From Ulvibacterium marinum (GTDB taxonomy: Bacteria > Bacteroidota > Bacteroidia > Flavobacteriales > Flavobacteriaceae), in assembly GCF_003626755.1 (NCBI RefSeq), contig NZ_RBCJ01000001.1, forward strand, positions 930,001 through 994,000: a stretch of DNA of 64,000 nt, in the 5' to 3' direction. Positions 1-64,000 of the stretch are shown here, piece by piece. The position numbers and the translations under genes are program-made. The notes under the pieces are model-generated. The model was not told the DNA's origin. It saw only the letters and a list, made by a program, of their open reading frames with translations, and searched no databases. How positions within the stretch are numbered: the stretch's first letter is position 1; the number at the start of each line of letters is the position of its first letter.

Positions 1-168
1 TATCTCATAAGAATCATTATAGGCATCTTGGGCAGCCTTTAAGCTGGGGAAGGATTTATATTGTGCCCCCTTATAACCTGATATGGCCTCTTTACACTCT
101 TCCCAAGTGGTGTAGATACCTGGTCTTTTCCCTTTCCAGACCGTATAAAATTTCTTTTTTTTGGCCAT
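1..168 (-). CDS. Ribonuclease HI, N-terminal part (cut by window edge)
   Basis: Only the first 56 codons are inside the window. The start is the ATG at 168-166 on the minus strand. The visible protein begins MAKKKKFYTVWKGKRPGIY and continues through YKGAQYKSF and AAQDAY. This is the N-terminal caulimovirus viroplasmin / RNase H hybrid-binding domain that precedes the catalytic RNase H domain in many Bacteroidota. The family removes RNA from RNA-DNA hybrids. The catalytic domain lies outside the window, so activity cannot be judged. The start shares one base with the purN stop (TAATG), so the two genes are probably co-transcribed. Confidence 0.85.
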   Translation of the reverse strand, partial: MAKKKKFYTVWKGKRPGIYTTWEECKEAISGYKGAQYKSFPSLKAAQDAYNDSYEI

Positions 169-737
169 TACCCTTCATTAAGAAGTTTCTCGATAATTTT
201 TGGAAAGTACTCATACTCCAGTGCTTGTACTTTGTTAGCTATGGCCTGGACAGTATCTTCTGGGGATATACGGGTCTTAGCCTGATATATAATGGCCCCT
301 TCATCATAATTTTCGTTCACAAAATGTATCGTTATCCCGGTTTCGGTCTCCATATTGTCCTTGACCGCCTGGTGCACATGATTCCCGTACATACCTTTTC
401 CCCCATATTTGGGCAATAATGCAGGGTGAATGTTAATAATTTTATCTGGAAAATCTTGAATCAATTCCTGCGGCATCCTCCATAAAAATCCGGCCAATAC
501 AATAAGATCTGGACTTAATGTCCTTAGAATTTTACGAACTAGACCTTTTTCATAAAAAGAACTCCTATTAAAATACAAGGCGCCAATATTTAGTTTATTA
601 CATCTTTCCAGAACCTTGGCATCCTTATTATTGGAAAGTACCGCCGTTATCGTAACTTTCGGATTGAATTTAAAATATTGTACAATGTTTTCCACATTTG
701 AACCGGAACCCGAGGCAAACAGGACTATATTTTTCAT
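168..737 (-). CDS. purN: Phosphoribosylglycinamide formyltransferase
   Basis: PurN transfers a formyl group from 10-formyltetrahydrofolate to GAR, step three of purine synthesis, in the cytosol. The 189-residue length is normal. The N-terminal GSGSN loop at about residues 10-14 binds the phosphate of GAR. Asn102 and His104 in NIHPALLPKYGGKGMYG and Asp145 in NENYDEGAII match the catalytic Asn-His-Asp set of the family. It is divergent from acpP, with about 160 bases between them, and it runs into the RNase HI gene with a TAATG overlap. No unusual features are seen. Confidence 0.95.
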   Translation of the reverse strand: MKNIVLFASGSGSNVENIVQYFKFNPKVTITAVLSNNKDAKVLERCNKLNIGALYFNRSSFYEKGLVRKILRTLSPDLIVLAGFLWRMPQELIQDFPDKIINIHPALLPKYGGKGMYGNHVHQAVKDNMETETGITIHFVNENYDEGAIIYQAKTRISPEDTVQAIANKVQALEYEYFPKIIEKLLNEG

Positions 738-859
738 GGGGTAAGTTAGCGTTAGAAAGTGATGTGCTTATTTACCGGCTAAAATACCATTCTTGCATCT
801 AAATTTCTTAAATTACGAGACATTTTGGGCACAAATGGCATTATTACACCAAAGTTTTT

Positions 860-867
860 TATTTTTG
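860..867 (+). promoter_or_regulatory. Candidate -7 box of the acpP promoter
   Basis: TATTTTTG fits the Bacteroidota sigma-A -7 consensus TAnnTTTG and lies 33 bases before the acpP start. I do not see a clear -33 TTTG at the usual spacing, so this is a moderate call. Confidence 0.4.
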
Positions 868-900
868 CCAACAATTTAAATTTTTAAAACCGATATTATT

Positions 901-1134
901 ATGTCAGACATTGCATCAAGAGTAAAAGCTATCATCGTCGATAAATTGGGAGTTGATGAAAATGAAGTGGTATCCGAGGCTAGCTTTACCAACGACTTAG
1001 GGGCGGATTCATTGGATACTGTTGAGTTAATTATGGAATTCGAAAAAGAATTTGACATTCAAATCCCTGACGATCAGGCTGAAAATATTGCAACGGTCGG
1101 TCAGGCCATAAGCTATATAGAAGAAGCGAAGTAA
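901..1134 (+). CDS. acpP: Acyl carrier protein
   Basis: A 77-residue acidic protein of typical ACP length. Ser37 in the [10 protein letters not shown] motif is the site for the 4'-phosphopantetheine arm that carries growing fatty acyl chains. Strongly acidic helices follow, as in other ACPs. The next gene is fabF, the usual partner in fatty acid elongation. A perfect hairpin with a T-tract lies between the two genes and may end part of the transcription, so acpP may be made in excess over fabF. Confidence 0.97.
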
Positions 1135-1162
1135 TCGTATGATTTTTTGAACAAGATTTGAA

Positions 1163-1200
1163 ATTATCCATGTGGTAAACCTATCGCATGGATAATTTTT
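1163..1200 (+). terminator. Hairpin with T-tract between acpP and fabF
   Basis: ATTATCCATG at 1163-1172 pairs perfectly with CATGGATAAT at 1187-1196, and T residues follow to about 1201. The form is that of an intrinsic terminator. Its place inside an acpP-fabF unit suggests partial termination, which is inferred and not shown. Confidence 0.7.
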
Positions 1201-1267
1201 TTAATTTACGATTGGCTTACGGATTGGGGAAATCCAGACCATTTCCTAAAAACAAAAATTTGGTTCA

Positions 1268-2518
1268 ATGCAATTAAAGCGAGTTGTGGTTACCGGATTG
1301 GGTGCGTTGACACCTATCGGCAACAATATAAAGGAGTATTGGGAGGGCTTGGTGAATGGCAAGAGCGGTTCGGCACCGGTTACCTATTACGATACCGAAA
1401 AGTTCAAGACTAAATTCGCCTGTGAACTTAAAGGATATAAGCCAGAAGACTTTTTCGATAGGAAAGAGGCACGTAAACTAGATCGTTTTTCACAGTATGC
1501 CATTGTTTCTTCGGATGAAGCTATAAGCGACTCAAAATTGGACTTGGACGTGGTAGATAAATTTCGTGTCGGAGTAGTTTGGGGAGCGGGAATAGGAGGT
1601 TTGGAGACCTTTCAAAATGAGGTTATGAACTTTGCTGCCGGTGACGGTACACCAAGATTCAATCCCTTTTTCATCCCAAAAATGATTGCGGATATAGCCC
1701 CTGGGAACATCTCCATAAAGCATGGATTTATGGGGCCTAATTATACGACGGTATCTGCATGTGCTTCTTCGGCCAATGCTATGATAGATGCCCTTAATTA
1801 CATTCGATTAGGGTATTGTGATGTAATAGTTACTGGGGGAAGCGAAGCTGCCGTAACCATTGCCGGTATGGGTGGATTTGGTGCTATGCATGCCCTATCT
1901 ACTAGAAACGATAGCCCGGAAACTGCCTCTAGACCTTTTGATGCAACCAGGGATGGTTTTGTATTGGGCGAGGGAGCTGGAGCGCTTGTTCTTGAGGAAT
2001 ACGAACATGCGAAGGCCCGAGGAGCAAAAATATATGCTGAACTCGTTGGAGGAGGGCTATCCAGTGATGCCTATCATATGACCGCCCCACATCCCGATGG
2101 AATAGGGGTGGTAAAGGTTATGCAAAATTGTCTTAATGATGCCGGTCTCAAAATCGATGAAATAGACGCTATAAATACTCACGGGACATCCACGCCCCTG
2201 GGAGATGTGGCCGAACTTAAAGCCATTTCAGAGATATTTGGGGAACATGCGCCAAACATAAATATCAATTCAACAAAGTCCATGACGGGGCATTTGTTGG
2301 GTGCGGCCGGGGCCATAGAAGCTATTGCGTCCATCTTGGCCATGGAGAATAGTATGGTTCCCCCGACTATAAATCATAGTGTAGTAGATGAAAATATAGA
2401 CCCAAAACTAAATTTAACATTGAACAAAGCCCAAAAGCGAGAGGTAAATGTAGCTATGAGCAATACCTTCGGATTTGGAGGTCATAATGCCTGTGTGGTC
2501 TTTAAAAAAATCAGTTAA
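1268..2518 (+). CDS. fabF: Beta-ketoacyl-ACP synthase II
   Basis: The 416-residue length is standard for FabF. It condenses malonyl-ACP with acyl-ACP in fatty acid elongation. The Cys-His-His triad is visible: Cys165 in VSACASSANAM, His305 in NTHGTSTPLGD and His342 in SMTGHLLGAAGA. The C-terminal FGFGGHNA loop is also present. The gene lies downstream of acpP and eight bases before rnc, the common acpP-fabF-rnc order. Confidence 0.97.
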   Translation: MQLKRVVVTGLGALTPIGNNIKEYWEGLVNGKSGSAPVTYYDTEKFKTKFACELKGYKPEDFFDRKEARKLDRFSQYAIVSSDEAISDSKLDLDVVDKFRVGVVWGAGIGGLETFQNEVMNFAAGDGTPRFNPFFIPKMIADIAPGNISIKHGFMGPNYTTVSACASSANAMIDALNYIRLGYCDVIVTGGSEAAVTIAGMGGFGAMHALSTRNDSPETASRPFDATRDGFVLGEGAGALVLEEYEHAKARGAKIYAELVGGGLSSDAYHMTAPHPDGIGVVKVMQNCLNDAGLKIDEIDAINTHGTSTPLGDVAELKAISEIFGEHAPNININSTKSMTGHLLGAAGAIEAIASILAMENSMVPPTINHSVVDENIDPKLNLTLNKAQKREVNVAMSNTFGFGGHNACVVFKKIS

Positions 2519-2526
2519 GTTCTAAC

Positions 2527-3267
2527 ATGAATTTTCGTTCCAATATATTCAATTCCCATTCCAAAGAGGATGGGGATTTTTTTTTGGGGATAACGAAAAT
2601 TTTAGGATTTAAGCCCAAGATGCTGGGAGTATATAAAAAGGCCTTTTTACATAGATCCATTAACAAGAAGGATGAAAATGGGAACCCACTCAATTATGAA
2701 CGTTTGGAGTTTCTGGGCGATGCCATGTTGGGGACCATAATTTCAAAGTATTTGTATAATGAGGTTCCGGGAGGTGATGAAGGATATCTCACAAAAATGC
2801 GTTCAAAAATAGTAAGTAGAAAACATCTCAACGAATTGGGAAAGGATTTGAATCTTATAAAATTTGTTGAAAGCAGGATTCCAAAGTCCCATTTTGGAGA
2901 CAATATTCACGGGAATGTTTTTGAAGCTTTGGTAGGAGCCATTTATTTGGACAGGGGCTACAAATATTGTGAAAAATTTATAAACGATAGAGTTATTGAG
3001 CCTTACGTTGATATTGAACAATTGGAAGGAAAGGTAATAAGTTATAAAAGCCTTGTTATTGAGTGGTGCCAAAAGCAAAAAAAGACCTTTAATTATAATG
3101 TCTATGAAGATACTGGCAACGATGCGCTAAAGCATTTTGCGGTTAAACTGTCCATTGATGGAAGGGTAATGGCAAAAGCTAGGGCCACATCAAAAAAAAA
3201 GGCTGAAGAAAGAGCTTCAAAAAGAGCGTATTACGCCTTACAGGATAAAATGGAAAACCGCAACTAA
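2527..3267 (+). CDS. rnc: Ribonuclease III
   Basis: A 246-residue double-strand-specific endoribonuclease that processes rRNA precursors and other structured RNAs. The signature ERLEFLGDAMLG lies at about residues 58-69, with Glu61 and Asp65 as metal ligands. NVFEALVGAIYLD holds the second catalytic Glu. A C-terminal dsRNA-binding domain spans about residues 168-242 and ends in a Lys/Ala-rich helix. It starts eight bases after the fabF stop and is likely co-transcribed. Confidence 0.96.
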   Translation: MNFRSNIFNSHSKEDGDFFLGITKILGFKPKMLGVYKKAFLHRSINKKDENGNPLNYERLEFLGDAMLGTIISKYLYNEVPGGDEGYLTKMRSKIVSRKHLNELGKDLNLIKFVESRIPKSHFGDNIHGNVFEALVGAIYLDRGYKYCEKFINDRVIEPYVDIEQLEGKVISYKSLVIEWCQKQKKTFNYNVYEDTGNDALKHFAVKLSIDGRVMAKARATSKKKAEERASKRAYYALQDKMENRN

Positions 3268-3360
3268 TTGAAAAATCAAAATCTCTTTTTAAAAAATTCT
3301 TTGCCCTCCCCAACTTAGGCTGTATTCGTTATTAATCCTATATTTACGTTTTGTACACCC

Positions 3361-3825
3361 ATGGTAGCAGTACATAGAATTACAGAAGATTTATGTGAGG
3401 ATTCCTTCGAACTAATAGCGGTTCATAGCAGTTTGGAAGACTATGCCCTTGTATATAAATTAAATTTTCATTTGAAGTCCAATTTTAGAAGAACCTCCAA
3501 GGACCTCGAAACCATGGAGCATATATCTTTCCCGTTTTTTGAGTGGAAGGACCGGGTCAACGATGGATATTGGAATTTGATCAATAACAGTAGCTTAATA
3601 GAAGAGAGTATGACAAGGGATAATCTTTTTGAAGATGAAACCTCCGTTGTTACCTACCACTTTTTACCAGAATATAAAGAAGTGGATTACTTTCTCAAAA
3701 TTGAACAAGAAGATATTGATTTAGGGGCTAACATCGTTCGGATTTTGAATACAATACCACAGATTATGGCAGCTTACACTATAGAGGCCGATAAATTAAA
3801 ATCTAAAAAGAACTTAATCTTTTAA
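3361..3825 (+). CDS. IPExxxVDY family protein, function unknown
   Basis: A 154-residue cytosolic protein with no signal peptide or membrane segment. It carries LPEYKEVDYF at about residues 102-111, a variant of the motif that names the IPExxxVDY family of Bacteroidota. The family is usually found, as here, between rnc and pyk. The function is unknown. The stop is four bases before the pyk start, so the two proteins are very likely made from one mRNA. Confidence 0.8.
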   Translation: MVAVHRITEDLCEDSFELIAVHSSLEDYALVYKLNFHLKSNFRRTSKDLETMEHISFPFFEWKDRVNDGYWNLINNSSLIEESMTRDNLFEDETSVVTYHFLPEYKEVDYFLKIEQEDIDLGANIVRILNTIPQIMAAYTIEADKLKSKKNLIF

Positions 3826-3829
3826 GGGA

Positions 3830-5272
3830 ATGCCAGGAAAGAAAAAGACAAAGATAGTAGCCACTCTAGGTCCGGCAACGAGCAAAAAGGAAGTACTTCA
3901 AAAAATGATCGAAGCCGGCGTGGATGTCTTCAGGATAAACTTTTCCCACGCCGATTATGAGGACGTTAAGGAACGTATTCAAATGATAAGGGAACTGAAC
4001 AAAGAGCTTCACACCAACATATCCATACTTGGGGATTTGCAAGGCCCTAAACTTAGGGTAGGTGTTATGGCCGGTGAAGTAGTAGTGGCCCCTGGAGACG
4101 AAATTACTTTTGTTACCGGAAAACCATTTGAAGGCACCATGGAAAGAGTGTACATGAACTATGAGACTTTTCCAAAAGATGTGAATCCCGGGGAGCGGAT
4201 TTTGTTGGACGACGGGAAATTGATTTTTGAGGTTCTATCATCGAACAGAAAGGATGAGGTAAAGGCGAAAGTGGTTCAAGGGGGTCCGTTAAAATCCAAA
4301 AAAGGAGTGAATTTGCCGAATACGAACATCTCTCTTCCCGCGCTTACCGAGAAAGACATTAAAGACGCCATTTTTGCCGTATCCCAAGAGGTAGATTGGA
4401 TAGCACTTTCTTTCGTTCGTTTCAGCCAGGATTTAATTGACCTGCAAAATTTGATTAAGGAACATTCCGAATATAAAATCCCGATTATTGCCAAAATCGA
4501 AAAACCGGAAGCGGTAGAGAATATTGATAAAATTGTTTCCTATTGCGACGGCCTAATGGTGGCTAGGGGTGATCTTGGGGTGGAAGTGCCGGCCCAGGAA
4601 GTTCCCTTAATACAGAAACAATTGGTTTTACGGGCCAAGCGTGCGCGGATTCCTGTGATTATTGCCACGCAGATGATGGAGACCATGATAACCAGCCTTA
4701 CCCCGACCCGGGCAGAAGTAAATGATGTGGCCAATTCCGTTATGGACGGGGCGGATGCGGTAATGCTTTCCGGTGAAACCTCTGTGGGCAACTATCCTGT
4801 TCAGGTAATTCAAAAGATGTCCAGCATATTGCAGAGTGTGGAAGGATCGGAACTTATACAAGTACCCCAGGAGCCACCCCATATACGTACAAAGCGATAT
4901 ATTACAAAATCTGTCTGCTACCATGCGGCGATTATGGCCAATGAGATTAAGGCCAAGGCTATTTCTACCTTGACAAACAGTGGATATACCGCTTTTCAGA
5001 TTTCTGCTTGGCGTCCTAGTGCCCATATACTGGTCTTTACCTCCAACGAGCGAATCTTGACTCAGTTGAATTTACTATGGGGGGTAAAGGCATTCTATTA
5101 TGACAAGTATGTGTCTACTGACGAGACCATAGAAGATGTAAACAAAATTGCCTGCCAAAAAGGATTTTTGGATACCGGAGATATGCTCATTAGTTTGGCG
5201 GCCATGCCCATTAAGGACAAGGGAATGGTAAATACATTACGGGTTACCGAAATTGAAACGTGTAGTTTTTAA
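3830..5272 (+). CDS. pyk: Pyruvate kinase
   Basis: A 480-residue glycolytic enzyme converting PEP and ADP to pyruvate and ATP. The N-terminal TKIVATLGPATSKKE, the RINFSH substrate loop, the active-site segment IIAKIEKPEAVENID and MVARGDLGVEVP are all present. A C-terminal regulatory domain covers roughly the last 120 residues. It follows the IPExxxVDY gene by four bases and is closed by a strong intrinsic terminator. Confidence 0.97.
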   Translation: MPGKKKTKIVATLGPATSKKEVLQKMIEAGVDVFRINFSHADYEDVKERIQMIRELNKELHTNISILGDLQGPKLRVGVMAGEVVVAPGDEITFVTGKPFEGTMERVYMNYETFPKDVNPGERILLDDGKLIFEVLSSNRKDEVKAKVVQGGPLKSKKGVNLPNTNISLPALTEKDIKDAIFAVSQEVDWIALSFVRFSQDLIDLQNLIKEHSEYKIPIIAKIEKPEAVENIDKIVSYCDGLMVARGDLGVEVPAQEVPLIQKQLVLRAKRARIPVIIATQMMETMITSLTPTRAEVNDVANSVMDGADAVMLSGETSVGNYPVQVIQKMSSILQSVEGSELIQVPQEPPHIRTKRYITKSVCYHAAIMANEIKAKAISTLTNSGYTAFQISAWRPSAHILVFTSNERILTQLNLLWGVKAFYYDKYVSTDETIEDVNKIACQKGFLDTGDMLISLAAMPIKDKGMVNTLRVTEIETCSF

Positions 5273-5295
5273 GTGAAACCATGGTTGTAAAAAAG

Positions 5296-5328
5296 AAAAA
5301 ACCCCAGGACAGGTTTCCTGGGGTTTTT
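5296..5328. terminator. Bidirectional intrinsic terminator
   Basis: ACCCCAGGA at 5301-5309 pairs with TCCTGGGGT at 5316-5324 around a six-base loop. It is flanked by A residues on the left and T residues on the right. It lies between pyk (plus) and the convergent PAS gene (minus) and can serve both. Confidence 0.9.
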
Positions 5329-5346
5329 ATTTGAACAGAACTACAC

Positions 5347-5868
5347 TTAGGCAACTTCTTTTTCATAGGCAATGAAGTTCACTACTTCACCGTATATATC
5401 GTATATGGGTTCCCCTTTTATCCAGCATTTATAAGAGGAACCATTTTTTCTATAATTCAGCACTACGGCCTCAAATGGTTTTCGTTGTCTTACCGCCCTT
5501 CCTATTTCCTCAGAGGTCTGTGTACACGTATCCTTACCTTGGAACATTTTAGGCTTTTTGCCTATAATTTCTTTAGGCATATATCCGTTCATTTCCAGGA
5601 TATTTTGGGTGGCGTGCACAATTTTTAAATGGCTATCGGTCACAACGATAACATAATCCTGTCGTATCAATTTGTCATCCAATTCCAAAAGGGTTGACCA
5701 CTTGTTGGTTTGGGCCAGCTTTTTAAGTTGGAACACATCCGCATGGTCCTTACAGACTTTTTGGAAATGTGTAGCGTGGAAGTCCCATGAAATTAGCGGT
5801 AGACTGGATATAATTTGAGAGTTATAGAACTTATGCGCCGCCGTATCGTAATTTTTGATTTCGTCCAT
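5347..5868 (-). CDS. Stand-alone PAS domain protein
   Basis: A 173-residue protein with a single PAS fold in the C-terminal two thirds, from about residue 70. Typical phrases are ILEMNGYMPKEIIGKKPKMFQG, trimmed here to the core YMPKEIIGKKPKM, followed by a PAC-like end (YRKNGSSYKCWIKGEPIYD). The text resembles LOV-like PAS domains, but I see no NCRFLQ cysteine motif, so flavin photochemistry is not supported. There is no kinase, HTH or GGDEF output domain, so it probably acts by protein contact. It is convergent with pyk and shares its terminator. Confidence 0.8.
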   Translation of the reverse strand: MDEIKNYDTAAHKFYNSQIISSLPLISWDFHATHFQKVCKDHADVFQLKKLAQTNKWSTLLELDDKLIRQDYVIVVTDSHLKIVHATQNILEMNGYMPKEIIGKKPKMFQGKDTCTQTSEEIGRAVRQRKPFEAVVLNYRKNGSSYKCWIKGEPIYDIYGEVVNFIAYEKEVA

Positions 5869-6071
5869 GTTTAAGTAACGCTTAAATACCTTATCCTAAA
5901 ACCGATAAAGAACAATTTCAAATCAATACTACAAAAACCCTTTAAGGGTTAAAAATTTATGACTGCCATTAACATTTTTGTTTAATAAATACTTCTTTTA
6001 AAGCACTTTGGCTCTCGTAAGGATGAACAAAAAAAAGGGACTAACTGTGCATTATAGCACAAAATCAAAGG

Positions 6072-6920
6072 ATGAAGTTTGAGTTTCATGACCCCAAAAT
6101 AGGTTCCCTTTTTGGATTGACAAATGATATAAAAAATGCAAAAGATCAGTTTTCGACCCGTGCGGGGAATATCAGTATTCTATGGAACAAAAACGAGAAG
6201 CCCGTTACAGTTGAGGTAGATGGAATTCCCTTTGAACTTCTTCCCGATCAATTGATGACCATTACATACCTTCAACATGTTTCCTATGAAAATGCCGAAA
6301 TTCCAATTACCGCTTTTCTTTTTAATCGGGAGTTCTATTGCATTCGGGACCATGATGAAGAGGTTTCTTGTAATGGAATTTTGTTCTTCGGCACACAGGA
6401 CATCCCCATAGTTTCCATCCCAGAGAATCAGAAGCCTAAATTCAATTTGTTGTACCAAGTATTTGTTGAGGAATTTTCCACACCGGATAACATTCAGGGC
6501 GATATGCTTCAGATGTTGCTGAAACGTTTGATCATTATTTGTACCCGTTTGGCCAAGGAACAACATATCGTCAAAAAATTGGACAACGAACAGGTTGATG
6601 TTATCCGCAAATTCAATGTATTGGTAGATACCCATTACAAAACCAAAAGAAAGGTAAGCGATTATGCAGACATGCTGTATAAGTCTCCGAAGACATTATC
6701 CAACCTATTTGCCATCTACAATCAAAAATCACCCCAGCAGATTATTCTGGATCGTTTGGCCTTGGAAGCTAAACGACTTATCAATTTTACGGATAAGCAG
6801 AATCAAGAGATTGCCTATGAACTAGGGTTCAACGACCCGGCCCATTTTAGCCGTTTCTTCAAAAAAATGATAGGCCAATCCCCCACGAAGTATAGGGAAA
6901 TAAACACAATTTCCACATAA
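6072..6920 (+). CDS. AraC family transcriptional regulator
   Basis: A 282-residue protein with an N-terminal cupin-like sensor region of about 170 residues and a C-terminal double helix-turn-helix from about residue 185. KSPKTLSNLFAIYNQKSPQQIIL is the first reader helix region, and IAYELGFNDPAHFSRFFKKM with GQSPTKYR is the classic AraC signature. The next gene downstream on the same strand is an AhpD-like protein, a plausible but unproven target. Confidence 0.9.
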   Translation: MKFEFHDPKIGSLFGLTNDIKNAKDQFSTRAGNISILWNKNEKPVTVEVDGIPFELLPDQLMTITYLQHVSYENAEIPITAFLFNREFYCIRDHDEEVSCNGILFFGTQDIPIVSIPENQKPKFNLLYQVFVEEFSTPDNIQGDMLQMLLKRLIIICTRLAKEQHIVKKLDNEQVDVIRKFNVLVDTHYKTKRKVSDYADMLYKSPKTLSNLFAIYNQKSPQQIILDRLALEAKRLINFTDKQNQEIAYELGFNDPAHFSRFFKKMIGQSPTKYREINTIST

Positions 6921-7012
6921 AGGGAAATTTCTACAAGTAGTCGGGCAATCCTTCCTAACAGAAGGCCCTTTTTCCGTCTCATCTTTGTATCATAATTAAA
7001 AAATAGTAAAAG

Positions 7013-7174
7013 ATGAATAGCAAACGTACCTCCATTTTCAATCTTATCGAAATATTTCGTCGACCTAAAAAACCAGTGCTGAATATGATAAATGCGAAAA
7101 CGCACTGTGAGCAAAAGCAGCATCACGATTTCTATTGTGATGCAGAGAAACCACATATAAAATTCAATAATTGA
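7013..7174 (+). CDS. Possible small ORF, 53 codons
   Basis: The 305 bases between the AraC gene and the AhpD-like gene contain one open frame of 53 codons. It starts MNSKRTSIFNLIEIFRRPKK and ends HIKFNN. It has several Cys and His residues but no recognised domain and no clear membrane segment. A purine-rich AGTAAAAG lies just before the ATG. It may instead be untranslated leader of the AhpD-like gene. Nothing else is evident in this gap. Confidence 0.25.
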   Translation: MNSKRTSIFNLIEIFRRPKKPVLNMINAKTHCEQKQHHDFYCDAEKPHIKFNN

Positions 7175-7225
7175 TAAATAAGTAATAACTGTCATTCTTG
7201 TAGAGTGACCTAAAAATTTAAAATC

Positions 7226-7774
7226 ATGAGCAAATTTAATGTACCAAAAAGAGAAGAAGTAAGTGCCAATAATCAGGCTATTTTTGACAACTTGGAAAAA
7301 GCAGTAGGCTTTGTGCCCAACCTTTATGCTACCTATGCATATTCAGAAAATGCACTGGGCAACTATTTGGCATTACAGAATGCAAAGACTTCTTTAAAGT
7401 CTAAAGAAAAAGAGGTGGTTAATCTAGCGGTTAGCGAAGTAAATAACTGTATCTATTGTTTATCCGCCCATACGGCCATTGGAAAAATGAACGGATTTAC
7501 AGATGAGCAGATTCTTGAGCTAAGGGCTGGATACGCTTCATTTGACAATAAATTGGACGCCTTGGCCCGTTTGGCCAAAAATATCACCGAGAATAGAGGT
7601 GGTGCGGACCAGGAGGTTATTGAAAATTTCTTCAATGCAGGTTGGACTAAAGAAAACTTAATCGATACCATAGTTTTGGTAGGTGATAAAACAATCAGTA
7701 ATTATTTGCATAAAACCACTCAAGTACCTGTAGATTTTCCAGTTGCAAGACCACTTGAAGCAGTAGGAGCATAA
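7226..7774 (+). CDS. Carboxymuconolactone decarboxylase / AhpD-like protein
   Basis: A 182-residue protein with the AhpD core motif EVNNCIYCLSAH: Glu71, Cys75, Cys78 and His82. In this family the motif gives peroxidase or disulfide-reductase-type activity. The fold is all-helical and cytosolic. A cupredoxin-like secreted protein follows 83 bases downstream, and an AraC regulator precedes it, so this may be a small oxidative-stress unit. The exact substrate cannot be told from sequence. Confidence 0.88.
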   Translation: MSKFNVPKREEVSANNQAIFDNLEKAVGFVPNLYATYAYSENALGNYLALQNAKTSLKSKEKEVVNLAVSEVNNCIYCLSAHTAIGKMNGFTDEQILELRAGYASFDNKLDALARLAKNITENRGGADQEVIENFFNAGWTKENLIDTIVLVGDKTISNYLHKTTQVPVDFPVARPLEAVGA

Positions 7775-7857
7775 GTTTAGACCATAAATAATATTGAATA
7801 AAAAAACGAAGTATAATCAAAAGATTCCCTTTTTGGGAATGACAAAAACAAAAAATC

Positions 7858-8247
7858 ATGAAAAAAATAATCACAACAGTAGTATTTGCAATAGGCTTGG
7901 TATTTTCAATGACCGCCCAGGACAAAATGATGAAAGAGTCGACAAAAACAATTGCTTTGGAACAAACTCCAGGGGAGTTCACCCAAAAACAATTATCCGT
8001 TCCTGCAGGTACCTATGTCTTTGAAATATCCAATAAAGGAGTAGGGCATGATGTAGGTTTTGTTTTGGTGAAAAAGGGGATGGACGTCAGTAAACCCGAA
8101 AACCATATCAAGACTGCCTATGTGACCGAGGTGGTAAAAACAGGTGAAAAACAACAATCTAATCCTACGGTACTGGAAAAAGGGGAGTATGTATATTTCT
8201 GTCCGATGAACCCAACGGCAACGGACAATACATTGATCGTGCAATAA
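7858..8247 (+). CDS. Secreted cupredoxin-like protein
   Basis: A 129-residue protein with a signal peptide (cleavage probably after Ala20 in SMTAQ). The rest has the layout of a plastocyanin/azurin-type beta sandwich, with one possible copper ligand at His64 (GVGHDVGF) and one at Cys115 (YFCPMNPT). The canonical second His and axial Met after the Cys are missing: Asn is at Cys+3, and there is no His or Met near Cys+7/+8. It may therefore not bind type 1 copper in the usual way. It is followed by a strong terminator. Confidence 0.75.
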   Translation: MKKIITTVVFAIGLVFSMTAQDKMMKESTKTIALEQTPGEFTQKQLSVPAGTYVFEISNKGVGHDVGFVLVKKGMDVSKPENHIKTAYVTEVVKTGEKQQSNPTVLEKGEYVYFCPMNPTATDNTLIVQ

Positions 8248-8270
8248 TTTAGGTTTGGTTTAAGTGGTGT

Positions 8271-8309
8271 AGGCCCGATAGGTTTTTAAAAACCTATCGG
8301 GCCTTTTTA
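8271..8309. terminator. Strong bidirectional terminator
   Basis: AGGCCCGATAGGTTTTT at 8271-8287 is followed directly by its perfect inverse, ending in GGGCCT and T residues at 8304-8308. It separates the cupredoxin gene (plus) from the convergent SDR gene (minus). Confidence 0.92.
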
Positions 8310-8314
8310 CTGTA

Positions 8315-9064
8315 TTAATTCCTGCCTGCCATTACCCCGCCATCAGTGTCCCAAATGGCTCCAGTTACCCAGGCCGCATCGTCCGAGAGCAAAAAGGTAA
8401 TCACTTTGGCTACATCTTCGGCTTTGCCATTTCTTCCTATAGGGTGGAAACCATTAAATCCTTCCAAAGCCTTTTCCGCTTTTTCGCGACTTCCAAAAAC
8501 CGAGTCATATACTGGCGTTTGCACTACTGCTGGGGAAACAGCGTTAACCCGTATCTGATTATCCGCCAGTTCCATGGCTAAATGTTGGGTAAGACTATGA
8601 AGGCCTGCTTTTTGCATGGAATAGGCCGATGAAGGTGTTGCCTTAACGGATTGTTTCGCCCACATGGAACCCACATTAACAATGGAGCCCCCGCCAGTGG
8701 CTTTCATCTTCTTGGCAGCAGCTTGGGTAATAAAGAAAAACCCTTTGTTTAGATCAAGATAGGAATTGTAATCCGCTTTGTCGTGTTCCAAAAAAGGTTT
8801 AGGGCCGAACACTCCAGATGCATTTACCAAATAGTCCAGGCCGGGCATTTCGCCTATTTTGGCAACTAGTGTATCTACTTCTTCCCCATTAGTTATATCT
8901 ACTTTGTGGGGAACAATACCTTTGGTGCCTGAGAGTATATTGGCGCTACGGCCAATTACATGCACAATGGCCCCTGCATTGACTAGGATTTTGGTGGTTG
9001 CTTGGCCTATACCGCTGGTACCACCGACTACAATTGCTGTTTTGTTTTGAAAATTTGACATCAT
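8315..9064 (-). CDS. SDR family oxidoreductase
   Basis: A 249-residue short-chain dehydrogenase. The nucleotide-binding [11 protein letters not shown] is near residue 12 and fits an NAD(P) Rossmann fold. The catalytic Tyr-Lys lie in AYSMQKAG, with an upstream Ser in NVGSMW. NASG replaces the more usual NNAG. The substrate is unknown. A TetR gene lies 60 bases upstream on the same strand. A perfect palindrome matching a half-site near tetR sits just before this gene, so it is very likely repressed by that TetR protein. The start could also be the second Met. Confidence 0.88.
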
Positions 9065-9088
9065 ATATATTTAGATAGAATCAATAAT

Positions 9089-9106
9089 AGACAGACAGGT
9101 CTGTCT
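9089..9106. promoter_or_regulatory. Probable TetR operator upstream of the SDR gene
   Basis: AGACAGAC-AG-GTCTGTCT is a perfect 8-base inverted repeat with a two-base spacer. It lies 25 bases before the SDR start and just after the tetR stop. The half-site GTCTGTCT appears again at 9715-9722 just before tetR, which ties the two promoters together. Confidence 0.75.
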
Positions 9107-9124
9107 TTTTAAAATTAAATTTTT

Positions 9125-9694
9125 TTAAGCTATCAATTGAGCTCCCACGTCCCTTGCCGAAAAAATCGGCCAATCACTTTGGTGTAAGTGGCTTTCACTA
9201 ACGGCACTTTCATATAATAGATATAATCCATTGGTTATTTTTTCGGCCTCTGCATTTGAAAGATTTTGGATGTTTTTGGTAACAACTTCCCTTAAAAAGG
9301 ACAATAACTCTTGTTTCTGATTTTGGATTTCATTCCGGATTTCCACATTTTCTGCTGGGATTTCTGCAATCGTTCTAATACACCAACAACCATTAAAAGA
9401 AGGGTCCTTATAAAACTCCTTTAAGAAGTCGAAAATTCCCAATAGTTGGAATTTCCCTTTAGGTTTCCCTTCAATGTAATTACGCAAAGCCACCATGAAA
9501 TAGGTGTGTTTGTATTTTAGATAGGCGATGCAGATGTCGTCCTTGGTTCTAAAATGGTTATATAGGGTCGCTTTGGCTATGCCTGCCTTAGCTATAATTT
9601 CATTTATACCCGTAGCGTTGTAGCCATTGGCGTAGAACAGGTCGGACGCCGTATTAATGATATGTTGTTTTATTTCCGAATGCTTCACAGGCAA
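9125..9694 (-). CDS. TetR/AcrR family transcriptional regulator
   Basis: A 189-residue repressor. The N-terminal helix-turn-helix is clear: GYNATGINEIIAKAG, then IAKATLYNHFRTKDDI at about residues 24-55. The ligand domain that follows has a CWCIRTIAE segment typical of the LmrA/YxaF-like branch. It is encoded immediately upstream of the SDR gene. Half-sites of the same operator lie before both genes, so autoregulation plus control of the SDR is likely. The inducer is unknown. Confidence 0.9.
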   Translation of the reverse strand: MPVKHSEIKQHIINTASDLFYANGYNATGINEIIAKAGIAKATLYNHFRTKDDICIAYLKYKHTYFMVALRNYIEGKPKGKFQLLGIFDFLKEFYKDPSFNGCWCIRTIAEIPAENVEIRNEIQNQKQELLSFLREVVTKNIQNLSNAEAEKITNGLYLLYESAVSESHLHQSDWPIFSARDVGAQLIA

Positions 9695-9704
9695 ATATAA
9701 TAAA

Positions 9705-9722
9705 AAATGAACAAGTCTGTCT
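9705..9722. promoter_or_regulatory. Probable TetR operator upstream of tetR
   Basis: One perfect half-site, GTCTGTCT at 9715-9722, with an AA spacer and a degenerate partner (AAATGAAC) at 9705-9712. It starts 11 bases upstream of the tetR start codon. It matches the half-sites of the perfect palindrome at 9089-9106. Confidence 0.6.
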
Positions 9723-9765
9723 GTTTTTGATTCTAAGTTAAAATTTGGTAAGGGTTTTGTATCAA

Positions 9766-10866
9766 CTAAAAATCAAACTTCAACTGAACATAAACCGCAT
9801 CTTCTTTGGTTTCGGCCTCTTTGTTTTCCGTATTTAGGTTTGCCAGGGAGATGCCCAACAGACGTACGGAATTCTGTAACTGTTCCTGATACAACAGTTC
9901 CTTTGCCATTTCAAGAATCAATACCTTATCCGCAATGAAATAAGGAAGTGTTTTGCTTCGGGTCTGAAGGGTAAAATCGCTATATTTTATTTTTAGGGTG
10001 ATGGTCTTTCCGGCAAGGTTGGATTTTTTTAGGCGACGATCCAATTCATTGGCGATATGCTGCAGTTTTTCCAACATAAAGATTTCGCTACTCAGGTTTT
10101 CGTTAAAAGTGCGTTCCGCCCCAACGGATTTTGGAATACGGTGTGGCTTAACCTCACTAGTATGGATACCGCGTACCACATGATAGTAGTGACTTCCACT
10201 TTTTCCAAAGTTTGAATCCAAGAACTCCAATGTTTTCTGTTTGAGGTCCTTGCCCGTAAAAATTCCCAACTTGTACATTTTCTCCGCGGTAACCTTGCCT
10301 ACCCCGTAAAACTTTCGGATCTCCAAATCCTCCAAAAATTGAATGACCTCCTCCGGATTTATGGTCTTTTGCCCGTTGGGCTTGTTCATATCACTGGCTA
10401 CCTTGGCGATGAATTTGTTTATGGATATTCCAGCTGATGCCGTTAAACCTGTTTCCTCAAGAATCCGTTGGCGGATTTCTTGGGCGATCAAGGTGGCGGA
10501 CGGATTCCCCTTTTTATTATGGGTAACATCCAAATAGGCCTCATCTAGGGAAAGCGGCTCTACCAGGTCAGTATATTCAAAAAAGATGGTACGGATACTA
10601 TTTGAGATTTCCTTGTATCGGTCGAATCGGGCCTTTACAAAAATGAGTTCTGGACAATTCCGTTTGGCCAATACACTGCTCATTGCGCTGCGAACGCCAA
10701 ATTTACGAGCCTCATAACTGGCTGCTGCCACAACGCCTCTTCGGGAACTTCCGCCAACGGCAATAGGTTTTCCCTTAAGCTCTGGATTATCCAATTGCTC
10801 CACGGAAGCATAAAAAGCATCCATATCCACATGGATTATTTTTCGCAAAGCAATTTCATCGGACAT
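9766..10866 (-). CDS. dinB: DNA polymerase IV
   Basis: A 366-residue Y-family translesion polymerase. The metal-binding DMDAFYASVEQ at about residues 14-24 and SLDEAYLDVT at about 104-113 carry the catalytic acids. A little-finger domain follows (IPKSVGAERTF, then a C-terminal region). The protein ends in VQLKFDF, which fits a beta-clamp-binding tail of the QLxLF type. It is divergent from the mannose locus. I see no obvious LexA box. Confidence 0.95.
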   Translation of the reverse strand: MSDEIALRKIIHVDMDAFYASVEQLDNPELKGKPIAVGGSSRRGVVAAASYEARKFGVRSAMSSVLAKRNCPELIFVKARFDRYKEISNSIRTIFFEYTDLVEPLSLDEAYLDVTHNKKGNPSATLIAQEIRQRILEETGLTASAGISINKFIAKVASDMNKPNGQKTINPEEVIQFLEDLEIRKFYGVGKVTAEKMYKLGIFTGKDLKQKTLEFLDSNFGKSGSHYYHVVRGIHTSEVKPHRIPKSVGAERTFNENLSSEIFMLEKLQHIANELDRRLKKSNLAGKTITLKIKYSDFTLQTRSKTLPYFIADKVLILEMAKELLYQEQLQNSVRLLGISLANLNTENKEAETKEDAVYVQLKFDF

Positions 10867-10936
10867 ATTACAAAATTAAGGGTCTCCTTGCTAAAGTCAA
10901 CATTTAAGGAGGGATATCGAATATTTAACAGAATAA

Positions 10937-10952
10937 ATATGTTTAAACATAT
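10937..10952. promoter_or_regulatory. Perfect 16-base palindrome before the mannose operon
   Basis: ATATGTTTAAACATAT is its own reverse complement. It ends nine bases before the TAnnTTTG box at 10962-10969 and so covers the expected -33 region. This is a good place for a repressor or activator. The protein that binds it is not known. The GntR regulator of the same operon is one candidate, but its probable sites at 18086-18124 look different. Confidence 0.55.
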
Positions 10953-10961
10953 GGACATAAA

Positions 10962-10969
10962 TATCTTTG
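10962..10969 (+). promoter_or_regulatory. -7 box of the mannose operon promoter
   Basis: TATCTTTG is an exact match to the Bacteroidota -7 consensus TAnnTTTG, 28 bases before the start codon of the mannose-6-phosphate isomerase gene. Confidence 0.6.
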
Positions 10970-10997
10970 TTCTGACCTTTGAAACACGACCCATCAA

Positions 10998-12767
10998 ATG
11001 AAAAGAGATACCTCTCAACCCTTATTGCCCCTAAGAAAGGAAAAAAGAGATGATACGGCTTACGACTTATACCCTTCTTTTCATCTGTTGGACGGAAGCA
11101 TCCAAAACGGGTACGAGACCTTGGCGGAAGAACTTATCCTTAAGAAGAAAGTGATTTTGGACGGTTATATTGGAGTGGATTGGGAAGAGGTCATCGGGAG
11201 CTTAATAAGCCTGTTGGAGAAAAAGGGATGTAATGTCGCTACTTTCAACATTGCGGATTTTTTAAAGCCTGAAGCTGAAATACTATCTCTGGTAGGTCCT
11301 TTTCTGGGAGGGGACGACCCTATTTTTGGATACAGGACAGATCTTGAACTTCTAGATTATTACAAAAAGGAAGAACTGTACAATTTAGAATGGGACCAAA
11401 ACGCAGACTTGAACATTATTTATGGAACAGGAGCCGCCCTGACCCTTATGGATGGGTTCTTGGTGTATTTTGACGTACCTAAGAACGAGCTGCAATATCG
11501 GATGCGGGCCCGGGCCATCACCAATTTGGGGCTCTCATTCCCCAAAGATGCTAAACCCATGTACAAGCATTTCTATTTTGTGGATTGGGTGGTACTGAAT
11601 CAGGAAAAGAAGAGATTGTTGCCCCAAATGGATATTCTGGTCGATCAACAACGTCCCAAAGAACCCACATGGATAAGCGGCGAAAAGTTGCGCAAGGGCT
11701 TGAATAGGATGTCCAAAAGCTATTTTCGTGTAAGACCCTGGTTTGAACCTGGTGTCTGGGGCGGCCAATGGATGAAGGATCAATTTCGGAATTTAAACCA
11801 AAACGTACCTAATTATGCTTGGTCCTTTGAAATGATCGTTCCCGAAAACGGCCTTCTTTTTGAAAGCGATGAGACTTTGCTCGAGGTGTCCTTTGATATG
11901 TTGATGTACCAGGAAAAAGAAAACATATTGGGAAGGGCAGTCAAAAGATTTGGGGATGAATTTCCTATCCGGTTTGATTTCTTGGATACTTTCAAAGGGG
12001 GAAATCTTTCCGTTCAGTGTCACCCAAGCCCCGAATACATCAAGCGGGAATTCGGGGAGAACTTTACCCAAGACGAGACCTATTATATATTGGATGCCGA
12101 AGAAGGGGCCCAAGTATATTTGGGATTTCGGGAAGGAGTGGATCAACATGAATTCAAGCAGGCCTTGGAAAATAGTTACAACACCAAGGAAACCTTGGAA
12201 GTGAATCGTTTTGTACAAAAATTTCCGTCCAAAAAACATGACCTTTTCCTCATTCCACATGGAACGGTACACTGTTCCGGAACCAATAACCTAGTTTTGG
12301 AAATCAGTGCCACTCCCTACATTTTCACTTTTAAGATGTACGATTGGCAACGTATGGACATGGATGGCAATCCCAGGCCCTTGAATATTGAACGGGCCAT
12401 ACAAAACCTGGATTTTGAGAAGAAGGGAGGGTATGTGTCCGAAAATCTCATATCCAAACCTGCTATTGTCGAAACAGGATCGGATTGGGAAAAAATACAC
12501 TTGCCCACGCATCCCCTTCATTTTTATGATGTATATAGGTTTGATTTTGAAACTACTGTAGACCTTATCACTAACGGCCAATGTCATGTTTTGATGCTGG
12601 TAGAGGGCGAGGCTTTGGAATTAAAGAGGGGCGATATCCCTCCACAAAAATTTCATTTCGCGGAGACTTTTGCAGTTCCCGCTGCCACGGAGAGCTATAC
12701 CCTAATTAATAGAGGAAGAAAAAAAGCCAAGGTAATCGTATCCTTTGTAAAGGACGAGGCCTGTTAA
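10998..12767 (+). CDS. manA: Class I mannose-6-phosphate isomerase, long form
   Basis: A 589-residue protein whose C-terminal part is a type I phosphomannose isomerase that interconverts mannose-6-phosphate and fructose-6-phosphate. Likely zinc ligands are Gln340 and His342 (SVQCHPSP), Glu360 (QDETYYIL) and a His in LIPHGTVHCSG (421 or 425). Cupin-like strands follow. The first 230 or so residues are an extra domain with a kinase-like look (KVILDGYIGVDWEEV) but no Walker A motif. It opens a plus-strand operon with GH92, a second glycosidase, gntR and ROK, and so probably feeds released mannose into glycolysis. Confidence 0.85.
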   Translation: MKRDTSQPLLPLRKEKRDDTAYDLYPSFHLLDGSIQNGYETLAEELILKKKVILDGYIGVDWEEVIGSLISLLEKKGCNVATFNIADFLKPEAEILSLVGPFLGGDDPIFGYRTDLELLDYYKKEELYNLEWDQNADLNIIYGTGAALTLMDGFLVYFDVPKNELQYRMRARAITNLGLSFPKDAKPMYKHFYFVDWVVLNQEKKRLLPQMDILVDQQRPKEPTWISGEKLRKGLNRMSKSYFRVRPWFEPGVWGGQWMKDQFRNLNQNVPNYAWSFEMIVPENGLLFESDETLLEVSFDMLMYQEKENILGRAVKRFGDEFPIRFDFLDTFKGGNLSVQCHPSPEYIKREFGENFTQDETYYILDAEEGAQVYLGFREGVDQHEFKQALENSYNTKETLEVNRFVQKFPSKKHDLFLIPHGTVHCSGTNNLVLEISATPYIFTFKMYDWQRMDMDGNPRPLNIERAIQNLDFEKKGGYVSENLISKPAIVETGSDWEKIHLPTHPLHFYDVYRFDFETTVDLITNGQCHVLMLVEGEALELKRGDIPPQKFHFAETFAVPAATESYTLINRGRKKAKVIVSFVKDEAC

Positions 12768-12779
12768 AACCGAAATTAT

Positions 12780-15700
12780 ATGAAGGACGGAAAATGGATT
12801 TACATAGGGATTTGTTTTTTTGCCACTGCTTTTTGTGCTGCCCAACAGAAAACGATATGGCAAGTAGGTGAATCGGACAATAGTTGTTTGGAATTTGCAT
12901 TGGCCCCCAAGGACTATGAGGAGTTTCTCAAGGAAGATTTTGGATGGGAAGACCGTGTTTTTGTTATCGGGCATTCAAAAACGGAGGAAGATTTTCCCTA
13001 CGTATTGCCTGGAGCCACCGACTACTGGGGAGGCACATCCGGCCTTGCGGGCATACGCCCACATCAATTGAACCTTTTGTTCAACGTCAAAAAAAAGAAG
13101 AATAACGGAATATGGAAATTAGTGGTTGATATTTTGGACTGTAGCCCCAAAGCACCTCCCCTTTTCAAGATTTCAATAAACGGGAAATCCTGGAAATTCC
13201 AGATGAAAAAGGGAAAGGGGGTAGGTGTCTTGGATGGGGAAACGGGTTCGGGCAAGGAACAAGTAATAGAATTACCCTTGCCACAAGGGTCGATAAACGA
13301 TGGAGGTAATGAAATCCAGTTGACTACATTGGAAGGTAGTTGGCTAGTTTTTGACCAGATACGACTGGAATGTCCAATGGGAGCACAATTACGTATTCCA
13401 AAAAAGGCAATGATCACGAAGGTCTACCCCGCGGATTATGAATTGACCCAAGACTTGCAGAGCGTTCAGCCACTTTTGGTAGAGGTACAGCACATAGAGG
13501 GGAATCCTAAATTAGAGGCGGAGCTGGATGGTGAAATTATTTTTCATGAAATCTTGGAGAACGGTAGAAAAATCTATGAGGTTCCGATGCCTGCGGTAAC
13601 AACAAAAAAACACAGTAGGTATCAGCTAATATTGGATGGTGAGGTGGTTCAGGAGGGTAGGGTAGAGAGAAGTCCAAAAATAAGGAATCGACCTGTGGAT
13701 TATGTCGATACCAAAATGGGCACCGGCCATTCCCGATGGATGATAGCCCCCGGACCTTGGATGCCTTTTGGGATGGTAAAAATAAGTCCGGACAATCAGG
13801 ATATGGGATGGCAAGCAGGATATCAGCCTACTTTTGAAAATGTAGGTGCCTTTAGCCATATCCATGAATGGACCATGGCCGGTTTGGGTACTTTCCCTAC
13901 AAACGGGCCGTTGATTACTACCATGGGCAGTCCTGAAGCTCCGGATAGTGGATATCGTTCGCATATGGACAAGGCTACCGAACAAGCCCCTTTGGGGTAC
14001 TATTCGGTACTATTGACCGATTATGATATAAAGGCAGAGCTTACCGCTACCACTAGGTGTAGTTTTCAAAGGTATACCTATCCCGAAAATCGACCAGAGT
14101 CAAGAATACTGGTAGACTTAAAGATTCCCGCGGAATATGATTACTCCATAGAAGAAGCTTTTTTTAAAAAAGTAAGCGACACCAAAATAGTAGGCTATAG
14201 CAAGCAGATTTCATCATCGGTCTGGGGGGAGGCCTATTATCGAAAACAGATGGTAGAAGATGGGGATAGGCCAAGGGAATGGGATCAAATAGCGCAAGAG
14301 TATATCGTTCATTTTGCTATGGAATTTGATCATCCCATAACCCGATTTGGAATCCGTACGGACAAAGGGAATGTTCTTCCTAAAGGAGATTCGGACACCT
14401 ATACCATATCCAACCCCAAGGACGTGGTAGCCTTTGTTGAATTTGATACTTCTAAATCACATGTAGTCCAAACCAGGACGGGATTGTCCTATGTAAGTAT
14501 GGACCAGGCTGCCTTAAACCTTAAAAAGGAAATTGCGGAACCTTTTGGGTGGGATTTCGAAAAGGTAAGAGATCATCAGGAGGAAGTCTGGAACGATTTG
14601 CTCGGGAGGATACGGATAAGTACCACGGACCGGATGGAAAAGATCAGGTTCTATACCAATATGTATAGGGCCTTGGTCAGTAGAAATATTTTTAGCGATG
14701 TTGACGGAAGTTGGGTGGATGCTACCGAGCGGATTCGGAAATTTGAAAATCCCGACGAAGTGGCACTGGGTTGCGATGCCTTTTGGAATACCTTCTGGAA
14801 TTTAAACCAGTTTTGGAACTTGGTGGTTCCGGAATGGTCCTCAAAATGGGTAAAATCGCAATTGGCTATGTATGATGCCAATGGTTGGTTGGCCAAGGGC
14901 CCGGCTGGCATGGAATATATCCCGGTAATGGTAGCCGAACATGAGATTCCCCTGATTGTTGGGGCCTATCAAATGGGAATACGTGATTTTGATGCGGAAA
15001 AGGCCTTTGAAGCTATCTATAAGATGCAGACTACCTTGGGAGAACAAGTAGGTAATGGGTATGCCGGAAACCGGGATCTGGAGGCCTACCTCAAGTACAA
15101 ATACGTACCCTATAACAAAGGACGTTTTTCCAATACTTTGGAGTATTCATTTGACGACTTTGCCGTCTCACAAATGGCCAAGGCAATGGGTAAAAAGGAA
15201 GCATATCAGGAATTCCTGGATCGTGCCTATTGGTGGAAAAATGCCATTGATCCAGAAATAGGGTATGCCCGAATACGGCACTCGGACGGCACTTGGTATC
15301 CTGATTTCGACCCTATAAAAACGGCGGGGAACCATCAATATGTAGAGGGCAATGCATGGCAACTCTCCTTTTTTGTGCCCCAGGACGTTCCCGCTTTGGC
15401 CGCGATTATTGGCGAAGAAGTTTTTTCCAGGCGTTTGGACGATGGTTTTAGGGTAAGTAGTCCATGGCGTTATAATGCCCCTAACGAGTTATACTGGGAT
15501 TTTCCGGTAACCCAGGGTAATCAACAATCGTTGCATTTTTCATTTTTGTTTAATTGGGTCAAAAAACCATGGCTTACCCAGAAATGGAACAGGGATATTA
15601 TGGAACGTTATTATGGTCACGGAATTTCCAATGCCTATCTGGGAGATGAGGACCAAGGGCAGATGAGCGCTTGGTTCGTGATGTCGGCTTTAGGGCTTTT

Positions 15701-16010
15701 TCAAATGGATGGGGGTACAAGGACGGCCCCTATTTATGAAATAGGAAGCCCTTTGTACCCCAAGGTTGAAATTGATTTAGGACAACGCTATAACCGAGGA
15801 GAAACATTTACCATACTGGCCAAAAATACTTCCATCAACAACAAATATGTGCAAAAAGCCGTCCTGAACGGAAAGGAGCTGAAAAACTTTTGGTTTCCGT
15901 CAGACGAACTTTTGAAGGGAGGAACTTTGGAACTTATCATGGGCCCGGAACCAAATATGGATTGGGGTGTCGGGCAAGTGCCACCATCCATGTCCAATGA
16001 AAACAACTGA
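12780..16010 (+). CDS. GH92 family alpha-mannosidase
   Basis: A 1076-residue secreted enzyme with a signal peptide ending near CAAQQ (about residues 1-21). An N-terminal beta-sandwich region of about 290 residues precedes the GH92 core. The core has GTGHSRWMIAPGPWMPFG, FSHIHEWTMAGLG, EGNAWQLSFFVPQD and the signature DEDQGQMSAWFVMSALG. GH92 enzymes are calcium-dependent exo-acting alpha-mannosidases, mostly on alpha-1,2 linkages of mannans or N-glycans. The linkage cannot be fixed here. The gene starts 12 bases after manA. Its product probably acts in the periplasm or on the surface. Confidence 0.92.
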   Translation: MKDGKWIYIGICFFATAFCAAQQKTIWQVGESDNSCLEFALAPKDYEEFLKEDFGWEDRVFVIGHSKTEEDFPYVLPGATDYWGGTSGLAGIRPHQLNLLFNVKKKKNNGIWKLVVDILDCSPKAPPLFKISINGKSWKFQMKKGKGVGVLDGETGSGKEQVIELPLPQGSINDGGNEIQLTTLEGSWLVFDQIRLECPMGAQLRIPKKAMITKVYPADYELTQDLQSVQPLLVEVQHIEGNPKLEAELDGEIIFHEILENGRKIYEVPMPAVTTKKHSRYQLILDGEVVQEGRVERSPKIRNRPVDYVDTKMGTGHSRWMIAPGPWMPFGMVKISPDNQDMGWQAGYQPTFENVGAFSHIHEWTMAGLGTFPTNGPLITTMGSPEAPDSGYRSHMDKATEQAPLGYYSVLLTDYDIKAELTATTRCSFQRYTYPENRPESRILVDLKIPAEYDYSIEEAFFKKVSDTKIVGYSKQISSSVWGEAYYRKQMVEDGDRPREWDQIAQEYIVHFAMEFDHPITRFGIRTDKGNVLPKGDSDTYTISNPKDVVAFVEFDTSKSHVVQTRTGLSYVSMDQAALNLKKEIAEPFGWDFEKVRDHQEEVWNDLLGRIRISTTDRMEKIRFYTNMYRALVSRNIFSDVDGSWVDATERIRKFENPDEVALGCDAFWNTFWNLNQFWNLVVPEWSSKWVKSQLAMYDANGWLAKGPAGMEYIPVMVAEHEIPLIVGAYQMGIRDFDAEKAFEAIYKMQTTLGEQVGNGYAGNRDLEAYLKYKYVPYNKGRFSNTLEYSFDDFAVSQMAKAMGKKEAYQEFLDRAYWWKNAIDPEIGYARIRHSDGTWYPDFDPIKTAGNHQYVEGNAWQLSFFVPQDVPALAAIIGEEVFSRRLDDGFRVSSPWRYNAPNELYWDFPVTQGNQQSLHFSFLFNWVKKPWLTQKWNRDIMERYYGHGISNAYLGDEDQGQMSAWFVMSALGLFQMDGGTRTAPIYEIGSPLYPKVEIDLGQRYNRGETFTILAKNTSINNKYVQKAVLNGKELKNFWFPSDELLKGGTLELIMGPEPNMDWGVGQVPPSMSNENN

Positions 16011-16014
16011 TGTC

Positions 16015-17307
16015 ATGAAAAAATGCACAAGCTTTCTTTTAGGGTTATTCTTGTTGGGATGCACCCATCAAAAAGAAAATCAGGAATTGGCCCATAGAAT
16101 TTTGGAGAATCAAGACTTTCGGGAAGTAAAGAAACAGGCCCTGGAGGTTGTTAAAACCGGATTCAATGCCGGGGACGGATATGGCGAAGTCTGGATACGG
16201 GATTACAATACGTTCATAGAACTTTCTGCCGAAGTGTTTGATGCCAAGGAACTGGAAAAGAACCTACTTGTATTTTTTAGGCTCCAAGGGGAGGACGGGA
16301 ATATTGTAGATGGATTTATTCCCAAGAAAAAGGCGGAAAACGTGGAGGGAGGATATATCTATATCTACTCCGACTTGGAACCAGACTATTGTGGACATAA
16401 GAACACGGTGGAGACCGACCACGAAACATCTCTTGTCCAGGCCGTGTATAAGTATATCCAAGCAACGGGAAATACGGAATTCTTACAGAAAAAAGTGGGC
16501 CAAAGCACTGTGGCCCAGCGCATGGAACAAGCCATACAATTTCTGTTGGACTACCGCTGGTCCAAGGAACATGGATTGATTTATGGGGCCACTACGGCCG
16601 ATTGGGGAGATGTTCAGCATACACATCCCTGGGGCGTCTACATTACGGAGGATACCCACTATTGTGTGGATATCTACGACAATGCCATGTTGTTGATTGC
16701 ATTGGATAATATGATGAAATTGCTCCCGGAAACCAAGGATAAATGGCAAGAAATCCGGAATACTACAGCGGAGAATACCATGGCTACACTGTGGAACGCC
16801 GAGAACCAAAAGTTTATTCCCCATGTATATTTGGAAGAATCCCCATACCCTGATGATTTTAATGAAAATGAAATTTATTATCACGGGGGGACAGCAGTCG
16901 CTATTGAAGCGGGGCTGCTCAACAAGGAACAGATTGAAGTTTCTCTCAATAAAATGGTGGCCAATGTAAAGGCCTCGGGAGCGGGATCCATAGGATTAAC
17001 ACTGTATCCTCCCTATCCGGATTGGGCATTTGAGAATAAAGGAATGTATTCCTATGGATATCAAAATGGGGGAGACTGGACCTGGTTCGGGGGACGAATG
17101 ATCCAACAACTTGTTAAAAACGGTTTTGTCGAGGAAGCTTATGAGCAACTGTTGCCCATGACCCAAAGAGTTGTCAAGAACGATGGATTCTATGAATGGT
17201 ATACCGTGGACAACCGACCGGAAGGTTCGGGTACCTTTAGGGGATCCGCCGGGGTATTGTATAAAGTTATTCTTTTGTTGGAAGAATGGGCGGAATCCAA
17301 AAAATAG
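16015..17307 (+). CDS. Six-hairpin glycosidase-like lipoprotein
   Basis: The chosen start (ATG at 16015) gives MKKCTSFLLGLFLLGC, a clear lipoprotein signal with Cys16 as the lipid site. An in-frame ATG at 15967 would add 16 residues that mask this signal, so I reject it. The mature protein of about 415 residues has the look of an (alpha/alpha)6 glycosidase: EVWIRDYNTFIE, VETDHETSLVQA, YGATTADWGD, GGDWTWFGGRMIQQL. It resembles GH63 or debranching-type enzymes more than GH125. The substrate is unknown, but the operon points to an alpha-mannoside or mixed alpha-glycan. Confidence 0.75.
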   Translation: MKKCTSFLLGLFLLGCTHQKENQELAHRILENQDFREVKKQALEVVKTGFNAGDGYGEVWIRDYNTFIELSAEVFDAKELEKNLLVFFRLQGEDGNIVDGFIPKKKAENVEGGYIYIYSDLEPDYCGHKNTVETDHETSLVQAVYKYIQATGNTEFLQKKVGQSTVAQRMEQAIQFLLDYRWSKEHGLIYGATTADWGDVQHTHPWGVYITEDTHYCVDIYDNAMLLIALDNMMKLLPETKDKWQEIRNTTAENTMATLWNAENQKFIPHVYLEESPYPDDFNENEIYYHGGTAVAIEAGLLNKEQIEVSLNKMVANVKASGAGSIGLTLYPPYPDWAFENKGMYSYGYQNGGDWTWFGGRMIQQLVKNGFVEEAYEQLLPMTQRVVKNDGFYEWYTVDNRPEGSGTFRGSAGVLYKVILLLEEWAESKK

Positions 17308-17354
17308 TAGTATGTTGATTACCTATTTGAAGAAAGACACTAAATCCGGTATCG

Positions 17355-18092
17355 GTGGATTTTAAATTAGATCAAAACAGCTCAATTCCCTTTCATGTCC
17401 AAATAGAAGGATACTTAAGGGAGCTTATCCTTAGGAAAGATTATAGGAACGGTGCCAGCTTCCTACCCAAAGAGGTTACCCTGTCCAAAAGGTTGGGCGT
17501 TTCAAGAAATACGGTTCGGCAGGCGGTAAATACCTTGGTCAATGACGGACTTGTAGAACGTAAAAAAGGAGTGGGCACCAAGGTAGTTACCAAAAAGATT
17601 ACCACACGATTGGACAACTGGATCAGCTTCACCAAGGAAATGGAAAATCAGGGGATAGAGGTGGTCAATTACAGCGTTCAAATCTCAAATGCAGAAGCCT
17701 CTGAAGAAGTGTCCCAGGCATTGGGAATTTCTCTTTCGAAGAAAGTCTGGAAATTGGAGAAAATTAGGGGGTCAAAAAAAGCCAAGTATTTGTATTCCGT
17801 ATCGTATTTTCACCCTAGGGTAGGGATTACGGGAAAGGAGGATTTTACAATACCCCTATATGAGCTGTTGGAAAAAGAGCATGATACCATTGTGATGACC
17901 TCCAAGGAGAAGATTAGTGCAATCAAAGCAGCTGGAGATATAGGATCTTTGCTTGATGTAGGACCCGATATCCCTATTTTAAAAAGGGAACGGGTGGTAT
18001 GCGATCCCGGGGATAGACCTGTGGAGTATAATGTGGTGTACTATCACACCTCCTATTTCACGTATGATATTGAGATAAAGCGGTCGTTGTGA
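17355..18092 (+). CDS. GntR family regulator with UTRA domain
   Basis: A 245-residue HutC-type regulator that starts with GTG at 17355. The upstream ATG at 17312 is in another frame. The winged helix at about residues 10-75 shows LPKEVTLSKRLGVSRNTVRQ and LVNDGLVERKKGVGT. A UTRA ligand domain fills about residues 90-240. It probably senses a sugar phosphate from the operon. Two GTTGT...ACAAC palindromes between this gene and the ROK gene fit the GntR operator style and are its likely targets. Confidence 0.92.
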   Translation: MDFKLDQNSSIPFHVQIEGYLRELILRKDYRNGASFLPKEVTLSKRLGVSRNTVRQAVNTLVNDGLVERKKGVGTKVVTKKITTRLDNWISFTKEMENQGIEVVNYSVQISNAEASEEVSQALGISLSKKVWKLEKIRGSKKAKYLYSVSYFHPRVGITGKEDFTIPLYELLEKEHDTIVMTSKEKISAIKAAGDIGSLLDVGPDIPILKRERVVCDPGDRPVEYNVVYYHTSYFTYDIEIKRSL

Positions 18093-18124
18093 AGTACAAC
18101 GGCATCCAAAAGTTGTAGTACAAC
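18086..18124. promoter_or_regulatory. Two GntR-type palindromes between gntR and ROK
   Basis: GTTGTGAAGTACAAC at 18086-18100 overlaps the gntR stop. GTTGTAGTACAAC lies at 18112-18124, 19 bases before the ROK start. Both have GTTGT and ACAAC arms, and the centres are 25 bases apart. The pattern fits HutC-type GntR operators (GT...AC core). The binding protein is inferred from position. Confidence 0.65.
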
Positions 18125-18142
18125 AAAACAAGGAATCGGAAA

Positions 18143-19078
18143 ATGGAAATGCATGATCAAATTGCCATTGGAGTAGATGTTGGGGGAAGCCATATTGTAA
18201 GTGCTGCCGTAAGTTTAAAAGAACTACGGATTTTGCCAGGAACGACCTTTAGTGTTAAAGTGGACAATAAGGCTGCAAAGGAAATGGTATTGGAAACTTG
18301 GAGTACCGCTATTAACGAGACCATGGCCCGTATTCCCGATAAAGAAAATATAAATATAGGTTTTGCCATTCCTGGACCTTTTGATTACTGTAGGGGTATT
18401 GCCCTTTATGAAGGGGAAAATGATAAATACACCAATATGTACGGGGTATCCGTCCCCAAAGAGTTGATACGATATCTGGATAGCGAAAACGTGAATTTCA
18501 GATTTCTCAACGATGCCACTTCCTTTGGAGTAGGGGTCGCCACTCAGGGAGATGCAAAACAATATCCCAAAATTATCGTGGTGACCCTGGGAACCGGTTT
18601 TGGCTCTGCATTTGTCAAGGATGGAATTCCCCAGGTGAACCATGCCGAGGTCCCCAAAAATGGATGTTTATGGGATAAACCCTTTAAGCAAGGTATTGGG
18701 GATGATTATTTCTCTACCCGATGGTGCATAAAACGATATCAAGAACTTTCCTCGGAAAAGGTGAAAGGGGTAAAGGAAATCGCAGAGGCCAACAATATTC
18801 ATACACAAATTGTTTTTGAGGAATTCGGGGCCAATATGGCCGAGTTTATGATACCTTTTATTCAAAAGTTCCGTCCGGAATTATTGGTCCTGGGAGGCAA
18901 TATTTCCAATGCCAGTAGATTTTTCCTGCCTACGCTAAAATCCAGAATACAAAGTGCAGGGCACAACATTAACTTTGAAATATCCTTGCTCATGGAAGAT
19001 GCTGCTATACTAGGTAGTGCCCAGTTGTTCAATATTCATTTCTGGAATCAAGTAAAAAATGACCTGCCCAATATTTAG
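18143..19078 (+). CDS. ROK family sugar kinase
   Basis: A 311-residue protein of the ROK family (glucokinases, mannokinases, N-acetylmannosamine kinases and repressors). GVDVGGSHIVSAAV is the N-terminal phosphate loop, FLNDATSFGVG holds the catalytic Asp, and VTLGTGFGSAFV is the second phosphate motif. The CxCGxxGC zinc site typical of ROK proteins is absent: only NHAEVPKNGCLW is seen. There is no HTH, so it is a kinase rather than a repressor. With ManA in the same operon, phosphorylation of mannose is the simplest role, but this is inferred. Confidence 0.85.
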   Translation: MEMHDQIAIGVDVGGSHIVSAAVSLKELRILPGTTFSVKVDNKAAKEMVLETWSTAINETMARIPDKENINIGFAIPGPFDYCRGIALYEGENDKYTNMYGVSVPKELIRYLDSENVNFRFLNDATSFGVGVATQGDAKQYPKIIVVTLGTGFGSAFVKDGIPQVNHAEVPKNGCLWDKPFKQGIGDDYFSTRWCIKRYQELSSEKVKGVKEIAEANNIHTQIVFEEFGANMAEFMIPFIQKFRPELLVLGGNISNASRFFLPTLKSRIQSAGHNINFEISLLMEDAAILGSAQLFNIHFWNQVKNDLPNI

Positions 19079-19180
19079 CACTAAAATGGTATCATTTTTA
19101 AGTGACCTAGGACAAGAATGTAGGCCAACTTTTCCATAGCCCATTGGATTTGATTATTTTTAGGAAATCGCGGATGTTCC

Positions 19181-19657
19181 ATGGCACTAGAGATAGAACG
19201 AAAATTCCTGGTTAAATCGGATGCTTTTAAGAAAGAGGCTACTACCTCAACAAGATTAGTCCAGGGTTTTTTAAATACCCATCCAGAACGTACGGTACGT
19301 GTTCGAATCGATGGTGATTTTGGATACTTGACCGTAAAAGGACTTTCCAATGAAACCGGAACTTCCCGATTTGAATGGGAAAAGGAAATTACACTTAAGG
19401 AAGCTGAGGAGCTTATACTTTTATGTGAACCAAGGATATTGGAAAAAACCCGATACAAGATTCCTTCCGGAAGCCATTTTTTTGAGGTGGATGAGTTTCA
19501 TGGAGAGAATGCCGGATTGGTAATGGCCGAGATTGAATTACAGAACGAAAAAGACGTCTTTGAAATACCGGAATGGCTCGGAAAAGAGGTTAGCGGAGAG
19601 ATAAGATACTATAATTCACAATTGAGTAAACAACCTTTTAATACCTGGGAGAAATGA
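19181..19657 (+). CDS. CYTH domain protein
   Basis: A 158-residue protein that begins MALEIERKFLV, the ExExK signature of CYTH (triphosphate tunnel) enzymes. These hydrolyse inorganic triphosphate or bind triphosphate compounds using a metal in a beta-barrel tunnel. Paired Glu and Lys/Arg residues (VRVRIDGDFGYLTVKG, FEWEKEI, EKTRYKI, FEVDEF) fit the tunnel strands. It overlaps the next gene by four bases (ATGA), so translation is likely coupled. Confidence 0.9.
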   Translation: MALEIERKFLVKSDAFKKEATTSTRLVQGFLNTHPERTVRVRIDGDFGYLTVKGLSNETGTSRFEWEKEITLKEAEELILLCEPRILEKTRYKIPSGSHFFEVDEFHGENAGLVMAEIELQNEKDVFEIPEWLGKEVSGEIRYYNSQLSKQPFNTWEK

Positions 19658-20151
19658 AAAAATACACTGTAGTGCTCTTTGTTCTCATAATATTTGGTGC
19701 TTGTAAGGGGGAGGTCGAAGCTCCTAACGAAACTACCGAACCTGTAGAGGAAAAGGTAAAAAGGTCTACAAGGGAAATCAAGGAGGAGCTGACCGACAAG
19801 GGATATAAAATCTTTGATTATGTAGATGAAGAAACCAAGGACACGGTCATCATGCAACAATATTTCATCGCTTTTTTAAAACGGGGACCCAATCGTTCAT
19901 CCAATAAGGAGGAGATGGACAGCTTGCAAACGTTACATTTGGCCCATTTAGGAAAGATGTATGAAGAGGGACATGCGGATATCTCGGGTCCTTTTGGAGA
20001 TGATGGAGAAATCCGGGGGATTACCATTTATAACACTCCTACCTTGGAGATTGCCGATAGCTTAGCCAATATGGACCCTATGGTAAAATCTGGACGATTG
20101 GTCATTGAAATGCATCCGTGGTGGGCGGCCAAGGGCTTTCCTTTACGATAG
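19654..20151 (+). CDS. YCII-like lipoprotein
   Basis: A 165-residue protein with a lipoprotein signal (LIIFGAC, Cys17) and an acidic linker rich in Glu and Thr. A C-terminal domain follows that resembles YCII-related proteins: QQYFIAFLKRGPNRS, HLAHLGKMYEEGHADISGPFG and the end region IEMHPWWAAKGF. YCII-like domains are ferredoxin-like folds of mostly unknown role, with conserved His and Asp. It starts inside the CYTH gene with an ATGA overlap. It is convergent with pheS. Confidence 0.75.
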   Translation: MKKYTVVLFVLIIFGACKGEVEAPNETTEPVEEKVKRSTREIKEELTDKGYKIFDYVDEETKDTVIMQQYFIAFLKRGPNRSSNKEEMDSLQTLHLAHLGKMYEEGHADISGPFGDDGEIRGITIYNTPTLEIADSLANMDPMVKSGRLVIEMHPWWAAKGFPLR

Positions 20152-20210
20152 GGATATTATAAAAAATAATGTATTTAGAAAGACAGTTGTTGGTGTGAAG
20201 GTAGAACGAT

Positions 20211-21230
20211 TTATAGTGCACTTTTAAACTGCTCCAAAAATCGTATGTCATTCTCGCTTAATAAACGAATATCGGAAATTTGATAGAGTAAAAGGGCAAT
20301 TCTATCAATTCCCATTCCAAAGGCAAAACCTGAGTATTCCTTGGAATCAATACCACAATTATCCAATACATTCGGATCTACCATACCACAACCCATAATC
20401 TCCAACCAACCCGTTCCCTTGGTCATTCGATAATCGGTTTCCGTTTCCAGGCCCCAATATACATCTACCTCTGCACTGGGTTCGGTAAATGGGAAATAGG
20501 AGGGACGTAGCCGTATTTTGGACTTTCCGAACAGTTCCGTGGTAAAGAATTGTAATGTTTGCTTCAAATCCGCAAAGGACACATCCTTATCAATATATAA
20601 TCCTTCCACTTGGTGGAAAAAACAATGAGATCGAGCCGAGATAGCCTCGTTCCGATATACTCTTCCCGGGGAAATAGTCCGAATGGGAGGTTTGTTGTTT
20701 TCCATGTAACGTACCTGTACGGACGAGGTGTGGGTCCGTAAAAGAATGTCTGGATCGGTCTGGATGAAAAATGTATCCTGCATATCCCTTGCCGGATGGT
20801 ATTCTGGAAGGTTCAGAGCGGTGAAATTGTGCCAATCATCCTCAATTTCCGGACCTTCGGAAACATTGAAACCTATTCTTGAAAAAATCTCTATGATTTG
20901 ATTTTTAACAATGGATATGGGGTGGCGCGCGCCAAGTGGAATAGGCTCCCCTGGCCGTGTAAGATCCCCGTAAACACCTTTTTCCTCATGCTTGTTTTCC
21001 AACGCTTCCTTTAGGGCATTTACTTTTTCCGTGGCGACCTGTTTTAGCGCATTAACAGTTTGTCCAAATTCCTTTTTTTGTGCATTGGGGACATTCCTGA
21101 ATTCGGCAAAGAAATCGTTCAACAATCCTTTTTTGCCCAAGTATTTTATTCTAAAAGCTTCAATGGCTTCTTTTGAATCTGTCGTAAACTTTTCGACTTC
21201 TTCAATCTGTTCCTTGATTTTATCGATCAT
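20211..21230 (-). CDS. pheS: Phenylalanine-tRNA ligase alpha subunit
   Basis: A 339-residue class II aminoacyl-tRNA synthetase subunit that, with PheT, charges tRNA-Phe. The N-terminal coiled coil of about 85 residues binds tRNA. Motif 2 is visible in SPGRVYRNEAISARSHCFFH and motif 3 in GFAFGMGIDRIALLLYQI. pheT is not in the window near it, so the two subunit genes are separate here. No T-box-like leader is seen in the short upstream gap. Confidence 0.96.
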   Translation of the reverse strand: MIDKIKEQIEEVEKFTTDSKEAIEAFRIKYLGKKGLLNDFFAEFRNVPNAQKKEFGQTVNALKQVATEKVNALKEALENKHEEKGVYGDLTRPGEPIPLGARHPISIVKNQIIEIFSRIGFNVSEGPEIEDDWHNFTALNLPEYHPARDMQDTFFIQTDPDILLRTHTSSVQVRYMENNKPPIRTISPGRVYRNEAISARSHCFFHQVEGLYIDKDVSFADLKQTLQFFTTELFGKSKIRLRPSYFPFTEPSAEVDVYWGLETETDYRMTKGTGWLEIMGCGMVDPNVLDNCGIDSKEYSGFAFGMGIDRIALLLYQISDIRLLSENDIRFLEQFKSAL

Positions 21231-21324
21231 TTTTTTTTGGACTAGAAATGCAAAATTAAGATTTTATGGATAGCAAATGGGGTACGAGGCGAATAAAAAA
21301 CCGTGCTTTAAAATGCACTATGAA

Positions 21325-23190
21325 TCAATAGATGTCCTGTACATGCTGTTTTATCCAAGCATTGCATTCCCTGAAGTTGTCGAATATTTGTTCTTCGGGG
21401 ATAAAATCAGGAATGATATCGATACGCTCCATCATGTACCTTGGTTGTTGCTGTAAATCGACAAAAAGAACGGTGACCTTGTTCTTGTTAAGTTCCTGCA
21501 ATACATCTTCCATAGCATAGAGACCGGACTGATCCATATATTGCATTCTGTCCAACCGGATGATTACATAGGATGCCGTTTCTGGAATCTGATCGGCCAA
21601 TAACTGAAAATCATTTGTTGAACCAAAAAATAAAGGTCCTTTGATATGCTTTATGAATACCTCCTCTTGAAGGTTTCTGGGAAAACTACTTTCATCGGCC
21701 CAAGCTTTCTCTTTTTCCAAGGATTTTATGTCAGAGCGTTCGGCGGTAAGATCACCTATCTTTTTCATGAACGTAAGTGATGCGATAACTAAACCAATTC
21801 CTACGGCATAGACTAAATTCCAAAAAGTGGACAAAACCAATACTACAAGCATTATGACCACTTCTGAACTTAATTTTAAAGGACCTATCTTAATATCCTT
21901 GGGCAAATTAGGAATAGCTCTTAAACCCTTATAGTCCATTACGGCAATACCTACGGTAATTAAAATTCCAGCCAAAACTGCCGCTGGAATCTGAGAGGCA
22001 ATGGGCCCCATAGCCAACAGAACGATCAATAATAACACTGCGGCAACCATCCCGGAAAGTCTGGTTTGCCCACCGGAGTTGATATTTACAACTGTGCGAA
22101 TTGTGGCACCCGCTCCTGGAAGTCCTCCAAAAATAGCAGCTATGGAATTTCCTATGCCTTGTCCAACCAGTTCCTTGTTGGGTTTATGTTTGGTTTTGGT
22201 CATATTGTCCGCGACTACCGAGGTCAATAAGGAATCAATTGCTCCCAATAAGGCCAAAGTGAGCGCGGTAAAAATGTACGGACTAATGGCCCCAAATTTA
22301 AACCCTGTGAAAACCTCCCAATTTGGCATGGGAAACCCTTCCGGGATTCTTTCAATAGGTCTATAATCCAAACCAAGTATATAAGCTACACCAGAAACCA
22401 GTAATAAGGCAACTAGGGTACTTGGAACAGCAGTAGTGATGCGTTTAAAGCTATAAATAATTACAATGGTTATCAATGTCAAAGACAACTCTAACCAATT
22501 AATACTTTTTATGGCTTTTGGTGTTACTTTGATGGCACCAATAACCCCCGAAGCTTCCTTTGCGGCCAATGTTTTAGCCTCTTCCAAGATAGTTTCTTCG
22601 GTAACTTCGCCCGATCTTGCAATGGTTTCCTTGAAATCCTCCAACACTAAAATACCCTCACCAGCTTCCTCCCTTAAGATATTTTCCAAGATGAGCTCCT
22701 CTGCCTCCGGTTTAAAAGGAGTTACCCATGCCATATCCTCCCTGGGGTAATACCCCAAGGCCGGAAGTATCTGAGTTATGATAATGATTACCCCTATAGC
22801 GGTCATGAATCCGGATACCACCGGGTAAGGAATGTACCTAATATAACGGCCTATCCCTAATAATCCAAGCCCGATCTGCATAAGTCCCGCTAGGAGGAAT
22901 ACCGTTAAAATAGCAGGTAGTGCTTTTTCTACGCTACCGTCATAGACCGCGATAATACTTGCGATTATGACCATGCTTACAGCGGTCATTGGGGCTGTAG
23001 GCCCCGATATTTGTGTGTTTGTACCTCCAAAAAGAGCGGCAAAAAAACTAATGAAAATTGCGCCGTAAAGTCCGGCGCTTGGACCAAGGCCCGAGCTTAC
23101 ACCAAAAGCCAAGGCCAAGGGCAAGGCAACAATTCCAGCAGTGATTCCACCAAAAAGGTCGCCTTTAAGATTAACGAATAGTTTTTTCAT
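21325..23190 (-). CDS. SulP family anion transporter with STAS domain
   Basis: A 621-residue inner membrane protein. The membrane core starts with GDLFGGITAGIVALPLALAFG and includes TQISGPTAPMTAVSM, the SulP signature area. An inserted, soluble acidic segment of about 70 residues lies at about 155-225. A STAS domain covers about 505-615 (RLDRMQYMDQSGLYAMEDVL). SulP proteins move sulfate or bicarbonate. The beta-carbonic anhydrase gene just upstream favours bicarbonate, which is an inference. Confidence 0.9.
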   Translation of the reverse strand: MKKLFVNLKGDLFGGITAGIVALPLALAFGVSSGLGPSAGLYGAIFISFFAALFGGTNTQISGPTAPMTAVSMVIIASIIAVYDGSVEKALPAILTVFLLAGLMQIGLGLLGIGRYIRYIPYPVVSGFMTAIGVIIIITQILPALGYYPREDMAWVTPFKPEAEELILENILREEAGEGILVLEDFKETIARSGEVTEETILEEAKTLAAKEASGVIGAIKVTPKAIKSINWLELSLTLITIVIIYSFKRITTAVPSTLVALLLVSGVAYILGLDYRPIERIPEGFPMPNWEVFTGFKFGAISPYIFTALTLALLGAIDSLLTSVVADNMTKTKHKPNKELVGQGIGNSIAAIFGGLPGAGATIRTVVNINSGGQTRLSGMVAAVLLLIVLLAMGPIASQIPAAVLAGILITVGIAVMDYKGLRAIPNLPKDIKIGPLKLSSEVVIMLVVLVLSTFWNLVYAVGIGLVIASLTFMKKIGDLTAERSDIKSLEKEKAWADESSFPRNLQEEVFIKHIKGPLFFGSTNDFQLLADQIPETASYVIIRLDRMQYMDQSGLYAMEDVLQELNKNKVTVLFVDLQQQPRYMMERIDIIPDFIPEEQIFDNFRECNAWIKQHVQDIY

Positions 23191-23229
23191 AAATACACCT
23201 AGCTTTTGGAACGGCCAAGGTAGAATTTT

Positions 23230-23264
23230 TTTATAAATAAAAAGCCAACACCCAAGTGCTGGCT
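23230..23264 (-). terminator. Terminator after the carbonic anhydrase gene
   Basis: On the minus strand AGCCAGCAC pairs with GTGTTGGCT (one G-U pair) around TTGG, followed by TTTTTATTT. It lies between the carbonic anhydrase and the first SulP gene, both on the minus strand, so the SulP gene may need its own promoter. Confidence 0.75.
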
Positions 23265-23284
23265 CGCCCTTTACAACATTATTT

Positions 23285-23914
23285 TTAAGCGATAAACGTT
23301 ACCTTTCCATTGAGCACATCGTACATTGCCCCCACTATTTTTATCTCGCCATTTTCCTCCATTTCCCTCAAAATAGGGCTCATCCTACGGGTATTTTCAA
23401 TGGTTAATTGTACATTTTTTTCAGCTACTTCGTTTACGAAGTCCAAGTTCCTTGAACTGCGAAGGTCGGCCTCAGCAGGTTCTGTTACCGCTTTAACAGC
23501 AGGCTTTATTTTGTTCAAAAGAATTGTAAGGTTCCCCATTTTGGCATCATCACAGGCCCCCTTCACCGCACCGCAAGCAGTATGGCCCAAGATGACGACT
23601 ACCTTTGTACCTGCCAGTTTACAGGCAAATTCTATACTGCCCAGAACATCTTCATTAACTATATTTCCCGCTACGCGGGCACTGAATATATCCCCAACGC
23701 CTTGATCAAAGATCAATTCCGCCGACACCCTTGAATCAATACAGCTTAGGATTGTGGCAAATGGATATTGCCCGGATGCTGTATCCCGAACCTGCTCCAA
23801 CAAATCGCGATTCGCCTTCTTGTTTTCTAAAAATCTCTTATTGCCTTCTCTTAACAAGGATATGGCCGAATCTGGTGAAATGGCCGATTGTGTTTCCTTC
23901 GTATGCGCTTTCAT
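23285..23914 (-). CDS. Beta-class carbonic anhydrase
   Basis: A 209-residue enzyme that interconverts CO2 and bicarbonate. The zinc ligands and the catalytic dyad are visible: Cys58, Asp60 and Arg62 in SCIDSRVSAE, and His111 and Cys114 in GHTACGAVKGA. No signal peptide is seen, so it is cytosolic. It sits between two SulP transporters and a universal stress protein, which suggests bicarbonate supply or pH control. Confidence 0.95.
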   Translation of the reverse strand: MKAHTKETQSAISPDSAISLLREGNKRFLENKKANRDLLEQVRDTASGQYPFATILSCIDSRVSAELIFDQGVGDIFSARVAGNIVNEDVLGSIEFACKLAGTKVVVILGHTACGAVKGACDDAKMGNLTILLNKIKPAVKAVTEPAEADLRSSRNLDFVNEVAEKNVQLTIENTRRMSPILREMEENGEIKIVGAMYDVLNGKVTFIA

Positions 23915-23977
23915 AATATGTGGTTTTAAAAATTGCGCTTTATTTGTTTATTAAGCTCAATTGTTATGCTAAAGTTT

Positions 23978-24787
23978 TTACTTACCCGATATCAAAAGTG
24001 AAACATTCAAATTTCCCATTACTTCTTTAACATCGGAAGTCGTTAAATGACTTTTTGTACTGGAATGCTTTGTTAATCTATCCATACATAATAGATTAAT
24101 ATTGTTTTTGGACAGATAAGTGGAAAAGTTTTTAATAATATTATCGCTATACTCAAAAACGTATTCAATTGTTTTCTGGTCCTTTGACAAAGGTTGCTTA
24201 GGGGGTGATGAGGTATTCTTTACAATTTTAAACGATTTTAAGGGTTTATGGGCGTAATGTATTAAATCTTCCGCAAACTCTAGATTATTAGAAGGGTCCG
24301 GGTTGTTTAACATCCCCAAGGTAACTTCCTTATTGGGCTCTAACGGCTTAGTATGAGGTACAATCATTATTGCCCCACTGTGGCGATTTAAGATGAAATC
24401 CGTAACACCATCACCCATAAGGCCAAACGTTTTCGATTTTCTTTTGCCCAATATAACCAAATCCGGCTTTTGATCTGTAAGATACTCTTCGATTTCGTTT
24501 TTCACATTCCCAAACTCAAACGAATATGTAATGCGTATATCGTACGCTTCGGAAAGAGAATCCGAAAGATTTCGCATTTTCCTATTGATGGTCTTGTGTT
24601 CGCTATTAATGGTTCGCATGGCCGATAATTGATTGTCCATCTTTACAATATCGGTAGGTTTTTTTACGGAAAACACTTCTATCCGGCCATTGATCATTTT
24701 GGCGATGCTGACAGCACTCTTTAGTATTGTAGCCGAAGATTTTGTCAAATCCGAGAGGACGACGATTTTATATTGTTTTTTTTTCAT
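23978..24787 (-). CDS. Universal stress protein (UspA-like)
   Basis: A 269-residue cytosolic protein. The N-terminal half is a Usp fold starting KIVVLSDLTKSSATILKSAV. It ends in PDLVILGKRKSKTFGLMGDGVTDFIL and GAIMIVPH, close to the ATP-binding GxxG pattern. The second half is a diverged Usp-like repeat. It lies five bases after the second SulP gene (24793-26385) on the same strand, so it is likely co-expressed and may regulate that transporter. Direct evidence is lacking. Confidence 0.85.
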   Translation of the reverse strand: MKKKQYKIVVLSDLTKSSATILKSAVSIAKMINGRIEVFSVKKPTDIVKMDNQLSAMRTINSEHKTINRKMRNLSDSLSEAYDIRITYSFEFGNVKNEIEEYLTDQKPDLVILGKRKSKTFGLMGDGVTDFILNRHSGAIMIVPHTKPLEPNKEVTLGMLNNPDPSNNLEFAEDLIHYAHKPLKSFKIVKNTSSPPKQPLSKDQKTIEYVFEYSDNIIKNFSTYLSKNNINLLCMDRLTKHSSTKSHLTTSDVKEVMGNLNVSLLISGK

Positions 24788-24792
24788 GACGT

Positions 24793-26385
24793 TCAGCTCA
24801 AACTTAAGTTTGACTTTGGTCTTCTTTCAAAGAATTCGATAAAACTGGAAGGGTTTTCCACAGTGCCTCGTTTTGAGACCAGCTTTATGTCAATATTCCT
24901 CTCCTTGGCCTTGAATGCAAAATCTTCCAAAATTTCAATAATGTCATTGTCCAGGTATCTGGTGTTAAGAAGATTTATTTCTAAATAGGTATCCCTTGGT
25001 AGGCTGTCCAATTCTTTTAGGATAGCCCCTTTGTTAAAGAATGTAACTTCCTCGGCAAGGGTCATTTTAATCTTGTGTTTTCCGTTACTCTTATCCTCAA
25101 TATGTAGAAAATGTGAATTTTGGTAGCTTTTTAATAAAATAACCACGATACCCACGCCTAGCCCAAGACCAATTCCTACAAGCAAGTCGGTAAATATGAT
25201 ACCCAATACGGTTACAAAGAATGGAATCGATTGTTTCCAACCCAAATTGTACATCTTTTTAAACAGCGCAGGTTTTGCCAGCTTGTAACCTACAATGAAA
25301 AGAATCGCGGCCAATACCGAAAGTGGAATCATATTAAGTAATCTGGGGATGAGTAGTACTGAAATCAATAGCAATAGACCATGTATTATCGCGGACATTT
25401 TCGTTTTTCCACCGGACTGTATATTGGCGGAACTTCTTACGATAACTTGTGTAATAGGCAAACCGCCGATCATTCCCGAAAGGATATTACCTGTACCTTG
25501 GGCCAACAATTCCCTATTGGTAGGCGTAACCCTTTTTTCGGGATCCAACCTGTCCGTGGCTTCTACGCAAAGTAAGGTTTCCAGACTGGCAACCAATGCT
25601 ATGGTGAATGCGGTTATCCATATCTCTGGATTTCCGATTTCACCAAAATTAGGAAAACTGAACTGCGCGAGAAAGGACGAGGCATCCTCGGGTACGGGAA
25701 CACTTACCAAATGATCCGAAGCTATTCCCCAGATTTCACTGTCCTTGGTCAGCATGTAAAAAACTATTCCTGTTACAACGGCCACCAGAGGCCCCTGTAC
25801 TAACTTGAAAAATTTACCTTTTTTGGAAAGGACATTGTCCCAAAGTATTAAGATAGAAAGCCCTATAATGGCAATTAATGTAGCTCCTGGGCTAATATTG
25901 TTGAAAGTATCGATAATTTCGGAAAAAGTATTTTTACCATCCACTTGGAAAAATGCAAAATCACCCTCCGGATCGGGATCATATCCAAAAAAGTGAGGAA
26001 TTTGCTTCAGTACTATGATAATTCCGATACCCGTAAGCATACCTTTAATAACCGAAGACGGAAAATAATAACCTATGATACCTGCCTTCAAAAACCCGAA
26101 GACCAATTGAATTACTCCACCGAGTACTACGGCAAGCAAGAAATTCTCAAAACCGCCCAAAGCACCTATAGCCGTAAGAACAATAGCTGCCAAACCGGCT
26201 GCAGGACCACTTACACCAATATGGGAGCCGCTCAAGGCCCCAACTACTATACCACCTATAATTCCGGAAATAAGGCCAGAGAACAAAGGCGCTCCACTTG
26301 CCAACGCAATACCAAGACAAAGGGGGATGGCCACAAAAAATACTACAATACTTGCGGGCAAGTCATTTTTTAGATGATTGAACAT
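24793..26385 (-). CDS. SulP family anion transporter, second copy
   Basis: I start at the ATG at 26385 (MFNHLKNDLPASIVVFFVAIP). An in-frame TTG 24 bases upstream is less likely. The protein has 530 residues: a SulP membrane core (HIGVSGPAAGLAAIVLTAIG and later PTNRELLAQGTGNILSGMIGG), then a shorter STAS-like tail (YLEINLLNTRYLDNDIIEIL). The tail lacks the Ser of the DxSG motif. It groups with BicA-like or carbonate transporters by appearance only. It is followed within five bases by a universal stress gene. Confidence 0.88.
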   Translation of the reverse strand: MFNHLKNDLPASIVVFFVAIPLCLGIALASGAPLFSGLISGIIGGIVVGALSGSHIGVSGPAAGLAAIVLTAIGALGGFENFLLAVVLGGVIQLVFGFLKAGIIGYYFPSSVIKGMLTGIGIIIVLKQIPHFFGYDPDPEGDFAFFQVDGKNTFSEIIDTFNNISPGATLIAIIGLSILILWDNVLSKKGKFFKLVQGPLVAVVTGIVFYMLTKDSEIWGIASDHLVSVPVPEDASSFLAQFSFPNFGEIGNPEIWITAFTIALVASLETLLCVEATDRLDPEKRVTPTNRELLAQGTGNILSGMIGGLPITQVIVRSSANIQSGGKTKMSAIIHGLLLLISVLLIPRLLNMIPLSVLAAILFIVGYKLAKPALFKKMYNLGWKQSIPFFVTVLGIIFTDLLVGIGLGLGVGIVVILLKSYQNSHFLHIEDKSNGKHKIKMTLAEEVTFFNKGAILKELDSLPRDTYLEINLLNTRYLDNDIIEILEDFAFKAKERNIDIKLVSKRGTVENPSSFIEFFERRPKSNLSLS

Positions 26386-26465
26386 GTTTTTTAGGTGTTG
26401 TGTCCTCAATACATATCGAAGACCGGTTATTGGGCATTAAATGTAATACGCTGAAAGAAGAAGTA

Positions 26466-26762
26466 TTAGCTCTCGCGTTCAGGAGGAGGGAGGAGAATTT
26501 CCAAGTTAAAATCATTAGGGCCTAAGGAATTGTGAATTCCGGTTGTCCATGTTTTTGATTGTGCCATTAGCGAAGAAAAATTATAGGGCTTATCGTTGAT
26601 AATATCCTCTTCGGCCTGTATTTTTTTAGTGCCTTCCTGTTGCTCTTCCTCATTTAGGTTGATAACGATTACCGAGTCATCTCCGGATAAGGTAACCACA
26701 CTAGGCATGAGTATGCCAAATAGCCATATGGAAAGCATTAGTGTACGGGCAAAAATCTTCAT
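26466..26762 (-). CDS. Small secreted protein, unknown function
   Basis: 98 residues. The first 25 or so form a signal peptide or anchor (MKIFARTLMLSIWLFGILMP). The rest is acidic (NLNEEEQQEGTK) and ends with the Pro-rich tail LPPPERES. I do not recognise a domain. It stands between the SulP/Usp cluster and batE on the same strand, with gaps of 80 and 59 bases, so it could belong to either unit or to neither. Confidence 0.55.
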   Translation of the reverse strand: MKIFARTLMLSIWLFGILMPSVVTLSGDDSVIVINLNEEEQQEGTKKIQAEEDIINDKPYNFSSLMAQSKTWTTGIHNSLGPNDFNLEILLPPPERES

Positions 26763-26821
26763 CTTGGTGGTCGTTAAGACAAATATAATAGTATTGCTAT
26801 TGCTAGATTGTTAAGGAAAGT

Positions 26822-27586
26822 TTAAAAATCCTTGAGCATCTTAATGTCCGTATCCATGAGCCATCCCGTTTTTCCGTCCTCAATACGTATCTTTTTCCAT
26901 TCGTTTAGGGAATCCAGGACATGGATTTTTGTCCCTTCATGTAAAGTAAATACTTCTTGGCTTCTGTTGTTCGGTTCTGATTTTATGGTCACTTCCTCCG
27001 AAAATACGATAGCAGGCCTATCCCTCCTGAAATCATTGTATTGAACAAAGGCAAAGACCATGGAAATTAGGGCAACGATAAGAGAAATTATACCAGAAAT
27101 AAAGGCGATGCGCTTACGGGACGCGTATCTAAAATAAAAAAATGCTATGTACAGGGCAACAAAGAGAATCGTAAATACAACCGCAGTGATAGCCCATTGA
27201 TCAAAGGACAAAAATCCGGTTATCTTACGATAAATTTTTGAAAATCCCGTTTCTGGCATTTTCTCAATTGCATCCAGCGTCATGTTTTGGGCATAGGCGA
27301 GATTATTCCGTATTTCCGGGTCATTGGGCTTTAAAAGCAGCGCTTTTTCATAGTAATATATGCTGGGTGCAATTTGATTGATTTTATAATACGAATTGCC
27401 CAGGTTAAAATAAAGCGGCGCCGAGTGTTCCCCATTATCCAAAATTTCCAAATAATGGGTTATGGCCTTCTCGTAATCTCCATCATTATAGGCTGATGTG
27501 GCTTGCTCGAAGATGGTCTCATTTTGGGCATATGACCAAAGACCAATCCATAGTAGTATGAAACTTGCCAATCTTTTCATCCGCAT
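26822..27586 (-). CDS. batE: BatE: TPR and SH3-type domain protein
   Basis: A 254-residue protein with a signal peptide (WSYAQ). TPR repeats lie at about residues 24-100 (APLYFNLGNSYYKINQIAPS), followed by two membrane segments near 130-180. A bacterial SH3-like domain covers about 195-250 (SEPNNRSQEVFTLHEGTKI). This is the BatE layout: last gene of the Bat operon, thought to act in the periplasm with BatA-D. Its start shares one base with the batD stop (TAATG). Confidence 0.9.
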   Translation of the reverse strand: MRMKRLASFILLWIGLWSYAQNETIFEQATSAYNDGDYEKAITHYLEILDNGEHSAPLYFNLGNSYYKINQIAPSIYYYEKALLLKPNDPEIRNNLAYAQNMTLDAIEKMPETGFSKIYRKITGFLSFDQWAITAVVFTILFVALYIAFFYFRYASRKRIAFISGIISLIVALISMVFAFVQYNDFRRDRPAIVFSEEVTIKSEPNNRSQEVFTLHEGTKIHVLDSLNEWKKIRIEDGKTGWLMDTDIKMLKDF

Positions 27587-29367
27587 TATAATTGTTTGTC
27601 CAAATATGAGATTACTTCGCTGGCCTTATTATAATCCTGGTGCATCTGTACATCCGAAAAAGGGCTGTAACGAGCCATTTCACAGTTTGTGAGTAGTCCA
27701 ATAAAGCCGTCCTTAGTGGTTTCGTCCACATTTTTTTGAGCTAACAAAGCCTCTATTTTATCCTTACTGAATTCCGAGGTCTCTATTTTAAGCTTGGCTT
27801 TTAAATAATGATGCAAAGCTTTTTCAAGGGCAATATAAAAATCATCTTTGTTTCCTAATTCCTTTTTGGCTTTGGAAAGATATTTTTTTGCCAATTTATT
27901 TCTACTTTTTATTCTATTTCCAATAACATCGCTTGCTATGGCCTCACGTTTTTTTCCAAAAATTACTGCGGAAGGAATCAATAAAAGGGGTAATAACAAC
28001 CAGAGGTAAAAGCGTGTGGACCCAAAAAAATAATCGGTGCCAATAGCCTTTAGATCGGGTTTTAGTTTTATAAAGTTAAACTGACTTCCTGTAGCGATAA
28101 CGTTTTGCTTATTTGTTCCAACGACCCCAATATTTCCGGCAGCTACACTGGTCGGGCCTTGAATGACATCAATAAGTATTTCATCCGAATCCAGTCTTCT
28201 GTATTTTTCGGTCTTGGGATCAAAATAACTAAAGGAAATACTAGGAATGGGATACTTGCCTTTAAACGAGGGGACTATAGTGTAGTTGTTACTGACCTTC
28301 CCCTGCATTCCGGACAGCGTGGTACGGACCTTTTCGTCAAATTCTGGTTCATATACTTCCAATGAGCTAGGGAGATCAGGTTCGGGTAATTGGAACAGTT
28401 TTAGATTTCCCTTTCCACTGACCTCTACTTTGGCTTGTAAGGATTCCGAGGCATTCAGTTTGGTCTTACTTGTAGATACTGAAAAATCAAAGCTTCCGAC
28501 GGCACCGCTAAAATCTGCAGGCTTCCCTTCAACAGGCAGCTCTTTCGCATTTATGGTGCGTCTCCCTGCCGAAACGGTCTTATTCGCCTGTGAGTAAATA
28601 CGGTCTCCAAAGAAACCACGTTTATTGGTAGGCACTTCCAAGGAAACTTCCAAGGATAGGGGTTCAATCTCCAATTTGCCTACCTTTTGGGGATAGAGCA
28701 CCACTCTTTTCAGTACTACATATCTAAAGGCTTTTCCTTTATAGGTCCCATTTTGCGGTACTGGCCTGGAAACCGGAATATCCTGACTCCAGAAGTTGTT
28801 ATATTTTGGATTATCCAACGGTCTGTAGTTGGTAATACCGATCGTGGAGCTAAAATATAATTTGTAGACAACGCTTAGGGGTTCATTTAGATATGGACTG
28901 GTCTTGGAAACCTCAGCCACCAAAAACAAACTTTCATCTGCAATATCGTCTACAGTCATCTGATCGCTAGGTTTGTCAACGGCGGCCGTTACCTCAACTT
29001 GTTTTGGAAGCGATTTATAGATTTTGCCATCAATGGTAATGGCGGCTTGTTTTATCGTAAATTTCCCTCTTGCCGTAGGCGCCAAGGTATAGGAATAGGT
29101 CTTGGAATAACTCCTTTTACCATTGATCCAAGAAGAGCTTATGGATTGGGACGGTCCCATGAGCACCCTAAAATCTTCAAAATCCGGTGGATTGAAGTTG
29201 TCCCCATCCTTATTCATGGTAAAGTCCACACGCAACCGTTCGTTGATTCCCAATTTTTCCTTGCTGAGATTCATTGCGAAGGTTACCGCATCCTTATCCT
29301 GCCCTTGCGTAACAAAGACTACACTTAAAAAAAATAAAAATGAAATATGTTTAAAGTTTTTGGGCAT
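27586..29367 (-). CDS. batD: BatD family protein
   Basis: I start at ATG 29367, which overlaps the batC stop by one base (TAATG). A TTG two codons upstream is the alternative. The 593-residue protein has a signal peptide (VVFVTQG), then a large periplasmic part built of beta-sandwich modules. One membrane segment lies near residues 450-475 (FYLWLLLPLLLIPSAVIF), and a helical cytosolic tail follows. This matches BatD of the Bacteroides aerotolerance operon. Its biochemical role is not known. Confidence 0.9.
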   Translation of the reverse strand: MPKNFKHISFLFFLSVVFVTQGQDKDAVTFAMNLSKEKLGINERLRVDFTMNKDGDNFNPPDFEDFRVLMGPSQSISSSWINGKRSYSKTYSYTLAPTARGKFTIKQAAITIDGKIYKSLPKQVEVTAAVDKPSDQMTVDDIADESLFLVAEVSKTSPYLNEPLSVVYKLYFSSTIGITNYRPLDNPKYNNFWSQDIPVSRPVPQNGTYKGKAFRYVVLKRVVLYPQKVGKLEIEPLSLEVSLEVPTNKRGFFGDRIYSQANKTVSAGRRTINAKELPVEGKPADFSGAVGSFDFSVSTSKTKLNASESLQAKVEVSGKGNLKLFQLPEPDLPSSLEVYEPEFDEKVRTTLSGMQGKVSNNYTIVPSFKGKYPIPSISFSYFDPKTEKYRRLDSDEILIDVIQGPTSVAAGNIGVVGTNKQNVIATGSQFNFIKLKPDLKAIGTDYFFGSTRFYLWLLLPLLLIPSAVIFGKKREAIASDVIGNRIKSRNKLAKKYLSKAKKELGNKDDFYIALEKALHHYLKAKLKIETSEFSKDKIEALLAQKNVDETTKDGFIGLLTNCEMARYSPFSDVQMHQDYNKASEVISYLDKQL

Positions 29368-30197
29368 TACCAATCCTTTTCATTTTTCACTTTGGCACCT
29401 TTTACTTTTTTGGCGTCAATTTTTTCCTGTACTTTTTTCTCCTCGTTCTGCATGGCTTCCAACAGGTTTTGTACTTGTTGTTTGCTCAATTGGCTGGGAC
29501 GTGGTTGTTTCTGTTCTTCGGGCTTATCTCCTTGGTCAGGCTGTTTTTTTTGTTCCTCCTTATTCTCCCCGTCACCTTCTTTATTATCTTCCTTTTTTTC
29601 GTCGCCCTCGTCTCCCTTATCATCTTGATCTTTCTGTTCTTGATCTTTATTCTTCTCTTTATCGTCCCCTTCGTCCTTATTATCCTGATTCTGATCTTGT
29701 TGATCTTTGTTGTCCTGATTCTGGTCGTTTTGCTCCTGCTCCTTTTTCAAAAGTTCTTTGGCCAGGGCTAAATTGTAACGGGTTTCCTCATCGGTTGGGT
29801 CGTTCCGTAAGGCTTCCTTATAAGCTTCCACTGCTTTTTGGTACTCTTTACGTTTCATGAACACATTGCCCATATTGTGGTAGGCCCTATGTTTGTCCGG
29901 TTTGTCTTCCGCAACTTCCCCAGCCTGTTTAAAACGCCCAAAAGCTTCGCTATACGTTTCTTTGTTATAGTAAGCATTGCCTAAATTATAGGGTGCTGCT
30001 ACATTTTTATCGCTCTTGGAGATGGCCTTTCTATAATCTACCTCTGCGGTAATGAAATTATTTTCGGAAAGCTCTTTGTTGGCTTCCCAAGTAAGGTTTT
30101 TAGATTCATTTAGGGCATTTTCATCAATTTGCTTTTCCTCTTGGGCAAAGGAAAATGCTCCCAAAACTAAAAACACATGTGACAAAAAATACTTCAT
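29367..30197 (-). CDS. batC: BatC: TPR protein with charged low-complexity tail
   Basis: A 276-residue protein with a signal peptide (GAFSFAQ) and TPR repeats at about residues 55-165 (AAPYNLGNAYYNKETYSEAF; AYHNMGNVFMKRKEYQKAVE). A long tail, about 165-245, is made almost only of Asp, Gln, Asn, Lys and Glu, with repeated DQNQDNKD-like blocks. The Asp/Gln/Lys-rich tail is seen in other BatC proteins, and this one is long. It lies between batB and batD in the Bat operon. Confidence 0.9.
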   Translation of the reverse strand: MKYFLSHVFLVLGAFSFAQEEKQIDENALNESKNLTWEANKELSENNFITAEVDYRKAISKSDKNVAAPYNLGNAYYNKETYSEAFGRFKQAGEVAEDKPDKHRAYHNMGNVFMKRKEYQKAVEAYKEALRNDPTDEETRYNLALAKELLKKEQEQNDQNQDNKDQQDQNQDNKDEGDDKEKNKDQEQKDQDDKGDEGDEKKEDNKEGDGENKEEQKKQPDQGDKPEEQKQPRPSQLSKQQVQNLLEAMQNEEKKVQEKIDAKKVKGAKVKNEKDW

Positions 30198-30295
30198 AAT
30201 ATCCTTATATATTCACTTTTATTAAATAAAAAAAAGCAGAAAAAAGAACATAGAACCTATGATTTAGAAAACTTTAATAGTGCTTTGGAACCATG

Positions 30296-31348
30296 TTACC
30301 TTGCTTCTTCTTCATATTCATTGAACAAATTCAACTTTTTAAGCCATCTCGTTTTTCTGTCCAGTACAAAGATGTCCAAAAATAAAAATAACAATCCGGC
30401 CCCTAAAAACCATTGAAATTGATCCTTGAACTCCGCGAATTGTTTGGCCTCGAATTCGGTCTTGTCCATTTGATTCAATTGTTCCCTAATAAATTCTACG
30501 GCTTCTTCCGTATTGGAACCGTTAATATATTCACCATCGCCCTCATCGGCAATCTCCTCCAAAATCTCTTCGTTTAATTTGGTGATGACTACCTCTCCTT
30601 GAGCGTCTTTTTTTAAACTTTCTACAACCCCTTTTCGCTTAAGGGGGATCGGGGCACCTTTATCTTTACCAACCCCAATGGTAAAAATGCGTATCCCCTC
30701 TTCAACGGCTTCCTCAACTGCTTCTAGGGTAGAATTCTCGGAATGGTCCTCGCCGTCGGAAATAATGAACAAAACTCTATTGGTCTGTTCGTCATCATCA
30801 TAATAGGTAGTGGCTAACTCTATGGCTTCATTGATGGCCGTTCCCTGGGAAGTAAGCATATCCGTGTTCATATTTTGCAGGAACATTTTTGCAGCACCGT
30901 AATCCGTGGTGATAGGCAATTGGGGGAAAGCCTGTCCTGCATAGGCTATGATGCCTATCCGGTCACTTGCCAATTGGTTGATGATTTCGGATACCAACCG
31001 CTTGGATTTCTCTAAACGGTTTGGGGCAATGTCCTCTGCCAACATACTCTTGGATACATCGACGGCAAAAACGATATCCACACCTTCCCGCTTTACGGTC
31101 TCTAATTTTGAACCAACTTTAGGGTTCACTAGCCCTAAAGCCAAAAAGGAGATGCCAAAAGTGAACAGCAGTAATTTTAAGTATGACTTGAAGTCTGACT
31201 TTTCCGGGGTCAATCGTTTTAACAAGGACAGATCCGCAAATTTTTTCTGGGTTCTTTTTTTCCAGAATTGCAGCATAAGAAATAAAACGATCATCACCGG
31301 AATGATGAACAAGAGATAAAAATATATTTTTTCGTCTAACTGAATCAT
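30296..31348 (-). CDS. batB: BatB: membrane VWA domain protein
   Basis: A 350-residue protein with two N-terminal membrane segments (about 8-27 and 58-77), a von Willebrand A domain at about 85-285 and a C-terminal membrane segment. The MIDAS motif is AVDVSKSMLAED, with later Thr and Asp sites (TSQGTAI, ISDGEDHSEN). This is the BatB layout. Such VWA proteins are thought to work with the MoxR ATPase as a metal-dependent chaperone-like complex at the membrane. Confidence 0.92.
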   Translation of the reverse strand: MIQLDEKIYFYLLFIIPVMIVLFLMLQFWKKRTQKKFADLSLLKRLTPEKSDFKSYLKLLLFTFGISFLALGLVNPKVGSKLETVKREGVDIVFAVDVSKSMLAEDIAPNRLEKSKRLVSEIINQLASDRIGIIAYAGQAFPQLPITTDYGAAKMFLQNMNTDMLTSQGTAINEAIELATTYYDDDEQTNRVLFIISDGEDHSENSTLEAVEEAVEEGIRIFTIGVGKDKGAPIPLKRKGVVESLKKDAQGEVVITKLNEEILEEIADEGDGEYINGSNTEEAVEFIREQLNQMDKTEFEAKQFAEFKDQFQWFLGAGLLFLFLDIFVLDRKTRWLKKLNLFNEYEEEAR

Positions 31349-31405
31349 TTTTTATTATTCGGCTTAGACCGAAAGGTTTCAAAAACCTGACAGGTCTTGC
31401 AACTA

Positions 31406-32404
31406 CTAAATAAAGCTTCTAAAAAGGGTATTTCGCAAAATCCATTCCATTACAAGTAATGCCCCTGCCAAAAGGACCCATGGCCTAAATTTTTCTTCGT
31501 ACCTATAATATTTGAACTCTTCTATTTCTGTTTTTTCCAACTTGTTGATTTCGTCATAAATGGCCTCTAACTTTTCATTGTCAGTGGCCCTAAAATACTT
31601 TCCTCCCGTGGTCTTGGCAATATTATTGAGCAAGTCTTCATCAATTTCTACCTGACGCATACCATATCGATATGAACCATCCGAATTATACGCAATTGGA
31701 GACAAGGCATTGCCATTCGTTCCCAAACCTATCGTATACACTTTTATGCCAAACTCTATGGCAAGCTCGGCAGCTGTCTGTGGCTCGATAAACCCAGAAT
31801 TGTTCACCCCGTCCGTTAGCAATATAATCACTTTGCTTATGGCCTTACTCTCTTTTAAGCGATTGACCGCCGTAGCCAGTCCCATTCCAATGGCCGTTCC
31901 ATCATTTAATTGTCCATAGGTAATTTCACGCAATGCACCCAATACTATGGATTTATCACTGGTTATGGGGGTCTTGGTATATCCCTCGCCGGCATAAGCT
32001 ACCAAGCCTATTCGATCATTGGGCCGTTCCCTGATAAAATCCGCCGCCACTTCTTTTAGGGCGGAAAGCCGATTTGGTTTTAAGTCCCTTGCCAACATGC
32101 TTGAGGAAACATCTATGGCCATGACAATGTCTATACCTTTTGTTGTTTTGGTTCTTGTGGAAATATCCTCGGTTTGGGGGCGTGCCATAGCAACTATGAT
32201 GGCAGCCAACGCAAGTAGACGAAGGGCGAAGAGCACAGGCCTTAATTTAGGCAATATACTATTTGCCGTGAAGCCCTTAATACTTGAAATTTTTAGGGAG
32301 GCAACCTGTTGCTTTCGTCTAAAAAAGTACCATAACAGGGCCAAAGGAAGCAGTGAGAGCAACCAAAAAAACTCGGGATTCGCAAAGGACACATTGTCTA
32401 ACAT
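31406..32404 (-). CDS. batA: BatA: membrane VWA domain protein
   Basis: A 332-residue protein, N- and C-terminally anchored like BatB. Its VWA MIDAS is AIDVSSSMLARDL, and LTDGVNNSGF supplies the Asp site. It starts directly after the stop of the preceding BatD-like gene with no spacing, so translation is very likely coupled. BatA and BatB are the paired VWA subunits of the operon. Confidence 0.92.
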   Translation of the reverse strand: MLDNVSFANPEFFWLLSLLPLALLWYFFRRKQQVASLKISSIKGFTANSILPKLRPVLFALRLLALAAIIVAMARPQTEDISTRTKTTKGIDIVMAIDVSSSMLARDLKPNRLSALKEVAADFIRERPNDRIGLVAYAGEGYTKTPITSDKSIVLGALREITYGQLNDGTAIGMGLATAVNRLKESKAISKVIILLTDGVNNSGFIEPQTAAELAIEFGIKVYTIGLGTNGNALSPIAYNSDGSYRYGMRQVEIDEDLLNNIAKTTGGKYFRATDNEKLEAIYDEINKLEKTEIEEFKYYRYEEKFRPWVLLAGALLVMEWILRNTLFRSFI

Positions 32405-34063
32405 CTATACCTCTGTTTTTACTTCCAGTGTTTTTAATACCCTATCCACAATTTCTTGAGCATAGGTATCATCATCCAACCAAGTCAGGAGAATCTGCTG
32501 TTGAAAGCCTTTCCCCCCAAAACTTAGAATTACATATTCGCCCTTCACCAAATCCTTGGATTCCGGAACCTTGAATTTTCCGCTTCCATAGGTCTTGATT
32601 CCTTTAACGCCGCTAATAGTTGTAAATTCTTCCTGTTTGGTGATTATATTTTTTGCGCCATTACGCTCAAAGTTTTTGATCAGCTGTTCAATGGTCTTTT
32701 CAAATTCTGGTTCCGCAGGTTGTGTAAAGCTCGTGGAAGTGGCAGCTATGGTAAAAAGCGCATCCTCGTCTCTATAGGCAAAGGTCTGTAGCTCTTTAAC
32801 CTTGTCCTTGGCTTCGGGTGGAATCTTGGTTTTTTGACGGACCAATACCTTTGGAGCTTCTAAATTTATGGGGGGATATCCATACGAACTGGATATCCAT
32901 TCACCTTCCAAAAGTCTTTTTGAAGGATGCCTTGTAACGGTGTCCCAAACGTATTTCGGGCCATAAAAAGCGGATAGGGAAGCCATGAAAATCAATAGTG
33001 CCCCTAAAGCCATACCACCAGCTAAAATCCACTTTTTGCGATAGGCCCTACGGGCAAGTTCTTCTTGGTATTCCGCTTGCTCCATAAGCTCTTCCTCGGT
33101 AGGTTCAGGGAGTGCATCATGGGTTTTTATGACAATTTGCTCAATGGATTTTCTATCCTGCTCGGCTACGGAGGTGGGAGGTTTTGAACGGGCAAATTTG
33201 ACCAGATCGGCAGTCTGTAGTATTTTTTTGAAATGCCCTAAGGTATCATTGTCTATTTTCAACTCCCCGGCATCCCTCAACATTTCCAACTTTGTAATAA
33301 GCTCATCCGTTGTACTTTCCAAAGCGGTGACATGGACATCTTCTTCCAAATATGACCGAACAATATTGGTCAATTCCGAGTAATACTGTTTGTATTCGTC
33401 CTGAATGAGGTATTTGGAATTCTCCAAGCGTTTTAATTCCAAAAGTGCTCTATCATACGGAGGCAACAAAGCTTCTTTTTCAGCTTCGGTCAAAGGCTTC
33501 TTGCGAAATATGAACCAATAGACAAGCCCACCAAGTACTACCAATATCAAGAGTACGATTATAAGTATTTTCCAGAAGCGGGCATTGCTTTTTTCTACGA
33601 CCATCAATTCTTTGATGTCGTACATTTTTTGTGCTACGGTATCTACCGGAACTGTGGCCACTTCAATACGTAGGGAATCTGTAAAATAACCCTTGCCATT
33701 AATTTCTATACGCTGGGCCGGAAGTTTGTAGGAACCTGAATCGAATTGGGTGAGCGCATACGTCTTTTGGAGGGTAAATCGATTATTTTTTTTGGTAGTA
33801 TCCGTTTCAAAAGCCTCAACGGTCTCCAAGGGCGAGAAGGTCTGCCCTTCAGGAAAAATGACTTGAGCCATTGTATCTGCTTCAACGGTAACAGTAAACC
33901 GAATTTGTTCCCCGATTTTAATTGAAGTCGTATCTATTTCAGAACCGACCTTTGGATCAGTTTGAGAAAAGCCGCTAAGGGAGAAAACAAAAACGAACCA
34001 AAGAAAAAAGCATCGCAACAAGTGCGATGTATAATTCTTAATATGTAATTTTTCATTTTTCAT
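32405..34063 (-). CDS. Bat operon membrane protein with BatD-like N-terminus
   Basis: 552 residues. A signal peptide (FSLSGFSQ) is followed by a periplasmic beta-rich domain of about 130 residues that resembles a BatD module. A membrane segment lies near 166-188 (FWKILIIVLLILVVLGGLVYW), then a cytosolic helical DUF4381-like region, and a second membrane segment near 350-370. A C-terminal domain with VKGIKTYGSGKF and LVKGEYVILSFGGKGF ends the protein. It sits between DUF58 and batA, where Flavobacteriia often have an unnamed subunit. Function unknown. Confidence 0.75.
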   Translation of the reverse strand: MKNEKLHIKNYTSHLLRCFFLWFVFVFSLSGFSQTDPKVGSEIDTTSIKIGEQIRFTVTVEADTMAQVIFPEGQTFSPLETVEAFETDTTKKNNRFTLQKTYALTQFDSGSYKLPAQRIEINGKGYFTDSLRIEVATVPVDTVAQKMYDIKELMVVEKSNARFWKILIIVLLILVVLGGLVYWFIFRKKPLTEAEKEALLPPYDRALLELKRLENSKYLIQDEYKQYYSELTNIVRSYLEEDVHVTALESTTDELITKLEMLRDAGELKIDNDTLGHFKKILQTADLVKFARSKPPTSVAEQDRKSIEQIVIKTHDALPEPTEEELMEQAEYQEELARRAYRKKWILAGGMALGALLIFMASLSAFYGPKYVWDTVTRHPSKRLLEGEWISSSYGYPPINLEAPKVLVRQKTKIPPEAKDKVKELQTFAYRDEDALFTIAATSTSFTQPAEPEFEKTIEQLIKNFERNGAKNIITKQEEFTTISGVKGIKTYGSGKFKVPESKDLVKGEYVILSFGGKGFQQQILLTWLDDDTYAQEIVDRVLKTLEVKTEV

Positions 34064-34067
34064 TTCC

Positions 34068-34934
34068 TTACCCTCTTCTTTTGAAGTAGCCTAATAATTT
34101 CTTTACATAGCTTTCATCCACCCGACAGCTTAAAATACCACAACCGGATTTGGTAAAGGTTTCCTTAAAATACTCCACACGCTCCTTGTGATATGCACCA
34201 TAGGCCGCCCGTACTTTTTTGGACTGCGTATTGATCAAAGATACGGCACCCGTTTCGGCGTCCTCCATTTGAACCATCCCAAGATTGGGAATATGCTCTT
34301 CGCGCTCGTCGTAGACTCGAATACCGGTTACATCATGTTTGTTGCCCGTAATCTTTAGGGTTCTTTCATAATCGTCCGCCATGAAATCCGATAGTACAAA
34401 TACAATTGCCCTTTTCTTTAACACATTGGACAAATATTTCAGGGCTTCTGCAATATTGGTCCGATTGCTTCGCGGTTTAAATTCCAACAATTCCCGTATA
34501 ATCCTTAGTACATGGCTCTTTCCTTTTTTAGGAGGAATAAAAAGTTCTATCTCATCGGAGAAAAGTATTAAGCCCACCTTATCATTGTTCTGAAGGGCCG
34601 AAAAGGCTAAAGTGGCAGAAATCTCAGTAATAATTCCTTTTTTGAATTGATTGGTGGTTCCGAACAGTTCCGAACCACTCACATCTACCATAAGCATCAT
34701 GGTCAATTCACGTTCCTCCTCAAATACCTTTACAAAAGGCTCATTATATCGCGCGGTCACGTTCCAGTCAATGCTCCTAACATCGTCCCCGAATTGATAC
34801 TGCCGTACTTCGCTAAAGGTCATACCGCGGCCTTTAAAGGTAGAGTGGTACTCTCCACCAAAGATATGGTCGGAAAGACGACGCGTCTTTATTTCTATTT
34901 TGCGAACCTTTTTAAGTAATTCCTTGGTATCCAT
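34068..34934 (-). CDS. DUF58 domain protein (VWA-like)
   Basis: A 288-residue cytosolic protein. GRGMTFSEVRQYQFGDDVRSIDWNVTAR, seen in part as FGDDVRSIDWNVTAR, is the DUF58 core motif. MMLMVDVSGSELFG is a VWA-type metal site. In MoxR operons DUF58 proteins are the usual partner of the AAA ATPase. It is followed after four bases by the BatD-like gene, and moxR lies 95 bases upstream. Confidence 0.9.
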   Translation of the reverse strand: MDTKELLKKVRKIEIKTRRLSDHIFGGEYHSTFKGRGMTFSEVRQYQFGDDVRSIDWNVTARYNEPFVKVFEEERELTMMLMVDVSGSELFGTTNQFKKGIITEISATLAFSALQNNDKVGLILFSDEIELFIPPKKGKSHVLRIIRELLEFKPRSNRTNIAEALKYLSNVLKKRAIVFVLSDFMADDYERTLKITGNKHDVTGIRVYDEREEHIPNLGMVQMEDAETGAVSLINTQSKKVRAAYGAYHKERVEYFKETFTKSGCGILSCRVDESYVKKLLGYFKRRG

Positions 34935-35029
34935 TTCTCCAGTTAGCCATAAATAAGTTGGCAGAAAGCAGTCGCTATCAGGGAAGTTTTCAGAAATACC
35001 ACCAACTGCAACTGCAAGTTGTAAGCTAG

Positions 35030-36031
35030 TTAGGGTACTTCGACCTCGTTTACGATCTTGTTGATGATTTCTTCGGAAGTGATATTCTCGGCCTCGGCCT
35101 CATATGTAATACCAATACGATGACGTAAAACATCATGCACTACGGCCCGTACATCTTCGGGCACCACATAACCCCGGCGCTTAATAAAGGCAAAGCATTT
35201 GGCAGCATTGCCCAGATTGATACTTCCTCTTGGTGAAGCGCCAAAACTGATCAATGGTTTAAGATTTTCTAAACCATATTTTTCGGGGTACCGAGTGGCA
35301 AACACAAGGTCAAGAATGTATCTTTCGATTTTTTCATCCATGTAGACCTCGCGTACTGCTTTTTGAGCACTAAGTATTTGTTTTAAGGTAACTACAGGAT
35401 TAACGGCATCGTAAGCACCCGCCAGATTTTGGCGCATAATCAATTGTTCCTCGTTCATTTTCGGATAATCGATTACCGTTTTTAACATAAAACGGTCTAC
35501 TTGCGCTTCGGGCAACGGATAAGTACCCTCTTGTTCCACTGGGTTTTGTGTTGCCATTACCAAAAAAGGCTTGTCCAGTACAAAGGTCTCATCGCCTATG
35601 GTAACCTGTTTTTCCTGCATGGCTTCCAAAAGCGCGGATTGTACTTTGGCCGGAGCGCGGTTTATTTCATCCGCCAGTACAAAATTTGCAAAAATTGGAC
35701 CTTTTTTAATGGAGAAGTCATTCTCTTTCATGTTGTAGATTAGGGTTCCTACGACATCCGCCGGTAAAAGATCGGGAGTAAACTGTACGCGGCTAAAACT
35801 TCCTTTTACTGCTTTGGCCAAAGTATTTATGGCCAAGGTCTTGGCCAGTCCGGGAACACCTTCCAAAAGAATATGGCCCTGTCCCAAAAGTCCGATAAGT
35901 AATCGTTCTACCATATGTTTTTGGCCAACGATTACCTTGTTCATTTCTAACAACAGTAGGTCTATAAAGGCACTTTCCTGGGCAATCTTCTCGTTCACAG
36001 CGCCGATATCTACGGTAGCATTTTCTTCCAT
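35030..36031 (-). CDS. MoxR family AAA ATPase
   Basis: A 333-residue AAA+ ATPase. Walker A is GVPGLAKT, Walker B is VLADEINRAP, the sensor is VMATQNPVEQEGTYPLPEAQVDRFM, visible as MATQNPVEQEG, and a lid domain follows. It is the first gene of the Bat operon. MoxR ATPases act with VWA partners as chaperones in maturation or stress tolerance. The Bacteroides operon is linked to aerotolerance, which may not carry over to an aerobic flavobacterium. Confidence 0.95.
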   Translation of the reverse strand: MEENATVDIGAVNEKIAQESAFIDLLLLEMNKVIVGQKHMVERLLIGLLGQGHILLEGVPGLAKTLAINTLAKAVKGSFSRVQFTPDLLPADVVGTLIYNMKENDFSIKKGPIFANFVLADEINRAPAKVQSALLEAMQEKQVTIGDETFVLDKPFLVMATQNPVEQEGTYPLPEAQVDRFMLKTVIDYPKMNEEQLIMRQNLAGAYDAVNPVVTLKQILSAQKAVREVYMDEKIERYILDLVFATRYPEKYGLENLKPLISFGASPRGSINLGNAAKCFAFIKRRGYVVPEDVRAVVHDVLRHRIGITYEAEAENITSEEIINKIVNEVEVP

Positions 36032-36188
36032 AAAGCTTTATTAGTAATTGTTTATCAATAGGTTGGTTTTAAAGCATGGCGCAAATTGAAAATTTATTTA
36101 TTCATTGCCTGTTAACGATTGGTTAAAAATTACGTAAACCCCCAAGTTTTATGAAGTATTTAGGGATTTCTTTTTAATTTCATCGCTT

Positions 36189-37064
36189 ATGGAAAATACG
36201 ACCAAGAATTCCCGTATTATAGCGGGGGCCATGACCTGGGGCCAATGGGGGAAGCAACTTTCAAAGAATGAAATAGCCGATTTAATACACCATTGTCTAG
36301 AAGTTGGAATAACTACCTTTGACCACGCGGATATTTATGGTGGATATACCAATGAAACCGATTTTGGACAGGGCTTCGCTCAAAGTGGAATTACCCGGAA
36401 TAAAATACAGCTTATTACCAAATGCGGTATCCAATATGTTTGCGATGCAAGAAAGAACCGGATAAAGCACTATGACTATTCATCGGACTACATTGTTTGG
36501 TCCGCAGAGCAATCGCTAAAAAACCTGCGTACAGACTATGTGGATCTTTTTTTACTACACAGGCCAAGTCCATTAATGCATCCGGATGAGATAGCAGACG
36601 CCATAGGCAAACTTAAAAAAGAAGGTAAGATTAAGGAATTTGGTGTGTCTAATTTCACGCCCGCACAAATTGCAATGCTGGAAACCGGTATTCCGGTTTC
36701 GGCAAATCAAGTTGAATTTTCGCTTACGGCCGAAGGAGTAATGTATGATGGTACTTTGGATGATTGTTTGGCCAACCAAAGAATGGCGATGTCATGGAGT
36801 CCGCTTGGAAGTTATTTTAAAGAGATAAACGACCAAACGGAACGCATAAAAAGTGCAGTGATGTCCATGCTGGAAAAATATAGTGCCACTGAAGACCAAT
36901 TGTTATTGGCGTGGATTATGGCCCATCCTGCTAATGTACATCCCGTGGTCGGTACCACAACAAAGAAGAGATTGGAAGATGCCAATAAGGCCAGCGAAAT
37001 ACAATTGGATTTAGAGGATTGGTTTATACTTTTGGAAGCAAGTCAAGGACATAAGGTGCCTTAA
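36189..37064 (+). CDS. Aldo/keto reductase
   Basis: A 291-residue (beta/alpha)8 oxidoreductase that uses NADPH. TTFDHADIYGGYTNE supplies the catalytic Asp and Tyr, LLHRPSPLM the His, and the C-terminal VVGTTTKKRLEDA binds the nucleotide phosphate. It resembles the YdhF/oxidoreductase branch. Its substrate is unknown. The next gene, an SDR, follows after 11 bases, so the two reductases are probably co-transcribed. It is divergent from moxR. Confidence 0.9.
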   Translation: MENTTKNSRIIAGAMTWGQWGKQLSKNEIADLIHHCLEVGITTFDHADIYGGYTNETDFGQGFAQSGITRNKIQLITKCGIQYVCDARKNRIKHYDYSSDYIVWSAEQSLKNLRTDYVDLFLLHRPSPLMHPDEIADAIGKLKKEGKIKEFGVSNFTPAQIAMLETGIPVSANQVEFSLTAEGVMYDGTLDDCLANQRMAMSWSPLGSYFKEINDQTERIKSAVMSMLEKYSATEDQLLLAWIMAHPANVHPVVGTTTKKRLEDANKASEIQLDLEDWFILLEASQGHKVP

Positions 37065-37075
37065 AATTTAAATTT

Positions 37076-37828
37076 ATGGATAAAACAGTACTGATAACAG
37101 GTGCCACAAGCGGTATCGGAAAAGCTACGGCAGAACTTTTTGCGGAAAAGGGATTTCGTCTTATACTATGTGGGAGACGCAGAGAGCGTTTGGAGAATCT
37201 AAAGAAAGAATTAAGCCACAAAACGAAAGTGCATATTCTGAGTTTTGATGTTAGGGATAGAAAGGCGGTTTTTGATGCTATAGGTTCATTACCCGAAGAT
37301 TTTGCAAAAATAGATATCCTGATTAATAATGCCGGGAATGCCCATGGTTTGGATACTATTGACCAAGGTAGTATTGACGATTGGGATGCTATGCTGGATA
37401 TTAATGTGAAGGGACTGCTCTATGTGTCCAAAGCGGTAATACCACAAATGGTTGAAAGAAAATCAGGGCATATCATAAACATCGGATCCATAGCCGGAAA
37501 GGAGGTATACCCCAAAGGCAATGTGTATTGTGCCAGTAAATATGCTGTGGATGCACTAAATCAGAGTATGCGAATTGATTTGAATCCACATGGAATACGT
37601 GTAGGTGCGGTAAATCCGGGAGCGGCGGAAACGGAGTTTAGCAATGTACGTTTTAAGGGAGACGATGAAAGGGCCGATAATGTATATAAGGGGTTTGATC
37701 CCCTGACCCCCATGGATATCGCCGAAACAATACTTTTTGTAGTCACCAGACCAGCCCATGTGAATATTTGGGATCTCGTTGTTACCCCAACAGCACAAGC
37801 TTCTGCAACTGTTTGGAATAAAAAATGA
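37076..37828 (+). CDS. SDR family NAD(P)-dependent oxidoreductase
   Basis: A 250-residue short-chain dehydrogenase of the YdfG type (malonic semialdehyde or serine dehydrogenase-like). ITGATSGIGKATAE is the nucleotide loop, LCGRRRERL shows the NADP-preferring Arg, NNAGNAHG is the second motif, and INIGSIAG with YCASKYAV gives the Ser-Tyr-Lys set. Its stop overlaps, by ATGA, the longest possible frame of the next gene. That frame begins inside repeat-like DNA and is probably not the real start. Confidence 0.92.
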   Translation: MDKTVLITGATSGIGKATAELFAEKGFRLILCGRRRERLENLKKELSHKTKVHILSFDVRDRKAVFDAIGSLPEDFAKIDILINNAGNAHGLDTIDQGSIDDWDAMLDINVKGLLYVSKAVIPQMVERKSGHIINIGSIAGKEVYPKGNVYCASKYAVDALNQSMRIDLNPHGIRVGAVNPGAAETEFSNVRFKGDDERADNVYKGFDPLTPMDIAETILFVVTRPAHVNIWDLVVTPTAQASATVWNKK

Positions 37829-37835
37829 TTTCGAG

Positions 37836-37852
37836 TTATGGGTTGCGGGTCA
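37836..37852 (+). repeat. Degenerate left copy of the heptamer repeat
   Basis: TTATGGG-TTGCGGG-TCA at 37836-37852 consists of two variants of the TTACGGG unit. They are inverted relative to the CCCGTAA array at 38272-38383. TTGCGGG is the exact complement of the variant unit CCCGCAA at 38356-38362. The two repeat blocks flank the four-helix-bundle gene. Confidence 0.6.
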
Positions 37853-37866
37853 AAGACGACAATGTC

Positions 37867-38256
37867 ATGGGGAAAGTAGAAACATTTGAAGACCTGGAAA
37901 TTTGGCAATCCGCTAGAAGAATATGTCAGGATGTTTGGTACATTATTGAAAATACTTCTTTGGGTAAGGACTTTAAATTGAGAGATCAAATGAACGGGTC
38001 ATCAGGGTCGATTATGGATAACATTGCCGAGGGTTTTGAACGCAATGGTAATCGTGAGTTTATTCAGTTTCTTAGTATTTCAAAGGCTTCTTGTGGAGAA
38101 CTCCGTTCACAATTATATCGTTGCATGGATAGAAAACATATAAATGAAGAGACCTTTAAAAGACTTCAAGAAGAAACACAGGTCGAAAGTAAAAAAATAG
38201 GAGCTTTTATTGGGTATTTAAAAAAATCGAATAGAAAAGGATCTAAATATGATTAG
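37867..38256 (+). CDS. Four-helix-bundle protein (S23 / IVP-like)
   Basis: I start at ATG 37867 (MGKVETFEDLEIWQSAR), which is where this family begins. The in-frame ATG at 37825 would add 14 residues (ISSYGLRVKDDNV) coded by the repeat remnant. The protein has about 129 residues, all helical, with the family phrases LRDQMNGSSGSIMDNIAEGFER, seen as SGSIMDNIAEGFE, and EFIQFLSISKASCGELRSQL. Relatives are found in 23S rRNA intervening sequences and, as Avd, next to diversity-generating retroelements. No reverse transcriptase is near. It sits between inverted heptamer repeats. Confidence 0.88.
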   Translation: MGKVETFEDLEIWQSARRICQDVWYIIENTSLGKDFKLRDQMNGSSGSIMDNIAEGFERNGNREFIQFLSISKASCGELRSQLYRCMDRKHINEETFKRLQEETQVESKKIGAFIGYLKKSNRKGSKYD

Positions 38257-38271
38257 TTTTTTTGATTTTAT

Positions 38272-38383
38272 CCCGTAACCCGTAACCCGTAACCCGTAAC
38301 CCGTAACCCGTAACCCGTAACCCGTAACCCGTAACCCGTAACCCGTAACCCGTAACCCGCAACCCGTAACCCGTAACCCGTAA
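38272..38383. repeat. Tandem heptamer array, 16 units of CCCGTAA
   Basis: Sixteen head-to-tail 7-base units without spacers fill 38272-38383. All are identical except unit 13 (38356-38362), which is CCCGCAA. A degenerate end, CCCTGACCCGATAAA, follows at 38384-38398 and runs into the next start codon. The minus strand reads (TTACGGG)n, with GGG runs separated by TTAC, a telomere-like pattern that could form G-quadruplexes. In every plus frame the array gives a TAA each 21 bases. In all minus frames it is open, which creates false ORFs. Confidence 0.97.
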
Positions 38384-38398
38384 CCCTGACCCGATAAA

Positions 38399-39535
38399 AT
38401 GATTAACAAACGTCTTCTGGTAAAAAACCTTCTCGCCCATAATGACGAGAACAGTTTTTACGACAAAAAGCGTGTTATCGATATAGGCCAAAGAGAAGGC
38501 AAGGCCAAGTTTCTAAAACATGTCTGCGCCTTGGCCAACAGTAATCCCAAAAACAATTCCTTCATTGTTATTGGGGTAGAGGACGAGGACAACAAAATTG
38601 TTGGGGTCGATTTTTTTGACGATAGCAAGATCCAAAACCTGGTCAATGCGTATTTGGATAATCCACCCCTAATTTCCTATGAAAATATTCCCTTTCCGCA
38701 TTTGCCCGAAGACAAAGTAGTAGGGCTGGTAACGATCAAATCCAACGGCAAGGTGTGCGCACTTCGGCGGAATATTTGGAAATATTATGGGGGAGCGGTT
38801 TTTTTCCGTGAGGGCAGTATAAGCCTTCCCAAAGCCTTCGACATTGAGCTAAAGAACATTAATTCGCAAGCCGTCGCCACAATAGAACAGCACGCCCGCA
38901 ATAATATTGAGCTTACTTTGGACGGGGTTATTGATTTCATCAATTACCGGCATAAAGATTTGGAGAGTGATTATAAGGTTTTTAAGGAACAATTTGTGGT
39001 CTGCTGGGCGGGAAACAAAAAAAAGGTAAATAGTAAAACATACTATTCCAGGGTGGACATTGAATTGATTAATGAACAAGTGAAGTTATTTTACTCCATT
39101 TTCGATGAGGTAACCCTTGCCTATGATGAAAGTTCATTTACCACGATGGAGTATGTACATTTAGGGCTGGGCAAAAAACAGACCTACTATCCATTGGAAA
39201 AAGTGGTCATTACTTTTGAGGACAATGGTACGTACCAAATTCAAAGCGACCTTATTTTTGAACCGCCCCGATACGATAAAAAAACACTTTTCCATATTTA
39301 TAACACAAATAATGTGCTGCTGCAAAAAATGGAACGTAACAGTGTCTTAAAACCATCTGAGGAAATGGATTTGAAACACTTGCCGGACACCTATTTGATC
39401 TGTTATCTCAATGGTTTTGAAGAAGCCAAGGAAAAAATGGAAGCTGCCCGGCCCTTGCTAAAAAAGAAAAATGAAAAAATCTACCGCTCTCTAAAGGAAT
39501 CGTTGCGTATTTTAAGGAAGGTAAAATATAGCTGA
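38399..39535 (+). CDS. AlbA_2 (Schlafen-type) domain protein
   Basis: A 378-residue protein. The N-terminal 130 residues fit an AlbA_2/Schlafen domain: REGKAKFLKHVCALANSN, FIVIGVEDEDNKIVGVDFFDD, VGLVTIKSNGKV and the typical FFREGSISLPK. The rest is a mixed region with no clear HTH and a basic C-terminal helix. Such proteins are often annotated as ATP-binding regulators, but the real function is unknown. The ATG lies 15 bases after the heptamer array, and no purine-rich ribosome site is visible there. Confidence 0.8.
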   Translation: MINKRLLVKNLLAHNDENSFYDKKRVIDIGQREGKAKFLKHVCALANSNPKNNSFIVIGVEDEDNKIVGVDFFDDSKIQNLVNAYLDNPPLISYENIPFPHLPEDKVVGLVTIKSNGKVCALRRNIWKYYGGAVFFREGSISLPKAFDIELKNINSQAVATIEQHARNNIELTLDGVIDFINYRHKDLESDYKVFKEQFVVCWAGNKKKVNSKTYYSRVDIELINEQVKLFYSIFDEVTLAYDESSFTTMEYVHLGLGKKQTYYPLEKVVITFEDNGTYQIQSDLIFEPPRYDKKTLFHIYNTNNVLLQKMERNSVLKPSEEMDLKHLPDTYLICYLNGFEEAKEKMEAARPLLKKKNEKIYRSLKESLRILRKVKYS

Positions 39536-39548
39536 TTTTGCCTAAAGA

Positions 39549-41273
39549 TTATTTCTCCAATTTTTTCCCAACAAATTCCTGGCCTGCCTGATTTAAGGTC
39601 ACACTTTCCACATTTCCATCCTCATTTTTATTAAAAGTGAGTTGGGCTTCCACTACCTTTAGATAAAATGTATTTTCTGACTTTGGAAAAATTGGAAATT
39701 CCGGTTGCCCGGTTGCCTGTGTCTTTAATTGGTTGCCTTCCTTCGAAACCGTAAGTATGAAATTTGGGGCCAATTCGTATTTGCCGATATAATTGGCCAG
39801 GATTTTTTCATCAACAATTATTTCTTCTATGATAGTATCAGGATCTACACCTAACTCTTTTAAATTTTTGATAGCCTCCAGATTTCCTGGATTAAGCGCT
39901 ATGGATTTCTTATAATTCTCAATGGACGCATTTTTATCGCCATGTTTCAATTGCGCATCACCATAGCTGGCATATACATTGGAAGAATTTGGATAGGCGT
40001 CAATATTAAGTTTAAATACTGCAAAAGCCTTTTCAGTTTCTTTTTCGTTCAAATATAGATACCCCAATCTATTTAGTTGGCCTTCTGTGAAATCAAATTC
40101 CTCGGCTTTGTTTTTCTTTAAATCCCAATAAATGCCTATCGCCGTTTCAATTCCCTGTGTATCCATTATGTTTTGCAACTTAACTCCAATGGAAGGCTTC
40201 ATTTCGTTTAGGGGAGAATCAGGATGTAAGATGTGAATTCCAATATCATCGACACTTGTATTGGAATTGGAGAGTACCACTACACCTTTATCCCCACCCT
40301 TTATAAATCCAGCAAAAGTGCGATAACCACCCGTACCTCCATTATGCCAGATAATTTCCAAATCATCAAAGACCATAGTATGCCAGCCTAAACCTACAAT
40401 TGGACTTGCCCCCTCAATTCTTGAATTTTGATGGGCCAATTGCATTGCTGCATAAAGACTACTCTTTTCAATTCCCATGTTTGCTGCCAAATAGTTGAGC
40501 ATATCGACCGCACTGGAACGGATTGCTCCTGCCCCGGCCAAAGTGGGGATATCCCAATTTTCAACTTCCACTTCGCCACTGTGCCCCATAGCTAGATTTT
40601 TCATCATTGAAGATGTAAGTGCAATACCTGTATGTTTTAGGCCTAATGGCTTAGTTATAGTCGCTATCAATAACTCCTCATAGGTCATTTTGTTTTTAGC
40701 CGCCAAAATATGCCCCAAAAGGCCCATGGCGTAATTGGAATATTCATATTGCGAACCGATGTCGCGGGGAAGCTCATAATTCTCTAAAAAATCATACAAT
40801 TGTTTTTCGGAATAATCCGCAAAAGGGTTTGCTGGATTTGAAGGATTGAAATTGGAAGGCATTCTAGGTAATGAAGAGGTGTGATTGGCTATGTGCACCA
40901 ACTTAATAGATTCTCCGTTTCGGGTAGGTGCAAGGACTCCTTGGGGGAGATAAAGTTGTAAAGGGTCATCCAATTTCATTTCATTTTTCAATACCTCATT
41001 CGCCAATAAAATCCCTGTAAATGTTTTTGTAATGGACCCGATTTCAAAAATGGAATTTTCATCCACAACTTCCTTGGTATCCAAAGACTTTACTCCATAG
41101 CTAAAATAGTTTGTGCCCTTGGTATCTATCAACCCTACTACGATACCCTTGTTCATACCATTATCGACCCGTAATTTGATATTGGCCTTAACTTCTTGGG
41201 ATATGGTTGACTGTGCTTGGCAGGCACTGAGTAAGCCTGCGAGGTAAAATACGGCCAGAACGTTTTTTAGCAT
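39549..41273 (-). CDS. Serine hydrolase (class C beta-lactamase fold) with TPR
   Basis: A 574-residue lipoprotein (lipobox LLSAC, Cys18). The hydrolase domain spans about residues 25-360. The active Ser80 and Lys83 lie in EIGSITKTFTG, the Tyr motif in YEYSNYAMGL, and HNGGTGGY is the third motif. About two TPR repeats follow at 395-470 (YGDAQLKHGDKNASIENYKK), with a small beta domain at the end. Relatives are D-aminopeptidases, esterases or beta-lactamase-like proteins. The substrate cannot be told. It may be the last gene of the sigma-factor unit upstream. Confidence 0.88.
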   Translation of the reverse strand: MLKNVLAVFYLAGLLSACQAQSTISQEVKANIKLRVDNGMNKGIVVGLIDTKGTNYFSYGVKSLDTKEVVDENSIFEIGSITKTFTGILLANEVLKNEMKLDDPLQLYLPQGVLAPTRNGESIKLVHIANHTSSLPRMPSNFNPSNPANPFADYSEKQLYDFLENYELPRDIGSQYEYSNYAMGLLGHILAAKNKMTYEELLIATITKPLGLKHTGIALTSSMMKNLAMGHSGEVEVENWDIPTLAGAGAIRSSAVDMLNYLAANMGIEKSSLYAAMQLAHQNSRIEGASPIVGLGWHTMVFDDLEIIWHNGGTGGYRTFAGFIKGGDKGVVVLSNSNTSVDDIGIHILHPDSPLNEMKPSIGVKLQNIMDTQGIETAIGIYWDLKKNKAEEFDFTEGQLNRLGYLYLNEKETEKAFAVFKLNIDAYPNSSNVYASYGDAQLKHGDKNASIENYKKSIALNPGNLEAIKNLKELGVDPDTIIEEIIVDEKILANYIGKYELAPNFILTVSKEGNQLKTQATGQPEFPIFPKSENTFYLKVVEAQLTFNKNEDGNVESVTLNQAGQEFVGKKLEK

Positions 41274-41319
41274 AATATTTATTTAGGATTACTTTTTGGG
41301 TTTCAATAGAAGTAGACTG

Positions 41320-41913
41320 TCACTCCTTCATCACTTTGATAAGTTTGTTAATTTTTTTAAGCCTTGGGTTGTATATGGTTCTAATAATCCATTTGAAATA
41401 AAAATGAGTAAAAATGCCTGTAATCAGGAATATACCAATGTTTACTGCGAATCTTCTAAATCCTATAGCATCCCCCAAGTAGAACCCTAAGGCAAAAAGG
41501 ATACATCCAGTTATGGGCGGTAATATGTACCAATAAAATGCGGAACCCGTTAATTTTTTGTTTTGCTCCAAATAGGTTTTCCATTGATTCAGATAATCCA
41601 GATAGTTTTGGTCTTGCTCCTTAGGTTTATCTCGTTTTATCCTTCTCAAAAGGAACATATACCAGATACTCCAGGCAACAATCCAAAGGGAGGCAATTTT
41701 TGAAAGGAGGTGAGGCACCCAATGAATATAGTACAAAAACACCGGTACGATGGTGACAACCGCTAACTGCTCTATCAAGATGCCGTACTTGGCAAGGCGA
41801 CTAAGACCTCGCAAACTCGACTGCAAATCCAGCATCAACCTTGATTTTTCAAATTTTACCTGTTCCACTTTTGGGGAGGACTGCCAGATTTTTATAAGTT
41901 CATCTTCCATCAT
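41320..41913 (-). CDS. Membrane protein paired with ECF sigma factor
   Basis: 197 residues. A cytosolic N-terminus of about 45 residues (MMEDELIKIWQSSPKVEQ) is followed by two membrane segments (about 45-95) and, after a charged loop, two more (about 128-185). The gene starts on the sigma factor stop (TAATG). That position, and the short N-terminal helix, suggest an anti-sigma or sensor role, but no zinc ZAS motif is visible. Related genes in Flavobacteriia often follow ECF sigma genes. Confidence 0.65.
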   Translation of the reverse strand: MMEDELIKIWQSSPKVEQVKFEKSRLMLDLQSSLRGLSRLAKYGILIEQLAVVTIVPVFLYYIHWVPHLLSKIASLWIVAWSIWYMFLLRRIKRDKPKEQDQNYLDYLNQWKTYLEQNKKLTGSAFYWYILPPITGCILFALGFYLGDAIGFRRFAVNIGIFLITGIFTHFYFKWIIRTIYNPRLKKINKLIKVMKE

Positions 41914-42416
41914 TACACCCCGTTTATACGGTTCAACAATTTGGTCTTTACCCGTTTTATCTTAACGGCCACGGTATTCTCCTTGAGACCGGTTATGTTC
42001 GAGATCTCCTTATAAGGAAGCTCTTCCAAATACAGGGTAATCAACGCCTTGTCGGCATCGTTCAGCGTTTTAATACAGCTCCTGAGCGTCGTCAACTTTT
42101 CATCTACATCATTGTCCCAACTTTCGTTTTGGAGGCTGATTACCCGAATACTGTCCAGTCGGAGCATCTTCTTTTGCTTTTTGATTTCTTTGGTTCGAAT
42201 GCGAAGACAAACGTTAAGGGTAATCCTGTACATCCACGTCCCTATTGAAGCATTTCCTTTAAAAGAAGGCATAGCCCTCCAAATGTTTATCAACACCTCT
42301 TGAAACAGATCCTGGGTATCATCGGAATCGCTGGCATATACGGAACAGATGCGCAATAGCTTCTGTTGGTGTTCTTCCAACGCATTTAAAAACATGTCCT
42401 CAAGGTCTTTGTCCAT
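41913..42416 (-). CDS. ECF-type RNA polymerase sigma factor
   Basis: 167 residues. Sigma region 2 shows DTQDLFQEVLINIWRAMPSF and GTWMYRITLNVCL. Region 4 shows ITLYLEELPYKEISNITGLKENTVAVKIKRVKTKLL. The length is typical of ECF factors. It opens a minus-strand unit with a membrane protein and, 47 bases further, a serine hydrolase. Autoregulation is usual in this class but no promoter motif is obvious. Confidence 0.93.
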   Translation of the reverse strand: MDKDLEDMFLNALEEHQQKLLRICSVYASDSDDTQDLFQEVLINIWRAMPSFKGNASIGTWMYRITLNVCLRIRTKEIKKQKKMLRLDSIRVISLQNESWDNDVDEKLTTLRSCIKTLNDADKALITLYLEELPYKEISNITGLKENTVAVKIKRVKTKLLNRINGV

Positions 42417-42522
42417 AGGTGTGGCCAGTCTCCAATAAATTAGTTACCGGCTTTTTAAAAATATGACAAATCAGCGCCATTTTTTTTTAAATTGGAGATA
42501 GAAATCATGTAAAGGTCAGGGT

Positions 42523-43467
42523 CTAGTCAAAAACCTGACTGTAAGTGGGCAGTGAGGGGATGGCCCCAAAGCCTGTGGTAGTAATTGCCCCGGCCACATT
42601 GGCCTTTTCGACCATTTTTGTCAATAATTCAAAATCGTCCAAAACCGCCAAAGCCTTATCTAAAGTAGAAATCTGGTATAAAAGGCAACCGATAAAGGCA
42701 TCACCGGCTCCTGTGGTGTCCAACGGGGTTACGGAAATACTGGGGATGGTTTTCTTTAAACCTTGGGTACTTAAAAGCGTGCCCTTACCTCCCAAGGTTA
42801 TGGTAATAACCTTAGCACCGACATCGTGCAGAAAATCGCAACAGGCCTCCAAATCCGTTTGGCCTGACAGTAGCCGTGCTTCTTCCAGGCTAAATTTGCA
42901 TAGGTGCGATTTTTCTATGAAAGGCATACATTTTTTAACGAAGGTTGATTCGTCATCACGCCATAGATCTCCCCGGAAGTTTGGGTCAAAACTGATGAAG
43001 GAATCTTGGGTAAGCGCATCAAAAAAATAACGACTATAGGCCTCTTCCAGTCCACCACCAAGTAGGGCGGTGGCAGCTCCGAGATGAACCATATGTCCTT
43101 TGAATCCTTTTTTGACCGAAGAGTCGTATTTCAGCTTTTTATCGGCCCCACGGCTAAATACAAAATCGCGTTCCCCATCCTCTGCCAAGGATACAAAAGC
43201 CAAGGTGGTGAAAGTCTTACAGCGTTGTGCCAAAGAAATATCTACATTATTTTCCTTAAGCACATGCAATAAAAATGTTCCAAAAGGATCTCGACCAACA
43301 CTGCCAATAAACCTGCTGTTTCCACCTAATTTGGAGATGGCGCAAGCCACATTTGCGGGGGCACCTCCAGGTTTTTTGATAAAGGTATTTGCCTTGGAAA
43401 GGTCATTCCCTTGACCTTCCGCCACAAAATCGATTAACAGTTCCCCGATACAGTAGATGGATTTCAT
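42523..43467 (-). CDS. PfkB family carbohydrate kinase (fructokinase-like)
   Basis: A 314-residue kinase. The N-terminal GELLIDFVAEG and the GGAPANVACAISKLGG motif, together with the C-terminal DTTGAGDAFIGCLLYQI with the catalytic Asp, define the PfkB/ribokinase family. The order and length fit bacterial fructokinases. It is a single gene with 173 bases to nrdJ upstream. No transporter or hydrolase is next to it, so the substrate is open. Confidence 0.88.
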   Translation of the reverse strand: MKSIYCIGELLIDFVAEGQGNDLSKANTFIKKPGGAPANVACAISKLGGNSRFIGSVGRDPFGTFLLHVLKENNVDISLAQRCKTFTTLAFVSLAEDGERDFVFSRGADKKLKYDSSVKKGFKGHMVHLGAATALLGGGLEEAYSRYFFDALTQDSFISFDPNFRGDLWRDDESTFVKKCMPFIEKSHLCKFSLEEARLLSGQTDLEACCDFLHDVGAKVITITLGGKGTLLSTQGLKKTIPSISVTPLDTTGAGDAFIGCLLYQISTLDKALAVLDDFELLTKMVEKANVAGAITTTGFGAIPSLPTYSQVFD

Positions 43468-43581
43468 TCTGGATTACTTGGAAGACCTAAGGTAATGACA
43501 AACGGTTGCTTGACCCAAAATTTTAATGGGATTTTCAAGTTAAAATATAAACTGTTAGTATCCTGACCTGGAATTATTCTC

Positions 43582-43625
43582 AAACAAAAAGCGCATTTTA
43601 CTTGAAGATGCGCTGTTTGTTTTTA
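43582..43625 (-). terminator. Terminator after the ribonucleotide reductase gene
   Basis: AGCGCAT at 43590-43596 pairs with ATGCGCT at 43608-43614. On the minus strand the stem is followed by TTTTTGTTT. It lies 15 bases downstream of the nrdJ stop. Confidence 0.8.
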
Positions 43626-43639
43626 TATGTGAATATTGG

Positions 43640-46189
43640 TCAACCACATTTGGAAGATCCACAATCCTTGCAGGTAAGACAACCTTCCTGATAGACAAGG
43701 TTTGTAGATTTACAACTATTGCATTTTTGTCCTTTAGCCAGGGTCCCATCGGCCACATAACGCTTTAAAGCTCTGGCCACACCATTTTTCCAAGTATTTA
43801 TCTGTTCACTATCCAATTGTAGACTGTTGATCAAGTCCACAACTTTTTCTATCACCATGCCGTGGCGTAATGTGCCGGAAATTAATTTGGCGTAATTCCA
43901 ATATTCAGGGTTGAATTTATGGGAAAGGCCTTCAATGGTGGTTTTGTAACCTCGTTTGTTTTTGTATTGAAAATCATAACGTGAGGTACCGTCCTCATTT
44001 CTGTTTTTGATAATAAGACCATCCTCTACCCAACGAGGAATCAAGATGCCATCTTCATCATCGACAAGACCTGTAAAGATTTCATAGGGCCTATCTTCTA
44101 TTAGGCCTATAAAGGCAATCCATTTTTCCTTGTTGTTTTGAAATCGGACAACATCTGCTTCCAGTGTTTGGGGACGTTTGGTCGGGAAAGGGCTTAAGGT
44201 CTCTTCCTCATCCTTTTTCTCGCTGTTGGAAATGAGGACCCCGGAGCGCGAACCATCCCGGTATACCGTAACACCTTTGCAGCCCACGCGCCATGCTTCC
44301 AAATAAAGTTGGCCTACCAACTCTTCTGATACATCATTGGGTAGATTAATGGTTACACTTATGGAATGGTCCACCCATTTCTGTACGGAACCTTGTAATC
44401 TTACTTTGCTCAACCAGTCCACATCATTGGAAGTGGCTTTGTAATAGGGTGATTTTTTGACTAAGGCATCGATTTGCTCCTGATCATAGTTCTTTTCGGT
44501 ATCAATACCATTGACTTCCATCCATTGTTTGAAACGATGATGGAAAACAAGATATTCTTCCCAAGAATCCCCAACCTCGTCCACAAAATCCACCCGGGCG
44601 CCATTATCGTTGGGATTCACTTTTCTACGCCGTTTGTAGACCGGGAGAAATACCGGTTCTATTCCTGAGGTGGTCTGGGTCATTAAACTGGTAGTGCCCG
44701 TAGGTGCAATGGTCAATAGGGCGATATTTCTTCGTCCGTGTTCCAGCATTTCGTAATACAGTTTTTCATCGGCCTCCTTTAACCGCAGGATAAATGGGTT
44801 TTGCTTTTCCCGATCGGCATCAAAAATTCCAAAGGCCCCGCGATCCTTGGCCAAATGAACGGATGAGCGGTAAGCCTCCAAAGCAAGGGATTTATGTACA
44901 GAGATAGAAAATGCATTGGCCTCTTCGCTACCATACCGTAGCCCTAGGGCGGCAAGCATGTCGCCTTCCGCAGTGATGCCTATTCCGGTACGACGACCTT
45001 CTTTTGCCTTTTCACGAATTTTCATCCAAAGATTGCGTTCAACGGCCTTGGTTTCTTCCAATTCCGGATCGGCATCTATTTTAGTTAGAATGCGATCGAC
45101 CTTCTCCAACTCCAGATCAATAATGTCGTCCATAATCCGTTGGGCGGCAGCTACATGCTTTTTAAACAGTTCAGAATTGAATCGGGCCTTTTCCGTAAAC
45201 GGCTCCTCTACATATGAGAAAAGGTTTATGGCCAAAAGGCGACAGGAATCATAAGGACAAAGTGGAATTTCACCGCAAGGATTGGTGGAAACCGTTCTAT
45301 AGCCCAAATCCGCATAACAATCTGGTACGGATTCCCGTATAATCGTGTCCCAAAATAGTATTCCCGGTTCAGCGGACTGCCATGCATTGTGAACAATCTT
45401 ATTCCATACTTGCTTGGCATCTATTTTTTTGAACGCTTTTGGTTCAGCTGAGTGTACAGGAAACTTTTGAACATATTCAGAATCCCTTTCCACAGCCTGC
45501 ATAAAGGCATCGTCCATGCGTACCGATACATTGGCTCCGGTTACTTTGCCCTGCTCCATTTTGGCATCAATGAAATCCTCTGCATCAGGATGGTTTATGG
45601 ATACCGATAGCATTAATGCCCCCCGCCTTCCATCTTGTGCCACTTCCCGTGTGGAATTGGAATAACGTTCCATAAAAGGGACCAGGCCCGTAGAAGTTAA
45701 TGCTGAATTCTTTACCGGTGAGCCTTTGGGCCTAATATGGGAAAGGTCGTGGCCAACTCCTCCACGACGTTTCATTAATTGCACTTGTTCCTGATCTATT
45801 TTTAGTACTCCGCCATAGGAATCGGAATCACCATCGTTTCCCACTACAAAACAGTTGGAAAGAGAGGCTATCTGAAACGGATTGCCAATACCGGCCATAG
45901 GGCTTCCCTGAGGCACAATGTATTTAAAACCTCGGATAAGCCCATAAATTTCTTCTTCGTTTAATGGGTTCGGATATTTTACTTCTATGCGTGCAATTTC
46001 CTTGGCAATCCTTCGGTGCATATCGTCAGGGGTCCGTTCGTAAATATTGCCTTGGGAATCTTTAAGGGCATATTTGTTTACCCATACTCGTGCGGCAAGG
46101 TCATCATTCTTGAAATAGCTTAGGGAAGCCTCAAAAGCTTCCTGCTGGGTGTAGTTTTTCTGAGGGGTTTCCACAGTTTTTAGTTGCAT
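43640..46189 (-). CDS. nrdJ: Adenosylcobalamin-dependent ribonucleotide reductase
   Basis: An 849-residue class II reductase making deoxynucleotides with coenzyme B12. It has an N-terminal helical region without an ATP cone, a Cys in IASLSNCFVV, and the radical/active segment STNPCGEIPLCPYDSC with Asn, Cys and Glu. A PTGTTSLMTQTTSGIEPVF stretch follows. The C-terminus has a TSCPxxC-like zinc site: CNSCKSTN and CLTCKDCGSSKCG. The organism therefore needs B12 under some conditions. I see no cobalamin riboswitch in the gap upstream. Confidence 0.93.
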   Translation of the reverse strand: MQLKTVETPQKNYTQQEAFEASLSYFKNDDLAARVWVNKYALKDSQGNIYERTPDDMHRRIAKEIARIEVKYPNPLNEEEIYGLIRGFKYIVPQGSPMAGIGNPFQIASLSNCFVVGNDGDSDSYGGVLKIDQEQVQLMKRRGGVGHDLSHIRPKGSPVKNSALTSTGLVPFMERYSNSTREVAQDGRRGALMLSVSINHPDAEDFIDAKMEQGKVTGANVSVRMDDAFMQAVERDSEYVQKFPVHSAEPKAFKKIDAKQVWNKIVHNAWQSAEPGILFWDTIIRESVPDCYADLGYRTVSTNPCGEIPLCPYDSCRLLAINLFSYVEEPFTEKARFNSELFKKHVAAAQRIMDDIIDLELEKVDRILTKIDADPELEETKAVERNLWMKIREKAKEGRRTGIGITAEGDMLAALGLRYGSEEANAFSISVHKSLALEAYRSSVHLAKDRGAFGIFDADREKQNPFILRLKEADEKLYYEMLEHGRRNIALLTIAPTGTTSLMTQTTSGIEPVFLPVYKRRRKVNPNDNGARVDFVDEVGDSWEEYLVFHHRFKQWMEVNGIDTEKNYDQEQIDALVKKSPYYKATSNDVDWLSKVRLQGSVQKWVDHSISVTINLPNDVSEELVGQLYLEAWRVGCKGVTVYRDGSRSGVLISNSEKKDEEETLSPFPTKRPQTLEADVVRFQNNKEKWIAFIGLIEDRPYEIFTGLVDDEDGILIPRWVEDGLIIKNRNEDGTSRYDFQYKNKRGYKTTIEGLSHKFNPEYWNYAKLISGTLRHGMVIEKVVDLINSLQLDSEQINTWKNGVARALKRYVADGTLAKGQKCNSCKSTNLVYQEGCLTCKDCGSSKCG

Positions 46190-46550
46190 TTGTGATATAA
46201 TAAAGGTTAGGAATAGTTGAACAATTGTGTGTAAAATTACTCAAAAGAGAAATAACCGAAAACTGATAAAAGTCATAAAGTGTACAAAAACGAGCAGTTA
46301 ATAAATTGAATGTCAGAATAATAAAAATTTATCAACAGTAAAAAGTTGACAAAAAAATTAAATTCCCAAGTTTAGGGAGATATTATTTACTAGTTGATTT
46401 TATACAGAGTAGTATGGATATTTAGCGCATTGCCCCGCCTATCAAAGCTGTTGTTTTGAGTTTGTTCCAAAAGCGGAGTTTGTTTTATTTTACACTTTGT
46501 ACGTTTGCAGGAAATCTGTACCTTCTTAAAAAATTTGAAACTTTTAAAAT
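46190..46550. other. Intergenic gap between nrdJ and the SPFH gene
   Basis: About 360 AT-rich bases between two divergent genes. The right end carries a good plus-strand promoter (46479-46507). No strong minus-strand -7 box is seen for nrdJ. There is no ORF of note, no convincing hairpin and no NrdR-like box pair that I can support. Confidence 0.5.
46479..46507 (+). promoter_or_regulatory. Promoter of the SPFH-zinc ribbon operon
   Basis: TTTG at 46479-46482 and TACGTTTG at 46500-46507 fit the -33 TTTG and -7 TAnnTTTG consensus of Bacteroidota with a 17-base spacer. The start codon follows 43 bases later. Confidence 0.6.
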
Positions 46551-47690
46551 ATGGATCTTTTCAACGAAATAAAGAAAAAACTTAGCCACGAATTTATAGA
46601 CATTATAGAGTGGTTGGACAATACCAATGATACCATTGTACATCGTTTTGAGCGCTACCAAAACGAGATAAAGAACAATGCAAAATTGATTGTACGAGAG
46701 GGACAGACGGCGGTCTTCGTGAATGAAGGACAATTAGCGGATGTGTTTACTCCGGGTACCTATACCCTAAGCACCCAAAACTTGCCCATACTTACTACAC
46801 TTAAGGGTTGGAAGTATGGATTTGATAGTCCATTCAAGGCCGAAGTATATTTTGTCAATACCCGTTTGTTTACAGATGAGAAATGGGGTACAAAAAATCC
46901 GTTTATGCTGAGTGATGAAAGATTCGGTCTTGTTGAGATTCGCGCTTTTGGAACCTATAGTTTTCGAATAAACGACCCAGGGAAATTTGTAATCGATGTT
47001 GTTGGAACCGATGGCAATTTCACCAATTATGAGGTAAATGAACATTTAAAAAGTTTGATTGTAACCCGTTTTACGGATACAGTTGGGGAAGCCAATCTCC
47101 CCGTAGAGTTATATGCGGCGAACACCAGTGAACTTTCCGAAACTTGCCAAGAGGTAATGCAGCCGGAATTTCAGCGTGTGGGGATTGAGTTGGAGAAGTT
47201 TTATATTGAAAATGTATCCATGCCCGAGGAGCTCAAAAAGGAGATTTTTGAATACAGTCGTTTGGACAAATTGGACATGGTCAAACTTTCCCAATTTAAG
47301 GCGGCAAAAGCCATGGAGGCCGCTGCCAAGAATGAAGGCGGTACCGCCGGTGCCGGTATGGGTATGGGTATGGGTTTTGTCCTTGCGCAGCAAATGGGAA
47401 ATATGATGAATCCACAGGCCGTACAACAACCTTTTGGGAACCAAGCTGTTCAGGGTGCCGCCATACCTCCGCCTATGCCTGTGCAAATACTTTATCACTA
47501 TGCGGTAAATGGCCAACAGATGGGCCCTGTTTCTTTTGATAGGCTAAAGGAACTCTTCGCCGCTAGAGCCATTAATAGGGATTCCTTGATATGGAAACCC
47601 GGAATGCAACAATGGACCGCTTTGAAGGAGGTTGAGGAACTTAAAGGATTCTTGGGAGGTACCACTCCTCCACCTTTACCAGCAGAATAG
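46551..47690 (+). CDS. SPFH domain protein with C-terminal GYF-like domain
   Basis: 379 residues. The N-terminal region of about 250 residues is an SPFH (virion core / YdjI-like) domain: LIVREGQTAVFVNEGQLADVF and a long helical part before residue 265. A Gly-Met-rich stretch (GAGMGMGMGF) and a Gln/Pro linker follow. The last 60 residues fit a GYF_2 domain (YHYAVNGQQMGPVSFDRLKELF...LIWKPGMQQW). In B. subtilis the YdjI homologue recruits membrane-stress proteins. The next gene here is a zinc-ribbon protein like YdjG, which supports that view. Confidence 0.85.
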   Translation: MDLFNEIKKKLSHEFIDIIEWLDNTNDTIVHRFERYQNEIKNNAKLIVREGQTAVFVNEGQLADVFTPGTYTLSTQNLPILTTLKGWKYGFDSPFKAEVYFVNTRLFTDEKWGTKNPFMLSDERFGLVEIRAFGTYSFRINDPGKFVIDVVGTDGNFTNYEVNEHLKSLIVTRFTDTVGEANLPVELYAANTSELSETCQEVMQPEFQRVGIELEKFYIENVSMPEELKKEIFEYSRLDKLDMVKLSQFKAAKAMEAAAKNEGGTAGAGMGMGMGFVLAQQMGNMMNPQAVQQPFGNQAVQGAAIPPPMPVQILYHYAVNGQQMGPVSFDRLKELFAARAINRDSLIWKPGMQQWTALKEVEELKGFLGGTTPPPLPAE

Positions 47691-47720
47691 ACCTTTTGTT
47701 GGGAATGACAAATCCCCTTC

Positions 47721-48803
47721 ATGGAAGAAACCCAAAAATCGGAATTTAAAAAGGCCTGTGCTAATTGCGGTGCGGAGCTCAAGTTCAAGCCTGGATCGCA
47801 TCAATTGAAATGTGAGTATTGTGGTTATGAAGAATTCATAGAACAGGCCAAAAGCAGTTTTGAGGAGCTGGAACTTCAACACTATCTCAAAGTCGTTGGA
47901 GAAAACGCGTATACGGAAACCATAGAACTGCTACATTGTAAAAATTGTGGGGCCAACCAGCATGTTGAGGAAAACTATAAATCTCTGGATTGTGTATATT
48001 GCGGCGAGCCCCTAATACGGGAGGATATTGAAAAGGAAGGCTGGATTTTGCCAGGGGCACTGGTGCCGTTTCAATTGGATGCTATTAAAGCGCAAAATAT
48101 CTTTAAAAAATGGGTAGGTTCGCTCTGGTTCGCTCCCAACAAATTGAAGAGAGCTGCTTTAAATCCGGAAGGACTCCATGGACTTTACGTACCCTATTGG
48201 ACTTTTGATGCCGATCTCTTTGCCTCGTATCAGGGTCAACGTGGCGATTATTATTATGAGACCAGAAGGATACGTACAAAAAACGGGACACGTACCCAAA
48301 AGGTAAGAAAGACACGATGGTCTCATGCATCGGGCGATGTAAAAGGCTTTGTAGATGATATATTGATTAACGCTTCCCAGAAAAAAAGAAGGGACATTCC
48401 ATCCAAAATTGCCTTTTGGAACCTTAAGGAGCTCACTACCTTCAATTCAAAATATTTATCGGGTTTTGTTACGGAAAAGTATACGGTCTCCCTAAAGCAA
48501 GGACACCATCAATCTTTTCAAAAGGCCAAGGACATTGCCTACAACTGGATTCGGAGGGATATTGGTGGAGATACCCAACGTATCCATCACGCGGATATAA
48601 AACTCTCCGAAGAAACCTTTAAACATATTTTGCTCCCGATCTATATCAGTTCTTACAGGTATAACGGTAAGGAATATCACTTCTATGTAAATGGGCAGAG
48701 TGGAGTTTTGAGTGGTACAAGACCATATTCGTTTTGGAAAATATTCTTTTTGGTGCTTTTTATCCTTGTCATCATCGCCATTATTGCGATTTTTGCACAA
48801 TGA
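47721..48803 (+). CDS. Double zinc-ribbon membrane protein (YdjG-like)
   Basis: A 360-residue protein. Two zinc ribbons lie near the N-terminus: CANCGAELKFKPGSHQLKC with CEYCG (about 13-35), and CKNCGANQHVEE with CVYCGE (about 75-98). A middle domain of about 200 residues has VPYWTFDADLFASYQGQRGD. One membrane segment is at the very C-terminus. The layout matches YdjG of the B. subtilis ydjFGHI stress operon, and the SPFH gene is 30 bases upstream. Its stop overlaps the phosphatase start (ATGA). Confidence 0.82.
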   Translation: MEETQKSEFKKACANCGAELKFKPGSHQLKCEYCGYEEFIEQAKSSFEELELQHYLKVVGENAYTETIELLHCKNCGANQHVEENYKSLDCVYCGEPLIREDIEKEGWILPGALVPFQLDAIKAQNIFKKWVGSLWFAPNKLKRAALNPEGLHGLYVPYWTFDADLFASYQGQRGDYYYETRRIRTKNGTRTQKVRKTRWSHASGDVKGFVDDILINASQKKRRDIPSKIAFWNLKELTTFNSKYLSGFVTEKYTVSLKQGHHQSFQKAKDIAYNWIRRDIGGDTQRIHHADIKLSEETFKHILLPIYISSYRYNGKEYHFYVNGQSGVLSGTRPYSFWKIFFLVLFILVIIAIIAIFAQ

Positions 48804-49534
48804 GTACAAGGAGAACACTGGTCATTGGGGATATACATTCCGCGTTGAAGGCTTTGGAACAGGTTTTGGAAAGGGCCGAGGTGACTTCTAAGGATAGATT
48901 AATTTTTTTGGGAGACTATGTAGACGGATGGAGCACGGCCGTTGAAACTGTGAATTTTTTGATACAGCTTTCAAAGACCCACGATTGCATCTTTTTAAGA
49001 GGTAATCATGATGAGCTCTGTTATGATTGGCTTGTAGATGGGGGCGATAACCCGCTCTGGTTGCAACATGGGGGAAGGGCCACCATGGCGTCTTATCAAA
49101 AAACGGATACCGAAACCAGGAATACCCACATAAAGTTCTATCAAAACCTGAAAAACTTCCATTTGGATGCGAGAAACAGACTTTTTTTACACGCAGGCTT
49201 TACGAATTTGAGGGGTATTGAATACGAATATTTTAAACAGACCTATTATTGGGACCGTACCTTATGGGAATTGGCCAGATCCCTAAACCCTGACCTGTCC
49301 AAAGATGACCTGGACTATCCCAAAAGATTAACACATTATCGTGAAATTTACATTGGCCATACCCCAATATCAAAAGTTAAGGCTGTTGAGCCACAAAAAG
49401 CCGCCAATGTCTGGAACATTGATACAGGCGCAGCATTTAAGGGCCCACTCACAGCCTTGGACGTGGATACCAAAAGAATCTGGCAGAGCGATCCCGTACA
49501 TGAATTATATCCGAATGAGAATGGACGTAATTGA
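48800..49534 (+). CDS. Metallophosphatase / serine-threonine phosphatase
   Basis: I start at ATG 48800, overlapping the upstream stop by four bases. An in-frame ATG at 48734 lies inside the preceding gene and is rejected. The 244-residue protein has the metal-binding PPP/calcineurin motifs GDIHSALKA, GDYVDGW and GNHDEL, with later His residues (LHAGF, IGHTP). It may act as a protein phosphatase or as an ApaH/PrpE-like phosphatase. It is probably co-transcribed with the SPFH and zinc-ribbon genes. Confidence 0.88.
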   Translation: MSTRRTLVIGDIHSALKALEQVLERAEVTSKDRLIFLGDYVDGWSTAVETVNFLIQLSKTHDCIFLRGNHDELCYDWLVDGGDNPLWLQHGGRATMASYQKTDTETRNTHIKFYQNLKNFHLDARNRLFLHAGFTNLRGIEYEYFKQTYYWDRTLWELARSLNPDLSKDDLDYPKRLTHYREIYIGHTPISKVKAVEPQKAANVWNIDTGAAFKGPLTALDVDTKRIWQSDPVHELYPNENGRN

Positions 49535-49595
49535 AAATCCCACATCAAACGACCCAGTTCCGTATTTTATAACGATCTTTACAAAAAAGTAGAAT

Positions 49596-50591
49596 ATGCC
49601 CGAAAAGAATATTAGATTGGAGGTAATGCAAGCCATTGAGCCACAGGTAGAGGGATTTATGGACTCTTTTTTAATTCCCATAGAAGAGATATGGCAACCT
49701 TCGGACTTTTTGCCGGATTCCCAAAACGAAAATTTTCAGGATGACATTGAACAATTACGTGAAGAATCCAAGGAATTAGGGTATGATTTTTGGGTAACCA
49801 TGGTAGCGGATACCATTACCGAAGAAGCCTTGCCCACCTATGAATCCTGGTTAATGGATGTAGAAGGCATAAATCAACATGAAGAAGGCGGAAATGGATG
49901 GTCCAAATGGGTGAGGGCCTGGACCGCAGAAGAAAACCGTCATGGTGACGTTTTGAACAAATACCTATATCTATCCGGTAGGGTCAATATGCGCGAGGTA
50001 GAGATAACCACCCAGCATTTGATCAATGATGGTTTTGATATTGGGACGGATCGAGATCCTTATAAGAATTTTGTGTATACTACCTTTCAGGAATTGGCGA
50101 CCAATATTTCCCATAAAAGAGTGGGTCAAATGGCCAAGAAAAAGGGTAATGCTTTATTGGGAAAGATGTGTACAATTATTGCCGGGGATGAGATGCGCCA
50201 CCATTTGGCTTATCGCGAATTTGTAAAGACCATTTTTGGGGAAGACCCTAGCGGAATGATGTTGGCCTTTACAGACATGATGAAGAAGAAAATAGTAATG
50301 CCGGCCCATTTTTTAAGGGAATCTGGAGGGATGATAGGTGAAGCCTTTGAAAATTTTTCGAACTGTGCCCAACGTTTGGGAGTCTACACTGCAATGGATT
50401 ATATAGAGATTCTTAAGAAACTGAATTCGTATTGGCAAATTGATTCTGTACGCGGACTTTCAGATGATGCACAACGGGCCAGGGACTATCTCATGAAGTT
50501 ACCCGAAAGATTACAGCGTATTCAGGAACGTATGAAATTTCCTGAAGACCAATACCGATTTAAATGGGTAGAGGCAAATGGAACACTTTAA
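49596..50591 (+). CDS. Acyl-ACP desaturase
   Basis: A 331-residue ferritin-like di-iron enzyme that puts a double bond into acyl-ACP. The iron ligands are in WTAEENRHGD (ENRHG) and in IAGDEMRHHLAYREF (DEMRHH). It is soluble, of the plant stearoyl-ACP desaturase type. The gene follows the phosphatase by 61 bases and has its own terminator right after the stop. Confidence 0.93.
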   Translation: MPEKNIRLEVMQAIEPQVEGFMDSFLIPIEEIWQPSDFLPDSQNENFQDDIEQLREESKELGYDFWVTMVADTITEEALPTYESWLMDVEGINQHEEGGNGWSKWVRAWTAEENRHGDVLNKYLYLSGRVNMREVEITTQHLINDGFDIGTDRDPYKNFVYTTFQELATNISHKRVGQMAKKKGNALLGKMCTIIAGDEMRHHLAYREFVKTIFGEDPSGMMLAFTDMMKKKIVMPAHFLRESGGMIGEAFENFSNCAQRLGVYTAMDYIEILKKLNSYWQIDSVRGLSDDAQRARDYLMKLPERLQRIQERMKFPEDQYRFKWVEANGTL

Positions 50592-50592
50592 A

Positions 50593-50618
50593 AAAATCCC
50601 GTATTGGCGGGATTTTTA
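50593..50618. terminator. Terminator after the desaturase gene
   Basis: AAAATCCCG at 50593-50601 pairs with CGGGATTTT at 50608-50616 around TATTGG. A and T tracts flank both sides, so it can also serve the convergent gene at 50643. Confidence 0.92.
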
Positions 50619-50642
50619 TTTTGTACTTTTTTTTTGAAGTGA

Positions 50643-51146
50643 TTATAGCTTTCCGTGGTCGTGTTCCTCCTGCCACTTAAATAGCTCCTTCCACTTGCCT
50701 TCGTATGCCATTTTCGCTTGCATGGGCCAAGAAGCCGGGTCATGGACTTTATAGCGTTCGCCACCCGTTTCGAGAATTTCCTTGCAGCGGGCCACCGGTG
50801 TTTCGGATAAATCCTTCCAGGTCTTTATGCCGGCATCCTGGAACATTTGCATTATTTTGGGGCCAATGCCTTCTACTAGTTTAAGATCATCCTGCTTGAT
50901 GGTTTTTCCAAAAACTGCCTTTGCCTTGGCTGCATCAAAGGGAATTGGAGCGGGCGTATGGGCTTCCTTTAATTTGTTGTTACAATCGTTCAGATCAGAC
51001 TTTAGTTTTGCATTGCTTGCCTGCAAAGCTTGGATTTCCTTGGAATTGTCCTTTCCCTTTCCAATGAGATAACCAAAAAAGGCACATAATATTCCTACAA
51101 GTAAGGGGATTAACAGGCACCAGATGTTCATAGTTGAAAAATCCAT
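50643..51146 (-). CDS. Membrane-anchored helix-hairpin-helix protein
   Basis: 167 residues. An N-terminal membrane anchor lies at about 8-28 (IWCLLIPLLVGILCAFFGYL), then a coiled-coil-like stretch (IQALQASNAKLKSDLNDCN). A helix-hairpin-helix domain follows at about 85-135 (LKLVEGIGPKIMQMFQDAGI). The GIGPKI loop usually contacts DNA or RNA. Proteins of this type are often labelled flap-endonuclease-like, but no nuclease residues are seen. The role is unknown. Confidence 0.78.
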   Translation of the reverse strand: MDFSTMNIWCLLIPLLVGILCAFFGYLIGKGKDNSKEIQALQASNAKLKSDLNDCNNKLKEAHTPAPIPFDAAKAKAVFGKTIKQDDLKLVEGIGPKIMQMFQDAGIKTWKDLSETPVARCKEILETGGERYKVHDPASWPMQAKMAYEGKWKELFKWQEEHDHGKL

Positions 51147-51304
51147 ATTCTTAATAATTTATGGTTAATGACTTAATTTACGATAATTACCGTTCCATGG
51201 TCTTTGCTGCTCCTTAATGGATGGTGAGCAGTTATCGGGGGAGTATGCTATATTTTGGAAGTGGTGTCTATATGTATATGACCTCCACCCTTTTGGACTT
51301 TGGT

Positions 51305-51406
51305 TCAAAGAATGGGGCTACATTCGCTGCAGAGCATCATAAAATACCAAATACCTGCCAGAATGGTAACAATGATTCCTAAGAGGTTTGTTGTTCTCCT
51401 TGTCAT
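51305..51406 (-). CDS. 33-residue membrane microprotein
   Basis: Starts at ATG 51406 on the minus strand and stops at 51305. It begins MTRRTTNLLGIIVTILAGIW and ends LCSECSPIL. It has two Arg at the N-terminus, one membrane helix of about 18 residues and a C-terminal CSEC motif. Similar short proteins with this Arg-Arg start and CSEC-like end recur in Flavobacteriia to my knowledge. Its function is unknown. Confidence 0.6.
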   Translation of the reverse strand: MTRRTTNLLGIIVTILAGIWYFMMLCSECSPIL

Positions 51407-51871
51407 AGTCAATGTGTATTTAAGTGTTTGGACTACAATGTATTAAAAAAATACTAAAAAATGTTAAAATGCTTTAAGTAAATCCTAGGGATTAGTACGA
51501 CAAGGATTACAAGATATGTTCATTTCGGACCAAACCATACGTTTTTTTCGACCACTTATATAAAGTAAGGTTATAGTGGTGAAAATATTTGTGAGATTTG
51601 CTAAAAGTAAAGCAATGCAACCCTACCTCTCCCAACAAGGTTCTGGCATTGGGGTAGGGTTTTAAGAATACGTTGAGTTAGTTAGTTTGGTTTTTAAACC
51701 CGCTACAGTTCCAGACTTGGATTTAGCGGGTTTATTATTTAGAAGGGAATACTCCTTTATTCCCAGTATCAAAAATCTACCAACTTTAAATGATAATGAT
51801 AGTATTATACAGAAAATTGGGTAGCATGTACAATGTTGTAGGGAATTTAAGTGTTCGTAAAGTAATTTTAT
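51407..51871 (+). other. Gene-poor stretch with hairpins, possible structured RNA
   Basis: No convincing protein gene lies here. Three hairpins stand out in AT-rich DNA. AACCCTACC (51619-51627) pairs with GGTAGGGTT (51653-51661). AAACCCGCTA (51696-51705) pairs with TAGCGGGTTT (51724-51733). GGGAATA (51745-51751) pairs with TATTCCC (51758-51764). The first hairpin lies within a 16-codon frame (MQPYLSQQGSGIGVGF). They could be terminators of an unannotated RNA or the leader of the small ORF at 51872. Confidence 0.4.
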
Positions 51872-52033
51872 ATGCAAAAGGCGAATAATCTTATGGATAT
51901 GAAAACTGAAATCGTAAAAGTAGCCACCTTTCTGTGTATGTTCGTTATTCTAGGCCTACAATCCTTATTGCATGGAAGTTGGACTATAAAAGAGCCTAAA
52001 CCGGTAGAAGCTGAAAATAAATCAGTTATGTGA
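51872..52033 (+). CDS. Small membrane protein, 53 codons or fewer
   Basis: The frame starts at ATG 51872. In-frame ATGs at 51893 and 51899 are alternative starts giving 46 or 44 residues. The protein has one hydrophobic helix (VATFLCMFVILGLQSLL) after a short charged segment (KTEIVK) and a polar tail (IKEPKPVEAENKSVM). A strong hairpin with T-tract follows, which supports a real transcript. No family is recognised. Confidence 0.45.
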   Translation: MQKANNLMDMKTEIVKVATFLCMFVILGLQSLLHGSWTIKEPKPVEAENKSVM

Positions 52034-52104
52034 GCCTGGTCGACTAATTTGGCACAACTGTTTAGCCAAAAGTAAATATTTGAATTAGTTTAGTACGTGT
52101 CTTT

Positions 52105-52178
52105 AATCCCGCTGACCCTTTGAGCCAGTTCGCCTATAACGAATGAAGGAGCTGAAGGGTCAGCGGGATTTTCCTTTT
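52105..52178 (+). terminator. Long hairpin terminator
   Basis: AATCCCGCTGACCCTT at 52105-52120 pairs perfectly over 16 bases with AAGGGTCAGCGGGATT at 52155-52170, then TTTTCCTTTT follows. The 34-base loop has a small inner stem (TTCG/CGAA). It ends transcription on the plus strand, most likely from the small ORF at 51872. It is long for a plain terminator. Confidence 0.8.
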
Positions 52179-52234
52179 GCAAATCAAATTGTATACCTTA
52201 ATCGCCGGCAACAGACGAAAGAACCATAGAGTTT

Positions 52235-53788
52235 TTATAGTTCGAATGTTATTCCTTGGGCCAAAGGTAGTTGATCGGAGAAATTAATGGTATTTGTCTG
52301 CCTTCGCATATAAACCTTCCAGGCATCCGAACCACTTTCCCGACCACCACCAGTCTCTTTCTCTCCTCCAAAAGCGCCCCCGATTTCTGCACCAGAGGTG
52401 CCAATATTTACATTGGCAATACCACAATCGCTTCCTGATGCTGAAAGAAACCTCTCGGCTTCCCTAAGGTTGGTCGTCATGATTGCGGATGAAAGCCCTT
52501 GGACTACACCATTCTGAATGGCAATGGCATTTTCTACGTCTCCGGAATATTTTAGCAGATACAAAATTGGCGCAAAGGTTTCATGTTGAACGATTTCAAA
52601 ATCGTTCTTGGCTTCCGCAATGGCCGGTTTTACATAGCAACCACTCTCATATCCTTCGCCTTCGAGAACACCACCGCTCACCATTAACTTTCCACCTTCT
52701 ACAATGACCTGTTCCAAGGCCTTTTTGTACATTTCCACGGCATCGGTATCTATCAATGGTCCTACGTGATTATTTTGATCCAAAGGATTTCCGATACGCA
52801 ATTGCTTGTAGGCATCGACTACCGCATTTTTTACTTGATCATAAATGGATTCGTGAATGATTAATCTTCGGGTAGAAGTACACCGTTGTCCACAGGTTCC
52901 CACGGCTCCAAATACCGCTCCGATGACGGTCATTTTTATGTCCGCATCGGGAGTAACGATAATTGCGTTGTTTCCTCCTAGTTCCAAGAGCGATTTTCCC
53001 AGTCTTGCAGCGACCGCTTGGGCCACAATTTTCCCCATTCGAATAGATCCTGTGGCGGAAATTAAAGGAACTCTTTTATCAGTTGTAATGAACTCCCCTA
53101 CTTTGTAATCTCCATTGATCAAGCAGGAAATTCCTTCAGGCAAATCATTTTCTTTGAGTACTTCAGCGATAATTTTTTGACAGGCAACACCGCACAGAGG
53201 TGTTTTTTCCGAAGGCTTCCAAACACATACATCTCCACAAACCCAGGCCAAAGCTGTATTCCATGCCCAAACGGCGACCGGGAAATTAAAAGCGGAGATA
53301 ATGCCCACTACACCCAATGGATGGTATTGCTCGTACATACGGTGCCCTGGACGCTCCGAATGCATAGTAAGGCCATGCAATTGTCTGGAAAGTCCCACCG
53401 CAAAATCGCAGATATCTATCATTTCCTGTACCTCGCCCAAACCTTCCTGATAACTTTTCCCCATTTCATAGGAGACCAATTTTCCTAATGGCTCTTTTAA
53501 TTGGCGAAGCTTTTCACCGAATTGCCGAACAATTTCCCCACGTTGTGGGGCGGGGGTTTTGCGCCAAGATTTAAAAGCTACTTCAGCAGTATTTATAACT
53601 TTCTCATAATCCTCTTTGGTAGTACTTTTTACACTTCCAATTAATACACCATCAACAGGGGAATGAGAAGCTATACGTTCTCCCGAACCAAAATTCTTGG
53701 AACCGGTTGAGGTTCCCATATTTACGTCCTGGATACCCAATTCATTCAAGGCGGTCTGTATCCCAAAATCAGTTGCAACTATAGACAT
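52235..53788 (-). CDS. ALDH7-type aldehyde dehydrogenase
   Basis: A 517-residue NAD-dependent aldehyde dehydrogenase. IISAFNFPVAVWAWNTALAW is the start of the cofactor site, and LELGGNNAIIV holds the catalytic Glu. GTCGQRCTSTRRL holds the catalytic Cys. This Cys context and the general fit match ALDH7 / alpha-aminoadipic (piperideine-6-carboxylate) semialdehyde dehydrogenase, which acts in lysine breakdown. The role is inferred from family. It is separated by 100 bases from the DUF1304 gene upstream. Confidence 0.9.
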   Translation of the reverse strand: MSIVATDFGIQTALNELGIQDVNMGTSTGSKNFGSGERIASHSPVDGVLIGSVKSTTKEDYEKVINTAEVAFKSWRKTPAPQRGEIVRQFGEKLRQLKEPLGKLVSYEMGKSYQEGLGEVQEMIDICDFAVGLSRQLHGLTMHSERPGHRMYEQYHPLGVVGIISAFNFPVAVWAWNTALAWVCGDVCVWKPSEKTPLCGVACQKIIAEVLKENDLPEGISCLINGDYKVGEFITTDKRVPLISATGSIRMGKIVAQAVAARLGKSLLELGGNNAIIVTPDADIKMTVIGAVFGAVGTCGQRCTSTRRLIIHESIYDQVKNAVVDAYKQLRIGNPLDQNNHVGPLIDTDAVEMYKKALEQVIVEGGKLMVSGGVLEGEGYESGCYVKPAIAEAKNDFEIVQHETFAPILYLLKYSGDVENAIAIQNGVVQGLSSAIMTTNLREAERFLSASGSDCGIANVNIGTSGAEIGGAFGGEKETGGGRESGSDAWKVYMRRQTNTINFSDQLPLAQGITFEL

Positions 53789-53888
53789 TTTTATAACTTT
53801 TTAAGCGTGAATTGTTAGAATTTTGACAAAGCTACGAATATTAACCGTTTTCCTGTCTTGGAAAGGGTTAATGTTATTAGCCCTTAAA

Positions 53889-54251
53889 TTATTTCACAAA
53901 GATTAGGAGGATTGCCACTAGAGCTGGTAAAGCCTGCACAAAGAATATTTTTTTATCTGCGGTCAATGCACCATAAATTCCGGCTATGGAAACACATCCC
54001 AAAAAGAAGAGGGATATGTTATCTGCCCAAACCTTATTCTCAATAAAGAATGTCCAAAACAGTCCGGCGGCCAAAAAACCATTATATAGGCCTTGATTTG
54101 CAGCTAGGGGTTTGGTGGGTTCAAAAAGTTCAGGGGGAAAATTGCGGAATATCTTTCTACCCCGGGTGGTCCAGGCGAACATCTCGAACCATAAAAAATA
54201 AAGATGAAAAAGGGCAACCAAACCAATTAATATCTTAATCGCTATTTCCAT
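53889..54251 (-). CDS. DUF1304 membrane protein
   Basis: A 120-residue protein with about four membrane helices (IAIKILIGLVALFHLYFLWFE in part as IKILIGLVALFHLYFLW; YNGFLAAGLFWTFFI; ISLFFLGCVSIAGIYGAL; VQALPALVAILLIF). Length and pattern, including LAANQGLYNGFLA, match the DUF1304 family. Its role is unknown. It follows the 3-hydroxyanthranilate dioxygenase gene by three bases. Confidence 0.88.
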   Translation of the reverse strand: MEIAIKILIGLVALFHLYFLWFEMFAWTTRGRKIFRNFPPELFEPTKPLAANQGLYNGFLAAGLFWTFFIENKVWADNISLFFLGCVSIAGIYGALTADKKIFFVQALPALVAILLIFVK

Positions 54252-54254
54252 AAT

Positions 54255-54794
54255 CTAATCCTTGGCGATAAACCGTTCATCTACAGGCATCACGGTACCA
54301 CAATTGGAACAAGTCCGTAATTCTTCGGAGCCATAAAAGTGTTTGAAATGGGCCAAAAAGTCTTTTTCAATATCCTTTAGGGTAAAATAGGCTTCATAGA
54401 GCTTGTGATTGCAATTATCACAAAACCACAGGAGTCCGTCATCCACATTCATATCTGCTCGTTTGCGTTCCACCACCAGACCAATGGATTCTTTGTGCCG
54501 CACTGGGGAATGAGGTATTTTGGCCGGGTGTAGGTACATATCCCCCGGTCCCAACTTCAATGTTTTCTTCGCCCCATTTTCTTGAATATGGACTTCAATA
54601 TTTCCCTCTAACTGGTAAAAAAGCTCTTCGGTCTCATTATAGTGATAATCCTTCCGGGCATTGGGACCAGCAACTATCATTACAATATAATCTCCGGCAT
54701 CCTTGTATAAATTCTTATTGCCTACAGGAGGTTTTAGGGTATCTCTATTTTCCTCAATCCATTTGTTGAGGTTAAAAGGAGGTAGGATTGCCAT
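54255..54794 (-). CDS. nbaC: 3-hydroxyanthranilate 3,4-dioxygenase
   Basis: A 179-residue cupin that opens the ring of 3-hydroxyanthranilate in the kynurenine pathway. Iron ligands are His and Glu in DYHYNETEELFYQ and His in YLHPAKIPHSP. The bacterial extra metal site is present as CDNC and CSNC (about residues 125-167). No other kynurenine gene is in the window, so the pathway must be completed elsewhere or be used for NAD synthesis. It is co-directional with DUF1304. Confidence 0.95.
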   Translation of the reverse strand: MAILPPFNLNKWIEENRDTLKPPVGNKNLYKDAGDYIVMIVAGPNARKDYHYNETEELFYQLEGNIEVHIQENGAKKTLKLGPGDMYLHPAKIPHSPVRHKESIGLVVERKRADMNVDDGLLWFCDNCNHKLYEAYFTLKDIEKDFLAHFKHFYGSEELRTCSNCGTVMPVDERFIAKD

Positions 54795-54905
54795 AATTCT
54801 TTATTGATAGTTTAGGGTTGCCTATAAGTAATCCGTGCGTCGAGAACGGACGACCATCCACTAACTGCATCAAATTTAAGAAAAGAAATTGGCTTTATCG
54901 GAAAG

Positions 54906-55412
54906 CTAACGGTAGAAGAGCTGGGTGAAGTAAAAGTCGCCGTTGGCATCTTTTTTTACACTTACTGCAGTATGGGTAAACTCATCTTCCATGGTCTTTT
55001 TATGGCTACTACTATTTAACCATCCCTGGAAAGCTTCCTCAGCAGTGTCATAGTCTTTGGCCACATTTTCAGCCACGTATTCCGCGTTAACCTCAGAGGC
55101 AATACCGGATGCTCGTGCACTAAAATTATCGTGGCTCAAATCGCCTTGAGCTATCATATAATCATTATGCTTATTGGCATAGTCATGGGCTATAGGACTA
55201 TATTGTAGCGAAGAATAGCCCAAGGATATTCTATGGGCGTTAACTACGCCCATAAGCTCCTGCTCTACCTCAACAGCATTTTCTGCCTGAGGGATATCAG
55301 GTATTTCAGCTGGGTCGTAAGCTTCCTTGGTACAGGCCGTAAGCACCCATACAAAGCATACCAAAAAGGTATAACCTACCCCTTTGTGGACGGAGTTCAA
55401 CTTCAATTTCAT
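54906..55412 (-). CDS. CAP domain lipoprotein
   Basis: I start at ATG 55412 (MKLKLNSVHKGVGY), which gives a lipoprotein signal with lipobox VLTAC. An upstream in-frame ATG at 55547 adds 45 residues of non-signal sequence and is rejected. The 168-residue protein has a CAP/SCP domain at about 50-165: LMGVVNAHRISLGYSS, ANKHNDYMIAQGDLSHDNF and NVAKDYDTAEEAFQGWLNSSSHKKTM, here partly as GWLNSSSHKK. Such proteins are secreted and their role in bacteria is mostly unknown. Confidence 0.85.
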   Translation of the reverse strand: MKLKLNSVHKGVGYTFLVCFVWVLTACTKEAYDPAEIPDIPQAENAVEVEQELMGVVNAHRISLGYSSLQYSPIAHDYANKHNDYMIAQGDLSHDNFSARASGIASEVNAEYVAENVAKDYDTAEEAFQGWLNSSSHKKTMEDEFTHTAVSVKKDANGDFYFTQLFYR

Positions 55413-55607
55413 ACAATGTTCTAAATTGTAAGTAGGTGTTCCTGCAAGTAGGTCTGGATAAGTTGGGATTGCCATTCCCGATAAAAAGCGGAAATGAAAG
55501 TTGAAAGGGGAAGATTCAACGGGATAATGATAGAGAAAATTATCCAAATCAACTTTGAAAAAGCTCTTTTTTCGATGAAAGGCCCTTTTTAATCCACATC
55601 TGTAATT

Positions 55608-56186
55608 TTAGGGCGTGTTGTTATTTTGGATAACGAAAATCGGGAAATCAAATGAAAGATTATCTAATACTATCTGAGGTTGTCGCTCGGAATCACTCCT
55701 TGAATCCCCCTTTAAGACCTTTGAAAAAACCAAAGCCCCTATTTCTTTAATAGGTTCGTAAAGGATGGAACTTTCAAGAGTTTCGTTCTTAACGAAACCC
55801 GCGGAAGAATTTACCCGTTCAAAAAAAACAAGTAGTGCTCCAAGTATTACCGCAACTTTCAGAGCCCCAAAAATGGCACCTGCAATTTTATTCAGTAGAC
55901 CCAACATGGCAAAATCCGCAATTTTGGTCAGGAACTTTCCTGCTATATGTACAATAAGCACAATAGCGAAAAAGGTAATTATAAAAGCGGCAATGTTGAT
56001 ATACCGTTCATCCCATTCCATGTTTTGAGAGAGATAATCGCCTGCGTAGTAAGAAAAGTGGATGGCTCCAAAAATTCCGGCGACTACGGCAATGATAGAG
56101 GCTATTTCCAGAAAAAGACCATTTTTAAGGCCTTTCCAAAGTCCCCAAAGTAATAATAATCCCAGAACAATATCCAAGAAATTCAT
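55608..56186 (-). CDS. CvpA family membrane protein
   Basis: I start at ATG 56186 (MNFLDIVLGLLLLWGLWKG). An upstream in-frame start at 56366 would add 60 charged residues and overlap the divergent gene, so it is rejected. The 192-residue protein has four membrane helices and the CvpA pattern GLWKGLKNGLFLEIASI. Relatives are linked to colicin V production and general membrane functions. It is divergent from the gene at 56269. Confidence 0.88.
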   Translation of the reverse strand: MNFLDIVLGLLLLWGLWKGLKNGLFLEIASIIAVVAGIFGAIHFSYYAGDYLSQNMEWDERYINIAAFIITFFAIVLIVHIAGKFLTKIADFAMLGLLNKIAGAIFGALKVAVILGALLVFFERVNSSAGFVKNETLESSILYEPIKEIGALVFSKVLKGDSRSDSERQPQIVLDNLSFDFPIFVIQNNNTP

Positions 56187-56268
56187 ACCGGAAATGTTTT
56201 GACAAAAGTAACATTTTTGATTTGTACCTTTATCTTCTCTAATTTCAAAGAAGCGAACGCGAATACGA

Positions 56269-56625
56269 ATGTCAAGGGATTTACAACTCAAGGAACGCTG
56301 GGACGTACTTGTGGAGAAGCTTTCCGCCCAATTTGCCGATGGCGATCTTTTGGAACTGGATGCCATTATTTACTTGATTGGTGTGCAGGAGTTGGGACAA
56401 TACCACAAGACCTACAAAAAGGACGAAAAGCTTAATTTGATGCACATCGCCATCTGTCGGCTATTGGAACCTTATGGGTATTATGAATTCGATTTTTTTG
56501 ATGAGGACGGTTGGCCCCATTATACAATAAAGGAAGAATTGCCACCGCTAAGGGCTGGCGAGCAATCTGTATTGATGAAAGAGGCCATAGTCAATTATTT
56601 TATGGAGAAAGCCTATATAAATTGA
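56269..56625 (+). CDS. Conserved hypothetical protein
   Basis: 118 residues, cytosolic, helical. It contains LERWDVLVEKLSAQFADGDLL-like text, seen as RWDVLVEKLSAQFADGD. It also has IYLIGVQELGQYHKTYKKDEK and a C-terminal EFDFFDEDGWPHYTIKEELP. I do not recognise a named family, though the protein looks well formed, with even codon use. It starts 83 bases from the CvpA start and is followed by a monooxygenase-type gene after 68 bases. Confidence 0.7.
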   Translation: MSRDLQLKERWDVLVEKLSAQFADGDLLELDAIIYLIGVQELGQYHKTYKKDEKLNLMHIAICRLLEPYGYYEFDFFDEDGWPHYTIKEELPPLRAGEQSVLMKEAIVNYFMEKAYIN

Positions 56626-56693
56626 CATATCCAGTGCCCAAAATGGATTAACCGCCCAATTTAAAAAAGGGAAACCTAAAAGTATTATATCAA

Positions 56694-57017
56694 ATGTCAA
56701 AAGACGTTCCCTATTATGCCGTAATCTTTACTTCAACCCTTACCGAAAATGATAGCGGCTATACAGAAATGGCTGAACGCATGGAAAACCTTGCCAAAAA
56801 ACAGCCTGGCTTTTTAGGATTTGAAAGTGCAAGAAGTGAAGTCGGTATCACTGTAAGTTATTGGAAAACCTTAAAATCAATAGCTGATTGGAAGGCCCAG
56901 ACCGATCATCAGTTTGCGCAGGAAAAGGGAATCCAAGATTGGTACAAATGGTACAAAGTACGTATTTGCAAGGTGGAGCGGGCGTATGATTTCTCAAGGG
57001 AGGCTTCTTTATTATAG
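56694..57017 (+). CDS. Antibiotic biosynthesis monooxygenase-like protein
   Basis: A 107-residue ABM-fold protein. YAVIFTSTLTENDSGYTEMAERM starts the ferredoxin-like fold, and PGFLGFESARSEVGITVSYWK with ADWKAQTDHQFAQ are typical ABM phrases. These proteins act as small monooxygenases or heme or quinol enzymes. No cofactor residue can be assigned. It lies 190 bases before glpK and may be separate from it. Confidence 0.85.
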   Translation: MSKDVPYYAVIFTSTLTENDSGYTEMAERMENLAKKQPGFLGFESARSEVGITVSYWKTLKSIADWKAQTDHQFAQEKGIQDWYKWYKVRICKVERAYDFSREASLL

Positions 57018-57053
57018 TCAAATTTTAAATTGGGTGATGGCCAAATGATTTAG

Positions 57054-58685
<1,632 letters not shown>

Positions 58686-58797
58686 CTGCCATCAACTGAA
58701 TTCGTCCTTTCGAAGACGGAATCCTAGGATAAAAAGCACTTAAATACTTCACTTTATTAAGAGTTTAGATCATAAAAAACATTGAAACAGATTCAAC

Positions 58798-60462
58798 ATG
58801 AATATAAAATTCTCAAATCTGGATAGAACAAAGACCGTTGGAAACCTATCCAAAGGCCAATTTGACTTGGTTGTAATTGGAGGAGGCATTACAGGAGGTG
58901 GTATTGCTTTGGATGCAGCTTCACGAGGGTTGAAAGTTGCCTTGGTCGAAAAGGGGGATTTTGCCTCGGGCACCAGTAGCAAATCCACAAAATTGATACA
59001 TGGGGGATTGCGCTATTTGAAACAATTCGATTTTTGGCTGGTGAAGGAAGTGGGTTCGGAACGGGCCATTGTACATAAATTGGCCCCGCATTTGGTACTT
59101 CCGGAAAAGATGTTGCTGCCCTTGATCGAGAATGGCTCTTATGGGAAATGGTTGACTTCCATTGGATTAAAGGTCTATGATATATTGGCACAGGTGTCAG
59201 GTGATGATAAACGGAAGATGCTTGAGAAAAAAGAAGCCTTAAAACTGGAACCCCTGTTACCCAAAAAGATACTAAACGGGGCAGGCTATTATGCCGAATA
59301 CAGAACAGATGATGCGCGCCTTACCATTGAAAATATAAAGACAAGTCTTCAATTTGGGGCACTGGCATTGAATTACGCCGAGGTTGCCGACTTCCTATAT
59401 ACTGATGGTCAAGTTGCCGGGGTAAAAATCAAGGATGGTATTTCTGGAAAAGAATTCGATATTAAATCGAAATATGTAATCAATGCCGCAGGCCCTTGGG
59501 TAGATGAACTTCGTGGGATGAACAATTCCAAGAAAGGAAAACAGTTACACTTGACCAAGGGTGTTCATCTGGTATTTCCACATGAAAAACTTCCTGTAAA
59601 ACAATCCGTTTATTTTGATATTCCGGACGGGCGCATGATGTTTGCCATCCCCCGCGGAAAAATAACATATATAGGAACTACGGATACCAACTTCAACAAG
59701 GACAAGGATAACGTTCGGACGGACTTGGCCGATGCTATCTATTTGATATCGGCGGTCAATAATATGTTCCCGAGCATTAATTTGGAAATGGACGATATTA
59801 TCTCCTCTTGGGCAGGCTTGCGTCCTCTGATCCACGAGGAAGGTAAATCGGCCTCAGAACTTTCAAGAAAAGATGAGATATTTACCTCGGATACCGGACT
59901 TATTAGTATCGCCGGTGGAAAGTTGACGGGATACCGAAAAATGGCCGAACGTGTCGTAAACCGAATCGCTAAAAAACTGGAAGAGGACCACAATACCGAA
60001 GTGGAGGAGTGCACCACGGATACTATTCCTTTATGTGGCAATGTGGGCTTTAAAAAGTTCAAGCATGTGAAAAAGTATATTTCTGAAATACATAACCGTA
60101 TAAAAGAAGATGGGTTCACGGCTCACGATGCGTGGTTTTTGGTGACCAATTATGGGAAACAAACAGAGACTATTTTAGATACTTATGCCGAATTAAAGGA
60201 TAAGGATAATCAGGTAAAAATGGCCAAGGCCGAGCTTCGTTTTGGTATTCAATATGAAATGGTGCAAAACCCTATGGATTTTTTCATCCGGAGGACTGGC
60301 AGGTTATATTTTGATATTGATAGTGTACGTAATCTCATGGAGCTTGTTCTAGAGGAATTTAAACTGATTTTTAAGGTGGACGATGCTCAAATCCTGGCAT
60401 GGAAAGAGGAGCTTTTGGATGAGATTGAAGAGCATTCAAATTTTAGCCTAGAGCGGGTTTAA
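58798..60462 (+). CDS. glpD: Glycerol-3-phosphate dehydrogenase/oxidase
   Basis: A 554-residue FAD enzyme. The N-terminal LVVIGGGITGGGIALDAASRG is the FAD-binding GxGxxG, seen as IGGGITGGGIALD. KSTKLIHGGLRYLKQ and GPWVDELR are GlpD motifs, and ISIAGGKLTGYRKMAERV is near the C-terminal FAD site. It oxidises glycerol-3-phosphate to dihydroxyacetone phosphate with electrons to the quinone pool. It follows glpK by 112 bases. Its stop overlaps the stop of the convergent hydrolase by three bases. Confidence 0.96.
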   Translation: MNIKFSNLDRTKTVGNLSKGQFDLVVIGGGITGGGIALDAASRGLKVALVEKGDFASGTSSKSTKLIHGGLRYLKQFDFWLVKEVGSERAIVHKLAPHLVLPEKMLLPLIENGSYGKWLTSIGLKVYDILAQVSGDDKRKMLEKKEALKLEPLLPKKILNGAGYYAEYRTDDARLTIENIKTSLQFGALALNYAEVADFLYTDGQVAGVKIKDGISGKEFDIKSKYVINAAGPWVDELRGMNNSKKGKQLHLTKGVHLVFPHEKLPVKQSVYFDIPDGRMMFAIPRGKITYIGTTDTNFNKDKDNVRTDLADAIYLISAVNNMFPSINLEMDDIISSWAGLRPLIHEEGKSASELSRKDEIFTSDTGLISIAGGKLTGYRKMAERVVNRIAKKLEEDHNTEVEECTTDTIPLCGNVGFKKFKHVKKYISEIHNRIKEDGFTAHDAWFLVTNYGKQTETILDTYAELKDKDNQVKMAKAELRFGIQYEMVQNPMDFFIRRTGRLYFDIDSVRNLMELVLEEFKLIFKVDDAQILAWKEELLDEIEEHSNFSLERV

Positions 60463-61784
60463 GGTTGTAAGCTTACCATTTCCTGTGCCCATTCTATAAT
60501 AGCGAGAATAGTCCCTTCATCCCATTTTCCTTCCTTGCCTTCAAAGGAATTCTTGGCCGTTTCATGTATGGTGTTCCAATGATCCAATCCGGGATACTCC
60601 AACAATTTATGATCAGAATGCCCATTTCTTTTTAAGACCTCCAGTATCATTTGATTATCAAAGGAAGACATGATCCAATCATTTGTTCCTCTCAATATTC
60701 GTACGGGAACCTTAAGTTTTTCCCATTGACCGGCAAGATTAAAATCCTGTAGTTGTTGATAGTAGCGTACCGGTCTCCCATACATATGTGCAGGACCGTG
60801 GTAGTTGAATTTAGCCAGGGCCGGATATGCGTCGACCACTTCCTGATAGGTCTTCTTTTCAATGAGCATCCCATAATATAAAGGGATGAAATAGTCGTTC
60901 ATTTTTTCTACAATCTCTGCTTCCGTATTCCCTTGAAATTGTAAAATCCTACGTTCAATTTCAAGCATGTGCTCGTACCAAGTCTTAAAAAAAGTCCCAT
61001 CCGAAATTACACCGGCCAAACTGAATTCATTGGCCAGCAACGGGGCGAGTGCACTTCCCATACTGGAGCCATAGACTACAATTTTATTAGGGTCCACGTA
61101 GGGTTTAGATTTTAAGCTCCGTATGGCCGCCCGGTACCCGGCAAGATCCATAAGAAAGTCAGATTGGCCACAATCTCCATCACTATCTCCAACGCCAGGT
61201 TTTTCTATGCGCATGACCACCATTCCTGATTTTTCCACCAAATCGGTAATGGTTTGTACCCAGTTTCCTTTTCTTCCGGGATAGGTTTCAATACTGGAAC
61301 AACTAAGGCCACCGATTAATACTATGGCAGGCTGCTTCCCTTTTTTCTGCGGTTTGGTAATTATGGTCCTCTGGGTAATGCCATAGGTACTGGTGACCTC
61401 CTCGTAAAAAGTCTCCAGATTCTTATGTGACTCCATTTCAAGAGGATCAAAACGCACCTCTTTCTTAATTAGTGAACCATTTCTTACCGCCTCTATTTGT
61501 ATAGGCGTATCTCCTCGAAGTCCATAAAAGATATCGCTCCAGATTTCTTCGTCCAAAATGGAAATCCCATTTACTCGGATTAGCCTATCTCCCGGTAAAA
61601 ACCCTTCCCTTTCCAGAGGGCTATTTTTTTGAAAGGATTGTATCGTTGCTCCTGGTCCTCCTTCCGATAGAGTTATCTTTGCCTGCCATAGTGCCCTTCT
61701 CCCCAAATTTTGTGCGCTCAACAAGCCGCCGATCAATAGAAAAAGAATTAGGAGTAACTCAGGTTTTTTAGCTTCAATTTTCAT
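60459..61784 (-). CDS. PDZ domain plus alpha/beta hydrolase, secreted
   Basis: A 441-residue protein with a signal peptide (LLSAQ at about 20-25). A PDZ-like domain lies at about 30-95 (GPGATIQSFQKNSPLEREGF and RLIRVNGISILDEEIW, part seen as GDRLIRVNGISI). An alpha/beta hydrolase follows at about 130-435. The nucleophile Ser is in VVYGSSMGSALAP and the His in YPGLDHWNTIH. The PDZ-hydrolase fusion is unusual but occurs in Bacteroidota. The substrate is unknown, possibly an ester. It is convergent with glpD. Confidence 0.85.
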   Translation of the reverse strand: MKIEAKKPELLLILFLLIGGLLSAQNLGRRALWQAKITLSEGGPGATIQSFQKNSPLEREGFLPGDRLIRVNGISILDEEIWSDIFYGLRGDTPIQIEAVRNGSLIKKEVRFDPLEMESHKNLETFYEEVTSTYGITQRTIITKPQKKGKQPAIVLIGGLSCSSIETYPGRKGNWVQTITDLVEKSGMVVMRIEKPGVGDSDGDCGQSDFLMDLAGYRAAIRSLKSKPYVDPNKIVVYGSSMGSALAPLLANEFSLAGVISDGTFFKTWYEHMLEIERRILQFQGNTEAEIVEKMNDYFIPLYYGMLIEKKTYQEVVDAYPALAKFNYHGPAHMYGRPVRYYQQLQDFNLAGQWEKLKVPVRILRGTNDWIMSSFDNQMILEVLKRNGHSDHKLLEYPGLDHWNTIHETAKNSFEGKEGKWDEGTILAIIEWAQEMVSLQP

Positions 61785-61909
61785 GGCAATACGATTTTAA
61801 GGTTTCTTTAAAATTAGATTGCCTAACTTTAAAATTCCTATGAATTATACGGTTCCCTGTTCTTTTTATGTGAAAAGAGGCCTACGTATGATTTTAATTT
61901 TTTAGGAAG

Positions 61910-62662
61910 ATGAAAAGCGCACATGATTTCTACCTGTTTAACTCCAGAATAGCTACGCATATCCTTTTTTGGGTCGCATACTACATTCTGTTCGGATTAC
62001 TTTGGGCAGGTCAGGAAGGATATATGGCATCCTTTTATTTGGAGTTTGTTTTACTGCCCATTCGTATTTTGGCGGTATATGCGACCATTTATTTTTTGGT
62101 GCCTAAATTCCTTTTAAAGCGAAGGTATACCCGATTTTTAGTGGGATATGCGATTATTTTATTATCTGCTGGGATGCTCCAAAGGGTATTTATTCATCTT
62201 TTCTATGAAGAGCTACTGCTCAATGATTTTAGTACGGGCCTATTTAGTTTTCGGATGTTCATACGGGCCATGGTCCTGATCAATACTACGGTTTTGTTCG
62301 TAATGGGGGTGAAGCTGTTTCAATTATGGGTAATAGAACGGGAAAAGAATGAGCAGAACAACGAAAAGATTCTTGAGCTAAAAGCCAACCGAAGAATTCA
62401 TCGAGTCTCCACGGGCCACATTGTATACATAGAGGGTCTGGGCAATTATGTGACCTATCACCTTTTGGACAATTCCAAAATAACGGTCTATGGAAGTATA
62501 AAAAATGCGCTATCCGCCCTTCCCAAGAACTTTAGAAGAATACATAGATCTTATATTGTAAACAAGGACCATATAAAATCCTATGACTTAAATTCGGTAG
62601 AGGTGCAAAATCAGTTTATTCCTAGGGGAAGTAGTACAAATGATGATTTGCTTTTGGGTTAA
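61910..62662 (+). CDS. Membrane-bound LytTR family regulator
   Basis: 250 residues. About four membrane helices at roughly 15-145 (ATHILFWVAYYILFGLLWAG; FLVGYAIILLSAGMLQRVFI) resemble the sensor part of LytS/YehU-type kinases. A short coiled linker and a LytTR DNA-binding domain at about 160-248 follow (HIVYIEGLGNYVTYHLLDNS; FRRIHRSYIVNKDHI). There is no kinase domain, so this is a one-component membrane regulator. Its target and signal are not known. gpsA is convergent with it. Confidence 0.88.
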   Translation: MKSAHDFYLFNSRIATHILFWVAYYILFGLLWAGQEGYMASFYLEFVLLPIRILAVYATIYFLVPKFLLKRRYTRFLVGYAIILLSAGMLQRVFIHLFYEELLLNDFSTGLFSFRMFIRAMVLINTTVLFVMGVKLFQLWVIEREKNEQNNEKILELKANRRIHRVSTGHIVYIEGLGNYVTYHLLDNSKITVYGSIKNALSALPKNFRRIHRSYIVNKDHIKSYDLNSVEVQNQFIPRGSSTNDDLLLG

Positions 62663-62676
62663 GGACTACAACGAAA

Positions 62677-63678
62677 TTAGTTCAATTTGTTGGTCAAGGC
62701 CTTAAAGGATTTTTTGGCATTTTTTCCTTCGTACAGCACTTCATAAACAGCATCTATAATCGGTGTCTTTACCTTCTTTTTAAGCTTTGATTTAATTTCG
62801 TAGGTACTCTTGGTCGCGTAATATCCCTCCGCTACCATATTCATCTCCATCATAGCGCTTTTTACGGTATAACCTTTACCGATCATATTGCCGAACATTC
62901 GATTACGACTAAAGATAGAATAGCCCGTAACCAAGAGATCCCCTAAATAGGCCGATTCATTAATGTTACGATCAATATTGTGAATACGTTTTGTAAAGCG
63001 TTTCATTTCACGGATGGCATTGCTCATAAGGACACTCTGAAAATTATCGCCATAACCGAGTCCATGTGCAATTCCGGCCGCAACAGCGTAAATGTTCTTG
63101 AGCATGGCCGCATATTCCGTACCGATAATGTCCTTGGTAATCTTGGTTTTGATATAATGGCTATTGAGATTTTTCGCTATCAGTTTCGCCTTCTTCCCAT
63201 CCGCACAAGCTATGGTCAAGTAAGAAAGTCGCTCTAGGGCTACTTCTTCGGCATGGCAGGGCCCGGTGATGACCCCTATATTCTCAAATGGGATATGATA
63301 TTTTTCATGAAAATGTTCTCCAACGATTAATCCGGTCTCCGGAACGATACCCTTTATCGCGGAAAAAATAATTTTATCCGTTATGGGAACTGTCAATTTT
63401 AGCAACTCACTTTCCAGAAAGGCGGAAGGAATGGCAAATATTAGGATGTCCGCTTCGGATACGGCCGTATCGATGGTATTGGTCAATTGTAGCTTGTCCA
63501 GGTCCAATGCTACCGAGGATAGATAATTGGGGTTGTGCCCTTGGATTTTGATATACCCGATTGCATCAGGGTTTCGCATATACCAAATAACGTTGTCCAA
63601 GTTTTCCGTCAGCATTTTTATTAGGGCCGTGGCCCAACTTCCGCCACCGAGAACAGCGAATTTCAAGTCTTTATCCAT
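62677..63678 (-). CDS. gpsA: NAD(P)-dependent glycerol-3-phosphate dehydrogenase
   Basis: A 333-residue enzyme that makes sn-glycerol-3-phosphate for phospholipids from dihydroxyacetone phosphate. The N-terminal AVLGGGSWATALIKML is the nucleotide loop. SAIKGIVPETGLIVGEH and GPCHAEEVALERL are GpsA motifs. The catalytic Lys is in AMLKNIYAVAAGIAHGLGYGDN, seen as MLKNIYAVAAGIAHG. Together with glpK and glpD the organism can both make and break down glycerol-3-phosphate. Confidence 0.95.
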   Translation of the reverse strand: MDKDLKFAVLGGGSWATALIKMLTENLDNVIWYMRNPDAIGYIKIQGHNPNYLSSVALDLDKLQLTNTIDTAVSEADILIFAIPSAFLESELLKLTVPITDKIIFSAIKGIVPETGLIVGEHFHEKYHIPFENIGVITGPCHAEEVALERLSYLTIACADGKKAKLIAKNLNSHYIKTKITKDIIGTEYAAMLKNIYAVAAGIAHGLGYGDNFQSVLMSNAIREMKRFTKRIHNIDRNINESAYLGDLLVTGYSIFSRNRMFGNMIGKGYTVKSAMMEMNMVAEGYYATKSTYEIKSKLKKKVKTPIIDAVYEVLYEGKNAKKSFKALTNKLN

Positions 63679-63717
63679 GTATCTTTTTTGGACCAGGTAG
63701 GTTTTTCATTTACAGGT

Positions 63718-63725
63718 CAAAAATA
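63718..63725 (-). promoter_or_regulatory. Candidate -7 box of gpsA
   Basis: On the minus strand the sequence reads TATTTTTG, a match to TAnnTTTG, about 40 bases before the gpsA start. No clear -33 element was found. Confidence 0.4.
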
Positions 63726-63825
63726 CTTAAAATAAAAACCCTCACCTTAAGTATTGATTATCAAATGTTTAAAAAATTTGGCATAGTGGTTGTTTTGTAT
63801 TAATCAAATTGTAATACCATAGATT

Positions 63826-64000
63826 ATGAAAGCAAAACTACTTTTTGGAATAGTGCTAATAGGAACTTTAATGAGTTCCTGTTATACGGAAGTAATCGTA
63901 GAGGACGAATTTATCGAGGATTCCGCTTTTAATACCGATTTGGTGTTACAGTCATACGACCTCTGGTATGTAGATATCAACCACACCCGCGGCAATGGTG
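63826..64000 (+). CDS. Lipoprotein, cut by window end
   Basis: The first 58 codons are seen. MKAKLLFGIVLIGTLMSSC is a lipoprotein signal with Cys19. The mature part starts YTEVIVEDEFIEDSAFNTD and goes on to LVLQSYDLWYVDINHTRGNG. Similar proteins in Flavobacteriia are often labelled nicotinic acid mononucleotide adenylyltransferase in databases, but I see nothing to support that activity. The C-terminal part lies outside the window. Confidence 0.75.
   Translation, partial: MKAKLLFGIVLIGTLMSSCYTEVIVEDEFIEDSAFNTDLVLQSYDLWYVDINHTRGNG

Follow-up and report, generated by a model that had tools for sequence, protein, structure and literature searches.

The closest described counterpart of the element reported here is the intervening sequence (IVS) of the 23S rRNA in Coxiella and other bacteria. 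As far as the available text of the source goes, the IVS and our cassette both consist of one S23/IVP open reading frame between terminal inverted repeats, and both are inserted in a transcribed unit (PMC4990558). Hypotheses of transposition and of a mobile element are already on record there for the IVS, and one of the solved relatives of the IVP is reported as a homopentamer (PMC4990558). The S23/IVP family is widespread, and the parts of the literature that we found do not give its function. In the sections accessible to us, a 23S rRNA IVP is named in a figure legend on CRISPR associations (PMC10910872), one is listed in UCYN-A (PMC11637426), and a four helix bundle gene lies between the guanylate kinase and nicotinate-nucleotide adenylyltransferase genes of two Flavobacterium columnare strains, where the authors filed it as a phage element (PMC5524665). 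This last locus looks like one more operon junction of the cassette kind.

Intergenic heptamer arrays have been described separately, without a protein partner. The TAACTGA repeats (MacGregor 2015, PMC4679880) are 7-base intergenic direct repeats, also found in Bacteroidetes, that often stand just before a start codon; according to the text available, their horizontal spread is suspected, as is an unknown mobile repeat-binding protein, with the S1, Csp and Csr families as candidates and none identified. The words '23S', 'S23' and 'intervening' are absent from the text of that paper. The GGGAATC heptamers of Xanthomonas and Nostoc (Rehm 2015, PMC4692102) also form intergenic arrays, which include convergent pairs (70 in one Xanthomonas genome, 75 in another) and were interpreted as G-quadruplex elements; the text available contains neither '23S' nor 'four helix' and reports no gene between the pairs. 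In the partial texts that we searched, among them few subscription journals or preprints, no report linking IVP genes with heptad arrays was found.

Here we analyse a stretch of 64,000 nucleotides from Ulvibacterium marinum (the window, C6:930001-994000). It carries an IVP cassette with terminal complementary repeats of the IVS type. While the IVS sits in the 23S rRNA, this cassette lies between an SDR and an AlbA_2 gene, at a protein-coding operon junction, and its arms are unlike those of the IVS in being 7-base tandem arrays that are locus-specific, matched within the element and without a sign of selection for RNA pairing. In contrast to the TAACTGA repeats, the arms here form inverted pairs, built from many different heptamers, and we propose the IVP as their partner. 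Provisionally, we regard the cassette as a small mobile element of a kind not found described.

Structure of the cassette

The initial annotation of the window described a small gene that exactly fills the interval from an SDR stop to an AlbA_2 start and is enclosed by inverted heptamer repeats. Both statements were borne out by the sequence, and the features run as follows.

37076 to 37828, plus strand: upstream neighbour, SDR family oxidoreductase gene (PF00106, E 1e-57), whose TGA abuts the element
37835 to 37852, plus strand: left arm GTTATGGGTTGCGGGTCA, C-poor, made of the degenerate heptads GTTATGG and GTTGCGG followed by GTCA, defined from the sequence and its inverted match to the right arm
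37864 to 38256, plus strand: IVP (S23-type four-helix bundle) gene, 130 aa (PF05635, TIGR02436, AlphaFold2)
38272 to 38386, plus strand: right arm, 16.4 copies of CCCGTAA, with a variant unit CCCGCAA at 38356-38362
38387 to 38393, plus strand: outer end of the right arm, TGACCCG
38399 to 39535, plus strand: downstream neighbour, Schlafen AlbA_2 and DUF5929 gene (PF19351, E 3e-108; PF04326, E 3e-12)

The insert measures 570 bases between the SDR stop (37828) and the AlbA_2/DUF5929 start (38399). A longer reading frame from 37825 overlaps the SDR stop, and the ATG at 37864 is the likely start of the 130-aa IVP, the only sense ORF of at least 60 aa in this spacer. The absence of a reverse transcriptase, already remarked on in the annotation, also holds; the one RVT_1 match of the window genome is at C6:1215838, outside the window. 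In another genome (G058), contigs C14, C34 and C54 hold five equal-scoring reverse transcriptase matches, probably a recently multiplied element.

The CCCGTAA array, with 98% matches, scores 223, and no other tandem repeat in the window exceeds 46. When up to 2 mismatches are allowed, TTACGGGTTACGGG occurs 17 times in the window, 16 of them at the IVP locus (shuffling expects 0.39). Its counterpart TTATGGGTTGCGGG (37836-37849), the sole plus-strand copy at the locus, belongs to the left arm and pairs with the one variant unit of the right array. The two arms match in inverted orientation at p<=0.01 against mismatched arms, and they close a 16-bp stem around the gene in the minimum-energy and centroid RNA folds alike. 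The motif CGGGTCA had been put forward as common to both sides. It is indeed present at 37846-37852 (plus strand) and at 38387-38393 (minus strand), gene-proximal in the left arm and gene-distal in the right one; as a shared terminal motif it was rejected, since its count in the window (7 versus 4.9 expected, with 21 of 100 shuffles as high) is not above chance.

The window IVP matches PF05635 with E 8e-31 and 106.8 bits (curated cut-off 33.8) and TIGR02436 with E 9e-29 and 99.9 bits (cut-off 24). Its AlphaFold2 model is a four-helix bundle (pLDDT 92.9) whose nearest folds are 2gsc and 2rld, followed by Avd 4dwl; TM values by query length are 0.76-0.81 for 2gsc (1.5-2.1 A) and up to 0.73 for 4dwl. 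The deposited 2gsc and 2rld have five chains each. Avd (4dwl, 8ub7) shares the four-helix bundle fold, although identity to the Avd chains among the matches listed is 12-14% and the window has no reverse transcriptase. The protein is under purifying selection, with dN/dS of 0.06-0.41 in 11 pairs (a 12th was saturated). In a phylum-wide sample of 118 genomes, PF05635 was found in 90 (87 above the curated cut-off), with up to 16 copies; the window genome has 12. Phage carriage of the window's IVP subfamily was also considered and rejected, none of the 151 pattern matches in viral contigs being confirmed as a relative.

Presence and absence in relatives

The annotation had suggested that the unit was dropped into an operon and that an empty site might be found in close relatives. 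Such sites exist in both congeners, where the SDR gene is joined directly to AlbA_2 by spacers of 41 and 43 bases with neither IVP nor heptad array, and in most of the relatives examined, which supports an insertion. The congener AlbA_2 genes are 96% and 94% identical to that of the window, and the gene is present in 93 of 100 family genomes, almost always in single copy. Among the 95 AlbA_2-bearing genomes (these 93 and the 2 congeners) we examined 52 sites, from the window genome, the 2 congeners and 29 plus 20 family genomes. An SDR gene lies upstream at 48 of them, and six of these 48 contain an IVP between the two genes (the window genome, G011, G064, G023, G084 and G075), two of which, G023 and G084, were picked because an IVP beside AlbA_2 was already known there. 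At the other 42, tblastn with two IVP queries gave no IVP, and in 14 of the 42 the SDR stop and the AlbA_2 start overlap by 4 bases (ATGA). Two spacers (L169 and L193) hold ATTATT arm-like sequence without a detected IVP, possibly the remnant of a lost cassette, and a 616-base spacer in G063 (L158) has another reading frame and no detected IVP.

On the SDR tree the window genome is sister to the empty congener G002 (SH-aLRT 88), with the empty congener G001 outside, so that the window cassette represents one gain or two losses. The six filled genomes do not cluster (6 changes on a poorly resolved tree, 5 of 45 branches being starred). The SDR and AlbA_2 flanks are native to the genus, so that what the window genome gained appears to be only the cassette. 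No target-site duplication was recognised, nor is the spacer of the empty site recognisable in the filled window site. By eye, the heptads at this same junction are of different types in different genomes, such as TTACGGG, GTTGCAG and ATTATTTATTG, each matched left and right.

Inverted arms at other loci

By eye, most IVP copies of the window genome lie between mutually inverted repeats whose sequence is particular to each copy. We extended this to 135 Bacteroidota loci, comprising 12 from the window genome, 14 from the two congeners, 29 family loci (one per genome, with the best scores) and 80 more from family genomes, taken from places among the matches listed; low-scoring IVPs are under-represented in this set because the loci were chosen from the best-scoring matches listed. 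The fragments of one broken IVP (L025 and L027) were excluded from all final sets. Both neighbours are on the IVP strand at 131 of the 135 loci, 3 others having an opposite left neighbour and 1 no right neighbour, while in a control with simple ORF calls, IVPs included, the same holds for 93 of 159 small ORFs of the window genome (p 1e-16). Median spacers are about 54 bases on the left and about 44 on the right.

In the arm test, the left flank was scored against the reverse complement of the right flank, and true pairs were compared with permuted pairs. True pairs reached 3432 versus 2228 +- 42 for permuted pairs, with a maximum of 2427 in 10,000 permutations, which count loci as independent though many share a site (24 at one). 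Individually, 70 of the 135 loci have an inverted match at p 0.05 and 29 at 0.01. This stricter test superseded an earlier scoring in which gap costs were looser and the ranks weak, 4 of 28 rows coming first of 55. The match is absent in flanks 400-550 bases away (mean 15.5 versus 15.3), and there is little in direct orientation at the 135 loci (17.9 versus 16.3). Around 71 ordinary small genes of the window genome with two spacers each, no inverted arms were found (z -0.2). Left arms are C-poor (about 0.11) and right arms G-poor (about 0.12), with 0.17 and 0.23 in the far flanks.

Two further sets gave the same picture. In the first, 80 named loci that were the best 80 of one scan, both neighbours are on the IVP strand in 73, and the other 7 miss a neighbour, at least partly at contig ends; the 78 with enough flank scored 2466 versus 1565 +- 51, with 27 of 78 at p 0.05 and a lag-7 autocorrelation of 11 times. 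The second comprised 30 phylum-wide loci, mostly of other families or classes (L292, L295, L310 and L317 belong to the window's family), and scored 801 versus 490 +- 22, with 13 of 30 at p 0.05 and lags 7 and 8 both raised; here both neighbours are on the strand in 22, at least one is opposite in 7, and no neighbour was called in 1. The suggestion that heptamer arrays flank IVP genes more often than chance is thus largely upheld, inverted heptad arms being far beyond chance in all three sets.

The arms of the 135 loci have a clear period, their autocorrelation at lags 7 and 14 being about 10 times that of a letter shuffle in both arms, and at lag 21 being 5 and 11 times in the two arms. At lags 8 and 16 it is 3-4 times, indicating that the period is sometimes of 8 bases. 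No lag-7 excess is seen in coding flanks (about 1 time), and the spacers of ordinary small genes in the window genome have a mild one (2.9). When 16 of 21 matches are required, 88 heptad arrays lie at 63 of the 135 junctions, compared with 30 arrays in 338 kb of flanks; the looser threshold of 15 of 21 gives an array at 91 loci and leaves 44 without a clear one. A phase model was built on 192 heptad segments, which come from 136 of the 242 loci. It returned (A/G)GTT as the anchor when the heptads are read toward the gene; the frequencies of its G, T and T are.79,.75 and.62. Its total information was 2.27 versus 1.40-1.58 in ten within-array column-permuted controls, for which fewer restarts and rounds were used, and the loci at shared sites are non-independent.

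Arm type also follows the element and its protein. For 92 loci that share 23 sites, the two arms of one element match better (2201) than arms paired across the elements of a site (1856 +- 53), cross pairs outscoring own pairs at 5 of the 23. At different sites (242 loci, with the broken IVP L023 excluded here and from the IVP tree), arm similarity rises from about 13 at protein identity below 40% to 26 above 70%, with a Mantel r of 0.26 (largest of 500 permutations, 0.064). For example, in two Flavobacterium species, the IVPs of L271 and L289 are 84% identical, share one arm type and sit at different operon junctions. The IVP tree clusters strongly by site (27 changes versus 67 shuffled, minimum 21), and therefore most elements persist vertically and movement is infrequent. 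The tree also has jumps, with L006, L009 and L024 forming a clade (99/89), the same lineage at other junctions. The window IVP groups (99/89) with the IVP at the tpiA site of the window genome and the one at the folD site of G002, both sites being named from their translated neighbours, and the clade of these three is nested inside the SDR|AlbA_2 clade.

Solitary arrays

Heptad arrays also occur away from IVP genes. A pattern of AAC-spaced heptads matched in 27 of 40 genomes, and among the arrays taken, one per genome, 1 of 27 has an IVP within up to 1.5 kb on each side (three stretches were cut by contig ends). The TAACTGA pattern matched at 17 or more places in 10 of 198 genomes, and 1 of 12 arrays examined has an IVP over the same distance. 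Two strict heptad arrays in 400 kb of the window genome are both without an IVP. Several AAC-pattern arrays directly adjoin either the stop codon of the preceding gene or the start codon of the following one.

The initial annotation had counted arrays found as often without the gene as with it against the cassette. Single arrays are in fact common (37 of the 39 from the repeat-side search have no IVP nearby), which partly speaks against it, whereas the inverted pair is tied to the IVP gene. The idea that gene-less arrays are two-armed remnants was rejected, an inverted partner being present in 1 of 33 at p 0.05 (592 versus 566 +- 26) after 4 of the 37 without a lag-7 array at threshold were dropped. 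Across one genome per genus, AAC-pattern arrays were present in 60 of the 77 genomes that bear an IVP and in 4 of the 23 that lack one (p 2e-7), and the rank correlation between arrays and IVPs is 0.62, or 0.61 allowing for genome size. Given these counts and the arrays without an IVP, the arrays are partly independent of cassettes and yet, as a correlation, depend on or travel with IVP-bearing genomes.

Individual arrays offer some further observations. In the window genome, about 13 copies of TTTAGGG, the letters of the plant telomere repeat, immediately precede a gene that by eye is HupE-like (C6:425476-425571; L171 5476-5571), with no IVP and, by eye, no inverted partner. TTTGGAA heptads at C6:693837-693872 (L184) lie between two genes that, also by eye, resemble transketolase halves, without an IVP. 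At L126, arrays of TTAGATG and CTCTTAT stand side by side about ten bases apart, 854-950 bases after the IVP start. In two congeners, different solo arrays, TAAACCA at L005 and TTAACAC at L026, occupy the same junction about 640 bases upstream of the IVP, as if solo arrays were also rewritten. TAACTGA arrays of G227 (contigs C23 and C27) begin at most 10 bases from contig ends, and therefore such arrays probably break assemblies and are under-counted.

Discussion

The explanation that we favour, and consider rather probable, is that of a mobile cassette encoding a ring protein that recognises the cassette's heptad arms. The minimal cassette consists of the left arm, the IVP gene and the right arm, the arms being inverted arrays of 7-base, sometimes 8-base, units. 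It would insert in the sense direction at a gene junction of an operon, replacing the spacer and leaving the neighbours intact, and therefore the IVP could be transcribed with the host operon. The IVP ring may bind the heptads through the conserved anchor (A/G)GTT, read toward the gene, and one ring might span several units and so hold both ends together. The arms would diverge by repeat slippage and be re-matched by arm-to-arm copying at the DNA level, and movement might be accomplished by host recombination or replication enzymes. Host enzymes are favoured for the chemistry because the IVP is the sole sense ORF and reverse transcriptases do not track IVPs.

A possible, though doubtful, alternative is an intervening sequence acting at the RNA level, where the two arms base-pair once the operon is transcribed, the stem is cleaved by RNase III, the IVP segment is released and RNA pairing is what selection maintains. 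The Coxiella IVS, in which an S23p ORF between terminal inverted repeats is excised by RNase III, offers a precedent in the available text (PMC4990558), and the sense orientation at 131 of 135 loci and the 16-bp stem of the window arms are in line with it. Also, the duplex energy of own arms averages -22.1 kcal/mol versus -12.4 for mismatched arms, with 52 of 135 loci at p 0.05. However, there is no excess of G-U over A-C between arms (92 versus 124; control 1792 versus 2135; p 0.40), and the fold of the window element is no more stable than shuffles (z 0.68). The absent G-U excess favours matching at the DNA level over selection for RNA pairing.

It seems unlikely that the IVP is instead a domesticated operon regulator which binds heptads in mRNA or DNA and tunes the downstream gene or itself, the solo arrays being further targets. 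TRAP, a ring protein that binds spaced triplets, is an analogy for such an IVP. The fixed spacing of 7 or 8 bases with a short anchor would suit this role, as would the low dN/dS, the arrays that abut start or stop codons and the concentration of AAC-pattern arrays in IVP-bearing genomes. Nevertheless, neighbour genes vary widely among loci and the SDR|AlbA_2 site is mostly empty in relatives, and therefore no stable regulon is seen; such a regulator also leaves the inverted pairing unexplained.

That ordinary slippage-prone intergenic repeats lie near IVP genes by chance is highly improbable: heptad arrays without an IVP do exist, small-gene spacers have their own mild lag-7 excess and heptamer repeats are known in other bacteria from the texts available (PMC4679880, PMC4692102), but arrays are far denser at IVP junctions, inverted pairs surround IVP genes and are not beyond chance around gene-less arrays or small genes, and arms track protein lineage, so that the inverted-pair and Mantel tests contradict it. 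We give equally little credit to a retroelement or MITE that a reverse transcriptase or transposase of the host would mobilise in trans, an idea that the likeness of the IVP fold to Avd 4dwl of diversity-generating retroelements might suggest, but RVT_1 is present in 29 of 100 genomes without regard to the IVP (24 of 77 IVP-bearing versus 5 of 23 IVP-less, p 0.44), a genome with 16 IVPs has none, and by eye the 12 copies of the window genome have no common terminal sequence.

Beyond the mobile cassette itself, we tentatively suggest a broader reading, in which the IVP would be the missing partner of the Bacteroidota heptamer arrays, and perhaps also of the TAACTGA and GGGAATC repeats; IVPs would maintain and possibly write arrays, and the rRNA intervening sequence would be a special case. 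A short anchor might be re-aligned every 7 bases while the other bases stay free, by which every locus would acquire a unit of its own and the two inverted ends of every element would match. The IVP cassette would be the self-encoding member of a genome-wide array system.

The union of the IVP family with the heptamer arrays makes both testable. The ends of transposons are recognised by a fixed enzyme, unlike cassette ends that are variable by locus and matched. If the mobile cassette is true, it is a very small gene-bearing mobile element whose ends vary by locus yet stay matched, and it offers an origin for the rRNA intervening sequences.
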